A program made the position numbers and the translations under genes. Below are positions 1 through 64,000 of a stretch of 64,000 nt of DNA, piece after piece. The stretch comes from Leptolinea sp. (GTDB taxonomy: Bacteria; Chloroflexota; Anaerolineae; Anaerolineales; Anaerolineaceae), in contig JAAZMZ010000020.1 in the NCBI GenBank assembly GCA_012798535.1, forward strand, positions 45,979 through 109,978. Reading direction: 5' to 3'. The first letter of the stretch is position 1, and each line of letters starts with the position of its first letter. Under the pieces are notes generated by a model that had not been told where the DNA came from, did no database searches, and saw nothing but the letters and a program-made list of their open reading frames with translations.

Positions 1-1167
1 AAATCCGACCCACGCGCCAAAGAAATATTTCAGGTGACGGGATGTCCGATCGAAATGCTTTACCCTCTTTCGAAGATCCGTTGGATGATCGAAAATGGAC
101 TTTCAGACCCCGAAAGCCGGTATCTAAGCGTGAAAGACTACATCCTGTTTCATCTGACCGGTTGTTTCATTACAGATTGGTCGATGGGGTCCTCCTCCGG
201 TTTGATGGATATCGCAAAGCATATCTGGTATCCGGAGGCTCTGTCTCTGGCTGGTATATCTGAGAAAAATCTTCCCGCCCTGTACTCAACGCGGCATATC
301 ATTTCCTTGCCAGATTCCGAATTACTCCGTCAGATGGGAATCCAGCCGGGAACACCCTTGATTCTGGGTGCGGGTGATGCGCCGCTCTCCAGTCTGGGAG
401 TAGGAGCGCTTGATCCGGGAGTTCTAGTAGTCAATGTGGGCACAAGTACGGCCGCCCGTAAAATGGTACAAAGACCGTTGCCGGATGACCGGCAGCAGTT
501 ATGGACCTATGTGTTGGACGAAACCCACTGGGTTACCGGTGGTATGTCCAGCAGTGGTGGGATGATCTACGATTGGTTTAAGAATATTTTCTGCGTTGAT
601 CAGGGTCAAGACGCTTACCTCGAGATGGAAAAACAAGCGGAAAATGTACCACCTGGCGCGGAAGGATTGATCTTTATACCCTATCTGGCTGGAGAACTGT
701 GTCCTTCCTGGAGTGCCGGTACGCGGGGCGGATTCCACAGGCTGGACATCCTTCACCACCGCGGTCACTTGACGCGCGCGGTTCTTGAGGGAATTACTTT
801 TTCTATTTATCGGATCATTGAGACGATCCAAACCGTACACAAAGACCCGATAATGGAAATTCGGGTAACCGGAGGACTGGCGGCCTCTTCTCTCTGGCAG
901 CGCATGGCTGTGGATATTTTCGGATATCCGCTAGTGATCGCCAATTCAAATGAAGGTTCCGCCCGCGGCGGCGCCTACCTGGCTCTAAACATACTTGGAT
1001 ATCTGGAATCACTGGAAGAAGCGGAAGAGATGACCGTCTCCGATGCGCGCCTGCTGCCGGATGCGCGAAATCATTCCCGATATATGGATATCTATGCTCA
1101 ATTTATAGATTTCCTGGAACGCACACGAGAGATTACAGGTGAAAGCATTCATCAAACAGATATATGA
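1..1167 (+). CDS. FGGY-family carbohydrate kinase, 5' truncated by window edge
   Basis: Reading frame is open to base 1; C-terminal FGGY kinase features (GAGDAPLSSLGVGALDPG, VNVGTSTAARKM, EIRVTGGLAASSLWQRMAVDIFG, GSARGGAYLA). Confidence 0.9.
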   Translation, partial: KSDPRAKEIFQVTGCPIEMLYPLSKIRWMIENGLSDPESRYLSVKDYILFHLTGCFITDWSMGSSSGLMDIAKHIWYPEALSLAGISEKNLPALYSTRHIISLPDSELLRQMGIQPGTPLILGAGDAPLSSLGVGALDPGVLVVNVGTSTAARKMVQRPLPDDRQQLWTYVLDETHWVTGGMSSSGGMIYDWFKNIFCVDQGQDAYLEMEKQAENVPPGAEGLIFIPYLAGELCPSWSAGTRGGFHRLDILHHRGHLTRAVLEGITFSIYRIIETIQTVHKDPIMEIRVTGGLAASSLWQRMAVDIFGYPLVIANSNEGSARGGAYLALNILGYLESLEEAEEMTVSDARLLPDARNHSRYMDIYAQFIDFLERTREITGESIHQTDI

Positions 1168-1190
1168 AAACTAAAGTTACAGGAGGAGAA

Positions 1191-2120
1191 ATGATCACAG
1201 GTTCACTGGTCCCCAATATCACCTTTTTCGATAAACATGGCAATCTCGATCTGGATAAGACCCGTTGGCATATGCAATGGATGTTCGAAAAAGGTGTGGA
1301 TGGTCTGTTCCTCACCGGTTCTTATGGATCCGGTCCGATGATGACCAACGATGAACGGGTGGAGATCTTTCGACTGGCGAAACAGGTGGCTGGTGGTTTC
1401 AAAGGGAAATATATCATCCCGCATGTGGGATGCGTGGATACAAAGAACACCGTAGAGTTGGCGCGGCAGGCGGAAAAGATCGGTGTTGATGCTATTGCTT
1501 CTGTGCCTCCGTTTTATTACAAACATTCGGAAGATTTGATCCTCGAGTTTTATAAAGACATCATCGAGGCAGTACACATCCCGGTTTATGCCTATAACAA
1601 TCCGGAAACATCACGTTTTGTATTTACTCTTAATACCGTTCGAAAACTGCGTGAAATGGGATTGGCCGGAATAAAGGATAGCCCGGTGGAAGTCGGTTTC
1701 CTGAGTTCCGTCTTCTATGATGTCAAACAGTCGCAAAAGAAATTCGATATTATTCTGGGCACTTCGAAAGGCTGGCTGCCTTATTACTACATGGGCTGCC
1801 GGGCGATGATCGCAGGGATGAATAATTACGCCCCTGAGGTTATGACCCTACTCACAAAATCAACTTTTGCGGGTGATACCGCAACATCAGAAAAGGCGTA
1901 CCTGGTAATGATGGATATCAGTGCCAAACTGCATTTCACCGACAGCACCATCGCTTCCCACATGGCTCTCTATGCGAGGGGTTTTGATGCCGGATTTCCG
2001 CGCAAACCCATGCAGCTTCCAGCTTTTGATTCGCCGAAGTATGCAGAGCTTCGCTCCGTGCTGCAAAATGGATTCGACAGCCTGGGTTTGAAAATGGAAA
2101 CCGGTGATTTCCAGAAATAG
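1191..2120 (+). CDS. Dihydrodipicolinate synthase / N-acetylneuraminate lyase family aldolase
   Basis: DapA-superfamily motifs: VPVYAYNNPETSR (Tyr) and LAGIKDSP (Schiff-base Lys). ORF opens at 1164 but AGGAGG lies just before ATG 1191. Confidence 0.88.
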   Translation: MITGSLVPNITFFDKHGNLDLDKTRWHMQWMFEKGVDGLFLTGSYGSGPMMTNDERVEIFRLAKQVAGGFKGKYIIPHVGCVDTKNTVELARQAEKIGVDAIASVPPFYYKHSEDLILEFYKDIIEAVHIPVYAYNNPETSRFVFTLNTVRKLREMGLAGIKDSPVEVGFLSSVFYDVKQSQKKFDIILGTSKGWLPYYYMGCRAMIAGMNNYAPEVMTLLTKSTFAGDTATSEKAYLVMMDISAKLHFTDSTIASHMALYARGFDAGFPRKPMQLPAFDSPKYAELRSVLQNGFDSLGLKMETGDFQK

Positions 2121-2163
2121 CGTACGTGATTTATTAAGTAGACAAGAAAGAAGATCAGGTAAG

Positions 2164-2667
2164 ATGGATACCATTGAATGTATATTGACCCGCCGAAGCT
2201 GCCGCTCATTCACATCAGAAACCGTTGCGAAAGAAGATATCACACTTCTCTTAAAATGTGCCATGCAATCTCCCTCTGCCGCCGACAAACAGTCATGGAA
2301 TTTTATTATCATCCAGGATCGCAAGATACTGGATAAAATACCCGGATTTCAAAAATATGGAGGCTTTGTAGCCGGAGCACCGGCGGGGATTCTGGTTTGT
2401 TGTGATTCGACTAAGAATGCGGATATGTGGGCAATCGATGCCAGTATCGCGGCGCAGACCATTCTTCTGGCCGCGCATGCCATCGGGCTGGGAGGCTGCT
2501 GGCTGGCTGTTCAACCATTCCCGGACTTTATCCAGGGCTTCCGTGAACTCCTCGCGCTTCCCGAAAATATTCACCCGCATTGTTTTGTTGTGATCGGGCA
2601 TCCTGCAGAAAAACAACCTGTCGTAAACCGATTTGATGAGAAGAAAATCCACTTTGATCAGTGGTGA
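2164..2667 (+). CDS. Nitroreductase family protein
   Basis: TRRSCRSFTSETV...MQSPSAADKQSWNFIII and AHAIGLGGCWLAVQPFPD are typical of nitroreductases; internal ATG 2164 is the likely start. Confidence 0.85.
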   Translation: MDTIECILTRRSCRSFTSETVAKEDITLLLKCAMQSPSAADKQSWNFIIIQDRKILDKIPGFQKYGGFVAGAPAGILVCCDSTKNADMWAIDASIAAQTILLAAHAIGLGGCWLAVQPFPDFIQGFRELLALPENIHPHCFVVIGHPAEKQPVVNRFDEKKIHFDQW

Positions 2668-2699
2668 TTTATTAACCGTGTTTTCGTGTACAAAAAAAT

Positions 2700-2726
2700 G
2701 AGGCGCATGGTTTTTTCATGCGCCTC
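2700..2726. terminator. Bidirectional Rho-independent terminator between convergent genes
   Basis: Perfect 10-bp stem GAGGCGCATG/CATGCGCCTC, 7-nt loop; A7 on the left gives a U-tract for the minus strand, TTTC on the right. Confidence 0.8.
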
Positions 2727-2746
2727 TTTCGTCGCCATTAGAATTG

Positions 2747-4177
2747 TCAGGGTAATTGATACTGGAATTTCCAGTCACCTTTCAGCCTGAATTGGTAATT
2801 ATTCACCATACAGTGAACACCGCCCACCGGTCGTCCTTCGGAAAAATACTCTTCTACAAGAGTATGGGAATCATCCAGCTTTCTGGCTTGACCGTATCCG
2901 TTGCCGGCTTTTCCCTGATCACGGCATAGAAAATCAACTGATTGAAATTCTGGTGAACCCGAGATTTTGAATGCATAACCTTCATCCGGGTTCTGCCCTT
3001 CCAACTCTGGTTTGAATTGAACCGCTTCGACGCTATCTATGTGGATGGTCTGTCCTGCGATTTTGATTTCTTTGTTCAATTCCCATTTTTGACCTATCGT
3101 CGGATGTTCACCGGCATCAAATGAAAATGACGTCGATTCGTCTCCCATGCCGCCTACATAGATGGCCGATACTTGCATGGTCAGAGGATTTGCCGGCTTA
3201 TACGCGATGATCTTATAGGCGAACTGATCGTCTTTCCATTCATCGGGACTGGGTTCAAGGTCAAGAAGGTTACCATTTGTATCCACCACCCGGAGGGACT
3301 CAAAATCGATCCGAGCATCCATCCAGTCTTTATTTTCCCAGGTGATATTCCCGGTAATGAGATATCCATCGGTTAACGCAACTGCTTTATCGATCGAAAG
3401 ATGAAATATGGGATCGGTAGGTGGCGTTTGACCCTGTGGTCTGGATGATGCCTGACCTTGCGGTGTCGCCGTAGATATCATGGTTTGGTCACCGGGGATG
3501 ACCGGCATCAGGGTCACTGTTGGGGGTATTGGACCAAAGGTGATATCCACGACCCATTCTGACGGTCCGGTGCAATCCGGTTCAGGCATATTCTGAGAGA
3601 TATACAAACTGGCACTCTTATCGGTACCAGCCAATGGCTGGAACTCCACCCGTGCCGTAGTCCCCTGAACCCAACCGCCGATGGGAAGCCGTGTCTTTCC
3701 GTCGGACAGAAGCAGCTCGTTATTATCGTAGAAACAGGTTTCGGCTTCACCTTCGGCATTCTTTGGCAGGTTCTCAAAATGATAGGCGATCACCGTATTA
3801 CTGGCATCCGTCACTGCCTGGTCAATAACCAGCTTAATTCCGTTTTTCTCCACGATGATTGGTTCGGATAAATAACGTGCGCCATTCTCATCCTGTATAA
3901 AACCGATCCCCGGGATATAGGAAAGCAAATTGTTGAAGGCTGCGACCACATTTTGCGGGCCGATAACGGCAACGAAAAGGATCACCAGAATTACTGCCAT
4001 GGAAATGTTCCAGGCTGGTTTAGTGAAAAGATAGCCGAATGAAAAAGGTGCCTTTTGTTTCAGGGAAGTCTGACTGATCTCTTCCCACAGTGAATCGACA
4101 AATTTCTCCTCCGGTTCGACCGACTGCATGATCTTGCGGATGTTTTCTTCCAGATTTTCAATGGATGGATTAGTCAT
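2747..4177 (-). CDS. Membrane-anchored anti-sigma-like protein (DUF4179-like extracytoplasmic region)
   Basis: Short N-terminal cytoplasmic segment, one TM (AWNISMAVILVILFVAVIGP), large secreted part; start overlaps the end of an ECF sigma gene. Confidence 0.65.
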   Translation of the reverse strand: MTNPSIENLEENIRKIMQSVEPEEKFVDSLWEEISQTSLKQKAPFSFGYLFTKPAWNISMAVILVILFVAVIGPQNVVAAFNNLLSYIPGIGFIQDENGARYLSEPIIVEKNGIKLVIDQAVTDASNTVIAYHFENLPKNAEGEAETCFYDNNELLLSDGKTRLPIGGWVQGTTARVEFQPLAGTDKSASLYISQNMPEPDCTGPSEWVVDITFGPIPPTVTLMPVIPGDQTMISTATPQGQASSRPQGQTPPTDPIFHLSIDKAVALTDGYLITGNITWENKDWMDARIDFESLRVVDTNGNLLDLEPSPDEWKDDQFAYKIIAYKPANPLTMQVSAIYVGGMGDESTSFSFDAGEHPTIGQKWELNKEIKIAGQTIHIDSVEAVQFKPELEGQNPDEGYAFKISGSPEFQSVDFLCRDQGKAGNGYGQARKLDDSHTLVEEYFSEGRPVGGVHCMVNNYQFRLKGDWKFQYQLP

Positions 4178-4742
4178 GATCTTCCTCCAATTTTGTGGAC
4201 AGGCGAACCAGCAGGCGTGTGATGGATTTTCTTACCGCATCTTCTTTGCGATTGAGTATCAGTCCGATCTCCCGGTAACTCAGGTTGGCCGCATAACGCA
4301 GGCGGATCAATTCCCGATCATCTTCAGATAGCATTGTGATGAGTTGATTCACGCGGACCGTTTCCTCGCTTTTAATCGTAAGAGAGAGGAGGTCAGATGC
4401 AGGATATTCCAGATCTACCTGCTCCAAAGGCAGCTCTTTCTTTCCTTTGCGATAAAAATCCACCGCACGAGCATGAGCAATGGTGAACAGCCACGCGGGG
4501 AATGAGCCCTGATGGCGGAAGCGCGGCAAATCCTGGTAGGTTCTCAGAAACACCTGAGAGGTCAGATCTTCGGCGTCTTTTTCATCGTGTACTCTGGAAT
4601 AAAAGTAACGATAAACCGGTTTTAACCATTTCAAATAGAGGATTTTGAAATCTGCCGGATTCTGTTGGGCTGCCAGAACGAGTCTTTGATCTTCGTCAAT
4701 TTCATCGATTGGTTGTGTCGTAAGACATATTGTTTCAGTCAT
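4170..4742 (-). CDS. ECF-subfamily RNA polymerase sigma-70 factor
   Basis: Region 2 (YRYFYSRVHDEKDAEDLTSQVFLRTYQDLPRF...AWLFTIAHARAVDFYRK) and region 4 (IRLRYAANLSYREIGLILNRKEDAVRKSITRLL); AGGAG precedes ATG at 4742. Confidence 0.92.
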   Translation of the reverse strand: MTETICLTTQPIDEIDEDQRLVLAAQQNPADFKILYLKWLKPVYRYFYSRVHDEKDAEDLTSQVFLRTYQDLPRFRHQGSFPAWLFTIAHARAVDFYRKGKKELPLEQVDLEYPASDLLSLTIKSEETVRVNQLITMLSEDDRELIRLRYAANLSYREIGLILNRKEDAVRKSITRLLVRLSTKLEEDHD

Positions 4743-4996
4743 TGAAGCTCCTGATTTGCATAGTTGTGTTCGAAGATGCATCTCTACGAATACAACCGAT
4801 CAACTGTCAAAAACCGGACAAAGAAAAATTTTATTAATTGGGATAAATCGATTGTCGGAACAATATGATCCGACTGTTATGGGAACGTTCTGGTGACATC
4901 GACAAACCGCACAATTATAGTCCGCCCGACTTTGGCATCATTGTTGGAATCTCCGGATATGTCATTCCAATATTCGGATAAATACATTTGAGGAAC

Positions 4997-5031
4997 GAAA
5001 AAGCCCGGTTAAGAAACAATCGGGCTTTTTC
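4997..5031 (-). terminator. Rho-independent terminator at end of the minus-strand sugar operon
   Basis: Perfect 11-bp stem GAAAAAGCCCG/CGGGCTTTTTC with 13-nt loop, immediately downstream of the 5050 stop on the minus strand. Confidence 0.8.
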
Positions 5032-5049
5032 AAGGAGATAAGTGGTTCT

Positions 5050-6000
5050 CTAGCGCACTGAATTGGCTGCGTTATTTAATTCTTCAAACAGAGTTTTATT
5101 CAGGTTTACGTGTAACACCTGCGCAACTACCTGAGTCCAGCCGTGCACAAAATACAACCAGCCGTCTTCAACCCTGACATTACGGGATTTGACCTGCCGT
5201 AAAGCCTGATGCATGAAATCCAGTTCACCCCGGTAGTTGAACTCCCAGGCTATGGTATCCTTAGGAAAAAGACCATTGTCTGTGATGGGAGATCCCGGTG
5301 TGTCTTTACCCATTCCCGTCGCGTTGATCACAATACTGCTGCGCGGCATGTTTTTCATGATCTCGTCGTTCTTTTTGGGATCCGCATTGCAGATATATTC
5401 CACCCGGATATCGGTGTGCAATTCGGCAACCATTTCTTTCGCATGATCCAACCGACCGGCGGAACGATTGACCATGATAAAACGTTTTGGACGATCGGCG
5501 GGATTCGTTTTATTAATGAGATGAAGCAGGGTGGCAATGGCCGATCCACCGGCACCGAAGCAGAGTACATCTCCGCCGGTTCTTCCAAAATATCCTTCTC
5601 CAATAATGGAATCCAGACTTAAACCGGCCGTAATCGGATCTTTTGCGTGGCCTTCCAATCGTCCATCCAATTTGGAAATACTCGAAACTTCATCACAGAT
5701 TTCCGCATAGGGATCAAGATAATCGAACATATCCCGCGCGGCGGTCAGCAGGTCGATTTTGTGGGTGGTGACCAGAGCTCCCAGCGACAATGGATCATAT
5801 TTGATCTGGGCAACTGCCTGCCGGTAGGCCTCGGCGGAGTCGTGTATCTTCAAGTCGACACCTTCGATGATGACACCTGGACGGCCCAGAACTTTCATCC
5901 ACAGGGGAAAGACCTTCATGATGGATGATCTTGTTGTGGTTACACCGATGAAATAAAAGGTGGGTACTGACTTAGTTGCAATCGGGTAGGGGGAAATCAT
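5050..6000 (-). CDS. Shikimate/quinate dehydrogenase-like protein (divergent AroE paralogue)
   Basis: Substrate-domain Lys (GALVTTHKIDLL) and NADP fold GAGGSAIATLLHL with VNRS and INATGMGKDTPGSP; substrate motifs differ from canonical AroE. Confidence 0.8.
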   Translation of the reverse strand: MISPYPIATKSVPTFYFIGVTTTRSSIMKVFPLWMKVLGRPGVIIEGVDLKIHDSAEAYRQAVAQIKYDPLSLGALVTTHKIDLLTAARDMFDYLDPYAEICDEVSSISKLDGRLEGHAKDPITAGLSLDSIIGEGYFGRTGGDVLCFGAGGSAIATLLHLINKTNPADRPKRFIMVNRSAGRLDHAKEMVAELHTDIRVEYICNADPKKNDEIMKNMPRSSIVINATGMGKDTPGSPITDNGLFPKDTIAWEFNYRGELDFMHQALRQVKSRNVRVEDGWLYFVHGWTQVVAQVLHVNLNKTLFEELNNAANSVR

Positions 6001-6020
6001 CTGACCTCACAAAAACTGGT

Positions 6021-6671
6021 TCAACTGGCAACCCGGGCATCCCGGACAGCCTGGACAAAATTCTTCGCTCTGGTGGTGATTTCTTTGAAATTACCTTCCT
6101 GAGCCAGTTTTGGCGGGCAGAGTTCGCTTCCCGCGCCTACTGCCACAACACCTGCAGCAAACCAGTCCTTCACATTATCCACGCTCACACCGCCGGTCGG
6201 CATCATGGGTATCTGCGGGAACGGTCCATGCAGTGCTTTTATGTACGATGGACCGGTCAATGAACCGGGAAAGACCTTTACCACGTCCGCTCCGGATTCG
6301 AAGGCAAAAAACACTTCTGTCGGGGTCAGAGCGCCGATCATACTAGCCGCGCCGGAGGATGTCATGGCTTTGACCAGAAGTGGTTCGCATACCGGGCTGA
6401 CCAAAAAATTGGCACCCGCAGCCAGTGCTGATTTCACCTGGGCTGGTCTGGTGAGTGTACCCATACCCAGAACAATACTTTCGCCAAAGTATCTGGCGAG
6501 TTGAGATACTACATCTTCGGCGTTGGGTGTGCTGTAGGTGATTTCAATTCCACGAACGCCGCCTTCCACAAGCGCTTCCACCATTTTCACCGTTAATTCG
6601 GCTGATGGTCCCCTGATCACGGAGACCAATCCGAGCTCTTTGATCTTTGAGAGTACAGTCTGTTTATCCAT
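6021..6671 (-). CDS. 2-dehydro-3-deoxyphosphogluconate (KDPG) aldolase family protein
   Basis: RGIEITYSTPNAED, NFLVSPVCEP, ADVVKVFPG (Schiff-base Lys), PMMPTGGVSVDNV; start at internal Met (MDKQTVLSKIK). Confidence 0.9.
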   Translation of the reverse strand: MDKQTVLSKIKELGLVSVIRGPSAELTVKMVEALVEGGVRGIEITYSTPNAEDVVSQLARYFGESIVLGMGTLTRPAQVKSALAAGANFLVSPVCEPLLVKAMTSSGAASMIGALTPTEVFFAFESGADVVKVFPGSLTGPSYIKALHGPFPQIPMMPTGGVSVDNVKDWFAAGVVAVGAGSELCPPKLAQEGNFKEITTRAKNFVQAVRDARVAS

Positions 6672-6691
6672 GTCTTGATCCTTGTTATTCG

Positions 6692-7657
6692 TTATTGAAC
6701 CGGATGCAGAGGAGGTTTCCCCTGAAGCACAGCCAGGCAATCTTCGTAAGCCATCCAACCCATCTGATTTACTGCTCCATCCGTCTGAGCGCCTAGATGG
6801 GGGGTGGAAATTACACCGGGGAAGGAGAGCAGCTCGGAATTGGGGTCCGGGGGTTCTTGAATCAGAGCATCCAGCGCTGCGCCTGCCAGATGGCCGCTTT
6901 TCAATGCTTCCAATAAAGCATCTTCATCCACAAGTTCTCCGCGGGCGGTGTTGATCAGGTACGCTCCCCTTTTCATCTGGGATAGGAACTGCCTGTTCAC
7001 CAGGTTCTTCGTTTGAGGCATCAAAGGAAGATGCAGGCTGACAAAATCGGCCTTCTCGAGGATCACATTCATCTCATCCAGGTCGATCTGATGCTCTGCC
7101 GCGAATTTCTGATCTGGATAAGGATCATAGGCCATCAAGTGACAACCAAAACCCTTCAGCCGCAGAGCCGTCTGTTTCCCAATTGCACCAAGACCGATAA
7201 GCGCCACATATTTGTTTTCCAGGGTTATCCCCGAAAGCCGCGGCCACTGGCCGGCGCGCGTGGCAGAAAAAGCCGGGGACAGCTGTCTGGCCAGGGTCAA
7301 GATAAGGGCAACAGCCAGTTCGGCAACCGATGCGGAATTGGCTCCCGGTGTATTGGTGACTACGATTCCCATCTTTTTAGCAACCTCAAGATCGACGGCA
7401 TCCACTCCCACACCGTATCGGGCAATGACTTTAAGTTTGTCGGCGTGCTGCAGCGCGCGGCTGTCGATGCAATCCAATCCGGCGATGTAGCCATCGATTC
7501 CCGGAAGAAGACTGGCCACCTCTTCCGAGGTTAATGGTTTGCCTGTCGGATTGTAGATCACTTCACCGAACTGCCGCTCAAGTTCGGTTTTCAACCGGGG
7601 GTCATTTTTGGCGTAAGAAGTTGGTGTAACCAGCAATCTAAATTTCTTTAGGTCCAT
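6692..7657 (-). CDS. D-isomer-specific 2-hydroxyacid dehydrogenase (phosphoglycerate-dehydrogenase-like)
   Basis: IARYGVGVDAVDLEVAKKMGIVVTNTPGANSASVAELAVALIL, GLGAIGKQTALRLKGFG, LINTARGELVDEDAL, STPHLGAQTDGA. Confidence 0.92.
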   Translation of the reverse strand: MDLKKFRLLVTPTSYAKNDPRLKTELERQFGEVIYNPTGKPLTSEEVASLLPGIDGYIAGLDCIDSRALQHADKLKVIARYGVGVDAVDLEVAKKMGIVVTNTPGANSASVAELAVALILTLARQLSPAFSATRAGQWPRLSGITLENKYVALIGLGAIGKQTALRLKGFGCHLMAYDPYPDQKFAAEHQIDLDEMNVILEKADFVSLHLPLMPQTKNLVNRQFLSQMKRGAYLINTARGELVDEDALLEALKSGHLAGAALDALIQEPPDPNSELLSFPGVISTPHLGAQTDGAVNQMGWMAYEDCLAVLQGKPPLHPVQ

Positions 7658-7662
7658 ATGTA

Positions 7663-8241
7663 TCACCCTGTTTTCCAGTTTGGATTATCAATGCTTTTAT
7701 ATCCATCTGTGCTGTCAACGATCAATTTCCTGAAGCCCCGTTTGATAATGGTGCCGTAATCGTGGCCTGCGTTGCCGGGATAAATAAAGAATGTCACCAG
7801 GTCGTTCTGCCTGCCGGTGCAGACAGAGCGGTGTGCCCACCGTGGAGGAACATATAGAATCTTTCCCGGTACCAAAGGTTCTATGCTGGTATCTCCCTCC
7901 GGATTTTCCATGATCATCACACCCTCACCTTTCAGGCAGTAATAAATCTCGGCCGTCTCCAGTACCGAATGGAAATGACCTTTCGTCATGAAAAACTCAT
8001 TTCCGACCTTTCCGGGATGTACGATGGATATTCCGGATAAAAGCTCGCCGGGAATTTCAGGACGGTGGATTTCATATACCTCATACATCAGGGAATCACC
8101 TTTAGACTGCAATTCCTTGAATGCCTGTGTATCGAGAAACATACCTTCCATGGATGACAGGCGGCGTTCCAGGTGACGATCGTACTTATGGGGGATGCAG
8201 GTAGGGAAAGCAAGATCTATTGAAAAGGGAATGTCAGGCAT
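7663..8241 (-). CDS. Cupin-type (archaeal-type) glucose-6-phosphate isomerase family protein
   Basis: Cupin metal motif TKGHFHSVLETAEIYYCLKGEGVMIME and PPRWAHRSVCTG; GGAG precedes ATG at 8241. Confidence 0.82.
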   Translation of the reverse strand: MPDIPFSIDLAFPTCIPHKYDRHLERRLSSMEGMFLDTQAFKELQSKGDSLMYEVYEIHRPEIPGELLSGISIVHPGKVGNEFFMTKGHFHSVLETAEIYYCLKGEGVMIMENPEGDTSIEPLVPGKILYVPPRWAHRSVCTGRQNDLVTFFIYPGNAGHDYGTIIKRGFRKLIVDSTDGYKSIDNPNWKTG

Positions 8242-8253
8242 GCGTATCTCCAA

Positions 8254-9195
8254 TCAGTTGCGAATTTCTGTTGCCAGAATCCGGCAAATATTCTTACCGA
8301 GTAATTTTTGGATTGTTTCATCAGGAACGCCCATTTTTTCCAGGCGTTGTTTTATTTGTGTGGGAAAGGCGCTCAATCCGGGTGCTCCGCCAAAACTCTG
8401 CCAGTAATTGGATTCGGCCAGGTCAGTTGCCAGGCACACATGATTTTCTAAACCCGATGCGATCATCTCTCTGATCAGCGGCCAGAGATTTGTTTCAGGT
8501 GCATATTTTGTACGAAAGAAGGTGTCATATTCCAGCGCAGCACCGGCCTGAATGAGTTCTCGATGTAACCCGGCATCCGGCCGTTTATCCATATGGCATA
8601 GAATGACCTGCCGTGGATCAACTCCGAGAGACAGAAACAGGTCAAGAATTTCGATTGCCGATTCGCCTTTTTCAGTGTGAATTTCTATAGCCCTGTCGGT
8701 CTCCCTGGCGGCGTGCGCTGCGGCGTGTAATGCCGGCAGATAGGTATTTTCAACAGTGTTCTCGCAGGCGATCTTGATAAAACCTGCTTTCACAGGAGAC
8801 TCCGTATTGAGGGTTTCCCTTTCTCCCAGAGTGAGCTCCTGGATGAAGTAGTCGCTGATTTGGTTCTCCGGGCTCATCCACAACCAGTGATCCGGTGGAT
8901 AATACACAGGCCGATGAAAACCTGTGGCCGAAATGATGGTCACGGTAGTGGCCTTTGACAATCGGGTGAGCATGACAGCATTTCGGCCGCATTCGCCAGG
9001 CTGGCAATCCACCAGAGCAGACCCGCCGGTGCTGGCATAATCCAGCAACTCCCGGGCGATGAGATCAAATCTATTCAAGACAGGTCCAGTAGGTTCAATC
9101 CCGGAAATTGTGTCGATCCAGACGTGATTATGAGCATCGGTGATGCCCGGTGCATCCCAGGGGATATTTCCAGTTACTGTTACAAGAAATTTCAC
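8254..9195 (-). CDS. Phosphotriesterase-family metal-dependent hydrolase
   Basis: Metal ligands: TDAHNHVW (HxH), GFIKIACEN (Lys), IEIHTEKG (His), ILCHMDKRPD (His), LATDLAESN (Asp). Confidence 0.85.
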   Translation of the reverse strand: MKFLVTVTGNIPWDAPGITDAHNHVWIDTISGIEPTGPVLNRFDLIARELLDYASTGGSALVDCQPGECGRNAVMLTRLSKATTVTIISATGFHRPVYYPPDHWLWMSPENQISDYFIQELTLGERETLNTESPVKAGFIKIACENTVENTYLPALHAAAHAARETDRAIEIHTEKGESAIEILDLFLSLGVDPRQVILCHMDKRPDAGLHRELIQAGAALEYDTFFRTKYAPETNLWPLIREMIASGLENHVCLATDLAESNYWQSFGGAPGLSAFPTQIKQRLEKMGVPDETIQKLLGKNICRILATEIRN

Positions 9196-9220
9196 ATGAA
9201 ATCCTTAAAATAATGTAACA

Positions 9221-9261
9221 ATGTACGTACATAATTATATATATTATTCTAGGGGTGTCAA
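9221..9261 (-). promoter_or_regulatory. Predicted sigma-70 promoter plus palindromic operator for the minus-strand operon
   Basis: Minus strand: TTGACA (9261..9256), 16 nt, TATAAT (9239..9234), 1 nt, palindrome ATGTACGTACAT (9232..9221). Confidence 0.8.
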
Positions 9262-9302
9262 GACACCGGGGTCAGATCTGTGTGAACTTGCAAATTCTAT
9301 TA

Positions 9303-9343
9303 TTGACAATCTGTAAAGAAATATTATAATAATGTACGAACAT
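9303..9343 (+). promoter_or_regulatory. Predicted sigma-70 promoter plus palindromic operator for the plus-strand operon
   Basis: TTGACA (9303..9308), 16 nt, TATAAT (9325..9330), 1 nt, near-palindrome ATGTACGAACAT (9332..9343). Confidence 0.8.
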
Positions 9344-9393
9344 AGGAATAAAAATACAAACAAAATCTCATTTTTGCCATAATAAGGAATCCT

Positions 9394-10110
9394 ATGACTG
9401 AATTAAGGCCAATTAATTCTGTAAATGACATTGCACAGATGATCGATATCAGTGCTGTCCAGGCGGATAGCACGGACGACAAAGTTAAGGAAGTTGTTCA
9501 ACGTGCCAGAAAATACAATTGTTATCTGGTTACGATCCTGCCAGCGCAAACCTTGCATGCCAAAAGCCTGCTGCAGGGATTGCCGACCCCTAAATTGGGC
9601 GGTAATGTTGGATTCCCATCCGGTGGACAGACGACTTCGATAAAATTTCAAGAAGCCCGGGAACTGGTGAAAATGGGGGTGGATGAAATCGATATGGTGA
9701 TCGATATCGCCGCGCATCTTTCCGGCCGCGACGAGGATGTGTACAATGATATTAAAGCCGTCGTGAACGCCTCAGAGGAGAAACCGGTTAAAGTCATTAT
9801 CGAATGTAACTATTTAAATAATCAACAAATACTGAAAGCCTGTGATCTGATCATCAAGGCAGGCGCAGCCTATGTTAAAACCGGTACGGGATGGGCGCCA
9901 TCCGGCGCGACACCCGATAACGTGGAGTTGATTAAAAAGCATGTGGGTGATCAAATAAAGATCAAGGCGTCGGGTGGAATTCGCAAGGTCGACACTCTCC
10001 TTGACATGTACCGGCGAGGAGCTTCGCGCTTTGGCATTTCTGTTACTTCGGCAACCCGGATACTGGAAGCGGCATCAGGATTAAAATATCCCATACAATT
10101 CGGTGAATAA
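9394..10110 (+). CDS. deoC: Deoxyribose-phosphate aldolase (DeoC) family protein
   Basis: AYVKTGTGWAPSGAT and IKIKASGGIRKVDTLLDM carry both active-site lysines. Confidence 0.9.
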   Translation: MTELRPINSVNDIAQMIDISAVQADSTDDKVKEVVQRARKYNCYLVTILPAQTLHAKSLLQGLPTPKLGGNVGFPSGGQTTSIKFQEARELVKMGVDEIDMVIDIAAHLSGRDEDVYNDIKAVVNASEEKPVKVIIECNYLNNQQILKACDLIIKAGAAYVKTGTGWAPSGATPDNVELIKKHVGDQIKIKASGGIRKVDTLLDMYRRGASRFGISVTSATRILEAASGLKYPIQFGE

Positions 10111-11671
10111 AGGTGACGGCGTGCAAACCTTCATAATTGCGTATGATCTTGGCACCGGGGGCAATAAAGCGTCGCTGTACGATCCAGAGGGAAATTGTGT
10201 CGCTGAGTGTTTCGAGAGTTACACAACCCATTATCCGCAAAATGGATGGCATGAACAATGCCCGGAAGATTGGTGGAAAGCTGTCGTAATTAGTACGCGC
10301 CGCCTGCTGCAGTCATCGGGCATCGATGGAAAAACGGTCACCTGTTGTGGAATTTCCGGACATAGCCTGGGAGTTGTTCCCATCGACAGGGAGGGGAAGC
10401 TTTTACGGGAGATGACCCCCATCTGGTCCGATTCTCGGGCAGTAGATGAAGCGGCGGAATTTTTCCAACGTTTCCCGGAAAATGAATGGTACAGGATCAC
10501 AGGAAATGGTTTTCCCGCCCATTTGTATTCCGTGTTCAAGATCATGTGGTATCGAAATCATGAACCAGATATGTTCCGCCAGATCTATAAAGTGATCGGT
10601 ACCAAAGACTATATTAACTTTAAGCTCACAGGTTATATCGGAACCGATTATTCCTACGCCTCAGGCAGCGGCGTTTATGATCTGCCGGGATGGCAATACC
10701 AGTCAGATCTTCTGGCGGCCAGCGGATTACCCGTGGATATTTTCCCTGAGATTGTTCCTTCGACACAGGTGATCGGGAAGTTGACGAAAAATGCCGCTGA
10801 AGAACTGGGATTGTCGGACCAGATTCAGGTGGTCTGCGGAGGGGTGGACAATTCCTGTATGGCGCTGGGTGCTCGCAATACCCGCGAAGGGCGCATTTAC
10901 ATCTCCCTGGGTTCTTCTGCCTGGATCGCCATATCTTCCCGCAAACCTTTGATCGATGTCAAGATTCGGCCTTACGTCTTTACCCATGTTATCCCCGGTC
11001 TCTTCACATCGGCAGTCAGCACATTCGCCGCCGGTTCCAGTTTCCGCTGGGTGCGCGACAACCTGTGCCGTGATTTAAAAGCCAGAGCTGCAGCTGAGAA
11101 TGTTGATGAATATGACCTGATGACCGCCGAAGCGGCAATCTCTCCGGTTGGCGCCAATTACCTGTTTTTCAATCCCAATCTGGCCGGCGGCACATCCTTG
11201 AGTACCAGTCCGCAGATCCGGGGCGCTTTCCTGGGATTGGATTTACGGCATACCCGCGCGGATATGATCCGGGCGGCTATGGAAGGGATTTCCCTGGAAT
11301 TGCGTATAGCATTAGATGCTTTAAGAACGATGGGCTCATTTGAATCGGAAATGCTGGTGGTCGGCGGGGGCAGCAACAGCCGGTTATGGCGGCAAATATT
11401 GGCTGATGCCTTTGAGATGGATATCGTGAAAACCAGCATCGATCAGCAGGCGGCGGCTCTCGGCGCGGCTGCCTGTGCCGCTGTAGGTACGGGCCTATGG
11501 AAGGACTTTGACATCATTGACGGGTTGCATCATATTCAGGATGTCAGCCATCCAAAAAGAGAGAATTCCAAAAAATACCAATCCCTTCTACCGATCTTTC
11601 GAAGCGCCGGAAATGACCTGGCAAAACTTGGAGATCAGGTAAGTAGATTGAAGGAACAAAATATTCATTAA
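10103..11671 (+). CDS. FGGY-family carbohydrate kinase (xylulokinase-like)
   Basis: IAYDLGTGGNKASLYD, CCGISGHSLGVVPID, VCGGVDNSCMALGARN, MLVVGGGSNSRLWRQILADAF; true start may be the GTG near 10121. Confidence 0.92.
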   Translation: MNKGDGVQTFIIAYDLGTGGNKASLYDPEGNCVAECFESYTTHYPQNGWHEQCPEDWWKAVVISTRRLLQSSGIDGKTVTCCGISGHSLGVVPIDREGKLLREMTPIWSDSRAVDEAAEFFQRFPENEWYRITGNGFPAHLYSVFKIMWYRNHEPDMFRQIYKVIGTKDYINFKLTGYIGTDYSYASGSGVYDLPGWQYQSDLLAASGLPVDIFPEIVPSTQVIGKLTKNAAEELGLSDQIQVVCGGVDNSCMALGARNTREGRIYISLGSSAWIAISSRKPLIDVKIRPYVFTHVIPGLFTSAVSTFAAGSSFRWVRDNLCRDLKARAAAENVDEYDLMTAEAAISPVGANYLFFNPNLAGGTSLSTSPQIRGAFLGLDLRHTRADMIRAAMEGISLELRIALDALRTMGSFESEMLVVGGGSNSRLWRQILADAFEMDIVKTSIDQQAAALGAAACAAVGTGLWKDFDIIDGLHHIQDVSHPKRENSKKYQSLLPIFRSAGNDLAKLGDQVSRLKEQNIH

Positions 11672-11685
11672 CTAAGGAGAATGGC

Positions 11686-12411
11686 ATGTTACCTGAAAAC
11701 TGGGGCTTTACAAATCCTGTTGTCTCACCACTTTATGGCAAACCACCATTGGTATGGAAGGACATGCGAATTCAACTGGTTGTATATGAGACAGATATAG
11801 CCAATATCAAGCAGGTTATTCCGGCTCCGCTTGAGCCGCGTACCAATAAAGTGATCACCTGGATCTCCCAATTTGAACTGGGAACCACGCAGGGTGCCTT
11901 CAAAGAGATGGCAATTTACGTCCAGGTTAAATACAAGGATTTTGAAGGTGATTATGAACCCTTCCTGTATGTATCCACTCCGTTACCATTAACTGCCGGG
12001 CGCGAGATCTGGGGCTATCAAAAGAAAATGGCCGAGATTAGTCTGGCCTTCGAACAGGAAGCTGTCATTGGCAAGGTAGTTCGTCTCGACCATCAGATCA
12101 TGAAGACTCTGGTAGTTCCCGAATATATAGCCCCCATGTCGGAAGTTCCCTGGAGCCGGGATGGTGTTTTTTCTTTGAAATACATACCAAGTGCTGAAGA
12201 AAATGGGAGAGCTATTCGAGAATTGGTTTTAACAGAGGGCAAATTTACCGCACAGGAAGGGAAATTCTTCGGCGGTCGGGCTTCTGTACTCTACGAGCGT
12301 TCTGAAATCGATCCTACCTTTAAGCTCGAACCCAAACGAATTCTGGGCGGTTTCTTCGGGCAGGGCGATTTGTATCTACCGCTTGGAAAAATCGTCCACG
12401 ATTATAAATAA
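11686..12411 (+). CDS. Acetoacetate decarboxylase family protein
   Basis: ADC-fold features: REIWGYQKKMAEISLAFEQEAVIGKV, FFGGRASVLYERSEIDPTFKLEPKRILGGFFGQGDLYLPLGKIVHDY. Confidence 0.82.
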   Translation: MLPENWGFTNPVVSPLYGKPPLVWKDMRIQLVVYETDIANIKQVIPAPLEPRTNKVITWISQFELGTTQGAFKEMAIYVQVKYKDFEGDYEPFLYVSTPLPLTAGREIWGYQKKMAEISLAFEQEAVIGKVVRLDHQIMKTLVVPEYIAPMSEVPWSRDGVFSLKYIPSAEENGRAIRELVLTEGKFTAQEGKFFGGRASVLYERSEIDPTFKLEPKRILGGFFGQGDLYLPLGKIVHDYK

Positions 12412-12436
12412 CGAGGAAAGTGCCTTCTACACGTTG

Positions 12437-12481
12437 AACAACCTCTCAAAGGAGATCTAGTATCTCTTTTGAGAGGTTGTT
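12437..12481. other. Long near-perfect hairpin between the ADC-like gene and gntR
   Basis: 20-bp inverted repeat AACAACCTCTCAAAGGAGAT/ATCTCTTTTGAGAGGTTGTT (one G-U), 5-nt loop; only weak T-tract (TCGTTTC). Confidence 0.75.
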
Positions 12482-12587
12482 CGTTTCAATCATCCCAACA
12501 CCAACGCGTCACACAGGATGCATTTCTCTGCGAGACGGGTCTATGTTAGAATAATATTAAGACAGGTTAATTTGATGGAGTCTAACC

Positions 12588-13322
12588 TTGGACAAACTGG
12601 ATAAATCAATACCTACGCCACTGTATTATCAACTGCTCATCATTTTAAAAGAAAAAATTGAAAGCGGTGTGTGGAAACCCGGCGATATCATTCCGACGGA
12701 ACAGGAATTGATGGAACAATATGACATCAGCCGGTCAACGACAAGGCAGGCCATACTGGCTCTGGTAAATGATGGGTATTTGCACCGGGAGAAATCCAAA
12801 GGGACGATTGTCAGCAGTCCAACCGGACGGATGCGTTTTGTGGGTAGCCTGATGAGCTTCTCCGAGGAGATGGATAGCAAGAAAATTCCGCATTATTCGC
12901 AGATCATTGGTCAAGAAGTGCTGCCTGCTTCCGAGGCAATAGCCGAGAAGTTCGATATCAAACCTGGTTCATCGGTATATCACCTGAAGCGAATCCGGTT
13001 TGTGAATGACAGGCCATTCCTGCTGGATGAGCACTTCATTCCATACTACCTTTGCCAGGGGATCGAAGAAAAGTATAAAAACAACACATCTCTCTACAAA
13101 TTATTGAAGCTTGAATACAACTTCAATTTGCATCACGGGCAAATCGAATTTGAACCGGTGGTTCCGACATCGAAAGAAGTGATAGACCTGCTTAAGGTGA
13201 ATCCGACCACCAGTCTGCTATATGTGGCCCGCATGGTTTATTCAGATCAGGATGTTCCCCTGGATTATTTCACAGCCATTATTCACGGGAAATTCTCTAT
13301 TGATGTAATTTCCACTACATAA
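12588..13322 (+). CDS. GntR-family (HutC/UTRA subfamily) transcriptional regulator
   Basis: TTG start with GGAG upstream; wHTH PTEQELMEQYDISRSTTRQAILALVNDGYLHREKSKGTIV, followed by UTRA domain with YHLKRIRFVNDRPFLLDEHFIP. Confidence 0.92.
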   Translation: MDKLDKSIPTPLYYQLLIILKEKIESGVWKPGDIIPTEQELMEQYDISRSTTRQAILALVNDGYLHREKSKGTIVSSPTGRMRFVGSLMSFSEEMDSKKIPHYSQIIGQEVLPASEAIAEKFDIKPGSSVYHLKRIRFVNDRPFLLDEHFIPYYLCQGIEEKYKNNTSLYKLLKLEYNFNLHHGQIEFEPVVPTSKEVIDLLKVNPTTSLLYVARMVYSDQDVPLDYFTAIIHGKFSIDVISTT

Positions 13323-13353
13323 GTCTGGAAAAATGTAGAACGATAAATTTTGG

Positions 13354-13387
13354 AAAGGATCATCCCGAATATTGGATGATCCTTTTT
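13354..13387 (+). terminator. Rho-independent terminator after gntR
   Basis: Perfect 12-bp stem AAAGGATCATCC/GGATGATCCTTT, loop CGAATATT, followed by TT-ATT. Confidence 0.85.
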
Positions 13388-13393
13388 ATTCTC

Positions 13394-13421
13394 TTGAAAT
13401 TTATCCATCCTTATATATAAT
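13394..13421 (+). promoter_or_regulatory. Predicted sigma-70 promoter for the ferredoxin-nitroreductase/padR operon
   Basis: TTGAAA (13394..13399), 16 nt, TATAAT (13416..13421), embedded in an ATATAT-rich possible PadR site. Confidence 0.6.
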
Positions 13422-13458
13422 AATATATATAACAATATTGGTATAAAGTGAGGTGAGT

Positions 13459-14361
13459 ATGAATGTACAACATTTCATTGATGCTGAAACCTGTACCGGG
13501 TGCGGTAATTGTGTGGATGTGTGTCCCAATCGGATCATCCATCGGAGCGCTTCCGGAAAAAGCACTATGTTGGATGAGCGCCTCTGGATGTGTTTTCAAT
13601 GCGGCCAATGCATGGCGGTTTGCCCGACGAAATCCGTGCATGTTGCCGGCCTCAATTATGAAGTAGATTTTTTCTCTCTGCCCAAAACTGCGGAGGGAGG
13701 ATACACCCACTTTTCAGAACTGATCGCCAGCCGGCGTGCCGGGCGTTGTTTTTTGGATAAACCAGTTCCACATGAACACCTAGAAAAGATCGTCCGGGCG
13801 ATACAAATGGCTCCTCCTGGTTTCCCTCCGATAAAAACTGAGCTGACTGTTGTAGAGGATCCATTGATTGTCAGGAACTCACTTCCCATGATGATCAGTT
13901 TCTATGAAAGCCTGATCAGGGCGATGAAAAATCCCATATCCCGGCAGTTCGTGAAACATGGCGCAGGACGCGAAAAATACATAACCATAAAGAATCATCT
14001 CCTGCCTTTGATGATCGAACGTTTGCCTGATTTGAAAAACGGCCGGGAAGATACCATCCTGAGAAGGGCACCGGCTTTGATTCTGTTTCACGCTGACCGG
14101 AACAGTGAAAATTACATGGCGGATATTTACATCGCGCTGACTTATGGTTTTCTCGCGGCTCACGCGCTGGGATTGGCAGCCTCTGCCATGGACCTGATCC
14201 CGCCTGCTGTAGAGAAGAGCAGAGAATTGCGTGAATATTTCAATATCCCTGAAAGCAATACCGTGGTAGCTTCCATGATCCTGGGTTATCCAAAGCATCA
14301 TTTTCAACGGGGGATCAAGCGTGAATTGAAAAGTGTAACCTGGTTGCAGAAAGAGGCATGA
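13459..14361 (+). CDS. Ferredoxin-nitroreductase fusion protein (2x[4Fe-4S])
   Basis: CTGCGNCVDVCP and CFQCGQCMAVCP clusters followed by nitroreductase domain (SRRAGRCFLDKPVPHEHLEKIVRAIQMAPPG...). Confidence 0.9.
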   Translation: MNVQHFIDAETCTGCGNCVDVCPNRIIHRSASGKSTMLDERLWMCFQCGQCMAVCPTKSVHVAGLNYEVDFFSLPKTAEGGYTHFSELIASRRAGRCFLDKPVPHEHLEKIVRAIQMAPPGFPPIKTELTVVEDPLIVRNSLPMMISFYESLIRAMKNPISRQFVKHGAGREKYITIKNHLLPLMIERLPDLKNGREDTILRRAPALILFHADRNSENYMADIYIALTYGFLAAHALGLAASAMDLIPPAVEKSRELREYFNIPESNTVVASMILGYPKHHFQRGIKRELKSVTWLQKEA

Positions 14362-14912
14362 TGCTTAAATTTGCCATCCTGGGTTTTCTTGGTTATTCTC
14401 CGATGACCGGGTATGCGATCAAGCAGCGCATGGATCGTTCCACAACGCATTTCTGGCATGCCAGGCAAAGCCAGATATACACAACATTGAAAGCTCTGGA
14501 AGAAGAAGGATTGGCAACTTCAATGATTCAAGAGCAAGTGGAAAGACCGGATAAACGCCTGTATTTCATAACAGATAATGGCCGATCCAGTTTCCTTGCA
14601 TGGCTGCAAGAGCCTTATTTGGAATGCAGCCCTAAAAAGGAGACACTGGTTTTGAAGATGTTCTTTGCCGCGCAGATGGAATCCGATACGGCATTATCGC
14701 AATTACAGATCCAGTTGAATATCCATCGGAAACAATTAGATCATTATCGAAATGATAGTGTAAAGGAGATCAAACAGGCTAAAGCCGAATTCCCGAGTCT
14801 CGTCAGAGACGCGCGTATGTGGGAAGCCACCCGGAGGTTCGGCGAGATGTATGAAGAGACCTATATCCGCTGGATTGAGGAAATGATTGCAGAAATCCAG
14901 ATGGACCAATGA
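14358..14912 (+). CDS. PadR-family transcriptional regulator
   Basis: FAILGFLGYSPMTGYAIKQRMDRSTTHFWHARQSQIYTTLKALEEEGLA; ATGA overlap with upstream gene. Confidence 0.92.
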   Translation: MMLKFAILGFLGYSPMTGYAIKQRMDRSTTHFWHARQSQIYTTLKALEEEGLATSMIQEQVERPDKRLYFITDNGRSSFLAWLQEPYLECSPKKETLVLKMFFAAQMESDTALSQLQIQLNIHRKQLDHYRNDSVKEIKQAKAEFPSLVRDARMWEATRRFGEMYEETYIRWIEEMIAEIQMDQ

Positions 14913-14922
14913 ATGGATGCTT

Positions 14923-16383
14923 TCAAGCTGCCGGTAAGGTGATCTGGAATTGTGTTCCATACCCCTTATTGGAAACCGTAGTAAATACCGGGCTAATTAC
15001 CTGGATTTGGCCGTTATGCGCTTCCACCAACTGCTTCACAATAGCCAAACCCAATCCGGCTCCACCGCTGATCCGTGAACGGGATTTATCCGCCCGATAG
15101 AACCGGTCAAAAATAAACGAGAGATCTTCCGCGTTTATCCCGGTACCGGTGTCTGTGACATCGATTACGATCCGCTGATGCTCTGAATCTGTGGAAGCAC
15201 TGATGGATATCTCGCCGCTTTCCGGTGTGTAACGCAAAGCATTACTTAGAAGATTGTTCATTATCTGTGTAAAACGGTCTTTATCCAATTCACAGACGGG
15301 CAATGCATCATCAAATCTCATAGTCAGTGACACATTTTTCTGATTGGCAAGCGGCTTCAGACTGTCGACAACCTGCCGGATCAGAACATCCGGTTTCTGG
15401 GGAGACTTATCCAACTTCAACTGACCGGCTTCAGCCAGAGAGAGCAGGCGCAGATCATTGATCAGTCGGTTGAGTAAGGTTGTTTGTCCATGAAGCACTT
15501 CCAGTTGTTCATCATCTACTGGCAGGATCTTATCCTGCATGGCTTCGATCGTTCCCTGTATGGCTGTCAAGGGGGTGCGTAATTCGTGGGCAATATCTGC
15601 CATATAATGCTGGCGGGCGGTTTGAGCCTTTTCGAGGTTCTCTGCCATCTGGTTAAATGAACTGCCGACGTCCGCAAGTTCATCTCTGGAATGTATAGAA
15701 ACCCGCCGACTGAAGTTACCAGTGCCGATCTCTGCTGCCGCTTTTTTTAACTCACGCAATGGTGCAGTGATCTGATTGAACACAAATGTACCCAGTATGA
15801 GAGCCAGAACAGCGCCGGCAATAATCGAGGCGACTATTGAGTGTCTCATAGTCTCCAGGAAATCTCCGGAGGGGGTACCGGCTCTGGGCAAGCCAGAAAA
15901 CACGAGTATAGTTCCAATACGTTGATCATTCAGCATCACCGGAGTTCCATTGTCTAAATCCTCTGATGAGAGCTTCTCCCGGGTATCAAATGATTGTGAA
16001 TCAAAAATTACCATTCCATCAGCATCTGCCAGCACCAGTCTCTGGTTGGAATCATCCATCATTCCACCAGACATCATCTGGTTCCGGGATTCGTTTATTC
16101 CCCATTTGCCTTTTCCCATCATGTTTCCTCCCATCATGGGAGACTCTTCCAAGAAATTGTTGGCAAGTAACACGTTGACGCCATTCCAGGTGTTGTTGAC
16201 CGCATAATAACTGGCAAGGGTGTTCGCCAATCGTTCCGCCCAAGCGGTCCGATTGCGCGCCGAATAGACATCGAAAGCGTGACTGGTGGCATGAGAAGTC
16301 GCTGTGAATATTACCAGCGCGCTGATCAAGATCAGAAAGAGAAAAGCCGCCATGATCTTGAATCTAAGACTGATGTGTTTCAT
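14923..16383 (-). CDS. HAMP-domain sensor histidine kinase with Met-rich extracytoplasmic loop
   Basis: HAMP, H-box DIAHELRTPLTAIQG, N-box NNLLSNALRYTPESG, G1/G2 boxes; ATG 16383 overlaps the end of the response regulator gene. Confidence 0.92.
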   Translation of the reverse strand: MKHISLRFKIMAAFLFLILISALVIFTATSHATSHAFDVYSARNRTAWAERLANTLASYYAVNNTWNGVNVLLANNFLEESPMMGGNMMGKGKWGINESRNQMMSGGMMDDSNQRLVLADADGMVIFDSQSFDTREKLSSEDLDNGTPVMLNDQRIGTILVFSGLPRAGTPSGDFLETMRHSIVASIIAGAVLALILGTFVFNQITAPLRELKKAAAEIGTGNFSRRVSIHSRDELADVGSSFNQMAENLEKAQTARQHYMADIAHELRTPLTAIQGTIEAMQDKILPVDDEQLEVLHGQTTLLNRLINDLRLLSLAEAGQLKLDKSPQKPDVLIRQVVDSLKPLANQKNVSLTMRFDDALPVCELDKDRFTQIMNNLLSNALRYTPESGEISISASTDSEHQRIVIDVTDTGTGINAEDLSFIFDRFYRADKSRSRISGGAGLGLAIVKQLVEAHNGQIQVISPVFTTVSNKGYGTQFQITLPAA

Positions 16384-17077
16384 CCGTACTCGCTTCAAAT
16401 TTGTATCCCAACCCAAAGACCGTATGAATATAGAGAGGGTTTTTGGGATCAGGTTCAAGCTTCAGCCGCAAATTTTTTATATGGGTATCGACGGTGCGAT
16501 CATAAACATCAAAATTTCCGTCTGATACGGATTCCAAGAGTTGCTGCCGTGAAAAGACCCGCCGGGGCTGCCTGGCCATAAACACCAAGAGATCAAATTC
16601 TGTGGGTGTGAGGTCAATCAAATTGCCTGCCAGCGATATTGAATGTTCTGCTATGTCGATTTCAAGCTTGCCTGCCCGAATGAATCTGGATGAGGATCCA
16701 TCATTTCTTACGCGGCGTAAAATGGTCTTCACCCTTACGACTATCTCACGCGGACTGAATGGTTTGACGATATAATCATCCGCGCCCAATTCGAGTCCGA
16801 CAATTCTATCCGCTTCTTCAGATCGGGAAGTCAACATAAGTATGGGAGTGTCCGATTCGTCGCGAATCGCACGGCAAATTTCAAGACCGTCCAATCCGGG
16901 AAGATTCAAATCGAGAATCACAAAATCGGGCTGTTCAGTTGAAAAAGATGCTAACGCGCTTTTCCCATCCATAGCGCTGATCACTTGAAATTCTGCCTTC
17001 TCAAGGTATGCTTTTAGAACACGTACGATTTGCGGTTCATCATCAACGACCAAAATTTTTTGTTTTGTTTTTGGCAT
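16364..17077 (-). CDS. OmpR/PhoB-type response regulator
   Basis: Receiver (VVDDEPQ, FVILDLNLPGLDG, DDYIVKPF) and winged-helix DNA-binding domain (LTPTEFDLLVFMARQPRRVFSRQQLLE). Confidence 0.95.
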   Translation of the reverse strand: MPKTKQKILVVDDEPQIVRVLKAYLEKAEFQVISAMDGKSALASFSTEQPDFVILDLNLPGLDGLEICRAIRDESDTPILMLTSRSEEADRIVGLELGADDYIVKPFSPREIVVRVKTILRRVRNDGSSSRFIRAGKLEIDIAEHSISLAGNLIDLTPTEFDLLVFMARQPRRVFSRQQLLESVSDGNFDVYDRTVDTHIKNLRLKLEPDPKNPLYIHTVFGLGYKFEASTDETHQS

Positions 17078-17251
17078 ATAGATATATTACAGGTAAATTT
17101 TGAAGATTGTGTGAACTTTAAAAGTGTATCAAGATTTGAATGGTTATTTCTGGCTTCTTGCATGATTTCACATTATTATTAACCATAGTAAGATTGACTT
17201 TCTTGAATTGGTCGTCATATCTCCAACATTTTCTCCCAAACAGGATTCTTC

Positions 17252-17704
17252 ATGTCAAAAAAAGAAAGAAAAGCAATCACCACAACAAGAAATAAGAAAT
17301 CCAGGTGGATCTGGATCGTCGCACTGGCTGCAATCATCGGCCTGTTGCTTTTGTTTTTTTCGCAGAGTAAGGTTGTGAGTAATCCGAATCCGGGCACGGA
17401 GGTATTGGTTGAAACGGCGAACAAAATGCGCAATGAAGGCGCGTTCATACTCGATGTAAGGGAACAGAGTGAATGGGAGCAGGGGCATATTCCCGGTGCT
17501 GTATTGATCCCTCTCAGTACGCTTCCCGGTAGGTTGGACCAGGTCCCGAAGGATAAAAATGTTGTGGTGGTGTGCCGTTCTGGACGGCGCAGCGCCGAGG
17601 GGCGAGATATTTTGCTTAAAAACGGATATAAAACTGTGTACAGCATGACTGGTGGAATGAATGAATGGCAGGCTGGCGGCTATCTGATAGAAACTGGTAA
17701 GTGA
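17252..17704 (+). CDS. Membrane-anchored rhodanese-domain protein
   Basis: N-terminal TM (IWIVALAAIIGLLLLFF); rhodanese FILDVREQSEWEQGHIPGAVLIPLSTL and active-site loop VVVVCRSGRRS. Confidence 0.92.
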   Translation: MSKKERKAITTTRNKKSRWIWIVALAAIIGLLLLFFSQSKVVSNPNPGTEVLVETANKMRNEGAFILDVREQSEWEQGHIPGAVLIPLSTLPGRLDQVPKDKNVVVVCRSGRRSAEGRDILLKNGYKTVYSMTGGMNEWQAGGYLIETGK

Positions 17705-17836
17705 GAGGCGTGTAGTTCTCGCTCGATAAAGTTAAGCATCAAGGAAAATTTTACATAAATTTATCTCATCTTGATGGATTTTATACATCGAACCTGGTAA
17801 AGTGGTTTTAAATTCCCAAAACTGAAAAATCCCATT

Positions 17837-18916
17837 ATGCATATACAACCGGTCATGAATAATCAGGTGGGTTTCGTACGATTGCAGAACATGATGGAAA
17901 AGGCGTTACTTGCCAGTTCAATCGGACATTTGGGATTCATTCTGCTTTTTTTATGGCTGGGCATTCGAGAAATGGTGATTGTGAATATCATCAGCAGTAT
18001 CTGCTTGCTAACCAGTGTAGTACTGGCAAGCAAGAAAGTGATGATACCGGCATTTGTAATCGGCACTTCCGAAATTGTGATCCATGCGGCGTTGGCCATA
18101 TTCTTTATTGGATGGAACTGCGGTTTCCATTATTACCTCGTGGTTTTAATCCCATTTATTTATTTCTGGCCGTCTTGGACCAACAGAACGAAGTTAATTG
18201 CCAGTTTCACCTTATTTATTGCGTATGCTTTACTGTTCTTGTACACGCAAAACAAACCACCGCTGTACCAAATCCCAGTGTGGCAATCCAATCTGGTAAC
18301 CCTGTTAAATATTCTTATCGCTTTTGTAACCTTCACGGCAGTGGCGAAATTCTACCAATCCTTGATCACAGAAGCCGAGACGAACCTGTTAGCTGCCAAT
18401 GAACGCCTGTCAATGCTTGCCAAAACAGATCCCCTCACCGAACTGCACAATAGACGGACGATATTCGAAAAAATGGGTGAAGTGGAGAATTGTGCAAACT
18501 CAGAAGGAAAACATTTTTCGATCATCATCGCAGATATCGACCATTTTAAAGATTTCAATGACCGGTATGGGCATCAATTTGGGGATCAGGTCCTGATTTC
18601 CATCGCAAAAATCTTGCAGAATGCCACGCGAACAAGAGATGTAGTATCCCGATGGGGTGGTGAAGAATTTCTCATACTATTACCGGACACAAATGGAGAT
18701 GAAGCCAGGGAAGTCGCTGATAGAATGCGCATCATTATCGATCAGACATCTATCAACCTGGATAGACACGAGATCCACATTTCGATGACATTTGGTGTTG
18801 CGGAATGCGGCCTTGACGAAGGACTGGATAGCTGCATCAATCTGGCGGATAAAGCCCTGTATGAAGGAAAAAATCACGGCAGGAATCAGGTGGTTTTGTT
18901 AAAAACGCCTGAATAA
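17837..18916 (+). CDS. Membrane diguanylate cyclase (GGDEF)
   Basis: N-terminal multi-TM region; DPLTELHNRR, RWGGEEFLILLP (GGEEF), RTRD inhibitory-site motif 5 residues upstream. Confidence 0.93.
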   Translation: MHIQPVMNNQVGFVRLQNMMEKALLASSIGHLGFILLFLWLGIREMVIVNIISSICLLTSVVLASKKVMIPAFVIGTSEIVIHAALAIFFIGWNCGFHYYLVVLIPFIYFWPSWTNRTKLIASFTLFIAYALLFLYTQNKPPLYQIPVWQSNLVTLLNILIAFVTFTAVAKFYQSLITEAETNLLAANERLSMLAKTDPLTELHNRRTIFEKMGEVENCANSEGKHFSIIIADIDHFKDFNDRYGHQFGDQVLISIAKILQNATRTRDVVSRWGGEEFLILLPDTNGDEAREVADRMRIIIDQTSINLDRHEIHISMTFGVAECGLDEGLDSCINLADKALYEGKNHGRNQVVLLKTPE

Positions 18917-18942
18917 CCAAAGGTGATTTTGGGGAAAAAGAA

Positions 18943-18976
18943 ACAGGGCTGAATCCTAAACAGAATTCGGCCCTGT
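18943..18976 (+). terminator. Probable Rho-independent terminator after the GGDEF gene
   Basis: 12-bp stem ACAGGGCTGAAT/ATTCGGCCCTGT with one G-U; T7 tract shortly after (CTACTTTTTTT). Confidence 0.6.
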
Positions 18977-19071
18977 CTACTTTTTTTACCAGATTTGATG
19001 CAACAGCAGAAAGCTGCCATTTACAATGCAAGCCTTCAGCAGCTTCGACAGGATCGGCTACCGGAGTGTTA

Positions 19072-19782
19072 CTAGCTGCTGGTTGTCGTTTCGGTTGGTG
19101 GTGCGGTTGTTGCGGAGGGTTGTGTGGTTGAAGTGGCCGTGGCTGCTGTGGTTGGTGTGAACGTTGAAGTGGGAGTTGCTGTATTGTTGGCCACCACAAT
19201 TTCAACATACAGATTCGAACCGAACAATGATCCGCCGGGATTCTTGAGTTTCCAGTAACCTTTATAAGTACCAAGCTTGGTTGGGGCAGTCAGCTTGACA
19301 GATAGATCAATCTGTTTGCCAACCGGAATGGTATAAGGGATGTACACAGCCGAACCACCCATTACTTCGCCCGTGCTGAATGCCAGTTGATAACCGGTGG
19401 TCCAATCGCAGCTTCCAGTATTCTGTACACGCCATGTTTTTGTAAAAGTTGCGCCCGGTGTAATGACCGTACCATCCGCGATGGTTACATCACTGATATA
19501 GGCAAGATTATCACAGCCAACAGGATTAACCACTGTTGTCGGTGCTACTTGAGCCAGAGTTGGAATGACCAACGGTGCCTGGGTTGGAGCCACGGTTGCG
19601 GTGGACTCAGGTTTCATAGTAGCCGTTGGCTGGCTGGCTGCCTGTGCGGTCAATGAACCTGCCACAGAAGTGTAGATTTGGTCCGCGGAGGCTTTTTGCT
19701 TCTCTGTATCGTTGTTCGATGAACAGGATTGCAGTAGAACAAACAAGACCATAATTGAAATTAAAGTCAGACTTTTCTTCAT
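19072..19782 (-). CDS. Lipoprotein with NBR1-type Ig-like domain and Thr/Pro-rich C-terminal tail
   Basis: Lipobox-like VLLQSC; TKTWRVQNTGSCDWTTGYQLAFSTGEVMGG...LTAPTKLGTYKGYWKLKNPGGSLFG. Confidence 0.82.
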   Translation of the reverse strand: MKKSLTLISIMVLFVLLQSCSSNNDTEKQKASADQIYTSVAGSLTAQAASQPTATMKPESTATVAPTQAPLVIPTLAQVAPTTVVNPVGCDNLAYISDVTIADGTVITPGATFTKTWRVQNTGSCDWTTGYQLAFSTGEVMGGSAVYIPYTIPVGKQIDLSVKLTAPTKLGTYKGYWKLKNPGGSLFGSNLYVEIVVANNTATPTSTFTPTTAATATSTTQPSATTAPPTETTTSS

Positions 19783-19970
19783 TTTTTCCCGATTTTCTTC
19801 CTGATAAATGAATATGGACTGAGACTATTATAAATTGGTAACCTGTAATATTGACAAGAGATTTATGAGAAAATGCTGAGAAAGAAGATATACCGGTTTC
19901 TCGGAAAATGATTTCACAGCCATTTCACAGGCTTTTCAAGTATATTCTTATTGTTTGAAGTGATGTAGAG

Positions 19971-20660
19971 ATGAAAAAACCTATGCCAACCGTTTTAATT
20001 ATAGATGATGATCAAAAACTTCTAAAAATGCTCTCGCGAACGCTAATTTACGAGAATTTTGATGTGATCACAGCATCTAATGGGCAGGAAGCCATTCAAA
20101 GAATCAAGCTACACAAACCTGATCTCTTGATTGTGGATTGGATGATGCCCAAAATGGACGGACTCACACTGGTTCGTACCTTGCGTGAGGACGAAGATCG
20201 TACGATGGTGCTGATGCTCACAGCGAAGGACGAGATAGAGAATCGAGTGGAAGGATTGGAAGCCGGTGCGGATGATTATCTAGTAAAGCCATTTGCTCCG
20301 GCTGAGCTGGTTGCCAGGGTGCACGCCCTGCTGCGCCGAATTGACCCTTCATGTGACAATCAGGTATTGTCTTTCGGGAATATCTCATTGAATTTAAGTA
20401 CCCATGAAGTAACACGATGCGATCGAAAAATCAAACTGACGTTGACCGAATTCAATCTATTGCAATACTTTTTGCGCCATCCAAGGCAGGTACTGGAACG
20501 TGGACAGATACTTACCAGTGTCTGGGGATATGATTTTGGCGGAGATGATAATGTTCTGGAAATCTATATTGGTTATCTCCGAAAGAAACTCGAAGCCGGG
20601 AAAGAACCCAGAGTTATTCAGACCATCCGTGGTGTGGGTTATGTGATGCGCGAGGATTGA
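19971..20660 (+). CDS. OmpR-type response regulator
   Basis: IIDDDQKLL, LLIVDWMMPKMDG, DDYLVKPFAPAEL and C-terminal winged helix. Confidence 0.95.
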   Translation: MKKPMPTVLIIDDDQKLLKMLSRTLIYENFDVITASNGQEAIQRIKLHKPDLLIVDWMMPKMDGLTLVRTLREDEDRTMVLMLTAKDEIENRVEGLEAGADDYLVKPFAPAELVARVHALLRRIDPSCDNQVLSFGNISLNLSTHEVTRCDRKIKLTLTEFNLLQYFLRHPRQVLERGQILTSVWGYDFGGDDNVLEIYIGYLRKKLEAGKEPRVIQTIRGVGYVMRED

Positions 20661-22246
20661 TGTCCATTCGACTACGGTTTACATTCCTGTACAATGTCAT
20701 ACTTGCCATTACACTGGCGATCTTTGGTTTTTCTTTGTATTCCATTCAAGCCACAAGTACTCTGGAGGCATTGAAGAAAGAGATCATTCGCAGCAGCGAT
20801 ACACTGGGACAGTCAGTTTTACACACCGTAACGGATAAGAATCCGACGCAGAATACCGCCAGTGTTGGAAATCCACCGGTTAATTCAGATGAATCCATAG
20901 TGCCTTCAATATCAGAAAGCGCGAGTGGTATGGTTTCACCCTCAGCATCTAAAAACCCCGAAAATTTTCCTCCACCATCCAGACCGGGTAATTCACAGAC
21001 ACAATCGGATTTTCCTCCTCCTAAACCATTCACCTCTTTCACTTCTGATAAGGCCTTTCAATATTTACCTGAAAGGGAGGTTGTCAGAGTACTTGATTCT
21101 GATGGCAATTTAATCGCCAGTCCATACGGACGGAAAGAAGATGCACTGCCATTCAATCCATCGACGCAAGTGGAACTATCATCGGGAAAAGATTTCTGGG
21201 AGGAAGGTACTGTTCGCAGCCAGATGATGTTGATATATAACCGGCCCATTATTGATAATGGGGAAGTACAGTACATCTTGCAGGTTGCCAGACCACTTTC
21301 TGAGCGTAACCATTCGCTGGATTTGCTGCGTAATACTCTGATTCTGGCTTCACTCTGCACACTGGTCGCTGCGTTCGGGATTGGCTGGTTATTTTCCGGA
21401 ATCACCCTCCAACCAATCCAGCGCATTACAAGAACCGCGCAGACTATTGGTGAGGAACGTGATTTCTCCAAACGAGTTGAATATTCAGGACCTCGGGATG
21501 AAGTGGGACTACTGGCAGAGACTTTTAATTCGATGCTGTCACATCTTCAGGATGCCTACCAGCAGGTAGCTCATTCCCTTTCACAGCAGCGTGACTTTAT
21601 GGCGGATGTATCTCATGAATTACGAACCCCACTGACTACATTACGCGGTAATTTGGGACTGCTGGGACGAATCCCAACGCTACCTGATGATGAACAGAAG
21701 GATATTGTCAACGACATGGTTCTTGAAAGTGACAGGATGATCCGGTTGGTCAACGAACTTCTGAGTCTGGCACATGCGGATACGGGGAGAAAAATATCCA
21801 AAGAACGAATCCTCATTGCACCCCTTATTGAAGATTGCTACCGGCAGATTCAAAACCTTGATGAAGAACACAAGATATCGTGGAAATGCCCGAAACGATC
21901 GGCGATCCTGGGAGATCGGGATGCCTTTCGACAGATATTACTAATCCTCCTGGATAATTCAATGAAGTATTCCTCGGGTAATATCAGGATCGATGTTGAG
22001 CATAGAATCGATAAAATCCGAATAATAGTGGCAGATTCGGGTCAAGGGATCCCAGAGGATAAATTACCCCATATTTTTGACCGCTTTTATCGGGTGGATG
22101 AAGAATCATCATCAAAAGGATTCGGTCTTGGATTACCAATTGCACGGTCACTGGTTGAAAGTATGCAAGGATGCATAGAAATACAAAGTGAACCGGGTAA
22201 GGGGTGCAAGGTGATAATTGATTTTCCTGCCGTTACAGGAGATTGA
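20657..22246 (+). CDS. HAMP-domain sensor histidine kinase
   Basis: Two TMs, Ser/Pro-rich extracytoplasmic region, HAMP, DVSHELRTPLTTLRG, GFGLGLPIARSLVE; overlaps the response regulator stop. Confidence 0.93.
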   Translation: MMSIRLRFTFLYNVILAITLAIFGFSLYSIQATSTLEALKKEIIRSSDTLGQSVLHTVTDKNPTQNTASVGNPPVNSDESIVPSISESASGMVSPSASKNPENFPPPSRPGNSQTQSDFPPPKPFTSFTSDKAFQYLPEREVVRVLDSDGNLIASPYGRKEDALPFNPSTQVELSSGKDFWEEGTVRSQMMLIYNRPIIDNGEVQYILQVARPLSERNHSLDLLRNTLILASLCTLVAAFGIGWLFSGITLQPIQRITRTAQTIGEERDFSKRVEYSGPRDEVGLLAETFNSMLSHLQDAYQQVAHSLSQQRDFMADVSHELRTPLTTLRGNLGLLGRIPTLPDDEQKDIVNDMVLESDRMIRLVNELLSLAHADTGRKISKERILIAPLIEDCYRQIQNLDEEHKISWKCPKRSAILGDRDAFRQILLILLDNSMKYSSGNIRIDVEHRIDKIRIIVADSGQGIPEDKLPHIFDRFYRVDEESSSKGFGLGLPIARSLVESMQGCIEIQSEPGKGCKVIIDFPAVTGD

Positions 22247-22365
22247 ACGGCAATTCAAGAATTACAAAGAAATGAATAAATCCTATGAATTAATGCAATC
22301 CTTAACCTTCAAAAAACCATGAATTGCTGGTATATATGTATGAAACACAATTACCAGGTACATTC

Positions 22366-23817
22366 ATGGAAAAGAAAAAGATCAATAAAGCAGAGCAAAT
22401 TCTGGTGATGAAATTTGGGGGGACATCGGTAGGTTCACCTGAAGCAATGCAGTCTGTGCTGGATATCATTGCGAAAGAACAACCTGTCTGGAAAGGTATT
22501 GTTCCGGTTGTGTCTGCACTAAATGGTGTGACCAATCTTCTACTGGATTCCGCACAGAAAGCGGCATCTGGTGAAAGATTCGTCATTGATGCCAATGCCA
22601 AAGAATTACACAATCGACATCAGGTTATGCTAGATAAGCTGATCGAATCTGATGTAGAAAAACGGAAAGTTGGTTGGGAGATCAACCAATTGATCGGTGA
22701 ATTTACCAATCTTGTAGAAGCGATGTATATTCTGGGTGAAGCGTCACCACGGGGAATTGATGCGGTGGGTTCACTGGGTGAACGTATGTGTGCGCGGATA
22801 CTTACAGCCGCCTTGAACGAAAGAAAGATAAAAGCCACTGCCATAGATTCAACACAATTGATCGTTACGGATGCCCGTTTTACCTCTGCCAATCCGGATG
22901 AGACTGCCAGTAAGAAGAAGATAAAAACAACTTTGCTGCCGTTGATCGAGAAGGGATTCATTCCTGTCGTCACCGGTTTTATCGGCGCCACTCCGGATGG
23001 TGTGGTGACCACTCTTGGACGCGGAGGAAGTGATTTTAGCGCCGCCTTGCTGGGTGCTGCTTTACCGGCAGGTGAAGTATGGATCTGGACGGATGTAAAT
23101 GGTGTTATGACGGCTGATCCCAGGCTGGTCCAAGATGCACAGACAATCGAGCACCTATCCTATCGGGAAGTATCCGAACTGGCGTATTTTGGAGCAAAAG
23201 TTCTTCATCCAAAGACAATTCGCCCGGTTATCGAGAATAATATTCCGTTGCGGGTATGCAACACTTTTGCCCCCACAGTATCGGGAACATGGGTTGTCTC
23301 GGATAAGTCTTATATCACTGAGGGGATTGTAAAAGCCGTCACGGCCATCAGTGACCTCTCACTGGTCACAGTTGAAGGAACCGGTATGCTGGGTGTTCCC
23401 GGTGTAGCCGCCAGAACATTTGAAGCGGTGGCAAAAACGAAAACAAGTGTGCCTTTGATCTCTCAGGCTTCTTCGGAACAATCCATTTGTTTCACTGTTC
23501 CCATTGAAGCGGCAGAGCGTGTTCAGAGGGCACTGGAAGTAACTTTCGCCGGCGAAATCCAACGAAGAGATATTGATAAGATTTCTATCTCTCCTGCCAT
23601 TGGAATTGTCTCGGTGGTTGGCGCGGGAATGCGGTATACCCCGGGAGTGGCAGGCCGGATCTTCACGGCACTGGGTGATGCAAAGGTAAATGTCATTGCC
23701 ATTGCCCAGGGTTCATCCGAGGTTTCGATCAGCCTGGTGGTCACCCAGGCAGATCTAAAGCGGGCTGTAAAAACACTGCATGAACTGATCCAACAGGATC
23801 AGGGAGGATCAAAATGA
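22366..23817 (+). CDS. Aspartate kinase with C-terminal ACT domains
   Basis: [54 protein letters not shown]; ACT-like [37 protein letters not shown]. Internal ATG 22366 preferred. Confidence 0.93.
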   Translation: [483 protein letters not shown]

Positions 23818-24869
23818 ACAAGAAAATTCCCGTGGCGATACTGGGTGCCAACGGAAGTGTAGGTCAACGATTCATACAGCTTCTGGAAGGACACCCGTGG
23901 TTTGAAGTGCGATGTTTGACGGGTTCTGACAGATCTATTGGTAAACCATATAAAGAAACCTGTCATTGGATTTTGCCTGAAAAGATGCCCGATGCGGTAA
24001 GGAACATGGTTATCAAGGAAAATGAAGCAGCAGGTAAAGAGTGTGTGGTGGCATTTTCGGCCATGCCCGCCGACCAGGCTAAGGCCGTGGAACCATTACT
24101 GGCCGCACAGGGACTGGCTGTTGTTTCAAATGCTTCGGCTCACCGCATGGACGCAGACGTACCCATCCTACTGCCCGAGGTGAATCCCGAACATACCGCA
24201 CTGGTGAACATCCAGACCGCCAATAAAAAACAAAAAGGCTTCATCGTCACAAACCCAAACTGCACCAGCACGGGATTGACGGTATCTCTGAAACCTTTGC
24301 TGGATACCTTTGGTATAAAACAGGTGATCGCTGTCTCTTTGCAGGCTTTATCCGGTGCGGGATACCCTGGTGTGGCATCTCTGGATATTATTGATAATGT
24401 CGTCCCTTTTATCAAAGGGGAAGAAGAAAAAGTCGAATCAGAACCACTGAAAATGTTGGGTTGTTTCGTTCAGAATCAGATACAAAAAGCAAATTTTGTT
24501 ATATCGGCTCACACAAACCGGGTGGCTGTGACTGATGGCCACACTGTGTGTGTTTCCATAAAATGTGACTCATCCATCAAACCGGAGGATGCCGTAGAGG
24601 TGATGCGGTCCTATCAATGCCCGGAAATCAGTCGTGAATTACCATCTTCACCCTGGCCGGTAATACAGGTGATGGATGAAGTCGACCGACCTCAACCTCG
24701 CCTGGATAGAGCGGTCGGTAACGGTATGACCACGATCGTCGGTCGTGTTCGCGTGGATCCGATCATGGGTTTGAAATATGTGGTCTTATCTCATAACACG
24801 ATCCGCGGCGCTGCCGGAGGTGCGATTTACAACGCCGAATTGCTTGTGCAGCAAAAATTGGTTGGTTAG
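23814..24869 (+). CDS. asd: Aspartate-semialdehyde dehydrogenase
   Basis: ILGANGSVGQRFIQLL, VVSNASAHRM, VTNPNCTSTGL (catalytic Cys), ISAHTNRVAVTDGHTVCVSI; overlaps aspartate kinase stop. Confidence 0.93.
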   Translation: MNKKIPVAILGANGSVGQRFIQLLEGHPWFEVRCLTGSDRSIGKPYKETCHWILPEKMPDAVRNMVIKENEAAGKECVVAFSAMPADQAKAVEPLLAAQGLAVVSNASAHRMDADVPILLPEVNPEHTALVNIQTANKKQKGFIVTNPNCTSTGLTVSLKPLLDTFGIKQVIAVSLQALSGAGYPGVASLDIIDNVVPFIKGEEEKVESEPLKMLGCFVQNQIQKANFVISAHTNRVAVTDGHTVCVSIKCDSSIKPEDAVEVMRSYQCPEISRELPSSPWPVIQVMDEVDRPQPRLDRAVGNGMTTIVGRVRVDPIMGLKYVVLSHNTIRGAAGGAIYNAELLVQQKLVG

Positions 24870-24996
24870 TCTGGGTGTTTTTATCGGAATTTCACCGTAA
24901 ATTCCGGTATGAGATATAATTCTGCAGGTTTTCCCCATGCCAGAGCCTGGGGCATCTCATCCCGCTCAGGGAGTAATTCCCGGAGGACGTACCCTT

Positions 24997-26385
24997 ATGG
25001 GACGACGAAACAATATCATCTTTCTTTTGATCATGCTTTTAGTGGCAGTTTCCGTATGGATCGATCTGCCCGGAAATCCGGGTATTAAGATCGGAGATTT
25101 TGAACGCAGTTTAAAGACGCAACTTGGATTGGACCTGCGTGGTGGTTTGCGTGTTCTGCTGGAAGCTGATCTTCCCGCGGAAACACAGGTGACTTCAACT
25201 GAATTGGAAGAAGCCAAGAAGATTCTGGAAAGCCGGGCGAATGGTCTGGGAGTAAGTGAAGTGACCTTCCAGGTGGCCGGCAACCGGCGTATTGTCGGTG
25301 AATTTCCCGGATTAACTGAAACCAGCCAGGTAATCCAGACGCTGAAACAGGTCGGCCAACTGGCCTTCATTCCAATGGGGAATAACCCTGTGCCTGAAGG
25401 GCAGAAGGTAAAGATCGATTACACAAAGATCGGGACAAAAACGGGTGTTATTCCGGATAATAAATTGCCGGAAACCACGGCGTCTGGTGATGCCGCTAAA
25501 GCGGCAAGCGAGATGGTATATTCGCCACTGATGTCCGGAGCTGATCTTGATCAAGTTACCGTTGGAAGAGACCAACTGGGTCAATACTCGGTCAACTTCA
25601 CGCTCAAAGATACCGCCTCCAAAATGTTCGGTGAATTCACTTCCAAGCATATCGGTGAATACCTGGTCATTGTTCTTGATGATGTGGTGATTTCAACCCC
25701 AACCATCAATTCGGCCATTACCGAAGGCAAGGGTCAGATTTCTGGCAGATTCACAGTGGACACAGCCAATGACCTGATGATCCAGTTGAAATACGGCTCA
25801 CTACCAATTCCCTTCAAGGTTGTGCAGAGCCAATCAGTTGGATCTACGCTTGGACAGGATTCCATCGATAAATCCTTGATCGCAGGCGCGATTGGTCTTG
25901 CGCTTACGGTACTATTCCTAATTCTCACCTATAGGTTGCCCGGTATTATGGCCAGTCTGGCACTTGCCATGTATGCCGCCATTTCTCTGGCAATCTACAA
26001 ATTGATCCCGGTTACTTTGACACTCCCTGGTATCGCGGGTTTTATCCTGAGTGTTGGTATGGCCGTTGACTCGAATGTGCTGATCTTTGAAAGAATGAAA
26101 GAAGAACTGCGAGCCGGCCGTACCGTAAAACAGGCAATCAATCTGGGATGGTCCCGTGCCTGGTCATCCATCAAAGACTCCAATGTCACATCTTTGATCT
26201 CCTGCATAATTCTGTTCTGGTTTGGGAATGCGTTTGGCGCCAGTCTGGTGAAGGGTTTTGCCGTGACGCTGTTCATTGGTATCTTCTTGAGCCTTTTCAC
26301 TGCGATCACGGTTACCCGCGCGCTTCTGCATGCCGTACTTGATAATATCAAGTTCGCTGAAAAACCAGGATGGTTTGGAGTCTAG
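24997..26385 (+). CDS. secD: Protein translocase subunit SecD
   Basis: LGLDLRGGLRVLLEADL, GISGRFTVDTANDLMIQLKYGSLPIPF, VGMAVDSNVLIFERMKEELRAGRTVKQAINLGWSRAWSSIKDSNVTSLI; GGAGGA before ATG 24997. Confidence 0.95.
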   Translation: MGRRNNIIFLLIMLLVAVSVWIDLPGNPGIKIGDFERSLKTQLGLDLRGGLRVLLEADLPAETQVTSTELEEAKKILESRANGLGVSEVTFQVAGNRRIVGEFPGLTETSQVIQTLKQVGQLAFIPMGNNPVPEGQKVKIDYTKIGTKTGVIPDNKLPETTASGDAAKAASEMVYSPLMSGADLDQVTVGRDQLGQYSVNFTLKDTASKMFGEFTSKHIGEYLVIVLDDVVISTPTINSAITEGKGQISGRFTVDTANDLMIQLKYGSLPIPFKVVQSQSVGSTLGQDSIDKSLIAGAIGLALTVLFLILTYRLPGIMASLALAMYAAISLAIYKLIPVTLTLPGIAGFILSVGMAVDSNVLIFERMKEELRAGRTVKQAINLGWSRAWSSIKDSNVTSLISCIILFWFGNAFGASLVKGFAVTLFIGIFLSLFTAITVTRALLHAVLDNIKFAEKPGWFGV

Positions 26386-26394
26386 GAGTTCTCT

Positions 26395-27324
26395 ATGGAA
26401 ATCGTAAAACACCGCTACATGTTCTTTTTACTTTCTCTGATCATTATCATACCGGGCATGATTGCCTGGGCGGTATGGGGTATGCCGTTATCTCATGACT
26501 TTACTGGCGGTTCTATGTTGGACATAAAATTCGATGCTGGTAAAGCTCCGACTCCGACAGAAATAATGGCCGTCTATGATTCGCTGAATATTCCTGATCC
26601 ATACGTTCAAACCTCGGAAAATGATGTCCGGATCATTCGCTCGAAATACATGGATGAGGAAACCAAGGATAAGGTACTGGCAGAACTAAAAACAAAGTTC
26701 AACAGCAATATCGAAATCCTTCAATTTGAAACCGTGGGTCCGACGATTGGAAAGGAAATCGCAAGCCGGGCTGCCATCACCGTAGCTCTGGCTTCCATCG
26801 GGATTTTACTGTATATCACCTGGGCTTTCCGGGGAATTCCAAATGCTTTCCGTTATGGAACTTCCGCCATTATCGCCATGCTCCATGATGTCCTTGTCAT
26901 ACTCGGTTTTGGCGCCATCTTTGGACATTTTCTCGGATGGGAAGTGGATACCCTGTTCTTGACGGCCGTATTGACGGTGATCGGTTATTCCGTGAATGAT
27001 ACGGTGGTGATCTTCGATAGAATTAGGGAGAATTCTCACATCCTGAGAAATCTACCCTATGAAAAAGTTGTCAATCATTCCATCGTTCAAACGTTCAACC
27101 GCTCATTAAAGACATCGTTCACAGTCATGTTGACTTTGCTGGCTCTGATGTTATTCGGTGGAGTCTCCATCTATCGGTTTGCCGCGATCTTATTCATCGG
27201 TATTCTCTCCGGGACCTACTCTTCAATCTTCAATGCCGCCATGATCCTGGTTGTATGGGAAAACCGCGAATGGAATAACTGGTTCAAACCGAAGAAGAAA
27301 ACCGACGAAGTTGTAGCTGCCTGA
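26395..27324 (+). CDS. secF: Protein translocase subunit SecF
   Basis: HDFTGGSMLDIKF, ETVGPTIGKEIASRAAITVALASIGILLYI, VIGYSVNDTVVIFDRIREN, HSIVQTFNRSLKTSFTVMLTLLAL. Confidence 0.95.
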   Translation: MEIVKHRYMFFLLSLIIIIPGMIAWAVWGMPLSHDFTGGSMLDIKFDAGKAPTPTEIMAVYDSLNIPDPYVQTSENDVRIIRSKYMDEETKDKVLAELKTKFNSNIEILQFETVGPTIGKEIASRAAITVALASIGILLYITWAFRGIPNAFRYGTSAIIAMLHDVLVILGFGAIFGHFLGWEVDTLFLTAVLTVIGYSVNDTVVIFDRIRENSHILRNLPYEKVVNHSIVQTFNRSLKTSFTVMLTLLALMLFGGVSIYRFAAILFIGILSGTYSSIFNAAMILVVWENREWNNWFKPKKKTDEVVAA

Positions 27325-27333
27325 AAAAATGAC

Positions 27334-27364
27334 AAAACCGCCCGGAATAATTCGGGCGGTTTTT
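27334..27364 (+). terminator. Rho-independent terminator after secF
   Basis: Stem AAAACCGCCCG/CGGGCGGTTTT with T5. Confidence 0.92.
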
Positions 27365-27517
27365 ATGTGGAGCTTAAGGTTTGTTCGGGTAAATAATTCG
27401 TAATAAAATGATGCGAGTTTTTAGTACAGCTTAAAGGATCTTACAAATAGTTAAGAGTTATCTAAGAATTTACTCAAAGACTTGCATTGATTGAGAAATC
27501 TGGTAAACTAAAGCCAG

Positions 27518-27554
27518 ACGAACATTTGGGTGCCCCCCTCACCCAGGTGTTCGT
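27518..27554. terminator. Hairpin / probable terminator of the ftsZ-led minus-strand operon
   Basis: 15-bp stem ACGAACATTTGGGTG/CACCCAGGTGTTCGT with two G-U pairs and C-rich loop, directly downstream of the 27560 stop. Confidence 0.65.
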
Positions 27555-27559
27555 TGCTT

Positions 27560-28315
27560 TTAAGGGAAAGGCACCATTTCACAGTGAGGCGCAGATGTTG
27601 AGGTGATAAAACTCAGATTCGCCATCACATTTTCAAAACTTAAAGATGTGAGGAAATGCGTGCTGGCAAATTTTGACCAGGGGAATTCACTATGGGCACT
27701 TTCAGAAAAACCGGTTAGCGATTGACACATACTCCGAAGAACCAGTCCGTATTCTGACATGGAATGATTTTGAAGACCAATCGGTTCTTGTGTATCCTTT
27801 CCAGATAACCAGTTGACGAATGCAATAATGGCCGTCTGGTCAAGTATGATGTAACCATCTGATTTGACTTTATTTTTGGAAAGAGACCGCATAAAATTCA
27901 TAGAGAGTGATCGATTTTCATCCAGATTGAATTGATCCAACAGTGCGTGGTTTGGATCATCGGGCAAAGAGATGGCGGCCACAGGTGTAAAACCGAGACG
28001 GGGAGAATCGCCGGGTGTCAAATGAATATTCCAGATCGAGAGCAATTCCGGTTTATCCTGGGTCAGGTCGTTAACCTCAAGTAACGTGATGACTCTGGCC
28101 GACGAGGTATCGATTGGGGAAACGGATAAACTGGAAATCGTGGAATGTTTAATAACCAGGTTTTCACCCAACCAGTAACCCACGCCTAACGTAAGTATAA
28201 AGACCAGGAACGTTATCCAAAGTTTAGATTTATGCATGAATTGAAGACAATGAAAAAGATTCTGAAGAAACCCATTTTCATAGTTCCACCCAGAATCAGA
28301 CGGCGAATCCTGCAT
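27560..28315 (-). CDS. Uncharacterised membrane-anchored protein, weakly LytR/CpsA/Psr-like
   Basis: One N-terminal TM (LWITFLVFILTLGVGYWLG) and extracytoplasmic region; KSDGYIILDQTAIIAFVNWLSGKD vaguely recalls LCP domains. A start near 28237 is possible. Confidence 0.6.
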   Translation of the reverse strand: MQDSPSDSGWNYENGFLQNLFHCLQFMHKSKLWITFLVFILTLGVGYWLGENLVIKHSTISSLSVSPIDTSSARVITLLEVNDLTQDKPELLSIWNIHLTPGDSPRLGFTPVAAISLPDDPNHALLDQFNLDENRSLSMNFMRSLSKNKVKSDGYIILDQTAIIAFVNWLSGKDTQEPIGLQNHSMSEYGLVLRSMCQSLTGFSESAHSEFPWSKFASTHFLTSLSFENVMANLSFITSTSAPHCEMVPFP

Positions 28316-28325
28316 TAAAAATCCT

Positions 28326-28538
28326 TTATGATGCGGCAGCCAGTATGCTTAAAATAACCCCGGACAGTAAACCAAAAACTGCCGCAGCGATTCCCCAGAG
28401 CAAAGTGGATTCAAAATCAGCAGAATGAACCAGATTGTAAATCTTCTTTACGACGATTTGAAAAAAAGGAGAATCAGAAAGGGCGGGGGTGATCCTGTCC
28501 CAGAAGTAAATTTCGATTTTATTCAGGAGAGCGTCCAT
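28326..28538 (-). CDS. Small uncharacterised membrane protein (70 aa)
   Basis: Hydrophobic C-terminal segment LLWGIAAAVFGLLSGVILSILAAAS; tightly spaced in the ftsZ operon. Confidence 0.6.
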   Translation of the reverse strand: MDALLNKIEIYFWDRITPALSDSPFFQIVVKKIYNLVHSADFESTLLWGIAAAVFGLLSGVILSILAAAS

Positions 28539-28554
28539 GCTAACCTTCCTTATC

Positions 28555-28773
28555 TTATCGAGAAGAGGATAATTTGATTACCTTACCGTTCGCATCTACT
28601 ACGGCTCGAATCGTTCGTGGAATTGGTTTTCCATTCGCGCCGAAAGCCGTTCCGGTGAAAATTACCAGAAATTTCCCATCTTCCTGTTCCGTAATCGCGG
28701 GTTGTGTATTCCTGACTTCCGGATGGCGGCTGTAAACCTGTTGACATACCTTATTAAGAATAGATTTATCCAT
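28555..28773 (-). CDS. Small uncharacterised protein (about 72 aa) directly downstream of ftsZ
   Basis: MDKSILNKVCQQVYSRHPEVRNTQPAITEQEDGKFLVIFTGTAFGANGKPIPRTIRAVVDANGKVIKLSSSR; in-operon position. Confidence 0.65.
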   Translation of the reverse strand: MDKSILNKVCQQVYSRHPEVRNTQPAITEQEDGKFLVIFTGTAFGANGKPIPRTIRAVVDANGKVIKLSSSR

Positions 28774-28794
28774 AAGGAAAAACCTTTCCAAAAA

Positions 28795-30003
28795 TTACCG
28801 CATTCTCCTGCGGATAAATGCTGGAACATCCAGATTGTTGGAAACACCGGTATATTCCATGACTTCCATTCTTTCCGGTTGTTCCTGATTCATCAGTTTA
28901 TTCGTTTCAGATTCGGATAATGGAATAAAAGGCGGTTGGACAAGACCGGTCTCAACGGGCCTGTTGTTGACAGCGGGTGTTGCAATTCCCTGAAGTGTTT
29001 GCAGTACTGTGCCTGAAACTGGCGTAGAACCGATCCCGGTGATGATCAGAATAACCTGCACACGGTCGTGCATCTGGGGAGCGTTGATGATCCCCGGAAT
29101 GATATTGGCGCGTTTGTTGGTACGCTGTTGCAGACTTTCCATGGCTTCGGCCACTTCAAGAAAGGTGAGATCGTTCCCACCGGTAAAATTCACAATAATT
29201 CCGGTTGCCTGATCGAGAGGTACTGAATCAAGCAAAGGATGATGTAATGCGCGTTCGACCGCCTGATGCGCTTTTTCATCTCCTTCACCCTGGCCAATAG
29301 CCAGAAGGGCGCCGCCACCGGATTGGATCATTTGGCGAACATGAGCGAAATCGACATTTATGACACCCGGTTGTAAAACAAGTTCGCTGATCCCCTGAAT
29401 ACCCTGGCGGAGTACATCATCTGCCAGACGGAATGCCATCTCAAGAGGAAGATCATGAGGCGCAATTTGCAATAAGCGGTCATTGGGGACGGTGATCAGA
29501 GTATCTGTGAACTGGCGAAGCTTGGCCAATCCTTCTTTCGCATTTATTTGCCGGCGACCGGCTTCAAATGAAAACGGAAGACTGACAATGGCCACGGTAA
29601 CGGCGCCAATTGCCTGTGAAATGCGTGAAATAATACTGGCGGCTCCCGTTCCAGTACCACCCCCCATACCGGCGGCAATGAAGACCATATCTGCGCCATA
29701 TAAAGCGGCATGAATTTCTTTTGCGCTTTCCTCGGCGGCCGATTCGCCCACCTGGGGTTTTCCACCCGCACCAAGGCCGCGGGTGAGGTTAGGCCCCAAC
29801 TGTATCTTAACAGGCGCGAGCGAATTCTTCAAAGCCTGCCCATCCGTATTGGCCGCGATGAAATCAATGCCCTCAATACCCAGCTCAATCATTCGATTGA
29901 TAGCGTTGCTTCCACCGCCACCAACGCCGACCACTTTCAAGACAGGTTTGCGGGTTGTAAAGGCTGTTGAGTTGTTTTCTGTGTCACGGGCAGTCTCTAT
30001 CAT
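28795..30003 (-). CDS. ftsZ: Cell division protein FtsZ
   Basis: VVGVGGGGSNAINRMIE, FIAAGMGGGTGTGAASIIS tubulin signature, C-terminal peptide LDVPAFIRRRMR. Confidence 0.97.
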   Translation of the reverse strand: MIETARDTENNSTAFTTRKPVLKVVGVGGGGSNAINRMIELGIEGIDFIAANTDGQALKNSLAPVKIQLGPNLTRGLGAGGKPQVGESAAEESAKEIHAALYGADMVFIAAGMGGGTGTGAASIISRISQAIGAVTVAIVSLPFSFEAGRRQINAKEGLAKLRQFTDTLITVPNDRLLQIAPHDLPLEMAFRLADDVLRQGIQGISELVLQPGVINVDFAHVRQMIQSGGGALLAIGQGEGDEKAHQAVERALHHPLLDSVPLDQATGIIVNFTGGNDLTFLEVAEAMESLQQRTNKRANIIPGIINAPQMHDRVQVILIITGIGSTPVSGTVLQTLQGIATPAVNNRPVETGLVQPPFIPLSESETNKLMNQEQPERMEVMEYTGVSNNLDVPAFIRRRMR

Positions 30004-30006
30004 AGG

Positions 30007-31365
30007 TCACCTCTCTTGAAGTTGTGTTGCAATACTTGTGCCGTCGCCAGAAATTCGTTCAACCTGGCAGCCTGACTCCCTGAGCGTGTCAAGTTGTTCT
30101 TCCGAGAAGGACTGGACACTCCCTATCACGGTTACCTTTTCCGCCAGAGCAGCCTGCTGCAATGAGAAACCAATGGTCGGTTTGAATTTCTTGACAAATG
30201 GACGAATAACATCCAAATGCCAGTCTGCCACTCCCCACTCATACGAAGGCAGCAGTAGATAGTGCTCAATGGGATGATTATCGAAAACCATGCCTTTACC
30301 CATGTCAGGCGGCATATCGGCTCTTAAACTCTTTACTTCGAGAGAGATAGTGCCTTTAAGTTCAGAGACGATCTGGCGGGTGGAACCATCCGGACGGTAC
30401 CAGGCATCGGGAACATGCGGGCTACCCTGATCATCTGAAAGCAGCCAGAAATTTACACCCAGCACCGCATTGCTCATCGGCTCCAAAGGCATGGTTGGGC
30501 TATCAGGGTCAGAAACAAGGTCGTTGTTCATCAATTTCAAAATAGCCAGACAGATTTCCGTATGCTTCTCGTCTGACCAGTCATTGTGAACCACCGCATC
30601 CGGTCTGTGAGGAACACCGGCTCCAAAAAGGAAAATCGGGACAGGTTTCTGGATAAACATCGATGCATTTGCCAGATACCATTCATACGCCCGAAATCCA
30701 ATCTGGTCCTGCTCTCCAGGGGGAGTGAAATACGGCCGGGCGTCTGTCCAACGCTCGGGACCACCGGCACCCCAGTTCAGTGTTCTGTTGTGTGTCCAGG
30801 CATAGGCGGAAAGCACCATGTTTTCCAGTAAATCAACACGATTTCGTCTGGCAAGTGACATCAACGCGAGAGAAAGAAATGCTGTGTCCCAGAAATTACC
30901 GCCAGGCTCAAGAGGCGGGAAGATCGGAACAATATCACATTCCAGAGCCATACTCGATAATGGAATATAGCGATCCAGAAAACGTTCGACCAGACCGTTC
31001 TGTGCCCATTCCGAGCCCATCCATGAACTGCGAACATTAGGACGGTCAAAAAAGCAGACTGAATGCACACCCCAGCGAGAGTAGGCCTCCAGAAGGGTTC
31101 GCATGTCTGAAGTTTCAATTTGTGAAGTCAGACTCTTATGAAAGCGGACAATGGGTTCGATACCGGATTGTGTTAAGGAAGTCAAAAAGGATTCTGGGAT
31201 TGCCCGGTCTGTCTCACTATTGATTACCAGCCAGCTTGCTCCCAAAGATTTGATCTCTGGGATCCAGATTTCCGCGTCCTTTTCGCTGTAATGCAGGGTA
31301 TTGGGAAAGTAATGCAATCCCAATCGAGAACGTTTGTTGGAGGTCAATTCTTCAAATGCACTCAT
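30007..31365 (-). CDS. Uncharacterised protein, probably TIM-barrel glycoside-hydrolase-like
   Basis: Long clean ORF (MSAFEELTSNKRSRLGLHYFP...SLGASWLVINSETDRAIPESFLTSLTQSGIEPIVRF); upstream Met extension overlaps a divergent gene and is unlikely. Confidence 0.65.
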   Translation of the reverse strand: MSAFEELTSNKRSRLGLHYFPNTLHYSEKDAEIWIPEIKSLGASWLVINSETDRAIPESFLTSLTQSGIEPIVRFHKSLTSQIETSDMRTLLEAYSRWGVHSVCFFDRPNVRSSWMGSEWAQNGLVERFLDRYIPLSSMALECDIVPIFPPLEPGGNFWDTAFLSLALMSLARRNRVDLLENMVLSAYAWTHNRTLNWGAGGPERWTDARPYFTPPGEQDQIGFRAYEWYLANASMFIQKPVPIFLFGAGVPHRPDAVVHNDWSDEKHTEICLAILKLMNNDLVSDPDSPTMPLEPMSNAVLGVNFWLLSDDQGSPHVPDAWYRPDGSTRQIVSELKGTISLEVKSLRADMPPDMGKGMVFDNHPIEHYLLLPSYEWGVADWHLDVIRPFVKKFKPTIGFSLQQAALAEKVTVIGSVQSFSEEQLDTLRESGCQVERISGDGTSIATQLQER

Positions 31366-31445
31366 CGGCACGCCCGTTTTGGAGGAATCTGAACTGTTAC
31401 TTGCAAGAAATATGCCGAAGGAGTGAAAGCCTGGAAAAGGTCTGC

Positions 31446-31451
31446 TATAAT
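31446..31451 (+). promoter_or_regulatory. Extended -10 element implying a (near-)leaderless transcript
   Basis: TGCTATAAT ends 8 nt before the GTG start at 31460; weak -35 GTGAAA 17 nt upstream. Confidence 0.5.
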
Positions 31452-31459
31452 TTTTAGCT

Positions 31460-32347
31460 GTGATTCTTGTAACCGGCGGAACCGGATTCATAGGGCAGCA
31501 TCTTGTACGCCAGCTTGTCTTGCAGGGGTATGAGGTGCGTATTTTGTTACGCCCATCTGTGAAATCCCCTAATTTGCCAACCGGATTGCCGGTTCAGGTG
31601 GCGGTTTCCAGCCTGCAGGATCAGCGCGGCTTACGAGCTGCCCTGAAAGGAATCAATTCTGTTATCCATCTGGCAGGAACAGAGTCGCTGGGAATACGAT
31701 CTGACCTGGGCGGTGTGGATATTAACGGCACGCGATTTCTCACCGAGGCTTCACGAGAAGCGGGCATTGATCATTTTCTATACCTGAGTCATCTTGGAGC
31801 AGATAAGGCTTCGGCTTTCCCGGTATTAAAAGCGAAAGCCATCGCTGAAAATCTGATCATCCACAGTGGTGTTCCTTATACAATATTCCGATCGGCTGTG
31901 GTTTTTGGCCCCAATGATCATTTTACAAACGTGTTTTCACGCATCATCGAAATCTCTCCCTATGTTTTGCTCATTCCAGGAGATGGATCGAATTTACTTC
32001 AGCCCATCTGGATACAGGATTTGGTGACCTGTTTGATCATGGCCATGCAGAATCCCGATAGTATTGGAAAGATGTATCAGATTGGTGGTGGAGAGACGCT
32101 GTCTTTTTTAAGCATAATCCAGATAATTATGGATAAAATAGATCTGCACCGCCGCATAATCCCCATAATGCCCGGTTACCTGCGGGTGTTATCTGTCTGG
32201 TTGGAACAAAGCCGGCGGTTTCCGATATCCGCCTACTGGATTGATTATTTGGCTGTTGACCGAACCTGTTCACTCGATTCGCTATCACGAGATTTCAATA
32301 TCATTCCTGCCAGGTTCCATCAATCTCTTGATTATTTGTATCCTTAA
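31460..32347 (+). CDS. NAD(P)-binding atypical SDR / NmrA-like epimerase family protein
   Basis: VILVTGGTGFIGQHLVRQLVLQGYEVRILLR Rossmann motif; PYTIFRSAVVFGPNDHF. Confidence 0.88.
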   Translation: MILVTGGTGFIGQHLVRQLVLQGYEVRILLRPSVKSPNLPTGLPVQVAVSSLQDQRGLRAALKGINSVIHLAGTESLGIRSDLGGVDINGTRFLTEASREAGIDHFLYLSHLGADKASAFPVLKAKAIAENLIIHSGVPYTIFRSAVVFGPNDHFTNVFSRIIEISPYVLLIPGDGSNLLQPIWIQDLVTCLIMAMQNPDSIGKMYQIGGGETLSFLSIIQIIMDKIDLHRRIIPIMPGYLRVLSVWLEQSRRFPISAYWIDYLAVDRTCSLDSLSRDFNIIPARFHQSLDYLYP

Positions 32348-32355
32348 AGGTATTC

Positions 32356-33783
32356 ATGGCGATTTCCGCTTTTTGTGTTCACGGTCATTTCTACCAGCCT
32401 CCCAGAGAAGATCCTCTTACCGGAGAGATACCCGTTGAAGAAGGCGCCTATCCTTATTCAAATTGGAATGAACGCATTCTGGCGCAATGTTATCGGCCTA
32501 ATGCGGAATTATTGAATTTCTCGCGGATCAGTTTTAATCTGGGTCCGACAGTTTTGGAATGGATATCAAAAGCTGATCCTGATACTCTGAATAGTATTGT
32601 GAGTCAGGAAAATAAAACCTTTGAAACCAGGCATCTTCCCAATGGTATGGCTCAACCCTATAATCATACAATTCTTCCTCTGGCATCGATCCGGGATAAA
32701 CAGACACAGATCATCTGGGGACTGAAAGAATTTGAATTCCGTTTCGGACATTCCAGTCAGGGTATCTGGCTTCCTGAAGCGGCCGTAGATTCAGAAACCT
32801 TACGGGTGGCCTATGATTGCGGGGTGAAATATATCATCCTGGCACCGTGGCAGTGTGCCGATCAGGGAAGAGATCTATATCAACCATGTTGGATCGAACT
32901 TGGAATGGGTAAACGTATCACGGCTTTTTTTTATAATCAGGCGCTTTCAACACGTGTAAGCTTCGATCCGGGTGCCACACGTAACGCAGATGAATTCCTG
33001 ATCAACACCATCCTTCCTGAACTTTCCAATGGTACAGGGAATCCTTCGGATAAATATGTACTCATTGCGTCTGACGGTGAGTTATATGGACATCATCAAC
33101 GGTTTCGCGATCAATTTCTGGCAAGATTGACCACAAATTCTTTCCAGGGGAAGCCGATAAATATGATCACACCGGCCGCCTGGCTACAGGAACATCCCCC
33201 GGTTCAAGCGGTGTCAATTGTTGAAAGATCTTCCTGGAGCTGCCATCATGGTATTCAACGCTGGTGCGGTGAATGTGGTTGCACTCCCAACAGTGGTTGG
33301 AAGGAACCAATGAGACTGGCTTTTGATATGATCGCCCAGACGATTGATGATGTTTTCGATCAGGTGATTGAAAGCCTGGGAATTGATCCAGATGTTTTGC
33401 GATATGAATACATCCATGTGCTTCTAGGAGAAGTATCTGTAGATGAATTCATACGCGAATATGTGCGGACAAAAAACGATAAACTTCTTCTGGAAGATAT
33501 TAACTATTTACTCAGGTCTCAGTATGAACGCCAGCGCATGTACACTTCCTGCGGTTGGTTTTTTGATGATTTTGACCGGATTGAACCTCGCAACAACGTG
33601 AAATACGCGGCGCAGGCGATTTGGTTGACACAGAAAGTGAAACCTGATTTAAAAATCGACGCGATCATCAATGAGCTGCGCAACGTGTACAGCAGCCGTA
33701 CCAACCTGCGTGGAGATCAGGTTTTTCTCAACCATCTGCGAAGCGCTCAGGCTTTCTGGGCAACTGCATCTTCCAGAGCTTGA
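32356..33783 (+). CDS. Glycoside hydrolase family 57-like / DUF3536 protein
   Basis: FCVHGHFYQPPREDPLTGEIP, GIWLPEAAVDSETLRVAYDCGVKYIILAPWQ, LIASDGELYGHHQRF are GH57-like motifs. Confidence 0.85.
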   Translation: MAISAFCVHGHFYQPPREDPLTGEIPVEEGAYPYSNWNERILAQCYRPNAELLNFSRISFNLGPTVLEWISKADPDTLNSIVSQENKTFETRHLPNGMAQPYNHTILPLASIRDKQTQIIWGLKEFEFRFGHSSQGIWLPEAAVDSETLRVAYDCGVKYIILAPWQCADQGRDLYQPCWIELGMGKRITAFFYNQALSTRVSFDPGATRNADEFLINTILPELSNGTGNPSDKYVLIASDGELYGHHQRFRDQFLARLTTNSFQGKPINMITPAAWLQEHPPVQAVSIVERSSWSCHHGIQRWCGECGCTPNSGWKEPMRLAFDMIAQTIDDVFDQVIESLGIDPDVLRYEYIHVLLGEVSVDEFIREYVRTKNDKLLLEDINYLLRSQYERQRMYTSCGWFFDDFDRIEPRNNVKYAAQAIWLTQKVKPDLKIDAIINELRNVYSSRTNLRGDQVFLNHLRSAQAFWATASSRA

Positions 33784-36700
33784 ATCAGCTTCTCTACCTG
33801 AAATTCTGATTTGCCGGCGGCTGTCTGTAATTCGGGAAGAAGCGCTCTGGTCATGATCATCCTTTCATAGTGAATGGATGAGTCGATTTTTCCCGGTTCA
33901 AAGACTACCGATAAAAGCAGGCAATTGAGAAGATCGGTGAAACCTTCTTTCGAGAACCAGAGAACTTCACGATACCGATTCACATTCAATAAATTCTGCA
34001 CTTCTGAATTGGCCAGAGCATACTGAAGAAGCGTGGTGGGTTCGTAATTTTCCGGAAAATCCATCCATTCCTGAATGGATATCAAAACCCTGACCAGTTT
34101 TAAAACTCGCAGGGATTCTGATTTTGAAAGACCCATGCCATCCAGCGCCTTTTGAATGAACCGTCCGATCTTCCATTCGTCAAACAGACTGATACTATTG
34201 CTCTGAATATCTTCCGTGTCAATTGTCTTCCCCAGTTGTGCGATGAAAGCGAAAACGATCAGAGACAACCGCAGGCAGGTGTCTTCTTTTATCAACAAAC
34301 CGGATTTAATTCGTATATCGGCTCCCGGGACGGATTTGACCGGAGGATTATTGGGCAGTTCCAGAAGCATTTCGATCTGGCGGGCAGTTTCTTCCACCAT
34401 CTCATCCACGGGTAGACGGGTTTGTTGAATGGACAGGGCACCCAACACCAGGTGCCGCATTTTAACCCGCGCTTCATCTTTTATTTTGGATATTTCTATG
34501 TTCGGTTTGGCGATCTGGCTATTCAGGTAGCTTAAATAACCGGGATTCAGGATTTCCTGCAAAGGATGTAATACTGCCTGTAAAAGGATTTCCTGCAGGG
34601 AATCATTTATTGATGGAACTCCTTCACCGTGAAGCGTCTCACAGAGTTGTCGATAATGATGGTAGTCTGTATCTTCTACCTGGCGAAAGTCTGTAAACAC
34701 CTGACAGGTGTAGGCGCGCATCTGTAGGAATAATCCCTGATCGCGCAATTCGATGGATGGACGGATAAATTCCAATCCGCTATTCTGGTCCCGAAAGATG
34801 ATAAATCGGTTTTCTCCGGCATCCAGATTAAGTCCGTCCATCAAAGAAATCTGCACCAGTTGACGACGACCATCATTTGTTTTCTTTGTAAAAGCACAAG
34901 ATGTCTTTATCCAGCCGGAAGTTTCGGCAAATTTGTTATGATAGGCGACCAACACCCGGTCACCACCCAGCCCATTGGTAAAAACGATGACGTTTTCATC
35001 CATTTGCCCATGGCTGTCGAAAAAATTATATAGATAAAAATTTTCAATACCGGCAAACAGAGAACGTTTGCGGACAATCGGGAAAATTTCTCTTTCGTGA
35101 CGGTTGATCAAATCCTGGTCCGGCTGCTCATCATAGTAGGCGCGTTTGTATTCCATACCATATTTTTCTGTGTATCCTTCGATCTGACCATGCCCAAACA
35201 TGGGCAGACCGGGCAGAGTGGCCATCAAAGTACATACACCGAAATACTTGTCTCCCTTACCAAATTGATCCACCGCAGTGCGCTCATCCGGGTTTGAAAT
35301 GAAATTCACGTAGCGACGCAGAATTTCCGGATCAAATTCAAGAGTATTTTTGATGAGCTGCCTGAACTTCGCGTTTTCTTCATCACGGAGCATATTCATA
35401 AATGCACTGTTATATACCCGATGCATTCCCAGTGTGCGCACGAAGTAACCTTCCATCAACCAGAAGGCTTCTGCCAACAGCAGTGTATCCGGAGCTTCCT
35501 TTGCCACGCGATCAACCACTTCACGCCAAAACTCCTGCGGCATGGCAGCCAGGAACGCATCTCTTGGCAGGCCATGTTCGGCTCGTGAAGGGATATCACC
35601 GCCTGAGCCTGGTTCCGGGAACCACAGGCGCTGGAAATGCCGGCGCGCCAGAGTCATTGCCGCATCGAAACGGATGATCGGGAACTTGCGCGCCACATCA
35701 AGAATGGTCTGAATGACGGCTTCCCTGACTTCGGGATTCAGATAGTTCAATTGAGCGGTATCATTCCACGGCATACTCGTTCCATCGTTGCCATGATATA
35801 TGAACCGGGTATCTCCATTGCTCCGGTCAATCCGGCGGAAGACAACCGCGGCATCGGTGCGATCATAATAATGATCTTCGATTTTGATCTCCACCCGGGG
35901 ATCCGGAGAGAGATCAGGACCGTTGAAAGAATAGGCAGGAAATGGACTGTACGGCAGGGCGAGAAATCGGTCCGGATTGTGGATAACCCAGTCGCTGTCT
36001 ATGGCCATATGGTTGGGCACCATATCACTGGCGAGGCGGATTCCTCGCTGCCAGGCACGGTTTCTCAGATTTTCATAGGCTTCATAGCCGCCAATCTCAT
36101 TGGCGATATCATAGCGTGCCAAGGAGTACGCGGAAGAAACGGCATCCGGATTACCGCACATTTGTTTGATCTGCGCAGATGCCCGGCTGCGTTCCCAGAG
36201 ACCAATCAACCAAAGGCCGGTAAAACCCCGACAGGCCAATAAATCCAATTCTTCGTCGGGAATCTGATCGAGACGGGTGATGGTTGTTTTGTATTTCTTG
36301 CTCAACTGATCCAACCACACCAGTGTATTTTTTGCAAGCAGAACGAGCCTCGGCATCCATTCACGATCGGCGGAATACTGTTCGTGCTCGCTATCCAGCA
36401 GTGCCCGAGAGAAAACCGGAACCTGTGTTTCGCCCGGGCCGGCGAATGCGAGCTTTTCTTCCTCGCGAAGAAGATCCAGGCTGCTTAACAGTCGGTAGAG
36501 ATATTTGCCCAGCAATATCCCCCAGCGAGAACGAATATACTCCAATTGACCGGGCAGTGAATTGGGTACCGCGATTGATGGAGCCCGAAACATATCGATA
36601 AGATTCTGGTTTTCCGGACCGAAAACCGGCTGTGTTGCAAAGAACTCGTAGACTTCTTTCAGAATTTGCGAATACTTAGTGGCGGAATCAAGATGGTGTT

Positions 36701-37202
36701 CATCGAATAATTCCTGGAAAGAGGCAACCGCCGCCGGATTTTTATTCGTCACCCATAAAAGGATAATCTCCTCCAATGTGTTCAAACGATTTGATACGCC
36801 ATCTGAACTTTCTGAAAGGAAGGTTTCCACACTCATCTCTCGGGTGTACACTGCCACAGGTGGAAACTCACCACAAAACTCGGCAAGAACATGATCTACT
36901 GTCTTCTGACCAAATTTCTTCACAAGATGGGAATCTAACTTTACCAGAACAGAAGGATTTTTCTGGTGACGGTAGGAAAGAAAGACAAAATGAAGTATTT
37001 CATCAATCAATCCAAGCGCGTTGATCTGTCCGGCCTTAACGGATTTTTCCGGGTAATGAATCAGGTCACGCTTTTGATTCATTTTTTGAGCAAATATCCT
37101 AGCGGCGTGAAAGTTGGCCAGAATCACATTTCCATTCAACGAAAAAATCGATTTATCAAACTGATAACGATCCCGAGCTGTTCTTGAAATGTGAAATTCC
37201 AT
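33747..37202 (-). CDS. Large (1151 aa) alpha-amylase (GH13-type) family protein with long N- and C-terminal extensions
   Basis: GH13 regions: SDMVPNHMAID, IIRFDAAMTLARR, LLAEAFWLMEG; region IV reads FISNPDERT instead of NHD. Confidence 0.88.
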   Translation of the reverse strand: MEFHISRTARDRYQFDKSIFSLNGNVILANFHAARIFAQKMNQKRDLIHYPEKSVKAGQINALGLIDEILHFVFLSYRHQKNPSVLVKLDSHLVKKFGQKTVDHVLAEFCGEFPPVAVYTREMSVETFLSESSDGVSNRLNTLEEIILLWVTNKNPAAVASFQELFDEHHLDSATKYSQILKEVYEFFATQPVFGPENQNLIDMFRAPSIAVPNSLPGQLEYIRSRWGILLGKYLYRLLSSLDLLREEEKLAFAGPGETQVPVFSRALLDSEHEQYSADREWMPRLVLLAKNTLVWLDQLSKKYKTTITRLDQIPDEELDLLACRGFTGLWLIGLWERSRASAQIKQMCGNPDAVSSAYSLARYDIANEIGGYEAYENLRNRAWQRGIRLASDMVPNHMAIDSDWVIHNPDRFLALPYSPFPAYSFNGPDLSPDPRVEIKIEDHYYDRTDAAVVFRRIDRSNGDTRFIYHGNDGTSMPWNDTAQLNYLNPEVREAVIQTILDVARKFPIIRFDAAMTLARRHFQRLWFPEPGSGGDIPSRAEHGLPRDAFLAAMPQEFWREVVDRVAKEAPDTLLLAEAFWLMEGYFVRTLGMHRVYNSAFMNMLRDEENAKFRQLIKNTLEFDPEILRRYVNFISNPDERTAVDQFGKGDKYFGVCTLMATLPGLPMFGHGQIEGYTEKYGMEYKRAYYDEQPDQDLINRHEREIFPIVRKRSLFAGIENFYLYNFFDSHGQMDENVIVFTNGLGGDRVLVAYHNKFAETSGWIKTSCAFTKKTNDGRRQLVQISLMDGLNLDAGENRFIIFRDQNSGLEFIRPSIELRDQGLFLQMRAYTCQVFTDFRQVEDTDYHHYRQLCETLHGEGVPSINDSLQEILLQAVLHPLQEILNPGYLSYLNSQIAKPNIEISKIKDEARVKMRHLVLGALSIQQTRLPVDEMVEETARQIEMLLELPNNPPVKSVPGADIRIKSGLLIKEDTCLRLSLIVFAFIAQLGKTIDTEDIQSNSISLFDEWKIGRFIQKALDGMGLSKSESLRVLKLVRVLISIQEWMDFPENYEPTTLLQYALANSEVQNLLNVNRYREVLWFSKEGFTDLLNCLLLSVVFEPGKIDSSIHYERMIMTRALLPELQTAAGKSEFQVEKLIQALEDAVAQKA

Positions 37203-37275
37203 GGAATCATCGTCCTTCCCGGAGGCTATTTTTTCATGTTGTTGTTTTATTATATGTTGTTTATGGGAGGATAAC

Positions 37276-38133
37276 TTACATGAGTTCTTGCAGGCAAATT
37301 ACAGGCTGCTTTTCACCAGCCATTTGAACGTCACGGATGATGCTTCTCGAGTCTATCAGCATAGAGATTGTCTCTTCAACAGCATCCCAATCCCAGCGAA
37401 ATACTCTCGTGATATCACGTACCGTACAGGCCCCCACAGATTCAAAATAGAGTTGCAGCAGGTGTGCGCGAGCTTGTTTCTCAGAAATCAGTCTGGATTT
37501 CTCTATCGCCTTTGGAAAGTGCCGGTGGAAAAGATCGTAGACAAAAGAATAATGCCACGCGCCATTCGTGCTTATACCCACAGGTGCAAGACGAAAGCTG
37601 GTTTGCAGGATTTCCAGAGCCCGGTTGAAACGACTTTCAGCCCCACTGGTAGAAAGATGAGCAGCTCGGCGCAGCGAGATCGAATCAAGTGGGCCGTCCC
37701 TTAATAAAGCTTCGTACACATTTTTAGCTTCAAGGGGAAGGCTGCCCCGTCGATAATCTTCGAGGTAATCTACTTCCGGTTCGCCATAATTGGGAGAAAG
37801 CGCGTAAAAATGAGGCAGTTTCTCCAGTGAAATCATGCAATTCTTCCGCGCCAATACCCTTCCATAGAACCAGACCCCCTTGCCCAGTAGATCATCTTTC
37901 CATCCCCAGGTGATATGACCCGGGTCATCATGCTCATCCGCAACCGGCCGGTCGCCGGCAGCAGCAACCCAAAGGCTGGGTAGGGGAATTCCGGAAATTG
38001 GCCAAAATGAAATGAAACCGCGTTGATTGACAAACCGAACCGCATCCTGCTGATTGTGAATACGATCCGCAGGTTCGCTGTGGAATGTTTTCCGGCGATA
38101 GTCTCGGATTATAAGTTGGTCTACTTCAACCAT
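37276..38133 (-). CDS. AlkZ/YcaQ-related winged-helix protein
   Basis: GPLDSISLRRAAHLSTSGAESRFNRALEILQTSFRLAPVG... resembles crosslink-repair glycosylase AlkZ-related proteins. Confidence 0.6.
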   Translation of the reverse strand: MVEVDQLIIRDYRRKTFHSEPADRIHNQQDAVRFVNQRGFISFWPISGIPLPSLWVAAAGDRPVADEHDDPGHITWGWKDDLLGKGVWFYGRVLARKNCMISLEKLPHFYALSPNYGEPEVDYLEDYRRGSLPLEAKNVYEALLRDGPLDSISLRRAAHLSTSGAESRFNRALEILQTSFRLAPVGISTNGAWHYSFVYDLFHRHFPKAIEKSRLISEKQARAHLLQLYFESVGACTVRDITRVFRWDWDAVEETISMLIDSRSIIRDVQMAGEKQPVICLQELM

Positions 38134-38138
38134 CAGCC

Positions 38139-39296
38139 CTATTCGGCTTTCAAGATATGTGTGATGATATTTGAACCACTTCCGCCGATATTCTGAGTCA
38201 TACCGTAGATCGGGCGTTCCACCTGAGTTTCCCCGGCTTCTCCGCGCAATTGTTGCACAACTTCCACGATCTGGTACATCCCCGTAGCTCCAACCGGATG
38301 CCCGCGGGATTTCAAACCGCCCCGGGTGGCTATCGGGATGCGCCCTTTGGGAGAGATCTGGTTTTCAATGGCCGCTTTCGGTCCCTGTCCAGGCTCGGCA
38401 AATCCACAGGCTTCCAGCGATAGGGCAGCCATGATGGTGAAAGCGTCATGCAATTCGAATACGCCAATATCCGCAGGAGTAACACCAGCTTGCGCGTAGG
38501 CATCTTTCACCGATTTCTCGGCGGCTGATAACCAGATCGGGTCCTTTCGTGAATGGGCAGCTATGGTATCAGTGGCTGCGGCAGAGGCAACCACTTTGAT
38601 GACTTTTTGCCTGGAATGCGGTTTGACCATCTCCAGAGGCACCAGAACGGCTGCCGCGGAGCCATCGCCCATAGGGGAGGCATCCATAAGGTTGATCGGA
38701 TCGGCGATCATTGGAGCTTTCTGGTAGGCAGCCGGACTGATGGGATCCTGAAAGCGCGCGAAAGGATTGTGCGACCCGTTGGCATGCGCATTGATCGAGA
38801 ATCCGGCAAAATCATCTTTCGACCAGTGATACTCATGCAGATACCGCTGCATGATCAACGCGTTGATGGCCACGAAGGATAATCCCATATCGGCTTCCCA
38901 ATCGCCATCCGCTGCTGTGGCTAACTGTGTTGTGATCTCACCGCCGGGAGAATCGGTCATCTTCTCCACTCCAACGGCGATGGCCGATTCCACCGATCCC
39001 GAAGCCACTGCCATCAGAGCCGACCGGAAAGCAGCCGCACCGGAACTGCAAGCCGCTTCGATATGATATCCTTCTGCAAAACGCATTCCAACCCAGTCGG
39101 CGATATAACTGCCAAGATGCTGCTGATGATTGGCTGAACCGGACATCATGTTTCCCACGTACAGACAATCCGTCTGTTCTATGCCGCATTCCTGCAAGGC
39201 TAACAGTATAGCTTCACCGGCAATTTCTCTTAATGATTTGTCCCAGTGCTCTTCGACTCTGGTCTGTCCAATTCCGATAACAGCGACTTCGCGCAT
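38139..39296 (-). CDS. Thiolase family protein (acetyl-CoA acetyltransferase, archaeal-type)
   Basis: EAACSSGAAAFRSALMAVASG (catalytic Cys), ELHDAFTIMAALSLEACGF, GGLKSRGHPVGATGMYQI. Confidence 0.92.
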   Translation of the reverse strand: MREVAVIGIGQTRVEEHWDKSLREIAGEAILLALQECGIEQTDCLYVGNMMSGSANHQQHLGSYIADWVGMRFAEGYHIEAACSSGAAAFRSALMAVASGSVESAIAVGVEKMTDSPGGEITTQLATAADGDWEADMGLSFVAINALIMQRYLHEYHWSKDDFAGFSINAHANGSHNPFARFQDPISPAAYQKAPMIADPINLMDASPMGDGSAAAVLVPLEMVKPHSRQKVIKVVASAAATDTIAAHSRKDPIWLSAAEKSVKDAYAQAGVTPADIGVFELHDAFTIMAALSLEACGFAEPGQGPKAAIENQISPKGRIPIATRGGLKSRGHPVGATGMYQIVEVVQQLRGEAGETQVERPIYGMTQNIGGSGSNIITHILKAE

Positions 39297-39373
39297 TATT
39301 CCCTCGATTAAAATGGTGATATTGCCTAATTATATGTTCTCCACATGTCAGAATCTATCAGAGTTAACGAAAA

Positions 39374-39401
39374 AGCCACCGGAAAATTCATTCCGATGGC
39401 T
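39374..39401 (-). terminator. Rho-independent terminator
   Basis: Stem AGCCACCGGAA/TTCCGATGGCT (one imperfect pair), minus-strand tail TTTTTCG. Confidence 0.75.
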
Positions 39402-39421
39402 GTGTTTAAACTGCTTACCAA

Positions 39422-39784
39422 TCAATCTTTCTTTTGGAAGAAAATTGAAAGAACAAAACTGACAATACTGATCATCAAGGCACCGAGGATGGCCGCCCAA
39501 AAATTATCCAATGAAAAATCAATTCCCAGGGCTGTGGCAATATTACTGGTAAGCACTAACATCAACGCGTTGGCAATGAAAGTAAACAGACCCAGGGTGA
39601 GAATATAAAAGCCGCAGGTCAAGAATGAGAATAATGGTTTGATCACTGCATTCACGATTCCAAATATCAATGCGAGAATAAGCAGATTATCCAGCCCGCC
39701 GTTGAAATAAATCCCGGGTACCAGCATGATGGTAACTGCCAGAGCAATGGAATTAATAAGCAAACGAATTAAAAACGATTTCAT
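39422..39784 (-). CDS. Phage-holin-family (4-TM, PF04020-like) membrane protein
   Basis: FLIRLLINSIALAVTIMLVPGIYFNGGLDNLLILALIFGIVNAVIKPLFSFLTCGFYILTLGLFTFIANALML. Confidence 0.9.
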   Translation of the reverse strand: MKSFLIRLLINSIALAVTIMLVPGIYFNGGLDNLLILALIFGIVNAVIKPLFSFLTCGFYILTLGLFTFIANALMLVLTSNIATALGIDFSLDNFWAAILGALMISIVSFVLSIFFQKKD

Positions 39785-39955
39785 GTCTCCTCCAGAGCAA
39801 ATCCCTTTATGGGGATATTTGACGTAATCACTATTTTATACGGAATTTCCCGCATTTTGTTGCAACATGCAGTTGTGTATTTATTGGCTAAAACCGATAA
39901 TAAATGTTAAGTAAATTAATTGAGGATTTTACTGGCAAGAAGAGGAGCTACTTAA

Positions 39956-41419
39956 TTGAACGGTAAACTGCTGATTGCCGAAATCAATACCTGGGTTTGG
40001 ATAAATGAACTCAGGATCAAGACTGGCAAACCTATCAGCCTGGATACAGTTCCACCTGAAGAATGGGACAAACTGGCCGGTGTTGGATTTAACACTGTCT
40101 GGTTGATGGGTGTATGGAAGCGCAGTCCGCGTGGCAAGAAGATCAGCCAGGAAAATACTGATCTATTCGAAGAGTATAAAAAATCCTTACCAGATTGGAA
40201 AAAAGAAGATCTCCCCGGATCTCCATATTGTGTAAAAGAATATACGGTTGATGAAAATCTCGGTGGGAATCCGGCACTATTAGCTGCACGCGAAGCTCTT
40301 GCCAGAAGAGGTATGAAATTGATCCTGGATTTTGTTCCAAACCATGTGGCGCTTGATCACAGGTGGATAGAAAAAAATCCAGAATTTCTCGTCAGAGGTG
40401 ATGATCTCGATTTTATTCGTAATCCACACGATTATTTCAAAACGAAGAATGGAATTTTTGCCAACGGCAGAGATCCATTCTTTCCACCGTGGCAGGATGT
40501 TGCCCAGTTGAATTCATTTTCACAGGAATATCGTCAGGCAGCTCTTGACACAGTTGAACTAATCAGCCAGTTGTGTGATAGCGTTCGCTGCGATATGGCC
40601 ATGTTAATGTTGAATCGCGTGTTTTCTTATACCTGGCAAAATCGGGTGGGAATAGCGCCAGCCACAGAATTTTGGACGGATATCATTCCAGTTGTTAAGA
40701 AGAAAAACCCGGATTTGATTTTTATTGCCGAAGCCTACTGGGGATTGGAATGGGATCTTCAGCAGTTGGGATTTGATTACTGCTATGATAAGAGGTTATA
40801 TGACCGGATGACTGAAGAAACCGCAGAGACTATCCGTCAACATCTGGCGGCAGATGCCAGTTTTCAATCACATCTGGTCAGGTTCATCGAGAATCATGAT
40901 GAAGAACGTGCTGCAGAAAGACTCCCTGGACTGAAATCCAGAGCGGCGGCGACACTGGTCTCCACATTGCCCGGCGCAGCTATGTTCTACGAAGGTCAAT
41001 GGGAAGGCCGCAGGTGCCGTAATCATGTTCTGCTTGGAAGACGTCAATATGAGGAAATCAATAGAGAACAGATTGCCTTTTATAAAACCCTGTTGAACAC
41101 GGTCCAAAAAATCCCCACGAATGCCAGGTGGAATCTCTGCGAAGTTACCGGTTGGAATGATAACCTTACCTGCACAAACCTGATTGCTTACACATGGACC
41201 ACAAAATCTAGAATTATTCTGATTGTAATTAATTATTCAAAATCGCCGGCTCAGGGCAGGGTTCATTTACAATGGAATGGATTCATCAAACCGATGATTG
41301 AATTCCATGATCTGATGACAAAAGAGAAAATCCGCAGAGATGTTGCTGAAATAAGAGAAGAGGGATTATTTGTAGATCTGCCTGCCTGGGGTTATCATTA
41401 TTTCTCTTCCAGTGGATGA
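39956..41419 (+). CDS. Alpha-amylase (GH13-type) family protein
   Basis: LDFVPNHVALDH, SVRCDMAMLML, IFIAEAYWGLEWD, VRFIENHDEERAAE: four conserved GH13 regions. Confidence 0.9.
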   Translation: MNGKLLIAEINTWVWINELRIKTGKPISLDTVPPEEWDKLAGVGFNTVWLMGVWKRSPRGKKISQENTDLFEEYKKSLPDWKKEDLPGSPYCVKEYTVDENLGGNPALLAAREALARRGMKLILDFVPNHVALDHRWIEKNPEFLVRGDDLDFIRNPHDYFKTKNGIFANGRDPFFPPWQDVAQLNSFSQEYRQAALDTVELISQLCDSVRCDMAMLMLNRVFSYTWQNRVGIAPATEFWTDIIPVVKKKNPDLIFIAEAYWGLEWDLQQLGFDYCYDKRLYDRMTEETAETIRQHLAADASFQSHLVRFIENHDEERAAERLPGLKSRAAATLVSTLPGAAMFYEGQWEGRRCRNHVLLGRRQYEEINREQIAFYKTLLNTVQKIPTNARWNLCEVTGWNDNLTCTNLIAYTWTTKSRIILIVINYSKSPAQGRVHLQWNGFIKPMIEFHDLMTKEKIRRDVAEIREEGLFVDLPAWGYHYFSSSG

Positions 41420-41440
41420 GAAAAAATAAAGGAGTTCATC

Positions 41441-42076
41441 ATGAAGTACTGGGATATCACTTTACCTATATCGCCCGAGCTACCTGTCTGGCCTGGTGAT
41501 CCACAGATCAAAATTGAACGAGTCAGCCGGATTGAAGACGGAGCGAACGCTAATGTGTCACGGTTGGACATGGGTTGCCACACCGGAACCCACGTTGATG
41601 CTCCCTTCCACTTCCTATCGGCCGGTAAGACCATTGAATCGCTGTCTCTGGATGCACTTATCGGACCGGTGCAGGTGGTTAGAATCCCTGATGATTTTTC
41701 CATCATCACATCGGAGATCATTCAGGTATGCGGAATAAATTCGTCAACCAAACGGGTATTGTTTAAAACTTACAATTCTTCCTTCTGGCAGAAATTTGGT
41801 TCGCAGTTTCGTACTGAATTTGTGGGAATAGATGAATCGGGAGCCAGGGAGTTGGTTAATAAACAGATAACTCTTGTTGGAATCGATTATCTTTCCATTG
41901 CCCCGTTTCGAATCAGCCGGCCAACCCACGAAGTGTTTTTAAAAAGTTCTGTGGTGGTTCTGGAGGGATTGGATCTTTCATCGGTAGAACCGGGTGACTA
42001 TACTCTGATCTGCCTTCCGATGAAAATTGCGGGTGTTGATGGCGCACCTGCGCGAGTCGTCTTGATGCAGGAATGA
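41441..42076 (+). CDS. Cyclase family protein (kynurenine-formamidase-like)
   Basis: DITLPISPELPVWPGDP, LDMGCHTGTHVDAPFHFLSAGKTIESL. Confidence 0.92.
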   Translation: MKYWDITLPISPELPVWPGDPQIKIERVSRIEDGANANVSRLDMGCHTGTHVDAPFHFLSAGKTIESLSLDALIGPVQVVRIPDDFSIITSEIIQVCGINSSTKRVLFKTYNSSFWQKFGSQFRTEFVGIDESGARELVNKQITLVGIDYLSIAPFRISRPTHEVFLKSSVVVLEGLDLSSVEPGDYTLICLPMKIAGVDGAPARVVLMQE

Positions 42077-42094
42077 TCAACAGATCATTCCTGC
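42067..42094. other. Perfect 12-bp hairpin with the cyclase stop codon inside the stem
   Basis: GCAGGAATGATC-AACA-GATCATTCCTGC; no T-tract. Confidence 0.8.
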
Positions 42095-42261
42095 CTGAGT
42101 AGAGAAGAAAACAGGATTGAATACCTGCCAGTAATGAGTGTGAGATGATCAAAATTCTCACTGCAGAGATCATTTTCCGGGGTATTGAGTAGATGTAACA
42201 TTTTTTGTTATAGTGTATCCTAAACAAAATGATTAGTATTTCAAAGAGGAAGGTTCAAAAA

Positions 42262-43218
42262 AGAATGGTAGTGCAATCGAACACAGCTGAGGAAGAAACC
42301 AATCCATTTGAGAAAATCATCATTCTGGGATCCGGTCCAGCCGGCCTGGCGGCTGCCTTGTACGCAGCCCGTGCGGAATTGAATCCCCTTGTGATCAGCG
42401 GTGTAGAATTGGGCGGACAGGCGGCTCTTACCAACACCATTGAGAATTATCCGGGTTTTCCAGAAGGAATTGGTGGATATGAACTGGGGGAACTATTCAA
42501 GAAGCAGGCGGAGCGCTTTGGTGCACGCGTTCAATTTGCCACCGCAACAGATGTAGATCTGCAGATGAGTCCTTATACGATCGTAACAGATTCTGGAAAA
42601 TATAAAACCAGTTCTCTGGTCATTGCCACGGGTGCCAGTCCAAACCATCTCAATATTCCAGGCGAAAAAGAGTTCACCGGGAAAGGCGTTTCGTATTGTG
42701 CCACCTGTGATGGCTGGTTCTTCAAGGAAAAAGAAGTGGTTGTGGTTGGCGGGGGTGACAGCGCCGTGGAAGAAGCGTTATTCCTTACCCGGTTTGCCTC
42801 TTCGGTAAAGATCATTCATCGCAGAGATACTCTGCGCGCCGGCGCACTTCTGCAAAAAAGAGCGAATGAAAACCCGAAAATTTCATTTGTCTGGAACAGT
42901 GTCGTGGAAGAGATCAATGGTGCGGGAAAGGTTACCAGCCTCAGAATTAGAAATACCCGGAGCGGAGAAGAGAGCACTCTGACGACAGACGGCATCTTTA
43001 TTTTTATCGGCCATACACCCAATACGCAGCTTTTCCACGGGCAACTATCTATGGACGATAAAGGATTCATAAAGACTAATTTATTAATGGAAACAAGTGT
43101 TCCCGGGGTATTTGCGGCCGGCGAGGCAGCGGATTCACATTTCCGCCAGGTGATTACATCGGCCGGCATGGGCGCGGCTGCCGCCATACAAGCCACTCAC
43201 TACCTGGAAGATAAATAA
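42262..43218 (+). CDS. trxB: Thioredoxin-disulfide reductase
   Basis: ILGSGPAGLAAALYAARAELNPLVISG, SYCATCDGWFFKEKEVVVVGGGDSAVEEALFLTRFA, GVFAAGEAADSHFRQVITSAGMGAAAA; GTG/ATG alternatives upstream. Confidence 0.93.
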   Translation, partial: RMVVQSNTAEEETNPFEKIIILGSGPAGLAAALYAARAELNPLVISGVELGGQAALTNTIENYPGFPEGIGGYELGELFKKQAERFGARVQFATATDVDLQMSPYTIVTDSGKYKTSSLVIATGASPNHLNIPGEKEFTGKGVSYCATCDGWFFKEKEVVVVGGGDSAVEEALFLTRFASSVKIIHRRDTLRAGALLQKRANENPKISFVWNSVVEEINGAGKVTSLRIRNTRSGEESTLTTDGIFIFIGHTPNTQLFHGQLSMDDKGFIKTNLLMETSVPGVFAAGEAADSHFRQVITSAGMGAAAAIQATHYLEDK

Positions 43219-43245
43219 AACGAGCGGGGTACTCCCGCTCGTTTT
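43217..43245. terminator. Bidirectional Rho-independent terminator between convergent trxB and LysM genes
   Basis: Stem AAAACGAGCGGG/CCCGCTCGTTTT, short loop. Confidence 0.9.
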
Positions 43246-43252
43246 CGCGAAC

Positions 43253-44407
43253 TTATTGAACCGGTGCCGGAGTGGCTGCCGGAGCGCCGCCCCACCACGT
43301 GAATACTCGTTCATAACTCGATGCGCCGGCGGCTTCCCAGATGGGATTGCCGTCCCGGGTTGTACCTGTCTGCCGGGCAACGGTGATTGACCAGCGAATG
43401 ACATGGGGAATGTTACCGGCAGGCCGGAAGGTGACCGGAACGATGTATTTTGTGTCTGTTGAATAATCAACCAGTTTACGGTTGGAACCGTCTGTGACGT
43501 CAACAACTGTGACCATGTAGGTTTCATTCTGCCGCAATTCACCAATGGACGCCCACTGAAGGGTGATGGTCTCATTCTGGATGGTGAAGGATGTCCCATC
43601 GGCAGGGAGCAGCAAGTTGGGGCTTGAATAGGGAGGGGGAGCGGTCGGGGTTGGTGTAGGACCGGCAGTTGGCAGGCGCTCACAAAGTGGAATACTCAAA
43701 GCCTGACCCTGGTAAACGGTATCACTGGTCAGGCCATTGTAAACTTTGATCGAATCAATACTGACTCGGTAGGCATTGGCGATCCCGCTCAGAGTATCAT
43801 TTTCACCGACCGAGTAGCTGACTTTTTCGCAGGCCTGTTCCGTTGTATCCGCCTCACTCATGGTAGATGTCGGCATGGGAGAAGCGGTTGGAGTCGGTTG
43901 CGGAATCAGCAAACGCTGGCCGATGGACAGGTTGCTGCAATCTGCTGCCAGATTATTGAGGGTGATGATTCCTGACGATGTTGTTAAACCATAGCCATAT
44001 GCGATACTGAGGCAGGTATCACCGGATTTAACGGCATATTCCACCGGCGGAAGAGGAGTGAAGGAAGGCAGCGGAGTGGGCGTTTCGCTTGGCAGAGGTG
44101 TGACTGTCATGGTTGGTGTAAGTGTTACCGTCGGGCTGGCAGTTGGTTGGATGACCCGGCCGGTTCCGCTCAAAATGGAGTAAATAACACCGGCACCAAG
44201 AGCTAACAGGAGGATGATGACTCCTATAGCCAGGGGAAGTGAAAGATGAATTTCTGGTAAACGTGATCCCTGTATTGGTTTATTTGCCGATTTCGCATCC
44301 CCGGGGAGCAGGTTTCTACCACAAACCTGACAGCGAGTGGCATTTTCACTAATCTTGGAACCACAGGTTGGACAAATGCGTGAAGTGGGTGTGGATTGTG
44401 GATTCAT
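43253..44407 (-). CDS. Zinc-ribbon / TM / tandem LysM-domain protein
   Basis: CPTCGSKISENATRCQVCG, TM (LPLAIGVIILLLALGAGVIYSIL), two LysM units (VEYAVKSGDTCLSIAYGYG..., VSYSVGENDTLSGIANAYRV...). Confidence 0.9.
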   Translation of the reverse strand: MNPQSTPTSRICPTCGSKISENATRCQVCGRNLLPGDAKSANKPIQGSRLPEIHLSLPLAIGVIILLLALGAGVIYSILSGTGRVIQPTASPTVTLTPTMTVTPLPSETPTPLPSFTPLPPVEYAVKSGDTCLSIAYGYGLTTSSGIITLNNLAADCSNLSIGQRLLIPQPTPTASPMPTSTMSEADTTEQACEKVSYSVGENDTLSGIANAYRVSIDSIKVYNGLTSDTVYQGQALSIPLCERLPTAGPTPTPTAPPPYSSPNLLLPADGTSFTIQNETITLQWASIGELRQNETYMVTVVDVTDGSNRKLVDYSTDTKYIVPVTFRPAGNIPHVIRWSITVARQTGTTRDGNPIWEAAGASSYERVFTWWGGAPAATPAPVQ

Positions 44408-44528
44408 ACGCAGGGGTATCCAGGGGAAAAGTCCGGAAAATCGGATTATACCATAGGCATTTTTCACCCATTAATGAACGAAATTCGTGCCATGTGTTCT
44501 ACTTCGTCATTTTGATACAATTATTTCC

Positions 44529-45719
44529 GTGAGTCTAAGCCTGTACTTCCATATCCCTTTCTGTAAACATCGCTGCGACTATTGTGATTTCACAACCTAT
44601 GCCGGATTTGAGCGTTTGATCCCTGCCTATATGGACGCTCTGTGCAGGCAGGTTGCTTTAATGGGCGGCGGTGAGACGGTTCATACAATTTATCTCGGAG
44701 GTGGAACGCCTTCCCTGGTTCCTCCAGCGATGTATGCACAGCTTCTACAGACGATCAGGGGTCATTTTTCAATTCTTCCCTCCGCTGAAATCACCCTGGA
44801 AGCCAATCCGGGCACCGTGGATCTTGAAACGTTATCCGGCTTTTATAAAGTTGGTTTCAATCGGATCAGTTTTGGAATGCAATCTGCAAAAGATAAAGAA
44901 CTGTCATTATTAGGACGCATTCATAAACCGGTAGATATAGAGAAAGCAGTTGAATATACCCGCGTTTCAAGTTTTGATAACATCAACCTCGATTTAATCT
45001 ATGGATTACCCGGCCAATCTCTTGAAGATTGGCGTTTTACATTATATAAAGCACTTGAATTAAAACCTCAGCATCTTTCGCTGTATAGCCTGATTGTGGA
45101 AGATGGCACTCCATTCGCCAGAAGAATCAGGAGAGGAGAAATTCCGGAACCTGATGGTGATATCGCCGCGGAACAGTATGAGTGGAGTTGTAAGGTCCTT
45201 CAGGAGAACGGTTACAGGCACTATGAGCTATCCAACTGGGCGCTGATCGCAGATAATTTTGATTACCGGTGCTATCACAATCTACAATACTGGCGGCTGC
45301 AGCCCTATATGGGACTGGGCTGTGGCGCGGTCGGTTTTCTACCCGCCGGCGGAAAAGCTGGATCGACCATGCCACGTATTATGGAAAATCCGCGGTTTAT
45401 TACACACTATATTCGTCAGGTGGAACAGGCCAGTCAGTTTGGAGATCCAAACGCCTTCCTGCGGACCTCTACGACGGAATTTGAGATGGAAACTTTCATG
45501 TATATGGGATTGCGTCTGCTGGAGGAGGGGATTAATCCAAAAGTCTTTCTCGATAGATTTGGACAGGACCTGTTCTCCGTATTTGGGAAAAAAATGGAGC
45601 GGTTGATTGACCAGAAACTACTGGAATATTCACCAAATGGAAACATCCGCCTGACACGAAATACGTGGCTGGTGGCTAACCGTGTATTCCGCGAGTTCAC
45701 AGATGAAGAGGATACCTGA
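44529..45719 (+). CDS. hemW: HemW-like radical SAM protein (coproporphyrinogen-III-oxidase-like)
   Basis: GTG start; LYFHIPFCKHRCDYCDFTTY radical-SAM Cys motif, TIYLGGGTPSLVPP, EITLEANPGTVDLETLSGFYKVGFNRISFGMQS, NLDLIYGLPGQSLEDW. Confidence 0.92.
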   Translation: MSLSLYFHIPFCKHRCDYCDFTTYAGFERLIPAYMDALCRQVALMGGGETVHTIYLGGGTPSLVPPAMYAQLLQTIRGHFSILPSAEITLEANPGTVDLETLSGFYKVGFNRISFGMQSAKDKELSLLGRIHKPVDIEKAVEYTRVSSFDNINLDLIYGLPGQSLEDWRFTLYKALELKPQHLSLYSLIVEDGTPFARRIRRGEIPEPDGDIAAEQYEWSCKVLQENGYRHYELSNWALIADNFDYRCYHNLQYWRLQPYMGLGCGAVGFLPAGGKAGSTMPRIMENPRFITHYIRQVEQASQFGDPNAFLRTSTTEFEMETFMYMGLRLLEEGINPKVFLDRFGQDLFSVFGKKMERLIDQKLLEYSPNGNIRLTRNTWLVANRVFREFTDEEDT

Positions 45720-45724
45720 AACTG

Positions 45725-46774
45725 TTATTTTACGGTTACACGGGTTCCCCGGCCAACCTTGTTGATCGCGTCGGGAGGTGTAACTGGGGTAGTCCAGCGG
45801 AACAGCCATTTGGCTTCTTCCGTCCGCATATTGACACATCCGTGACTCATGGGAGTTCCCCAGTTGGTATGCCAGTATGTTCCATGGGTGGCTACACCGG
45901 TCACCGGTTCAAAGAAGCAGCACCAGGGAACACCCGGAAGGATGTACGCGTCCAGGTCATAGAGCAACTCACCGCTGCCCATGTGTTTGGAAGCCATCTT
46001 TCCCTGCACGGTGAACTCACCTGAAGGGGTATTGGTTGATACCTTCCCGTCTTCATAAACATGCGCATCCGGTAATCCCGAGGATATTTTCGTATCAAGA
46101 ACGATCTTGTCTCCCTCATAGGCTGTCAGGTGTTGACGAGACAGGGAAATCTCGATGCGTTTCAGTTCGGGATTCACATTGGGCGAGATGGGCGTAAGTT
46201 CCTCATCAGGAATGGGACGCAGGTGTTCGGCCGGTACGTGATAGTCCATATCGATCAATTCGTCGTTAACCCGATACCAGGTACTTCCATCCGGTCCCCG
46301 TTCAATGCCTGTGATCCAATGAGTAGAACCGTAATACAGGCGGTAAAGGGTGCGCCATCCGGTCAGTTTGTTATAGAGGGAAGCTTCTGTAAACGGTACA
46401 GAAACCTCGGCGATCTGGCGGGTTTTTGGTGCCGATTCCAGTACCGGATTCAAATTCATACGAACAGATTGCAGATGTGCGGAATGCACATATCCGCGCC
46501 AGACCCGGTACCAGACAGGGTTGTAATCCGGGCCTTCATCAGAGATAATAGTCTCATATATATTAATAAGCTCGTCGCGAAACCGCTGGTAAAGTATGAT
46601 ACTTTTATCCGACGGTCGGCTGTAGACAGAAACCGACTTTACAGCTACGCGGGCGATATCACCGCCATCCAGGTCTTCCACGGGACCGAAATATGGGCGG
46701 AAGGCAAGACTGCTTAACCCCAGTGTGCTTAGTCTCAAAAAATCGCGGCGAGAAAGTTTCATTGACATGGCCAT
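45725..46774 (-). CDS. L,D-transpeptidase (YkuD) with twin-arginine signal
   Basis: LSRRDFLRLSTLGLSSLAF Tat-like signal; HGTYWHTNWGTPMSHGCVNMRTEEAKWLF catalytic motif. Confidence 0.92.
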   Translation of the reverse strand: MAMSMKLSRRDFLRLSTLGLSSLAFRPYFGPVEDLDGGDIARVAVKSVSVYSRPSDKSIILYQRFRDELINIYETIISDEGPDYNPVWYRVWRGYVHSAHLQSVRMNLNPVLESAPKTRQIAEVSVPFTEASLYNKLTGWRTLYRLYYGSTHWITGIERGPDGSTWYRVNDELIDMDYHVPAEHLRPIPDEELTPISPNVNPELKRIEISLSRQHLTAYEGDKIVLDTKISSGLPDAHVYEDGKVSTNTPSGEFTVQGKMASKHMGSGELLYDLDAYILPGVPWCCFFEPVTGVATHGTYWHTNWGTPMSHGCVNMRTEEAKWLFRWTTPVTPPDAINKVGRGTRVTVK

Positions 46775-46867
46775 ATTATACCTAAAGTGTCCGAATAAAC
46801 CAGCTAATGTGTATGGCATAGCTTTTGCAACATTGCCTCAAAGATCGATCTTCAGGAGACAGTGGAA

Positions 46868-47686
46868 ATGATACTTGGTATTGATGTCAGCCGGTGGCAA
46901 TCTAAAGTTGATTGGTCATTGCTTAAATCCAACGGAGTGGAATTTGTTTTTATCAAAGCCACTCAGGGAAATTACATGACGGACCAAATGATGCTTAAGC
47001 ACGTCGAAGGCGCCAATAAGGCCGGACTGATCATCGGTATGTACCACTGGTGCGACCCAACAGTAAATGCTGAAGCGCAAGCCTTGTACTTTTTAAACGC
47101 CATCAACGGTCTGCCTTACAAGATGTTATCGGCTGATGTTGAACAACAATGGGGTGATTGGAAAGAATGGAGCAACGGAAGGGTAACCAAAATAGTGTCT
47201 CCGACCGTCATCAGCCAGAACGCCAAAACCATTGTCGATACACTATCGAAAAAAGCCAAGGTTCCTATTGTAGTGTATTCGCGAGCTTCATTTATAAACA
47301 CGTATGCCAAACCTGCTCAAAGCTGGCTGCCGAAATACCCGCTCTGGTTGGCTCATTACCCTTACAAATCATCGACCGTGCAGACTACCTGGCAGGATTT
47401 TATCACCTCCTACAAACCATCGATTGCCGGTCCGGCTTTACCTTCGGGATGCACCAAATGGACATTCTGGCAATTTACCGGTGATAAATTCATCCTACCT
47501 GGATGCGACACCCTTTTGGATATCAACTACTTTAACGGAGAGCTGGCAGATTTTAACAAGTTCGCAGGAATTACCACAACTACTACGACGAATACTCCAG
47601 CCGCTTCAACAACCTCCACTCTATCGGTTGAGGAACGCCTGGCCAGACTGGAAGCCCAGGCTAAAGCGCATGGATGGACATTGTAA
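46868..47686 (+). CDS. GH25 family lysozyme (muramidase), no obvious signal peptide
   Basis: ILGIDVSRWQSKVDWSLLKSNGVEFVFIKATQGNYMTD, GMYHWCDP, LSADVEQQ, PLWLAHYP. Confidence 0.9.
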   Translation: MILGIDVSRWQSKVDWSLLKSNGVEFVFIKATQGNYMTDQMMLKHVEGANKAGLIIGMYHWCDPTVNAEAQALYFLNAINGLPYKMLSADVEQQWGDWKEWSNGRVTKIVSPTVISQNAKTIVDTLSKKAKVPIVVYSRASFINTYAKPAQSWLPKYPLWLAHYPYKSSTVQTTWQDFITSYKPSIAGPALPSGCTKWTFWQFTGDKFILPGCDTLLDINYFNGELADFNKFAGITTTTTTNTPAASTTSTLSVEERLARLEAQAKAHGWTL

Positions 47687-47747
47687 GTTAATTTCAATTG
47701 GGTGAATTAGACCTGTTGCATACAGGTGTAACAGGATAGTTAAATAA

Positions 47748-48329
47748 GTGATTACAGGAAATAATTCCTTCTCGAAATTCCCGCCCGGATGGATGGTTGT
47801 TTATTCCATGACCGGATTGCTATTTTTAATAATGGGTATCCAGGTTCTATTTCCAAAAATAACTATCCCGATAATTGGACTGTTCATATCGGCTTTCGCT
47901 TCAGTAGATTTTATCGTTCATGAATTCGGTCATGTGATATTCGGTTTCCTGGGTACTTTTATCGGTGTGATGGGGGGCACACTGGCGCAGCTTTTTATCC
48001 CCGCAATTTGCCTTTATCTTTCTTTCTGGCGGCGGCAGTGGGTGGGAATGTCGATATTCGCCTTCTGGATTGGACAGAGTCTGCTACAAATCAGTGCATA
48101 TATACGGGACGCGAGACCTCAGACGCTAAAACTGTTCTCCCCATGGTCACTGCTTGGGGGAGGCCAGGCTATTCACGACTGGCATTACCTGTTGGAAAAA
48201 ACCGGCTTATTGCCGGCCGACCAGTTTTTGGGATGGTGTGTCTTTCTGGTTGGAGTGATCTTCCTTCTGGCTTCTGCCGGGATTATGTTTGCCCGGGCTA
48301 TCGGTTATCCTCGAACCAAATTCATGTGA
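47748..48329 (+). CDS. Integral membrane protein with HExxH (M50-like) motif
   Basis: Multiple TMs; DFIVHEFGHVIFGFLGTFIGVMGGTLAQLF. Confidence 0.7.
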   Translation: MITGNNSFSKFPPGWMVVYSMTGLLFLIMGIQVLFPKITIPIIGLFISAFASVDFIVHEFGHVIFGFLGTFIGVMGGTLAQLFIPAICLYLSFWRRQWVGMSIFAFWIGQSLLQISAYIRDARPQTLKLFSPWSLLGGGQAIHDWHYLLEKTGLLPADQFLGWCVFLVGVIFLLASAGIMFARAIGYPRTKFM

Positions 48330-48374
48330 CGAATTTTTGGATCGGCCAGGTCAAAACCCGAACCTGAAGCCAGA

Positions 48375-49556
48375 TCAAACAATCCAGTAATAATTTACCC
48401 ATCCGGCAAAATAAACAATCTGCAGTGTTAAAAGCGCCGCCATGATTGCTTTTTCTATGTTTTCATTCTTGATCTTCTCACCAGCCAGGATGAATACAGG
48501 AAATACAATCAGCAAATAACGAGAAACGGACACCAGCAGTCCGCTGCCGATTGGCAGCACACTTAAGGCAAGTGAGAGCAGACCAATTGATTTTTGCGGC
48601 CATTTAATGAGGATGTAGATACTACAGGCGATGAAAAGAAGAGAAAAGATCAGGTCGATCTTAAAGACATCCAGATAGGAAGAAGATAGATTTTGCCAGA
48701 GATTAAGGAGAGGATTATCATTTGCTCGGCCCCAGGCAGTCATGGCAACAAAGGGTGCCAATACCTCTCCTGTCATCCTGTAAAGGTACACCAAATGCGC
48801 CACCAATCCAAGTGGAGCGAGTAAAAGCCAGAGTATATCCGGTTTGATTTTGCGGATATTCCACTCTCGTCTTTCCAAATAAAACAAGAATAAAAATCCC
48901 CAGGCAAACAGACCCTGTGAGCGGGTTAACAGGAGCAAGAACGCCGAGATAGATGCCAGCGCCCAGTTGTTCTTCCAGCCGGCAAATATCGCCAGAAGAA
49001 TTAAAAACAGGAACAGGCTCTCTGTGTAAAAGGATGAAAAGATAAAGCTGGTGGGGAAAACATACAAGAAAGCCAGAGTTTTTTCAGCAGTCTTTTCAGA
49101 AAAACCGAAGAACTCAATGATCATTTTGTACAACAGGACGGCCGCCAGGAGAAAGAAGATATTGGAAAGGATCACGCCTAACGCAACATAATAGCCATCC
49201 GGCATGGATAGTCCCAGCCAGCCCAGGCTTTTTACAAGATATGGATAAAGCGGGAAGAAAGCGATGTTACTGTAGACTGTGTGGAGATCACTAGAGGGCG
49301 AATATCCCTGGGTAACGATGGAGAAATAATTGCCAGCATCCCATCGGGTAAATATATCGAAGGGGAAGAAGTGGGTGAGGTAAAATCCTCTTTCGGCATA
49401 TTTCGCATAGGTGGGATTAGGAAGATAATTTCCCACAGTATATAGAGCCACCAGCAGCCAGCAGGTACGGGTTACCAGAAAGGGAAAAAGAACAATCTGC
49501 CAGAACCAGTGCAAGTTTGAGCTTATTTCCCCTTTAATATTCCACGATCTGAACAT
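48375..49556 (-). CDS. PIG-V-like mannosyltransferase (GT-C) family membrane protein
   Basis: FTRWDAGNYFSIVTQGY, NIAFFPLYPYLVK, FLYVFPTSFIFSSFYTESLFLFLIL, LLTRSQGLF. Confidence 0.82.
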   Translation of the reverse strand: MFRSWNIKGEISSNLHWFWQIVLFPFLVTRTCWLLVALYTVGNYLPNPTYAKYAERGFYLTHFFPFDIFTRWDAGNYFSIVTQGYSPSSDLHTVYSNIAFFPLYPYLVKSLGWLGLSMPDGYYVALGVILSNIFFLLAAVLLYKMIIEFFGFSEKTAEKTLAFLYVFPTSFIFSSFYTESLFLFLILLAIFAGWKNNWALASISAFLLLLTRSQGLFAWGFLFLFYLERREWNIRKIKPDILWLLLAPLGLVAHLVYLYRMTGEVLAPFVAMTAWGRANDNPLLNLWQNLSSSYLDVFKIDLIFSLLFIACSIYILIKWPQKSIGLLSLALSVLPIGSGLLVSVSRYLLIVFPVFILAGEKIKNENIEKAIMAALLTLQIVYFAGWVNYYWIV

Positions 49557-49783
49557 GGTCATAATTGTATACAAAATTCCCAAAGCAGTGTGCGGATTCC
49601 TGAAATACCTTCATGGGTTTTATCGGGAAAAAACTTGCTGGTAATTGAATGGAAGGAACAGTCTCAGTCGGTGCTGTACTATAATCTTCAACAGAAGTGC
49701 ACATCAGAATTCAATTACTCCAATTGTAATGTTACGAGTTTCGATACTATTCTGAATTCATAGAATTTGCTTCAGGTGAGGAT

Positions 49784-51535
49784 ATGCGCCAATCTATATT
49801 GACCGGTGAACAGAACCAGTTACTGCAAGATGAGAAGTCACTTCTAAAGGATATAATGCTGCGCCTGGCAGAGATAGGTGTTCCACAGGACAGGCTGGAA
49901 ACCCTGCATAAATCCTCGATACAACTGGATGAGTTGTTCATGATCGTGGTAGTGGGGGAGTTCAATTCCGGAAAGAGCGCGCTGATCAACGCCATTCTGG
50001 GAGAAAAAGTGTTACCGGAAGGTGTTACACCTACCACATCAAGAGTAACCCTTGTCAAATGGGGAGAAAAAATCGGCGAGCAGATCCTGGATGATGGTTT
50101 TGCCGTACAAACCTATCCCCTTGAGTTGCTTAAAGATTTGAATATCGTTGACTCCCCCGGAACGAACGCCATCATCCGCCAGCACGAGCGATTGACCGAT
50201 GAATATATACCACGGAGTGATCTGGTGCTCTTCACGACATCGGCCGAAAGACCGCTAACAGAAAGTGAACGACAATTCCTGGAACGTATTTTATCCTGGG
50301 GAAAGAAAGTCATTTTTGTTCTGAACAAGACCGATATATTCGAAAACGATGCTGCTCTTCAAGAAGCCAGAGACTACATTCTTCAGCATGCCACTTCCAT
50401 GTTGGGTGAAATACCCGGTCTATTCCCGGTTTCTGCGCGGATGGCGCAGCGCGCGAAGATGGAGACAGATGAAGCTGAACGCCAGAAATTGCTGGAAGCC
50501 AGCCATCTGCCTGCATTGGAACGCTATATCGATTCGACGCTGGATGATAAAACCAAGTTGATGATCAAATTCCAGAATCCGCTGGGGGTGGCGGGAAACC
50601 TGGTCGAATTGACCCGCGATGGTATAAAAACCCGGGCAGAATCATTGAAAGAAGACAAGGAAACCGTCAACTCCATCGAGGTTGCCATTGCCGCCTATAA
50701 AAAAGACCTTGAACAGGAATTGACTCCTCGTCTGGCCGAGATTGAGAATATCCTACATAAACTGGAATTTCGCGGATTGGATTTTTTCGACCGCACCATC
50801 CGGCTCACCAATATTCATCATCTGGCCAAAGGAGATCGGATCCGCACAGATTTTGATAAAGAGGTCATTGGTGACATGCCACAGCAGATAGATGACCAGG
50901 TGAAATCGCTGATCGATTGGCTGGTGGAAAAAGACCTTCGTGAATGGCAGCAGGTCATGTCTTATCTCCAAAGAAGGCAGGCTGTGAACATGGGCCGCAT
51001 TGTCGGCGGAGCCGGGTCTTTACAGGAAGACCACAGTCAGGAGATCATCGAAAAGGTCGAAGAGAATGTTAAAACCATTGTGGAAAGTTATGACAGATTA
51101 AAGGAAGGCAGCCAGTTATCTGCCAGTGTGGAATCTGCGGTGGCGCAGACCGCCCTGCTTGAGGTTGGTGCCGTGGGACTGGGAACACTGGTGGCCACGG
51201 TCGTGGCCTCATCCGCTCTGGATATCACCGGAATGATCGCTGCCGGCACGCTGGCCATCATTGGTTTTTTCGTTATCCCCTTCAAGCGTAAACAGGCTAG
51301 AGACCATTTCAGAGAGAAGATTGTTACCCTGCGAACCACCCTGAATGAAACGTTGAAAACCACATTTGAACGAGAATCACAAAATGCTATAACCCGCATG
51401 AATAACAATATCGCACCGTACAGCCGCTATGTTCACGCGGAGACCGATAAGACTGACAGGATACTCGGGGTATTGGATGACCTGAAAAAACAGGTGGGTA
51501 TGATAATGGCGCGGATTGATGTGGAATTCAAATGA
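49784..51535 (+). CDS. Dynamin-like GTPase
   Basis: G1 GEFNSGKSAL, G2 TPTTSRV, G3 DSPGTN, G4 LNKTDIF; C-terminal hydrophobic segment VGLGTLVATVVASSALDITGMIAAGTLAIIGFFVIPF. Confidence 0.92.
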   Translation: MRQSILTGEQNQLLQDEKSLLKDIMLRLAEIGVPQDRLETLHKSSIQLDELFMIVVVGEFNSGKSALINAILGEKVLPEGVTPTTSRVTLVKWGEKIGEQILDDGFAVQTYPLELLKDLNIVDSPGTNAIIRQHERLTDEYIPRSDLVLFTTSAERPLTESERQFLERILSWGKKVIFVLNKTDIFENDAALQEARDYILQHATSMLGEIPGLFPVSARMAQRAKMETDEAERQKLLEASHLPALERYIDSTLDDKTKLMIKFQNPLGVAGNLVELTRDGIKTRAESLKEDKETVNSIEVAIAAYKKDLEQELTPRLAEIENILHKLEFRGLDFFDRTIRLTNIHHLAKGDRIRTDFDKEVIGDMPQQIDDQVKSLIDWLVEKDLREWQQVMSYLQRRQAVNMGRIVGGAGSLQEDHSQEIIEKVEENVKTIVESYDRLKEGSQLSASVESAVAQTALLEVGAVGLGTLVATVVASSALDITGMIAAGTLAIIGFFVIPFKRKQARDHFREKIVTLRTTLNETLKTTFERESQNAITRMNNNIAPYSRYVHAETDKTDRILGVLDDLKKQVGMIMARIDVEFK

Positions 51536-51718
51536 GCGTTGGAACACATCATTGTGCTGTTTTTTTCAGTGCATAGAAAGAGAGATGGATTAAAATTTCC
51601 TTTATCAGGCATAATTCATGGGTTGACCGGAATATGGAAGACAGGCAGGGTCGTAATTATCAACGAAAATGCAAATCCGGATGAGAATCAATTGTCAATG
51701 AATGAAAAGTTCTGAGAA

Positions 51719-52465
51719 ATGAAACCGGAAGAAGAAGAGTTGATCATCAAAGGCCAGATATTAAAAGACCTGGAAAATGAACTACTGACAGGTGATTTTT
51801 TTCTGTCACAGATCAAAAAGGAGCTCTATATTTTCGAAAACCGGTACAACGAGATCGTAGGGCTGCAGTACTCAAAACTTGAGAGATTGAAATCCGATCT
51901 GCGTTCCATCATTGATACGTATGCTGAAAAGAAAACACCAATAATCTCATTTTCTCCAGGAAAATATTCCCCTGAAAAAATGCAGGAGCATTATGAGGAG
52001 GATATTGTGCCTTCTTCCGCGCCAAACGGGTCGCAATCTTTGGCAGCCAAGAATTTATTCAGGCAAGTCGCAAAAGCAATCCACCCGGATCTTTCCAACG
52101 ATGAGAATGATCGTGTGATCCGAGAGGAATTAATGAAACGGGCGAATATCGCCTTTCTCAATAATGATATTGACCGCCTGCTGCAAATCATGAATGAGTG
52201 GGAAAACATACCCGAACAGATTCGCGGGAATGATCCGGGCTCCAGTCTTATTCGCACCATCCGCAAGATCGCGCAGATAAAAGAGCGCATCCAAAAGATC
52301 GATGAAGAGAAAATGTCGATCGTGAGATCTGATATTTACCGGTTCTACCAGAAGGACCTGAAGATGAGGAACAACGGGGGTGATCTGCTTCAGGCTATCT
52401 CGGTTGAAGTGAATAAAAATATCGAAGAGATACTCAGAGGGATTCAAACGTTGATAGAGCAGTGA
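51719..52465 (+). CDS. DnaJ-domain-like coiled-coil protein
   Basis: NLFRQVAKAIHPDLSNDENDRVIREELMKRANIAFLNNDIDRL contains J-domain helix II, HPD and helix III. Confidence 0.7.
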   Translation: MKPEEEELIIKGQILKDLENELLTGDFFLSQIKKELYIFENRYNEIVGLQYSKLERLKSDLRSIIDTYAEKKTPIISFSPGKYSPEKMQEHYEEDIVPSSAPNGSQSLAAKNLFRQVAKAIHPDLSNDENDRVIREELMKRANIAFLNNDIDRLLQIMNEWENIPEQIRGNDPGSSLIRTIRKIAQIKERIQKIDEEKMSIVRSDIYRFYQKDLKMRNNGGDLLQAISVEVNKNIEEILRGIQTLIEQ

Positions 52466-52781
52466 GGGTGTTAGAGATGGAATGCATCACCTTGACTTTC
52501 TTATAAGATTAGGAATGGAGTATGTGATTACTTAAAGCAAATTAAAAACATCTAGAAAATGCATTTTTAGCATAATTTTATATAAATTGTGAAGTTTCTC
52601 ATTTTTAATAAGGAGCGTTCGTAATTATATGGATTGTTTTTTCTTATTATGACCGGCAGTAGATGTGTGGTTGGATAGACAGATGTACTTGAAAATCTCG
52701 AGAGACCGAAAGAAAAAGAGAAATTGTGATTCTATCGAAATTAATTACGTAACAATTTTCCTAAAATAGTAATGGAATTAT

Positions 52782-53357
52782 TCAACACAAACTATTGGGG
52801 TATTTCACTTTTTTTTTTCTGGAGATGTAACCATTATCTTCTTCACCAAATCCAAGCAGATTTCCCCACGATCTGCATATATGACCAACGTATACTAACC
52901 AACGCGATTTTATAAAAATCCTGTCGCGATCTCTAATAATTACACCCGTTTCCTGTAATCGTTGTAAACGTTTGGTTGAATTGGATGAACCCAAAATCAT
53001 TTCAATGTTATTTATCGAAGTTATTTGTTGAGTGGAGATACGTTGTAATAACGTTACTCGAATACTTGTGATTGAAAGATCTACCAGGTGAAAATAGGCA
53101 TGCCCCAGTGCATTGTACGTAAACAAACAATATACTAATCCCCATATTTGGGTATTATTATCTAAGGGCTGCAATACAATTATCCAGAAGAGAATGATGA
53201 ATGGTAAGTTACCAATTAGTACACAAAATAATGTCAACCCTTGAAGAGGAACACGAACTTTGAGAAGCATCAATATTCGACTGGTTAAAATCTGAATAAC
53301 GAAGATCAGAATAGGCGAAAGAATCAACAAAATGAACGACAAAATTAGTGGAGACAA
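52782..53357 (-). CDS. Uncharacterised membrane protein with possible winged-helix-like C-terminus
   Basis: Several TMs, then QRISTQQITSINNIEMILGSSNSTKRLQRLQETGVIIRDRDRIFI. Confidence 0.6.
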   Translation of the reverse strand: MSPLILSFILLILSPILIFVIQILTSRILMLLKVRVPLQGLTLFCVLIGNLPFIILFWIIVLQPLDNNTQIWGLVYCLFTYNALGHAYFHLVDLSITSIRVTLLQRISTQQITSINNIEMILGSSNSTKRLQRLQETGVIIRDRDRIFIKSRWLVYVGHICRSWGNLLGFGEEDNGYISRKKKVKYPNSLC

Positions 53358-53363
53358 GATTCA

Positions 53364-53963
53364 TTATCCTTCAAAATAATCAAGGCATAAAAATTGACTG
53401 ATCACCCGATTTAGTGTAGTAAATATCCTCCCCAACAATGTGATTTTCAATTTTCCATCTTGTGAAATCGATAAAAAATTTGATGAAATAAGATCATTGA
53501 TTCGAGGATTGAGATCATCTCTGGATTGAAGGTAGTCAAATACTTCATTTTCCGTCTTGCCATCCGGCATATGCGCATCAAGATACAGACTCAACCTGAC
53601 AGCCGGAGATCCGTTTTGCGCCGTGGGATATAAGAATGAATACCCCATGCTTAATGCTCCATGCAGCAAATAAGCGCTTAACCATTCAAATGTAGAAATG
53701 ATGGGTGCGTTAGGAAAAATCGATAAGAAACTAGTGGAAAAGTGATAGAGCAAGATGAGAAATATTGGAAAAAGTGCGAATAATAATACAAGAGGAAGCC
53801 AGGGTGACTTAAAACGATGATTCTTCCAAATTGTTATATGGACAATCATCGAACTGACAAAAAAGATAAAAGCAATTATCAGAGAATTTATAAAAAACAT
53901 ATCTCTCCAAATTTGTACAATAATTGACAAAAATGATGCAGATTTGTGCCCGAATAATACCAT
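53364..53963 (-). CDS. Uncharacterised membrane protein, same architecture as its neighbour
   Basis: Several TMs, then NEVFDYLQSRDDLNPRINDLISSNFLSISQDGKLKITLLGRIFTTL; ends 7 bp before the neighbour begins. Confidence 0.6.
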   Translation of the reverse strand: MVLFGHKSASFLSIIVQIWRDMFFINSLIIAFIFFVSSMIVHITIWKNHRFKSPWLPLVLLFALFPIFLILLYHFSTSFLSIFPNAPIISTFEWLSAYLLHGALSMGYSFLYPTAQNGSPAVRLSLYLDAHMPDGKTENEVFDYLQSRDDLNPRINDLISSNFLSISQDGKLKITLLGRIFTTLNRVISQFLCLDYFEG

Positions 53964-54230
53964 AAGAAAAATATGGAAGGCATTTTCATATATAGTAATT
54001 GTATCTTGATCTTAAATTCCTCACCAATTTTAGGAATACCCATGGACACAAAAGAACAAGTAGACATAAAAACAAGGGGGGAAAGTTCAAAAATAATCAT
54101 CAGATATACGAATTTGATTTAAAATTGAATTTTAGGATTTGTGTCAGGTATTGGATATGAGGAGTGGATTTATTATAAGGAAACGTAGGATATCTTGTGA
54201 AGAATGGAATAATTAACGGGTTATTTTTAT

Positions 54231-56639
54231 ATGAATGAAAACAATGAAATCAAAAAATCAATAATTGCCAGGATGCTGGTCCTTATTGTTCCATTTTCAT
54301 ATTTACTCTTCTATTTGGTCCAAGGGTATTCTATCCTTGTCGGTAATACAGATCGAGTTGATGCACAGTTAACAGCCATTTTCGCAGCAAAAAATGCAAT
54401 TGAAGTAGGACAAATGCCATGGTGGAATCCATATATTTTCAATGGATATCCACTGTGGGGGAGCCCAAATGTTTTCCTCTGGTATCCATTCACTTGGATT
54501 GAACTTCTTGTGCCTCGATCCATGATTGTGCAGACTTCAACAATAATCGCCTGGCTGCATTATTTCGCCGTTTTTCTAACAAGCTTCCTATACTTTCGAG
54601 AAATTACACACGACGAAAAGTGGGCTTCATTTTCATCATTGGCGTACGGATTCTCCATTCCAGTAGCGTATGGTTTATCAATCGGCAATGCTCATATCCC
54701 GATTTATGTATATCTTCCATTATTACTTTTTTTTCTGCATACATTCAGGAAAAGAAAATTCACGAATAATGTTCTTGCCATTTCATTATCGTTATATGCG
54801 ATGATTACCGGGGGATTCATGCAATTGTTCGTATATGCGATGATCATAATTGGGTGCTATTTCATATTTCTTTTACTGGATTCAAATTCAAAAACAGAAA
54901 AAATCAATTTGTTCTTAATGTTACTGGCGTCGTCTGTAATTGCATTATTTCTCTCTGCACCTGTCTGGTTGTCGACATTCTTTATGTCGAAATATGTCTC
55001 GCGCGTGTTAGATACGGGAACAAGTTTGCGTATGGTGATAAATTCGAACTATATGGCTGATCTGTACCAGTGGCTGAGATTGTTTGCACCAAATGGATTT
55101 GGTTACAGTATGTATGTCCAGGAAAAAAATATCAGTTATGTAGAAACCATGGTGGTCTTTTGCGGAGTGAGCTGCCTATACTTGGCTGGTATTGCGTTAA
55201 TAAATAGCAGGAAGAAGATAACAGCGTTTTGGGGCATTATCACGATCTTTTGGCTATTATTAGTCTATTCATTGGTAGAGTTGGTACAGTATTTTGCTTT
55301 TGGGCGGATGGAGATGATGTACGGGCGGATACTTTTTCTGCTCCCATTGTGTCTGGCCGGTCTTGCAGGAATTGGAGGCCAATCATTACAGGAAAAGTCA
55401 CCTATAAAAAAATGGAAATTAATCCTGTACAGTCCGTTCAACATTTTACTAATAATCGCCATTCATGGAAATGCTAGATATATACACGATTTGCTACGAA
55501 ATATTGGCCAATTTTTCGGCGAATTTGTAAGAACACATAGATTATCGCTGGCTCCAGAAATGCTACCAGAGATTGAAACAACAAGGGTTGTCCTTATACT
55601 GATTATTATGATAATAATTGTGTTAATAAGAAAAATGAACACCTTACAATGGGGAGTTTTGATAATTGTATTATTGAGTGAAGTAATTCCTGGTACATAT
55701 TATATGAATAAGATTCAACTCAATCCATTAATGATTTCTCCAACCAGCGAGTTGTTTGCGTACGATAAAGTAGAGAAACCAATTCCCTTTTCCTCTTCAT
55801 ACCTGGAAAAATATCGCATTGTTGTTTCTGAGGAAACACCTTCTAGAAAGAATGATGAAGCGCCAATTCTGGCAAAGGATGCCAATCAAGGCTCAGTCTA
55901 TGGTTATTATTCGCCATGGGGTTATGCTAATGGTTATTCTGCCAACTTGGCGCAACTTATCCAAACAGTAGGAACAATCGATTGGACTGAAGACTGCGCA
56001 TCAGGTGGAATAATTAACGACCAGAAGGACATTTATTATAGTAGTCTTCGCCAGGTCGTTTTTGATCCCTCTTGTCATCCACGTCTATCAGACCTGATGA
56101 GTGTGGGAGCTGTTATTAAGGCTGATAGTGATTGGGAGATCATCGAAGATAGAGAATCCACTACAATACCAAGAGCCAGCCTTTTTTACGACTATCAAGT
56201 AATACCTGATTCAAATGATGCTTCACTGGCATTAGCCCAGGATGATTTTTCCTATAAAAAAACCCTGGTATTGAATAAATCACCTGAACAAAATATTGGG
56301 CAGGGGGATTCTACGGCGGTTCTGATTTTTGAAAAAAACACACCAAATGAAATAATAATCACCGTAAACACAAAATCATCTGCAATTTTACTGCTTACAG
56401 ATAATTACTATCCCGGTTGGAACGCAACTATCGATTCTCAACCAACGGAGATTTTCAGAGCCAATGTGGCTTTCAGATCTGTTTGGATACCTGAGGGGAA
56501 GCATACAGTGGTTTTTTCATATCACCCCCCGCTTTTGAAAGTTTCATTATTGCTGATGTTTTTTGGAGTAATGATATTAATCGCGATTCGCATGAATAGC
56601 TTTTTTTTGAAAAATATGAAGAATATGCAACCTGTCTAA
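54231..56639 (+). CDS. Large polytopic membrane protein, YfhO/GT-C-like (paralogue 1)
   Basis: Many TMs; NTDRVDAQLTAIFAAKNAIEVGQMPWWNPYIFNGYPLWGSPNVFLWYPF; C-terminal DNYYPGWNATIDSQPTEIFRANVAFRSVWIPEGKHTVVFSYHPP. Confidence 0.82.
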   Translation: MNENNEIKKSIIARMLVLIVPFSYLLFYLVQGYSILVGNTDRVDAQLTAIFAAKNAIEVGQMPWWNPYIFNGYPLWGSPNVFLWYPFTWIELLVPRSMIVQTSTIIAWLHYFAVFLTSFLYFREITHDEKWASFSSLAYGFSIPVAYGLSIGNAHIPIYVYLPLLLFFLHTFRKRKFTNNVLAISLSLYAMITGGFMQLFVYAMIIIGCYFIFLLLDSNSKTEKINLFLMLLASSVIALFLSAPVWLSTFFMSKYVSRVLDTGTSLRMVINSNYMADLYQWLRLFAPNGFGYSMYVQEKNISYVETMVVFCGVSCLYLAGIALINSRKKITAFWGIITIFWLLLVYSLVELVQYFAFGRMEMMYGRILFLLPLCLAGLAGIGGQSLQEKSPIKKWKLILYSPFNILLIIAIHGNARYIHDLLRNIGQFFGEFVRTHRLSLAPEMLPEIETTRVVLILIIMIIIVLIRKMNTLQWGVLIIVLLSEVIPGTYYMNKIQLNPLMISPTSELFAYDKVEKPIPFSSSYLEKYRIVVSEETPSRKNDEAPILAKDANQGSVYGYYSPWGYANGYSANLAQLIQTVGTIDWTEDCASGGIINDQKDIYYSSLRQVVFDPSCHPRLSDLMSVGAVIKADSDWEIIEDRESTTIPRASLFYDYQVIPDSNDASLALAQDDFSYKKTLVLNKSPEQNIGQGDSTAVLIFEKNTPNEIIITVNTKSSAILLLTDNYYPGWNATIDSQPTEIFRANVAFRSVWIPEGKHTVVFSYHPPLLKVSLLLMFFGVMILIAIRMNSFFLKNMKNMQPV

Positions 56640-56765
56640 CATAGATCCTGTTTATGATTCCATCAATGTTCAAATTCACTACAGGAATCATTTATAATCT
56701 GTCTGATTATTTCGGGGTGAATGACTAAATCGACATCATGATATTTTTCAAAGGAAATCATCAAC

Positions 56766-59375
56766 ATGAATGAAGAAATTGAAAAATCGAAAGTAGCAAG
56801 GTATCTAGTAATTCTTTTACCACTGTTATATTTATTTTTCTATCTTCTTCAGGGGAAATTCATACTCGCAGGAAATACCGATCATATTGATGCACAACTC
56901 ACGGCAATTTTTGCCGCAAAAAAAGCTCTTGCAGTAGGTCAATTCCCATCGTGGAACCCGTATATTTTTAATGGTATTCCTCTCTGGGGAAGCCCAAGTG
57001 TGTTTATATGGTATCCGTTTACATGGATCGAATTACTCGCCCCACAATCTGTCACATTATATGTTTCTACAATTATTTCCTGGTTGCATTATTTTGCTGT
57101 ATTTATAACGGGTTTTGTATATTTTAGGGAAATCATAAAAGATGAAAGATGGGCTTCATTTTCGGCTCTGGTATATGGTTTCTCCATACCTGTGGCCTAT
57201 GGATTATCCGTCGGAAATGCTCATCTACCGATCTATGTCTATCTGCCATTATTACTCTATGTTTTTCATACATTTGAACGTCGAAGCTTTAATAGAAATG
57301 TGATCTTTATTTCGATATTGTTTTACTTTATGATCACCGGTGGCTTCCTTCAACTGTTTATGTACGCTATGTTGATTGTCGGCCTCTATCTCATATTTCT
57401 TATTATTGGATTGCCGTCGAAAAAACAAAGGCTTTTACTCTTAAACATATCTTTTATTTCTATTACTATCGGTGTTCTTCTTTGCGCTCCTTTATGGATA
57501 TCGACTTTTTATATGTCGCGATTTGTATCCCGGGTGTCTGGCTCATTATCCGCTTGGCAAAATATGCTGACTGAAAATTACCTATCAGAGCTGTATCAAT
57601 GGCTCCGTCTGCTGCTGCCAAATGGATTCGGTTTTGTTATGTGGAATAGCGAACGGTCTGTAAGTGCAGTTGAAACGGTGGTGGCGTTCTGCGGGGTCAG
57701 CAGCCTTTTTCTGGCCGGTCTCGCCATCATAAAGTGCAAGGAAAGTATTGTTGATTTTTGGAATATTATTTTTATTCTTTTGTTATTACTTGCATATTCA
57801 CCAATGAAGATCTTGCAGTACCTGATGTTTGGTGGAATGGATATGATGTATGGGCGGGTATTATTTCTCCTCCCTTTTTCTGTCGCCTGTCTAGCGGGAA
57901 TGGGAGGAAAAAGTTTGCTAGAAAAAGACAATATATCTAGACTCAGAGTAGTTTTACTGAATCCAATTTGTCTTCTTCTTACTATTATTATTATTACTAA
58001 TACTGTCCAATATAATAGTAAATTATTTAATTTCAATTCTCTCTTTGAAAAACTGTTCAATTTAAAATCTTGGTATCAATTTACAGAACTGATTCCTCAA
58101 ATTGAATTATTTAGATTACTTGTCATCTTCATTGTACTTATTGCTGTAATCTTCATAAGGAGGAATTTAAATTTTATCTACTCGATTTCATTATTTTTAC
58201 TTGTAGCGGAAGTAATACCGTCAACATACTTAATGAATATGGTACAGATAAATCCATTAATGGTTTCTCCTTCCCAAGATTACTTTGCTTACGATAATAT
58301 TTCCCAACCCCTGCCATATTCTTCATCATTCCTCGAAAAATATCGACTTGTAATTTCCGAGGAGATACCTTCTAGAAAACCATTTACTGCACCCAATTTT
58401 GCAAAGGATGCCAATCAGGGTTCGGTTTATGATTATTATTCTCCCTGGGGTTACGCGAATGGATATTCGACTCACCTGGCAAGATTGATAAAAACGGTCG
58501 GCTTTATTGACGCAATCGATTGTCCTTCAGGTGGAAAGATAATGGGGGAATATGATTTCCAGTTCAATTCAATACGGCAAGTGGTTTTCGATCCTCTCTG
58601 CCACCCTAGACTGGCTGATTTGATGAGCGTAGGGAGTGTTATCAAAACGGATAAGGAATGGAAAGTTATCCAGGATAATACTGACACCGCATTGGAAAGA
58701 GCCTCCCTTTTTTATAAGTATTCCGTTATTTCCGATTCCATTGAAAGCTCAACCAAGTTGGCGGAGGAAAATTTTGATTTTTATAATGTAATAATTCTAG
58801 ACAGATTCCCTTTTGGAGATGTTGGTCCTGCAGATCCAGATGCACGGGTATCATTTACGAAAAACACACCCAACGAGATAATACTAGATGTAAAGACAAA
58901 ATCTCCGGGTATACTCCTGTTAAACGATTCATATTATCCTGGTTGGAGCGCGACGGTTGATAAGAAACCTGTGGAAATAATCAGGGCAAATGTCGCTTTC
59001 AGAGCCGTATGGATCCCTGAAGGAGAGCACCGGGTAGTTTTTTCCTACTCTCCCCCTCTTTTAGGAATTTCATTATTAATTGGATTACTGGGAGTAGCTG
59101 CCCTGATCATTCTTGTAAATTGGACAAGAATTTATATTTTTGTTGAAGGACTTCGAAAAAAAATAAAAATCGACTTACATTCTCTCTCCGAAAAGAAAAC
59201 TTTCCATATTGTTTGCCTGACTATTCCTTTGTTATTCTACTTAATCCCATTGTTCAGCGGTTATTCCTGGAACTCAATAGGACCAAATTCACCAGGAGAA
59301 CGCAGGCAGTATAACAGCCTCTATCCGCTGGAAGGTTATTTCGGAAGAGTACCAGATCAGTTGATTACTGTTTGA
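56766..59375 (+). CDS. Large polytopic membrane protein, YfhO/GT-C-like (paralogue 2, C-terminal extension)
   Basis: Co-linear homologue of 54231..56639 (NTDHIDAQLTAIFAAKKALAVGQFPSWNPYIFNGIPLWGSPSVFIWYPF; DSYYPGWSATVDKKPVEIIRANVAFRAVWIPEGEHRVVFSYSPP). Confidence 0.82.
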   Translation: MNEEIEKSKVARYLVILLPLLYLFFYLLQGKFILAGNTDHIDAQLTAIFAAKKALAVGQFPSWNPYIFNGIPLWGSPSVFIWYPFTWIELLAPQSVTLYVSTIISWLHYFAVFITGFVYFREIIKDERWASFSALVYGFSIPVAYGLSVGNAHLPIYVYLPLLLYVFHTFERRSFNRNVIFISILFYFMITGGFLQLFMYAMLIVGLYLIFLIIGLPSKKQRLLLLNISFISITIGVLLCAPLWISTFYMSRFVSRVSGSLSAWQNMLTENYLSELYQWLRLLLPNGFGFVMWNSERSVSAVETVVAFCGVSSLFLAGLAIIKCKESIVDFWNIIFILLLLLAYSPMKILQYLMFGGMDMMYGRVLFLLPFSVACLAGMGGKSLLEKDNISRLRVVLLNPICLLLTIIIITNTVQYNSKLFNFNSLFEKLFNLKSWYQFTELIPQIELFRLLVIFIVLIAVIFIRRNLNFIYSISLFLLVAEVIPSTYLMNMVQINPLMVSPSQDYFAYDNISQPLPYSSSFLEKYRLVISEEIPSRKPFTAPNFAKDANQGSVYDYYSPWGYANGYSTHLARLIKTVGFIDAIDCPSGGKIMGEYDFQFNSIRQVVFDPLCHPRLADLMSVGSVIKTDKEWKVIQDNTDTALERASLFYKYSVISDSIESSTKLAEENFDFYNVIILDRFPFGDVGPADPDARVSFTKNTPNEIILDVKTKSPGILLLNDSYYPGWSATVDKKPVEIIRANVAFRAVWIPEGEHRVVFSYSPPLLGISLLIGLLGVAALIILVNWTRIYIFVEGLRKKIKIDLHSLSEKKTFHIVCLTIPLLFYLIPLFSGYSWNSIGPNSPGERRQYNSLYPLEGYFGRVPDQLITV

Positions 59376-59552
59376 GTATTAAATCTGAAAGATAGATTAA
59401 AATCAAATCAGAGGAAGTAATAAGTAAGATATTCTCATAACTAAATATGTGATGAATATATCAATTCTTCATCAAGAAACGAACCGAAAATTTACTTTTC
59501 GATAATGTAACACAAATTTTAAATTTTTATTCACTTGCTGAAAAAGGAAAAA

Positions 59553-62312
59553 ATGAAAAACCAAAGTAAAAATTTTTTCACAATTATCCTATCAATGATC
59601 ATCGGAATAGCTGGAGGAGTTAGTATCCCGAATATTTTCTTCCGGTTATGGTATAGGTCTGTACCCTTCCAAATTGGATTAATAGCTGCATTCAGTGTTG
59701 TCCTTTTTTTTTGTGGCTACATAATTGTCAAGAAATTTCAAAATCAAACAATAAGCAAAAAGAGGAATATTTCCAAAATATTCACACTTTTCATTGTGTT
59801 TTTAATAATTTTCATTTTCAAATATCCGATTGCCTTGGATGTTCCGAATCCGGCGGCTGAACACAGGTTGTCAATCCAAGTGGCAGATAAGAACAATAAC
59901 CAAGCAAATTCTTTGAAAATTGAAATTATTGAACTGAAAATCGATGACAGTAAAGTAAATCTGGATTCTCTATTGGGTGGAGGAAAAGGGAAAATTACAG
60001 AAAAAGGATATTTAGAAATTACCAGTACAAATGAATTTTCTTTCGTCTTTCCAGCCAGACAGAACAGTACGTTCACCATTTTATTTAATGGCAATGAAAA
60101 TTCTGGGAAGGTATTATGCTCTCTTGATAATCGTGTATACAGCGAGATTGATCTTTATCAAAGTGAACCAACCGAGAGAGTATTGAATCTTCATTCCCCG
60201 ATACCGGTTCTCTATCAATTTTTATCCATAGCGCAGAATATTTTAGGTTTCATTTTTGGAGGATTCTTACTTTTTGTATTTTCATTTGCGATAAATATTT
60301 CAATATCAATTATTTCTAATTCAAGAATTGGTAAGCTAATTACTATAAAGTTAAAAAACGATTGGGTTATCAGGACTCGAACTTTATTGTCTATACCTGG
60401 CAACCTTTTTGCCGTTTTTCTCCTCGTGGTTCTATGTGCAATCCAAATTAGAGCAGCAGTCTCATATGAATTGTTTGCTCCCGCAACGAATATTGAAGAA
60501 GCCGCCTACACCTATACGTCCGCAAATAATTATATTAAGTTTGGATTGATGAATTCGGTGCTGTTACAGGATTTTTCTTACAGTCTATATCCTGAAGGTC
60601 ATCCATATGTCTACACACATATGCCACCAGGACCGGATTTATTTTTTACCCTCCTTCTATGTGTTTTTAAAGAGAATTATCAAATTGTACGGGTGGCCGT
60701 TGCCATTCTCGCACTAATGGGATTGTATTTCTTCTACTACTTTGTAAAAATAATACTGAGAGGGATTGGAATAAAAACAGATCTTGCCGGTTATGCAGTT
60801 GCCATGATCGGCCCATGGACAATCATCCGATTGTTCGAGAGTCAAATATATCCCCTGTTCCCATTTCTCGCTTTCTTTCCATTATTGGCCTGGGAAAAAT
60901 ACAGGACAACAGACAAGAAGGTATGGCTATTTCTTTTCGCATTCATTTCATTTTTATCCGCGCTTTACATAGAATATTCCCTGCTATCAGCCGTTCTATT
61001 TTGTTACATATCCCTCCATCTAACCCAAATCATCCAGTTTTCTAAGAGGGATATCGCAATCTATGCTTGCTCAGTATTGAGTGGAATAGTGCTTCATTTA
61101 GTACAAAACTTCGCTTTTTATGGACCGGCTAAATTTTTCCAGGAACTCATTTTTTTGCTAGGTAATCGAATAACTGGATATCCTTCACAGCAACAATTAT
61201 TCGACTTTTATCATCAAATTGGAGTTGTTCATCATGGCTCTCACCCCATAGATTTCAACCTGTTACTCACTCAAATTCTTGGAAGTCTGCATTTTATTAC
61301 TATCAGTGAATACGCAAATAATATGATTTTCATAATTTTAGTTATCACGATAATTATCGCGTATCTTGCCAGGATATTGAAGGATTCTGATAATAAACAC
61401 TTTAAATTGCGTATCTTTCCTTTACCCGATTATGTTCTTCAAATCTTGAAGATCACTCTATGGATGGTCATAACACTTCTTATTCCGATATTGCTTTTCC
61501 CGGCATTCGCACAGGAAGTTAATATTGCCACATTTGGAGGAAATTTCTTCTTTGCCATTTTTGAGATTTCCGTAATCGGGCTTTTCTGCAAACAAGTCTA
61601 TCAAACTGTTACTAATAGCGATCTGAATACATCAGAGAGTGAAATTACGAATGAAGCTCAACACAAAACAGACATTCAGACAGAAGGAATGTGGAATTAC
61701 TCAAGAATTAAGAAAGTAATTATTAATGTGGGAAATAAACGAATATCTTCATCCTTATTGTTAGGAATCCTATGTCTAATACTAGTTGGACTTAATATAG
61801 TTTTTATCTGCCGTTTGTTGGTAGAACAATATGACTATACTATCCGGAAAACGGAATTTGTATACCAGTTTTTTTCAAAGAGCGACTCAAAACTTAATCT
61901 GGACGCATCATTGAAAGAAATTAAAAAATATAACGGGCAGCTATTCATGACGAATATCAATATTCCTACTGTAGGTTTCCTGGTGCAGTATCCAGGTTAT
62001 GGAGTATGTGATCCAGAATCCATATCTGATTCTGGGGAAGTGAATATATCCAAATGTGGAACGGATTTTATAAAAAGTACGGATACAAAAACTCTCAGTC
62101 AAAAACCAAGATATTTCTTCTACTTTACTTATCCATCACTTTTTCCAGGATTTGCGTCCTGTATGCCATCTTCAACAATGATCGGAGCGCGGGGCGGAAA
62201 TGATTGTATGAAATTATTGTTCAAACGTTTATCAGATAATTATCAGCAGGTTTATACAAATGAAATAGTATCTGTTTTTGATTTGCATGGTAAGATCGAA
62301 AAGAAAGATTGA
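59553..62312 (+). CDS. Large polytopic membrane protein, putative GT-C glycosyltransferase
   Basis: Many TMs; first luminal loop with NIEEAAYTYTSANNYIKFGLMNSVLLQDFSYSLYPEGHPYVYTHMPPGPDLFF; start with AAAAAGGAAAAA before ATG 59553. Confidence 0.65.
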   Translation: MKNQSKNFFTIILSMIIGIAGGVSIPNIFFRLWYRSVPFQIGLIAAFSVVLFFCGYIIVKKFQNQTISKKRNISKIFTLFIVFLIIFIFKYPIALDVPNPAAEHRLSIQVADKNNNQANSLKIEIIELKIDDSKVNLDSLLGGGKGKITEKGYLEITSTNEFSFVFPARQNSTFTILFNGNENSGKVLCSLDNRVYSEIDLYQSEPTERVLNLHSPIPVLYQFLSIAQNILGFIFGGFLLFVFSFAINISISIISNSRIGKLITIKLKNDWVIRTRTLLSIPGNLFAVFLLVVLCAIQIRAAVSYELFAPATNIEEAAYTYTSANNYIKFGLMNSVLLQDFSYSLYPEGHPYVYTHMPPGPDLFFTLLLCVFKENYQIVRVAVAILALMGLYFFYYFVKIILRGIGIKTDLAGYAVAMIGPWTIIRLFESQIYPLFPFLAFFPLLAWEKYRTTDKKVWLFLFAFISFLSALYIEYSLLSAVLFCYISLHLTQIIQFSKRDIAIYACSVLSGIVLHLVQNFAFYGPAKFFQELIFLLGNRITGYPSQQQLFDFYHQIGVVHHGSHPIDFNLLLTQILGSLHFITISEYANNMIFIILVITIIIAYLARILKDSDNKHFKLRIFPLPDYVLQILKITLWMVITLLIPILLFPAFAQEVNIATFGGNFFFAIFEISVIGLFCKQVYQTVTNSDLNTSESEITNEAQHKTDIQTEGMWNYSRIKKVIINVGNKRISSSLLLGILCLILVGLNIVFICRLLVEQYDYTIRKTEFVYQFFSKSDSKLNLDASLKEIKKYNGQLFMTNINIPTVGFLVQYPGYGVCDPESISDSGEVNISKCGTDFIKSTDTKTLSQKPRYFFYFTYPSLFPGFASCMPSSTMIGARGGNDCMKLLFKRLSDNYQQVYTNEIVSVFDLHGKIEKKD

Positions 62313-62479
62313 ATTTATATATGATATTCTAATAATGATCTGAAAAATGTTACTCAATACGTGCATTGTAATGCTGGTTGATTTCCAATCAGAAAAACCG
62401 GTCACTTAATAATCTAAGGAATGAGGCTAATTATTAGAAGATATAATAAGCCCTCTGTAATTTGTTACGATATATTCTA

Positions 62480-63304
62480 ATGATTGGAGTTTTAGTGAAA
62501 AATCGAATATTTTTCTACATGCGGAAGTGGCTGGAAAATAATCCATTATTCTGGTATTTGGGATGGAAGACAATTCACTTATTTCCCGTTTTTCTTCCAC
62601 ATGATAAAACATATCTGGCCATCCGTCATTTTGGCTTAAAATCTGGTGATATATTACTTGACGTCGGTGCCAATGACGGCATTTCGGCTCTCTCATTTTT
62701 CCATATTTTACCAACACTGAGGATTGTTTCAATTGAACCGAATAAAATTCACGATGAAGCATTGAAAAGAATTAAAGAACAGAAGACCACATTTGACTAT
62801 CGAATTACCGCAGCAGGTAATTCGACAGGTAGTATGACGATATTTACACCGGTATATAAGAAAATTAACCTGCATACATTTACTTCCAATAATGAAGAGC
62901 AGGTTCGAGACGCAATCGCAACTGCTTACGGGCAAAAAATTGGATCAAAAATTCGCATAATAAGATCGACCAGTGAAATCATGCCTCTTGATCAATTAGC
63001 ATTGGATCCAAAAGTAATAAAAATTGATGTAGAAGGTTTTGAGTACCCGGTGCTAATGGGTTTATCCAATACAATTGAAAGAAATCGTCCATTCATCATT
63101 CTTGAAACATGCCATGATAAGGAGAATAAAATGCAGGACTTGTTAAAAGACCTGCGATATGTTTTATTGGATTATAATACCAGATCGGATACCTTTTCCT
63201 ATTTTTCTCACTCAACAACCAAAGAAAAATTCGAACGCAACCAGATTGCGGTTCCACAAGAGAAAATTTATACACTAAATATAAAGAACAACAACCAGCA
63301 ATGA
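62480..63304 (+). CDS. FkbM-family methyltransferase
   Basis: ILLDVGANDGISALSFFHILPTLRIVSIEPNK, LDQLALDPKVIKIDVEGFEYPVLMGLSNTIERNRPFIILE. Confidence 0.88.
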   Translation: MIGVLVKNRIFFYMRKWLENNPLFWYLGWKTIHLFPVFLPHDKTYLAIRHFGLKSGDILLDVGANDGISALSFFHILPTLRIVSIEPNKIHDEALKRIKEQKTTFDYRITAAGNSTGSMTIFTPVYKKINLHTFTSNNEEQVRDAIATAYGQKIGSKIRIIRSTSEIMPLDQLALDPKVIKIDVEGFEYPVLMGLSNTIERNRPFIILETCHDKENKMQDLLKDLRYVLLDYNTRSDTFSYFSHSTTKEKFERNQIAVPQEKIYTLNIKNNNQQ

Positions 63305-64000
63305 TTAATCATTCATTTGAAGAAAAAAATAAAAAATATCTTCACTCATTAGTCATCCTTTTTCCAATTCTTCTGGTAATTCTTGGACTGCAATATTCAC
63401 CTCAAATTATTGACTCTTTTATAAATGGGGGAATTGGAGTCTTTATTTACAATATATTGGAAATCATTCTTTTATTGATTTTTCCAATATTTCTCATTGC
63501 ATTGGGATGCATATACTTATCATTTTTCCCACAAGATATCACCTTTCAAAAACAATCCAATTATTGGTTGATCGCCTTTTTCATAGGTGCCGGTTTGCTA
63601 ACCATTATTGGTTTTATTTTGGGTCTATTACATCTACTTTATTCGTGGATAACTATTCCTATATTTTCTTTGGTGTTTTTTCTTTTTCTTGCCTCTCCAA
63701 AATCTAAAGAATTAGCTGATGATTTTAAAGACTGGATATCTGCAAAGCAGTTCATTGACCGGGAACATATACTTGCTATATCAATACGAATATTTAGTCT
63801 GATAGTAATCTCTTGGATCATACTTTCAAAGGGAACGTTAACAGAGCTTTTTAAAGATGGTGGTTTACATCAATATTTTGGTTACTTTGCTGAAATTAGA
63901 TTCAACCATAGTACCTGGATGGATCCGAATCACCCGATTATCTATGATTATCTTATGGGTCGAGGCCAGGGAGTTTATTTATTTATTACAAGTTTTACTA
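63301..64000 (+). CDS. Polytopic membrane protein, truncated by the right window edge
   Basis: Manual translation from ATG 63301 stays open to the end (MINHSFEEKNKKYLHSLVILFPILLVILGLQYSPQIIDSF...); ATGA overlap with fkbM stop; not in the supplied ORF track. Confidence 0.8.
   Translation, partial: MINHSFEEKNKKYLHSLVILFPILLVILGLQYSPQIIDSFINGGIGVFIYNILEIILLLIFPIFLIALGCIYLSFFPQDITFQKQSNYWLIAFFIGAGLLTIIGFILGLLHLLYSWITIPIFSLVFFLFLASPKSKELADDFKDWISAKQFIDREHILAISIRIFSLIVISWIILSKGTLTELFKDGGLHQYFGYFAEIRFNHSTWMDPNHPIIYDYLMGRGQGVYLFITSFT

Follow-up and report, generated by a model that had tools for sequence, protein, structure and literature searches.

Two catabolic operons of a Leptolinea sp. face away from each other across a short intergenic region, and each is preceded by the same promoter and the same short palindrome. 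Which protein recognizes these palindromes, how it acts there and how many operons it governs are the questions raised by this locus, which we analyzed within a 64,000-nt stretch of the genome (the window). The module TTGACA-N16-TATAAT-N1-ATGTACG(T/A)ACAT is read directly on the minus strand (9261..9221) and on the plus strand (9303..9343), and its description in the original prediction proved exact to the base. On the minus strand, TTGACA (9261..9256) is separated by 16 nt from TATAAT (9239..9234), and ATGTACGTACAT (9232..9221) follows after a single nucleotide. The plus-strand copy consists, with identical spacings, of TTGACA (9303..9308), TATAAT (9325..9330) and ATGTACGAACAT (9332..9343). 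The elements are as follows:

9234..9261, minus strand: left-operon promoter, perfect-consensus TTGACA-N16-TATAAT (direct reading and shuffle comparison)
9221..9232, unstranded: putative left-operon operator palindrome ATGTACGTACAT, over the expected transcription start
9303..9330, plus strand: right-operon promoter, perfect-consensus TTGACA-N16-TATAAT (direct reading and shuffle comparison)
9332..9343, unstranded: putative right-operon operator palindrome ATGTACGAACAT, over the expected transcription start

The left palindrome is fully symmetric and the right one breaks symmetry at one position pair; their centers (9226.5 and 9337.5) are separated by 111 bp. The pair had been described as mirror-symmetric, which is true for the hexamers, their spacing and the palindrome, with 28 of the 41 positions identical between the two arms. 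The two spacers are unrelated in sequence. The window contains two perfect promoters (TTGACA-N15-18-TATAAT) against 0.06 expected from shuffles, and exact palindromes only at the two divergent sites. When two mismatches were allowed, the total number of palindromes in the window was not above chance. Across the 3.5-Mb genome, only four ATGTACGWACAT loci were found, three of which begin exactly 1 bp past a perfect -10 box (the divergent pair and C42:37465-37476). The other 21 of the 24 perfect promoters in the genome are devoid of the palindrome, and the combination TATAAT-N0-2-ATGTACGWACAT, present three times here, did not occur in any of the 395 other genomes searched within the class. With three of only four palindrome loci in this precise position, the co-occurrence of promoter and palindrome is not due to chance.

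The third of these loci carries the complete module, TTGACA-N16-TATAAT-N1-ATGTACGAACAT (C42:37436-37476), 8.5 kb before the window begins and 17.7 kb from the divergent pair. A site had been predicted ahead of the operon that is cut at position 1, and it was indeed found there. An IclR-family gene (C42:37589-38368) lies 112 bp downstream of this module and leads a transporter operon, followed by genes for a sugar-binding protein, two permeases, two ATPases and a major-royal-jelly-protein (MRJP)/SMP-30-like protein, and finally by FGGY kinase and DHDPS-family genes. Judging from gene spacing and orientation, the run through 34..2120 of the window would form one transcript. A further perfect TTGACA-N16-TATAAT, without palindrome, was observed on the minus strand (L005:7279-7306; C42:37279-37306) and is oriented toward a run of histidine biosynthesis genes. 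The genes and the hairpin considered below are:

5050..6000, minus strand: shikimate-dehydrogenase-like gene (weak aroE match)
6021..6671, minus strand: KDPG/KHG aldolase gene (PF01081; TIGR01182 above cut-off)
6692..7666, minus strand: D-2-hydroxyacid dehydrogenase gene (PF02826/PF00389)
7663..8253, minus strand: cupin-type glucose-6-phosphate-isomerase-family gene (PF06560)
8254..9195, minus strand: phosphotriesterase-family lactonase-like gene, first in the left operon (PF02126; GTG start after AAGGA)
9394..10110, plus strand: DeoC-family aldolase gene, first in the right operon (PF01791; TIGR00126 above cut-off)
10103..11671, plus strand: FGGY-family sugar kinase gene (PF00370/PF02782; xylulokinase model below cut-off)
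11686..12411, plus strand: acetoacetate-decarboxylase-family (ADC) gene (PF06314)
12436..12482, plus strand: hairpin between the ADC and GntR genes (47 nt, 21-bp perfect stem, energy z -6.6)
12588..13322, plus strand: gene for a GntR/UTRA regulator of the HutC subfamily, the repressor proposed for both palindromes (PF00392 and PF07702)
34..2120, plus strand: genes for an FGGY kinase and a DHDPS-family aldolase, at the downstream end of the run of transporter genes

Only the DeoC and KDPG aldolase models pass their equivalog cut-offs; the kinase and lactonase scores fall below, that of the lactonase-like product being under the phospho-furanose lactonase cut-off. The MRJP/SMP-30-like gene located among the sugar transporter genes (L005:14481-15653) possibly encodes a lactonase.

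The original prediction named the product of the gene at 12588 as the obvious candidate for the repressor at both sites. This protein possesses an N-terminal GntR winged helix-turn-helix domain (PF00392, 67.5 bits against a cut-off of 27) and a C-terminal UTRA effector domain (PF07702, 97 bits against a cut-off of 23.8), and it scores below every curated cut-off of the named HutC equivalogs (HutC, TreR, PhnF and NagR-like). Our results make it probable that both palindromes are operators of this HutC-subfamily protein, which would block transcription initiation independently at each site until relieved by an effector and would also control the third module. The sequences show the modules, their near exclusivity to three operons and the joint conservation of palindrome and GntR in relatives; from these we infer binding by the 12588 protein, repression rather than activation, an effector, and independence of the sites. 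A GntR dimer would sit on each palindrome, which extends from about -5 to about +7 in a perfect-consensus promoter of the sigma-70 type, and would prevent transcription of that operon by start occlusion or by a block of promoter clearance. Occlusion is the likely mechanism judging from position: the -10 boxes end at 9330 (plus strand) and 9234 (minus strand), and the start, about 7 nt further, is expected inside each palindrome. Repression would be lifted when a metabolite of the pathway, possibly a sugar acid or a phosphorylated sugar, binds the UTRA domain. The two divergent sites would act independently, one per operon. They lie 31 bp (left) and 56 bp (right) from the start codons of their own operons, and double sites near their own gene starts in divergons that lack the regulator gene appear to be independent (PMC4494728). 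Finally, through the third identical module, the same repressor would also control the sugar ABC-transporter operon, including the IclR gene. Computationally, the predicted scheme of one dimeric repressor with one type of operator over the start sites is supported.

The properties of the operator agree with this assignment. Most operators of the HutC subfamily present GT and AC 4 nt apart (PMC4494728), and both sites of the divergent region read GT-ACGW-AC. They deviate from the full HutC consensus GTMTAKAC, which has a TA center (PMC4494728), in that their center is CG. The best solved relatives of the 12588 product are the structures of NagR/YvoA of Bacillus subtilis (PDB 4u0v, 4wwc, 2wv0), NagR being the closest. 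NagR and DasR share its two-domain build, recognize palindromic operators in which 4 nt separate GT from AC, and place one repressor over several operons of a single catabolic pathway. In contrast, the half-site in the window is ATGT instead of TGGT, the center is CG instead of TA, and Gln39 replaces Arg38 of NagR. In NagR, Arg48 reads G-4 and Arg38 reads G-5 (PMC4333415). The 12588 protein and its relatives retain the arginine that reads G-4 and present Gln, Asn, Lys, Val or Ile at the position that reads G-5, a pattern that is consistent with ATGT rather than TGGT half-sites without constituting a proof. Under this contact model, a Gln39-to-Arg substitution is predicted to switch preference between ATGTACGWACAT and TGGTACGWACCA, and the orthologs represent a small natural series linking residues of the helix-turn-helix to operator bases.

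AraR of B. subtilis offers a second comparison, with a GntR-type DNA-binding domain joined to an effector domain of the LacI/GalR type. The latter is absent from the 12588 product, whose C-terminal domain is UTRA. The ORA1 box of AraR is AATTGTTCGTACAAAT (PMC4218819), and its core TGTnCGTACA matches the palindrome of the window. The arrangement is that of a textbook repressor-operator divergon, in which the regulator belongs to the HutC subfamily and the operator combines HutC spacing with an AraR-like center. As in the FadR/HutC double-site divergons (PMC4494728), two sites share one divergent intergenic region and each is near its own operon; unlike them, the sites of the window occupy an identical position in two perfect-consensus promoters.

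We then considered the conservation of regulator and palindrome. Among 147 genomes of the family, only two others encode close GntR orthologs (63% and 53% identity), Anaerolineaceae bacterium UBA3924 (G021) and Anaerolineae bacterium A373 (G031), and wider samples of the class and phylum yielded no additional one. Both orthologs reside in operons with palindrome promoters, and the palindromes at these operons differ by at most one base. In UBA3924, the genes for DeoC, kinase, ADC, binding protein, permease, ATPase and GntR form one run; ATGTAGGTACAT is found at the TTGACA promoter of this run with extra GTACAT half-sites adjoining, and ATGTACGAACAT lies 19 bp ahead of the GntR start. Three loci of this genome fit the palindrome with at most one mismatch, and two of them belong to the GntR-DeoC-transporter run. 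This gene order confirms the predicted regulon membership of the DeoC-kinase-ADC genes and the transporter genes, which are in separate operons in our genome. In A373, ATGTACTAACAT is located at the promoter of a run comprising binding protein, ABC, alcohol dehydrogenase, GntR and DeoC genes. One of the two genomes has a one-base variant at a single site, with no second site found. Phylogenetic footprinting, by which the original prediction could have been refuted, thus revealed the palindrome in two other genera of the family, upstream of the orthologous operons that bear the regulator. The claim that the GntR/UTRA protein is the binder gains support from this result. Its placement at the end of the right operon does not hold: the ADC and GntR genes are separated by 176 bp containing the hairpin at 12436..12482, which is very stable, lacks a T run and is possibly a terminator or processing site. 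Given this gap and hairpin, the GntR gene probably has its own transcript or receives only read-through. We saw no palindrome before the GntR gene in this genome. A further genome (G028) possesses DeoC and kinase orthologs without GntR, and the only similar site before the kinase has two mismatches; this pattern is weakly consistent with a joint loss of GntR and site.

Several points count against the GntR protein as the regulator: the lack of a palindrome at its own gene, its separation by the hairpin, the presence of the IclR gene in the same gene set and the small number of close orthologs (two). The IclR-family protein could itself bind the palindromes and control all three operons, as its gene lies just downstream of the third module and is first in the transporter operon. 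We consider this very improbable. UBA3924 and A373 have no close IclR ortholog and their palindromes persist, and two genomes with IclR orthologs presented no such palindrome in the loci fetched; in these sequence comparisons, the palindrome thus tracks GntR. The motifs of IclR regulators are GKTYCRYW3-4RYGRAMC (group 1) or TGRAACAN1-2TGTTYCA (group 2) (PMC8222616), and ATGTACGWACAT, compared by reading, fits neither. Moreover, a KdgR-like repeat/inverted element, AATGAAAC..GTTTTACATAATGAAAC (C42:37530-37559; L005:7530-7559), immediately precedes the IclR gene and makes a better candidate site for this protein. A second promoter-like sequence, TTGACA-N17-TATCAT, was also found between the operator and the IclR gene, in one stretch with the KdgR-like element (C42:37498-37559; L005:7498-7559). 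In view of these two elements, double control of the transporter operon is possible. It is likewise unlikely that another regulator, either a GntR/UTRA paralog or the PadR-family protein encoded nearby at 14358, binds the palindromes. The genome contains eight matches to the GntR query, and one paralog (28% identity) is preceded by the one-mismatch site ATGTACATACAT (C50:26145-26156; L012:1501-1512), about 92 bp upstream of its gene. This is likely an autoregulatory site of that paralog and hints that paralogs use related operators. The cluster conserved in UBA3924 and A373, however, contains the ortholog of the 12588 gene and gave no match to PadR. PadR operators have the longer spacing ATGT-N8-ACAT, which exceeds that of the palindrome.

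The palindromes could also be a conserved initial transcribed sequence or another start-site feature of strong promoters, as suggested by their fixed distance of 1 bp from three perfect -10 boxes. This explanation is hardly credible, given the other 21 perfect promoters that lack the palindrome and the relatives UBA3924 and A373, in which the palindrome is retained while its distance to the -10 box varies. Finally, the original prediction had allowed for a repression loop bridging the two operators, an idea favored by the presence of both sites within a single short intergenic region. AraR forms loops between its paired boxes, and its cooperative binding needs operators that are in phase (PMC4218819). 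In contrast, 111 bp correspond to about 10.6 helical turns, which puts the sites of the window out of phase, on opposite faces, and each site already covers a start site. Together with the apparent independence of double sites in HutC-type divergons without the regulator gene, this leaves looping unsupported and highly unlikely.

More distant relatives of the GntR protein were also considered. When contigs of named genomes were scanned with the GntR sequence alone, no match was obtained; an alignment of three orthologs gave 13 loci, including Neobacillus and Paenibacillus. In these two genera (L117-L120, about 10001-15100), a GntR/UTRA relative (33-35%) directly precedes orthologs of the left operon: hydroxyacid dehydrogenase, lactonase, shikimate-dehydrogenase-like protein (50-53% identical to the copy in the window) and cupin isomerase, with KDPG aldolase in three of the four loci. 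ATGT-N4-ACAT sites, ATGTAAGTACAT or ATGTAAAGACAT, are located between the regulator and the enzymes, and ATGTCATTACAT is found ahead of the regulator in three loci. Independently of the window, these sequences link the left operon to the same type of regulator. As the loci are related among themselves, they represent few independent events. The gene set itself is a catabolic cluster common to Bacilli and Chloroflexi. At a locus of Clostridia (L115; GntR 40% identity), the palindrome was not found with the pattern used, and at a further locus (L116; GntR 37%), ATGTACGGACAT lies ahead of a kinase-ABC gene run.

The fourth exact palindrome of the genome, ATGTACGTACAT (C14:21115-21126; L006:10115-10126), precedes a gene for a methyl-accepting chemotaxis protein and is located 9 bp past a TATTAT on the same strand. 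This site may place the chemoreceptor in the regulon or may be due to chance, for which we estimate from base counts an expectation of roughly half a site. It is absent from the best-matching chemoreceptor loci of three genomes of the same genus, which also lack GntR. The one-mismatch sites other than that of C50 look mostly like chance occurrences, and those examined by translated comparison showed no tie to the gene set.

If the 12588 protein binds all three modules, this catabolic gene set would gain an operator and a regulator and would become a regulon of three operons, in a phylum that has been little studied. The dataset table of PMC4494728 contains no HutC regulator of Chloroflexi. A broader and more speculative reading, which we regard as possible but doubtful, is that of an undescribed Anaerolineaceae regulon in which a UTRA-type GntR acts on AraR-like, CG-centered operators, and the catabolic route, the ABC importer, a second-tier IclR and the chemoreceptor of C14 share one switch. 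The route would include sugar kinases, lactonase, cupin isomerase, the shikimate-dehydrogenase-like enzyme and the KDPG and DeoC aldolases. Uptake, catabolism and taxis would then be controlled together.

Downstream of the GntR gene, a ferredoxin-nitroreductase fusion gene overlaps the PadR-family regulator gene (window 13453-14912), and a TTGAAA-N16-TATAAT promoter lies with these genes in AT-rich repeats (13394-13421).
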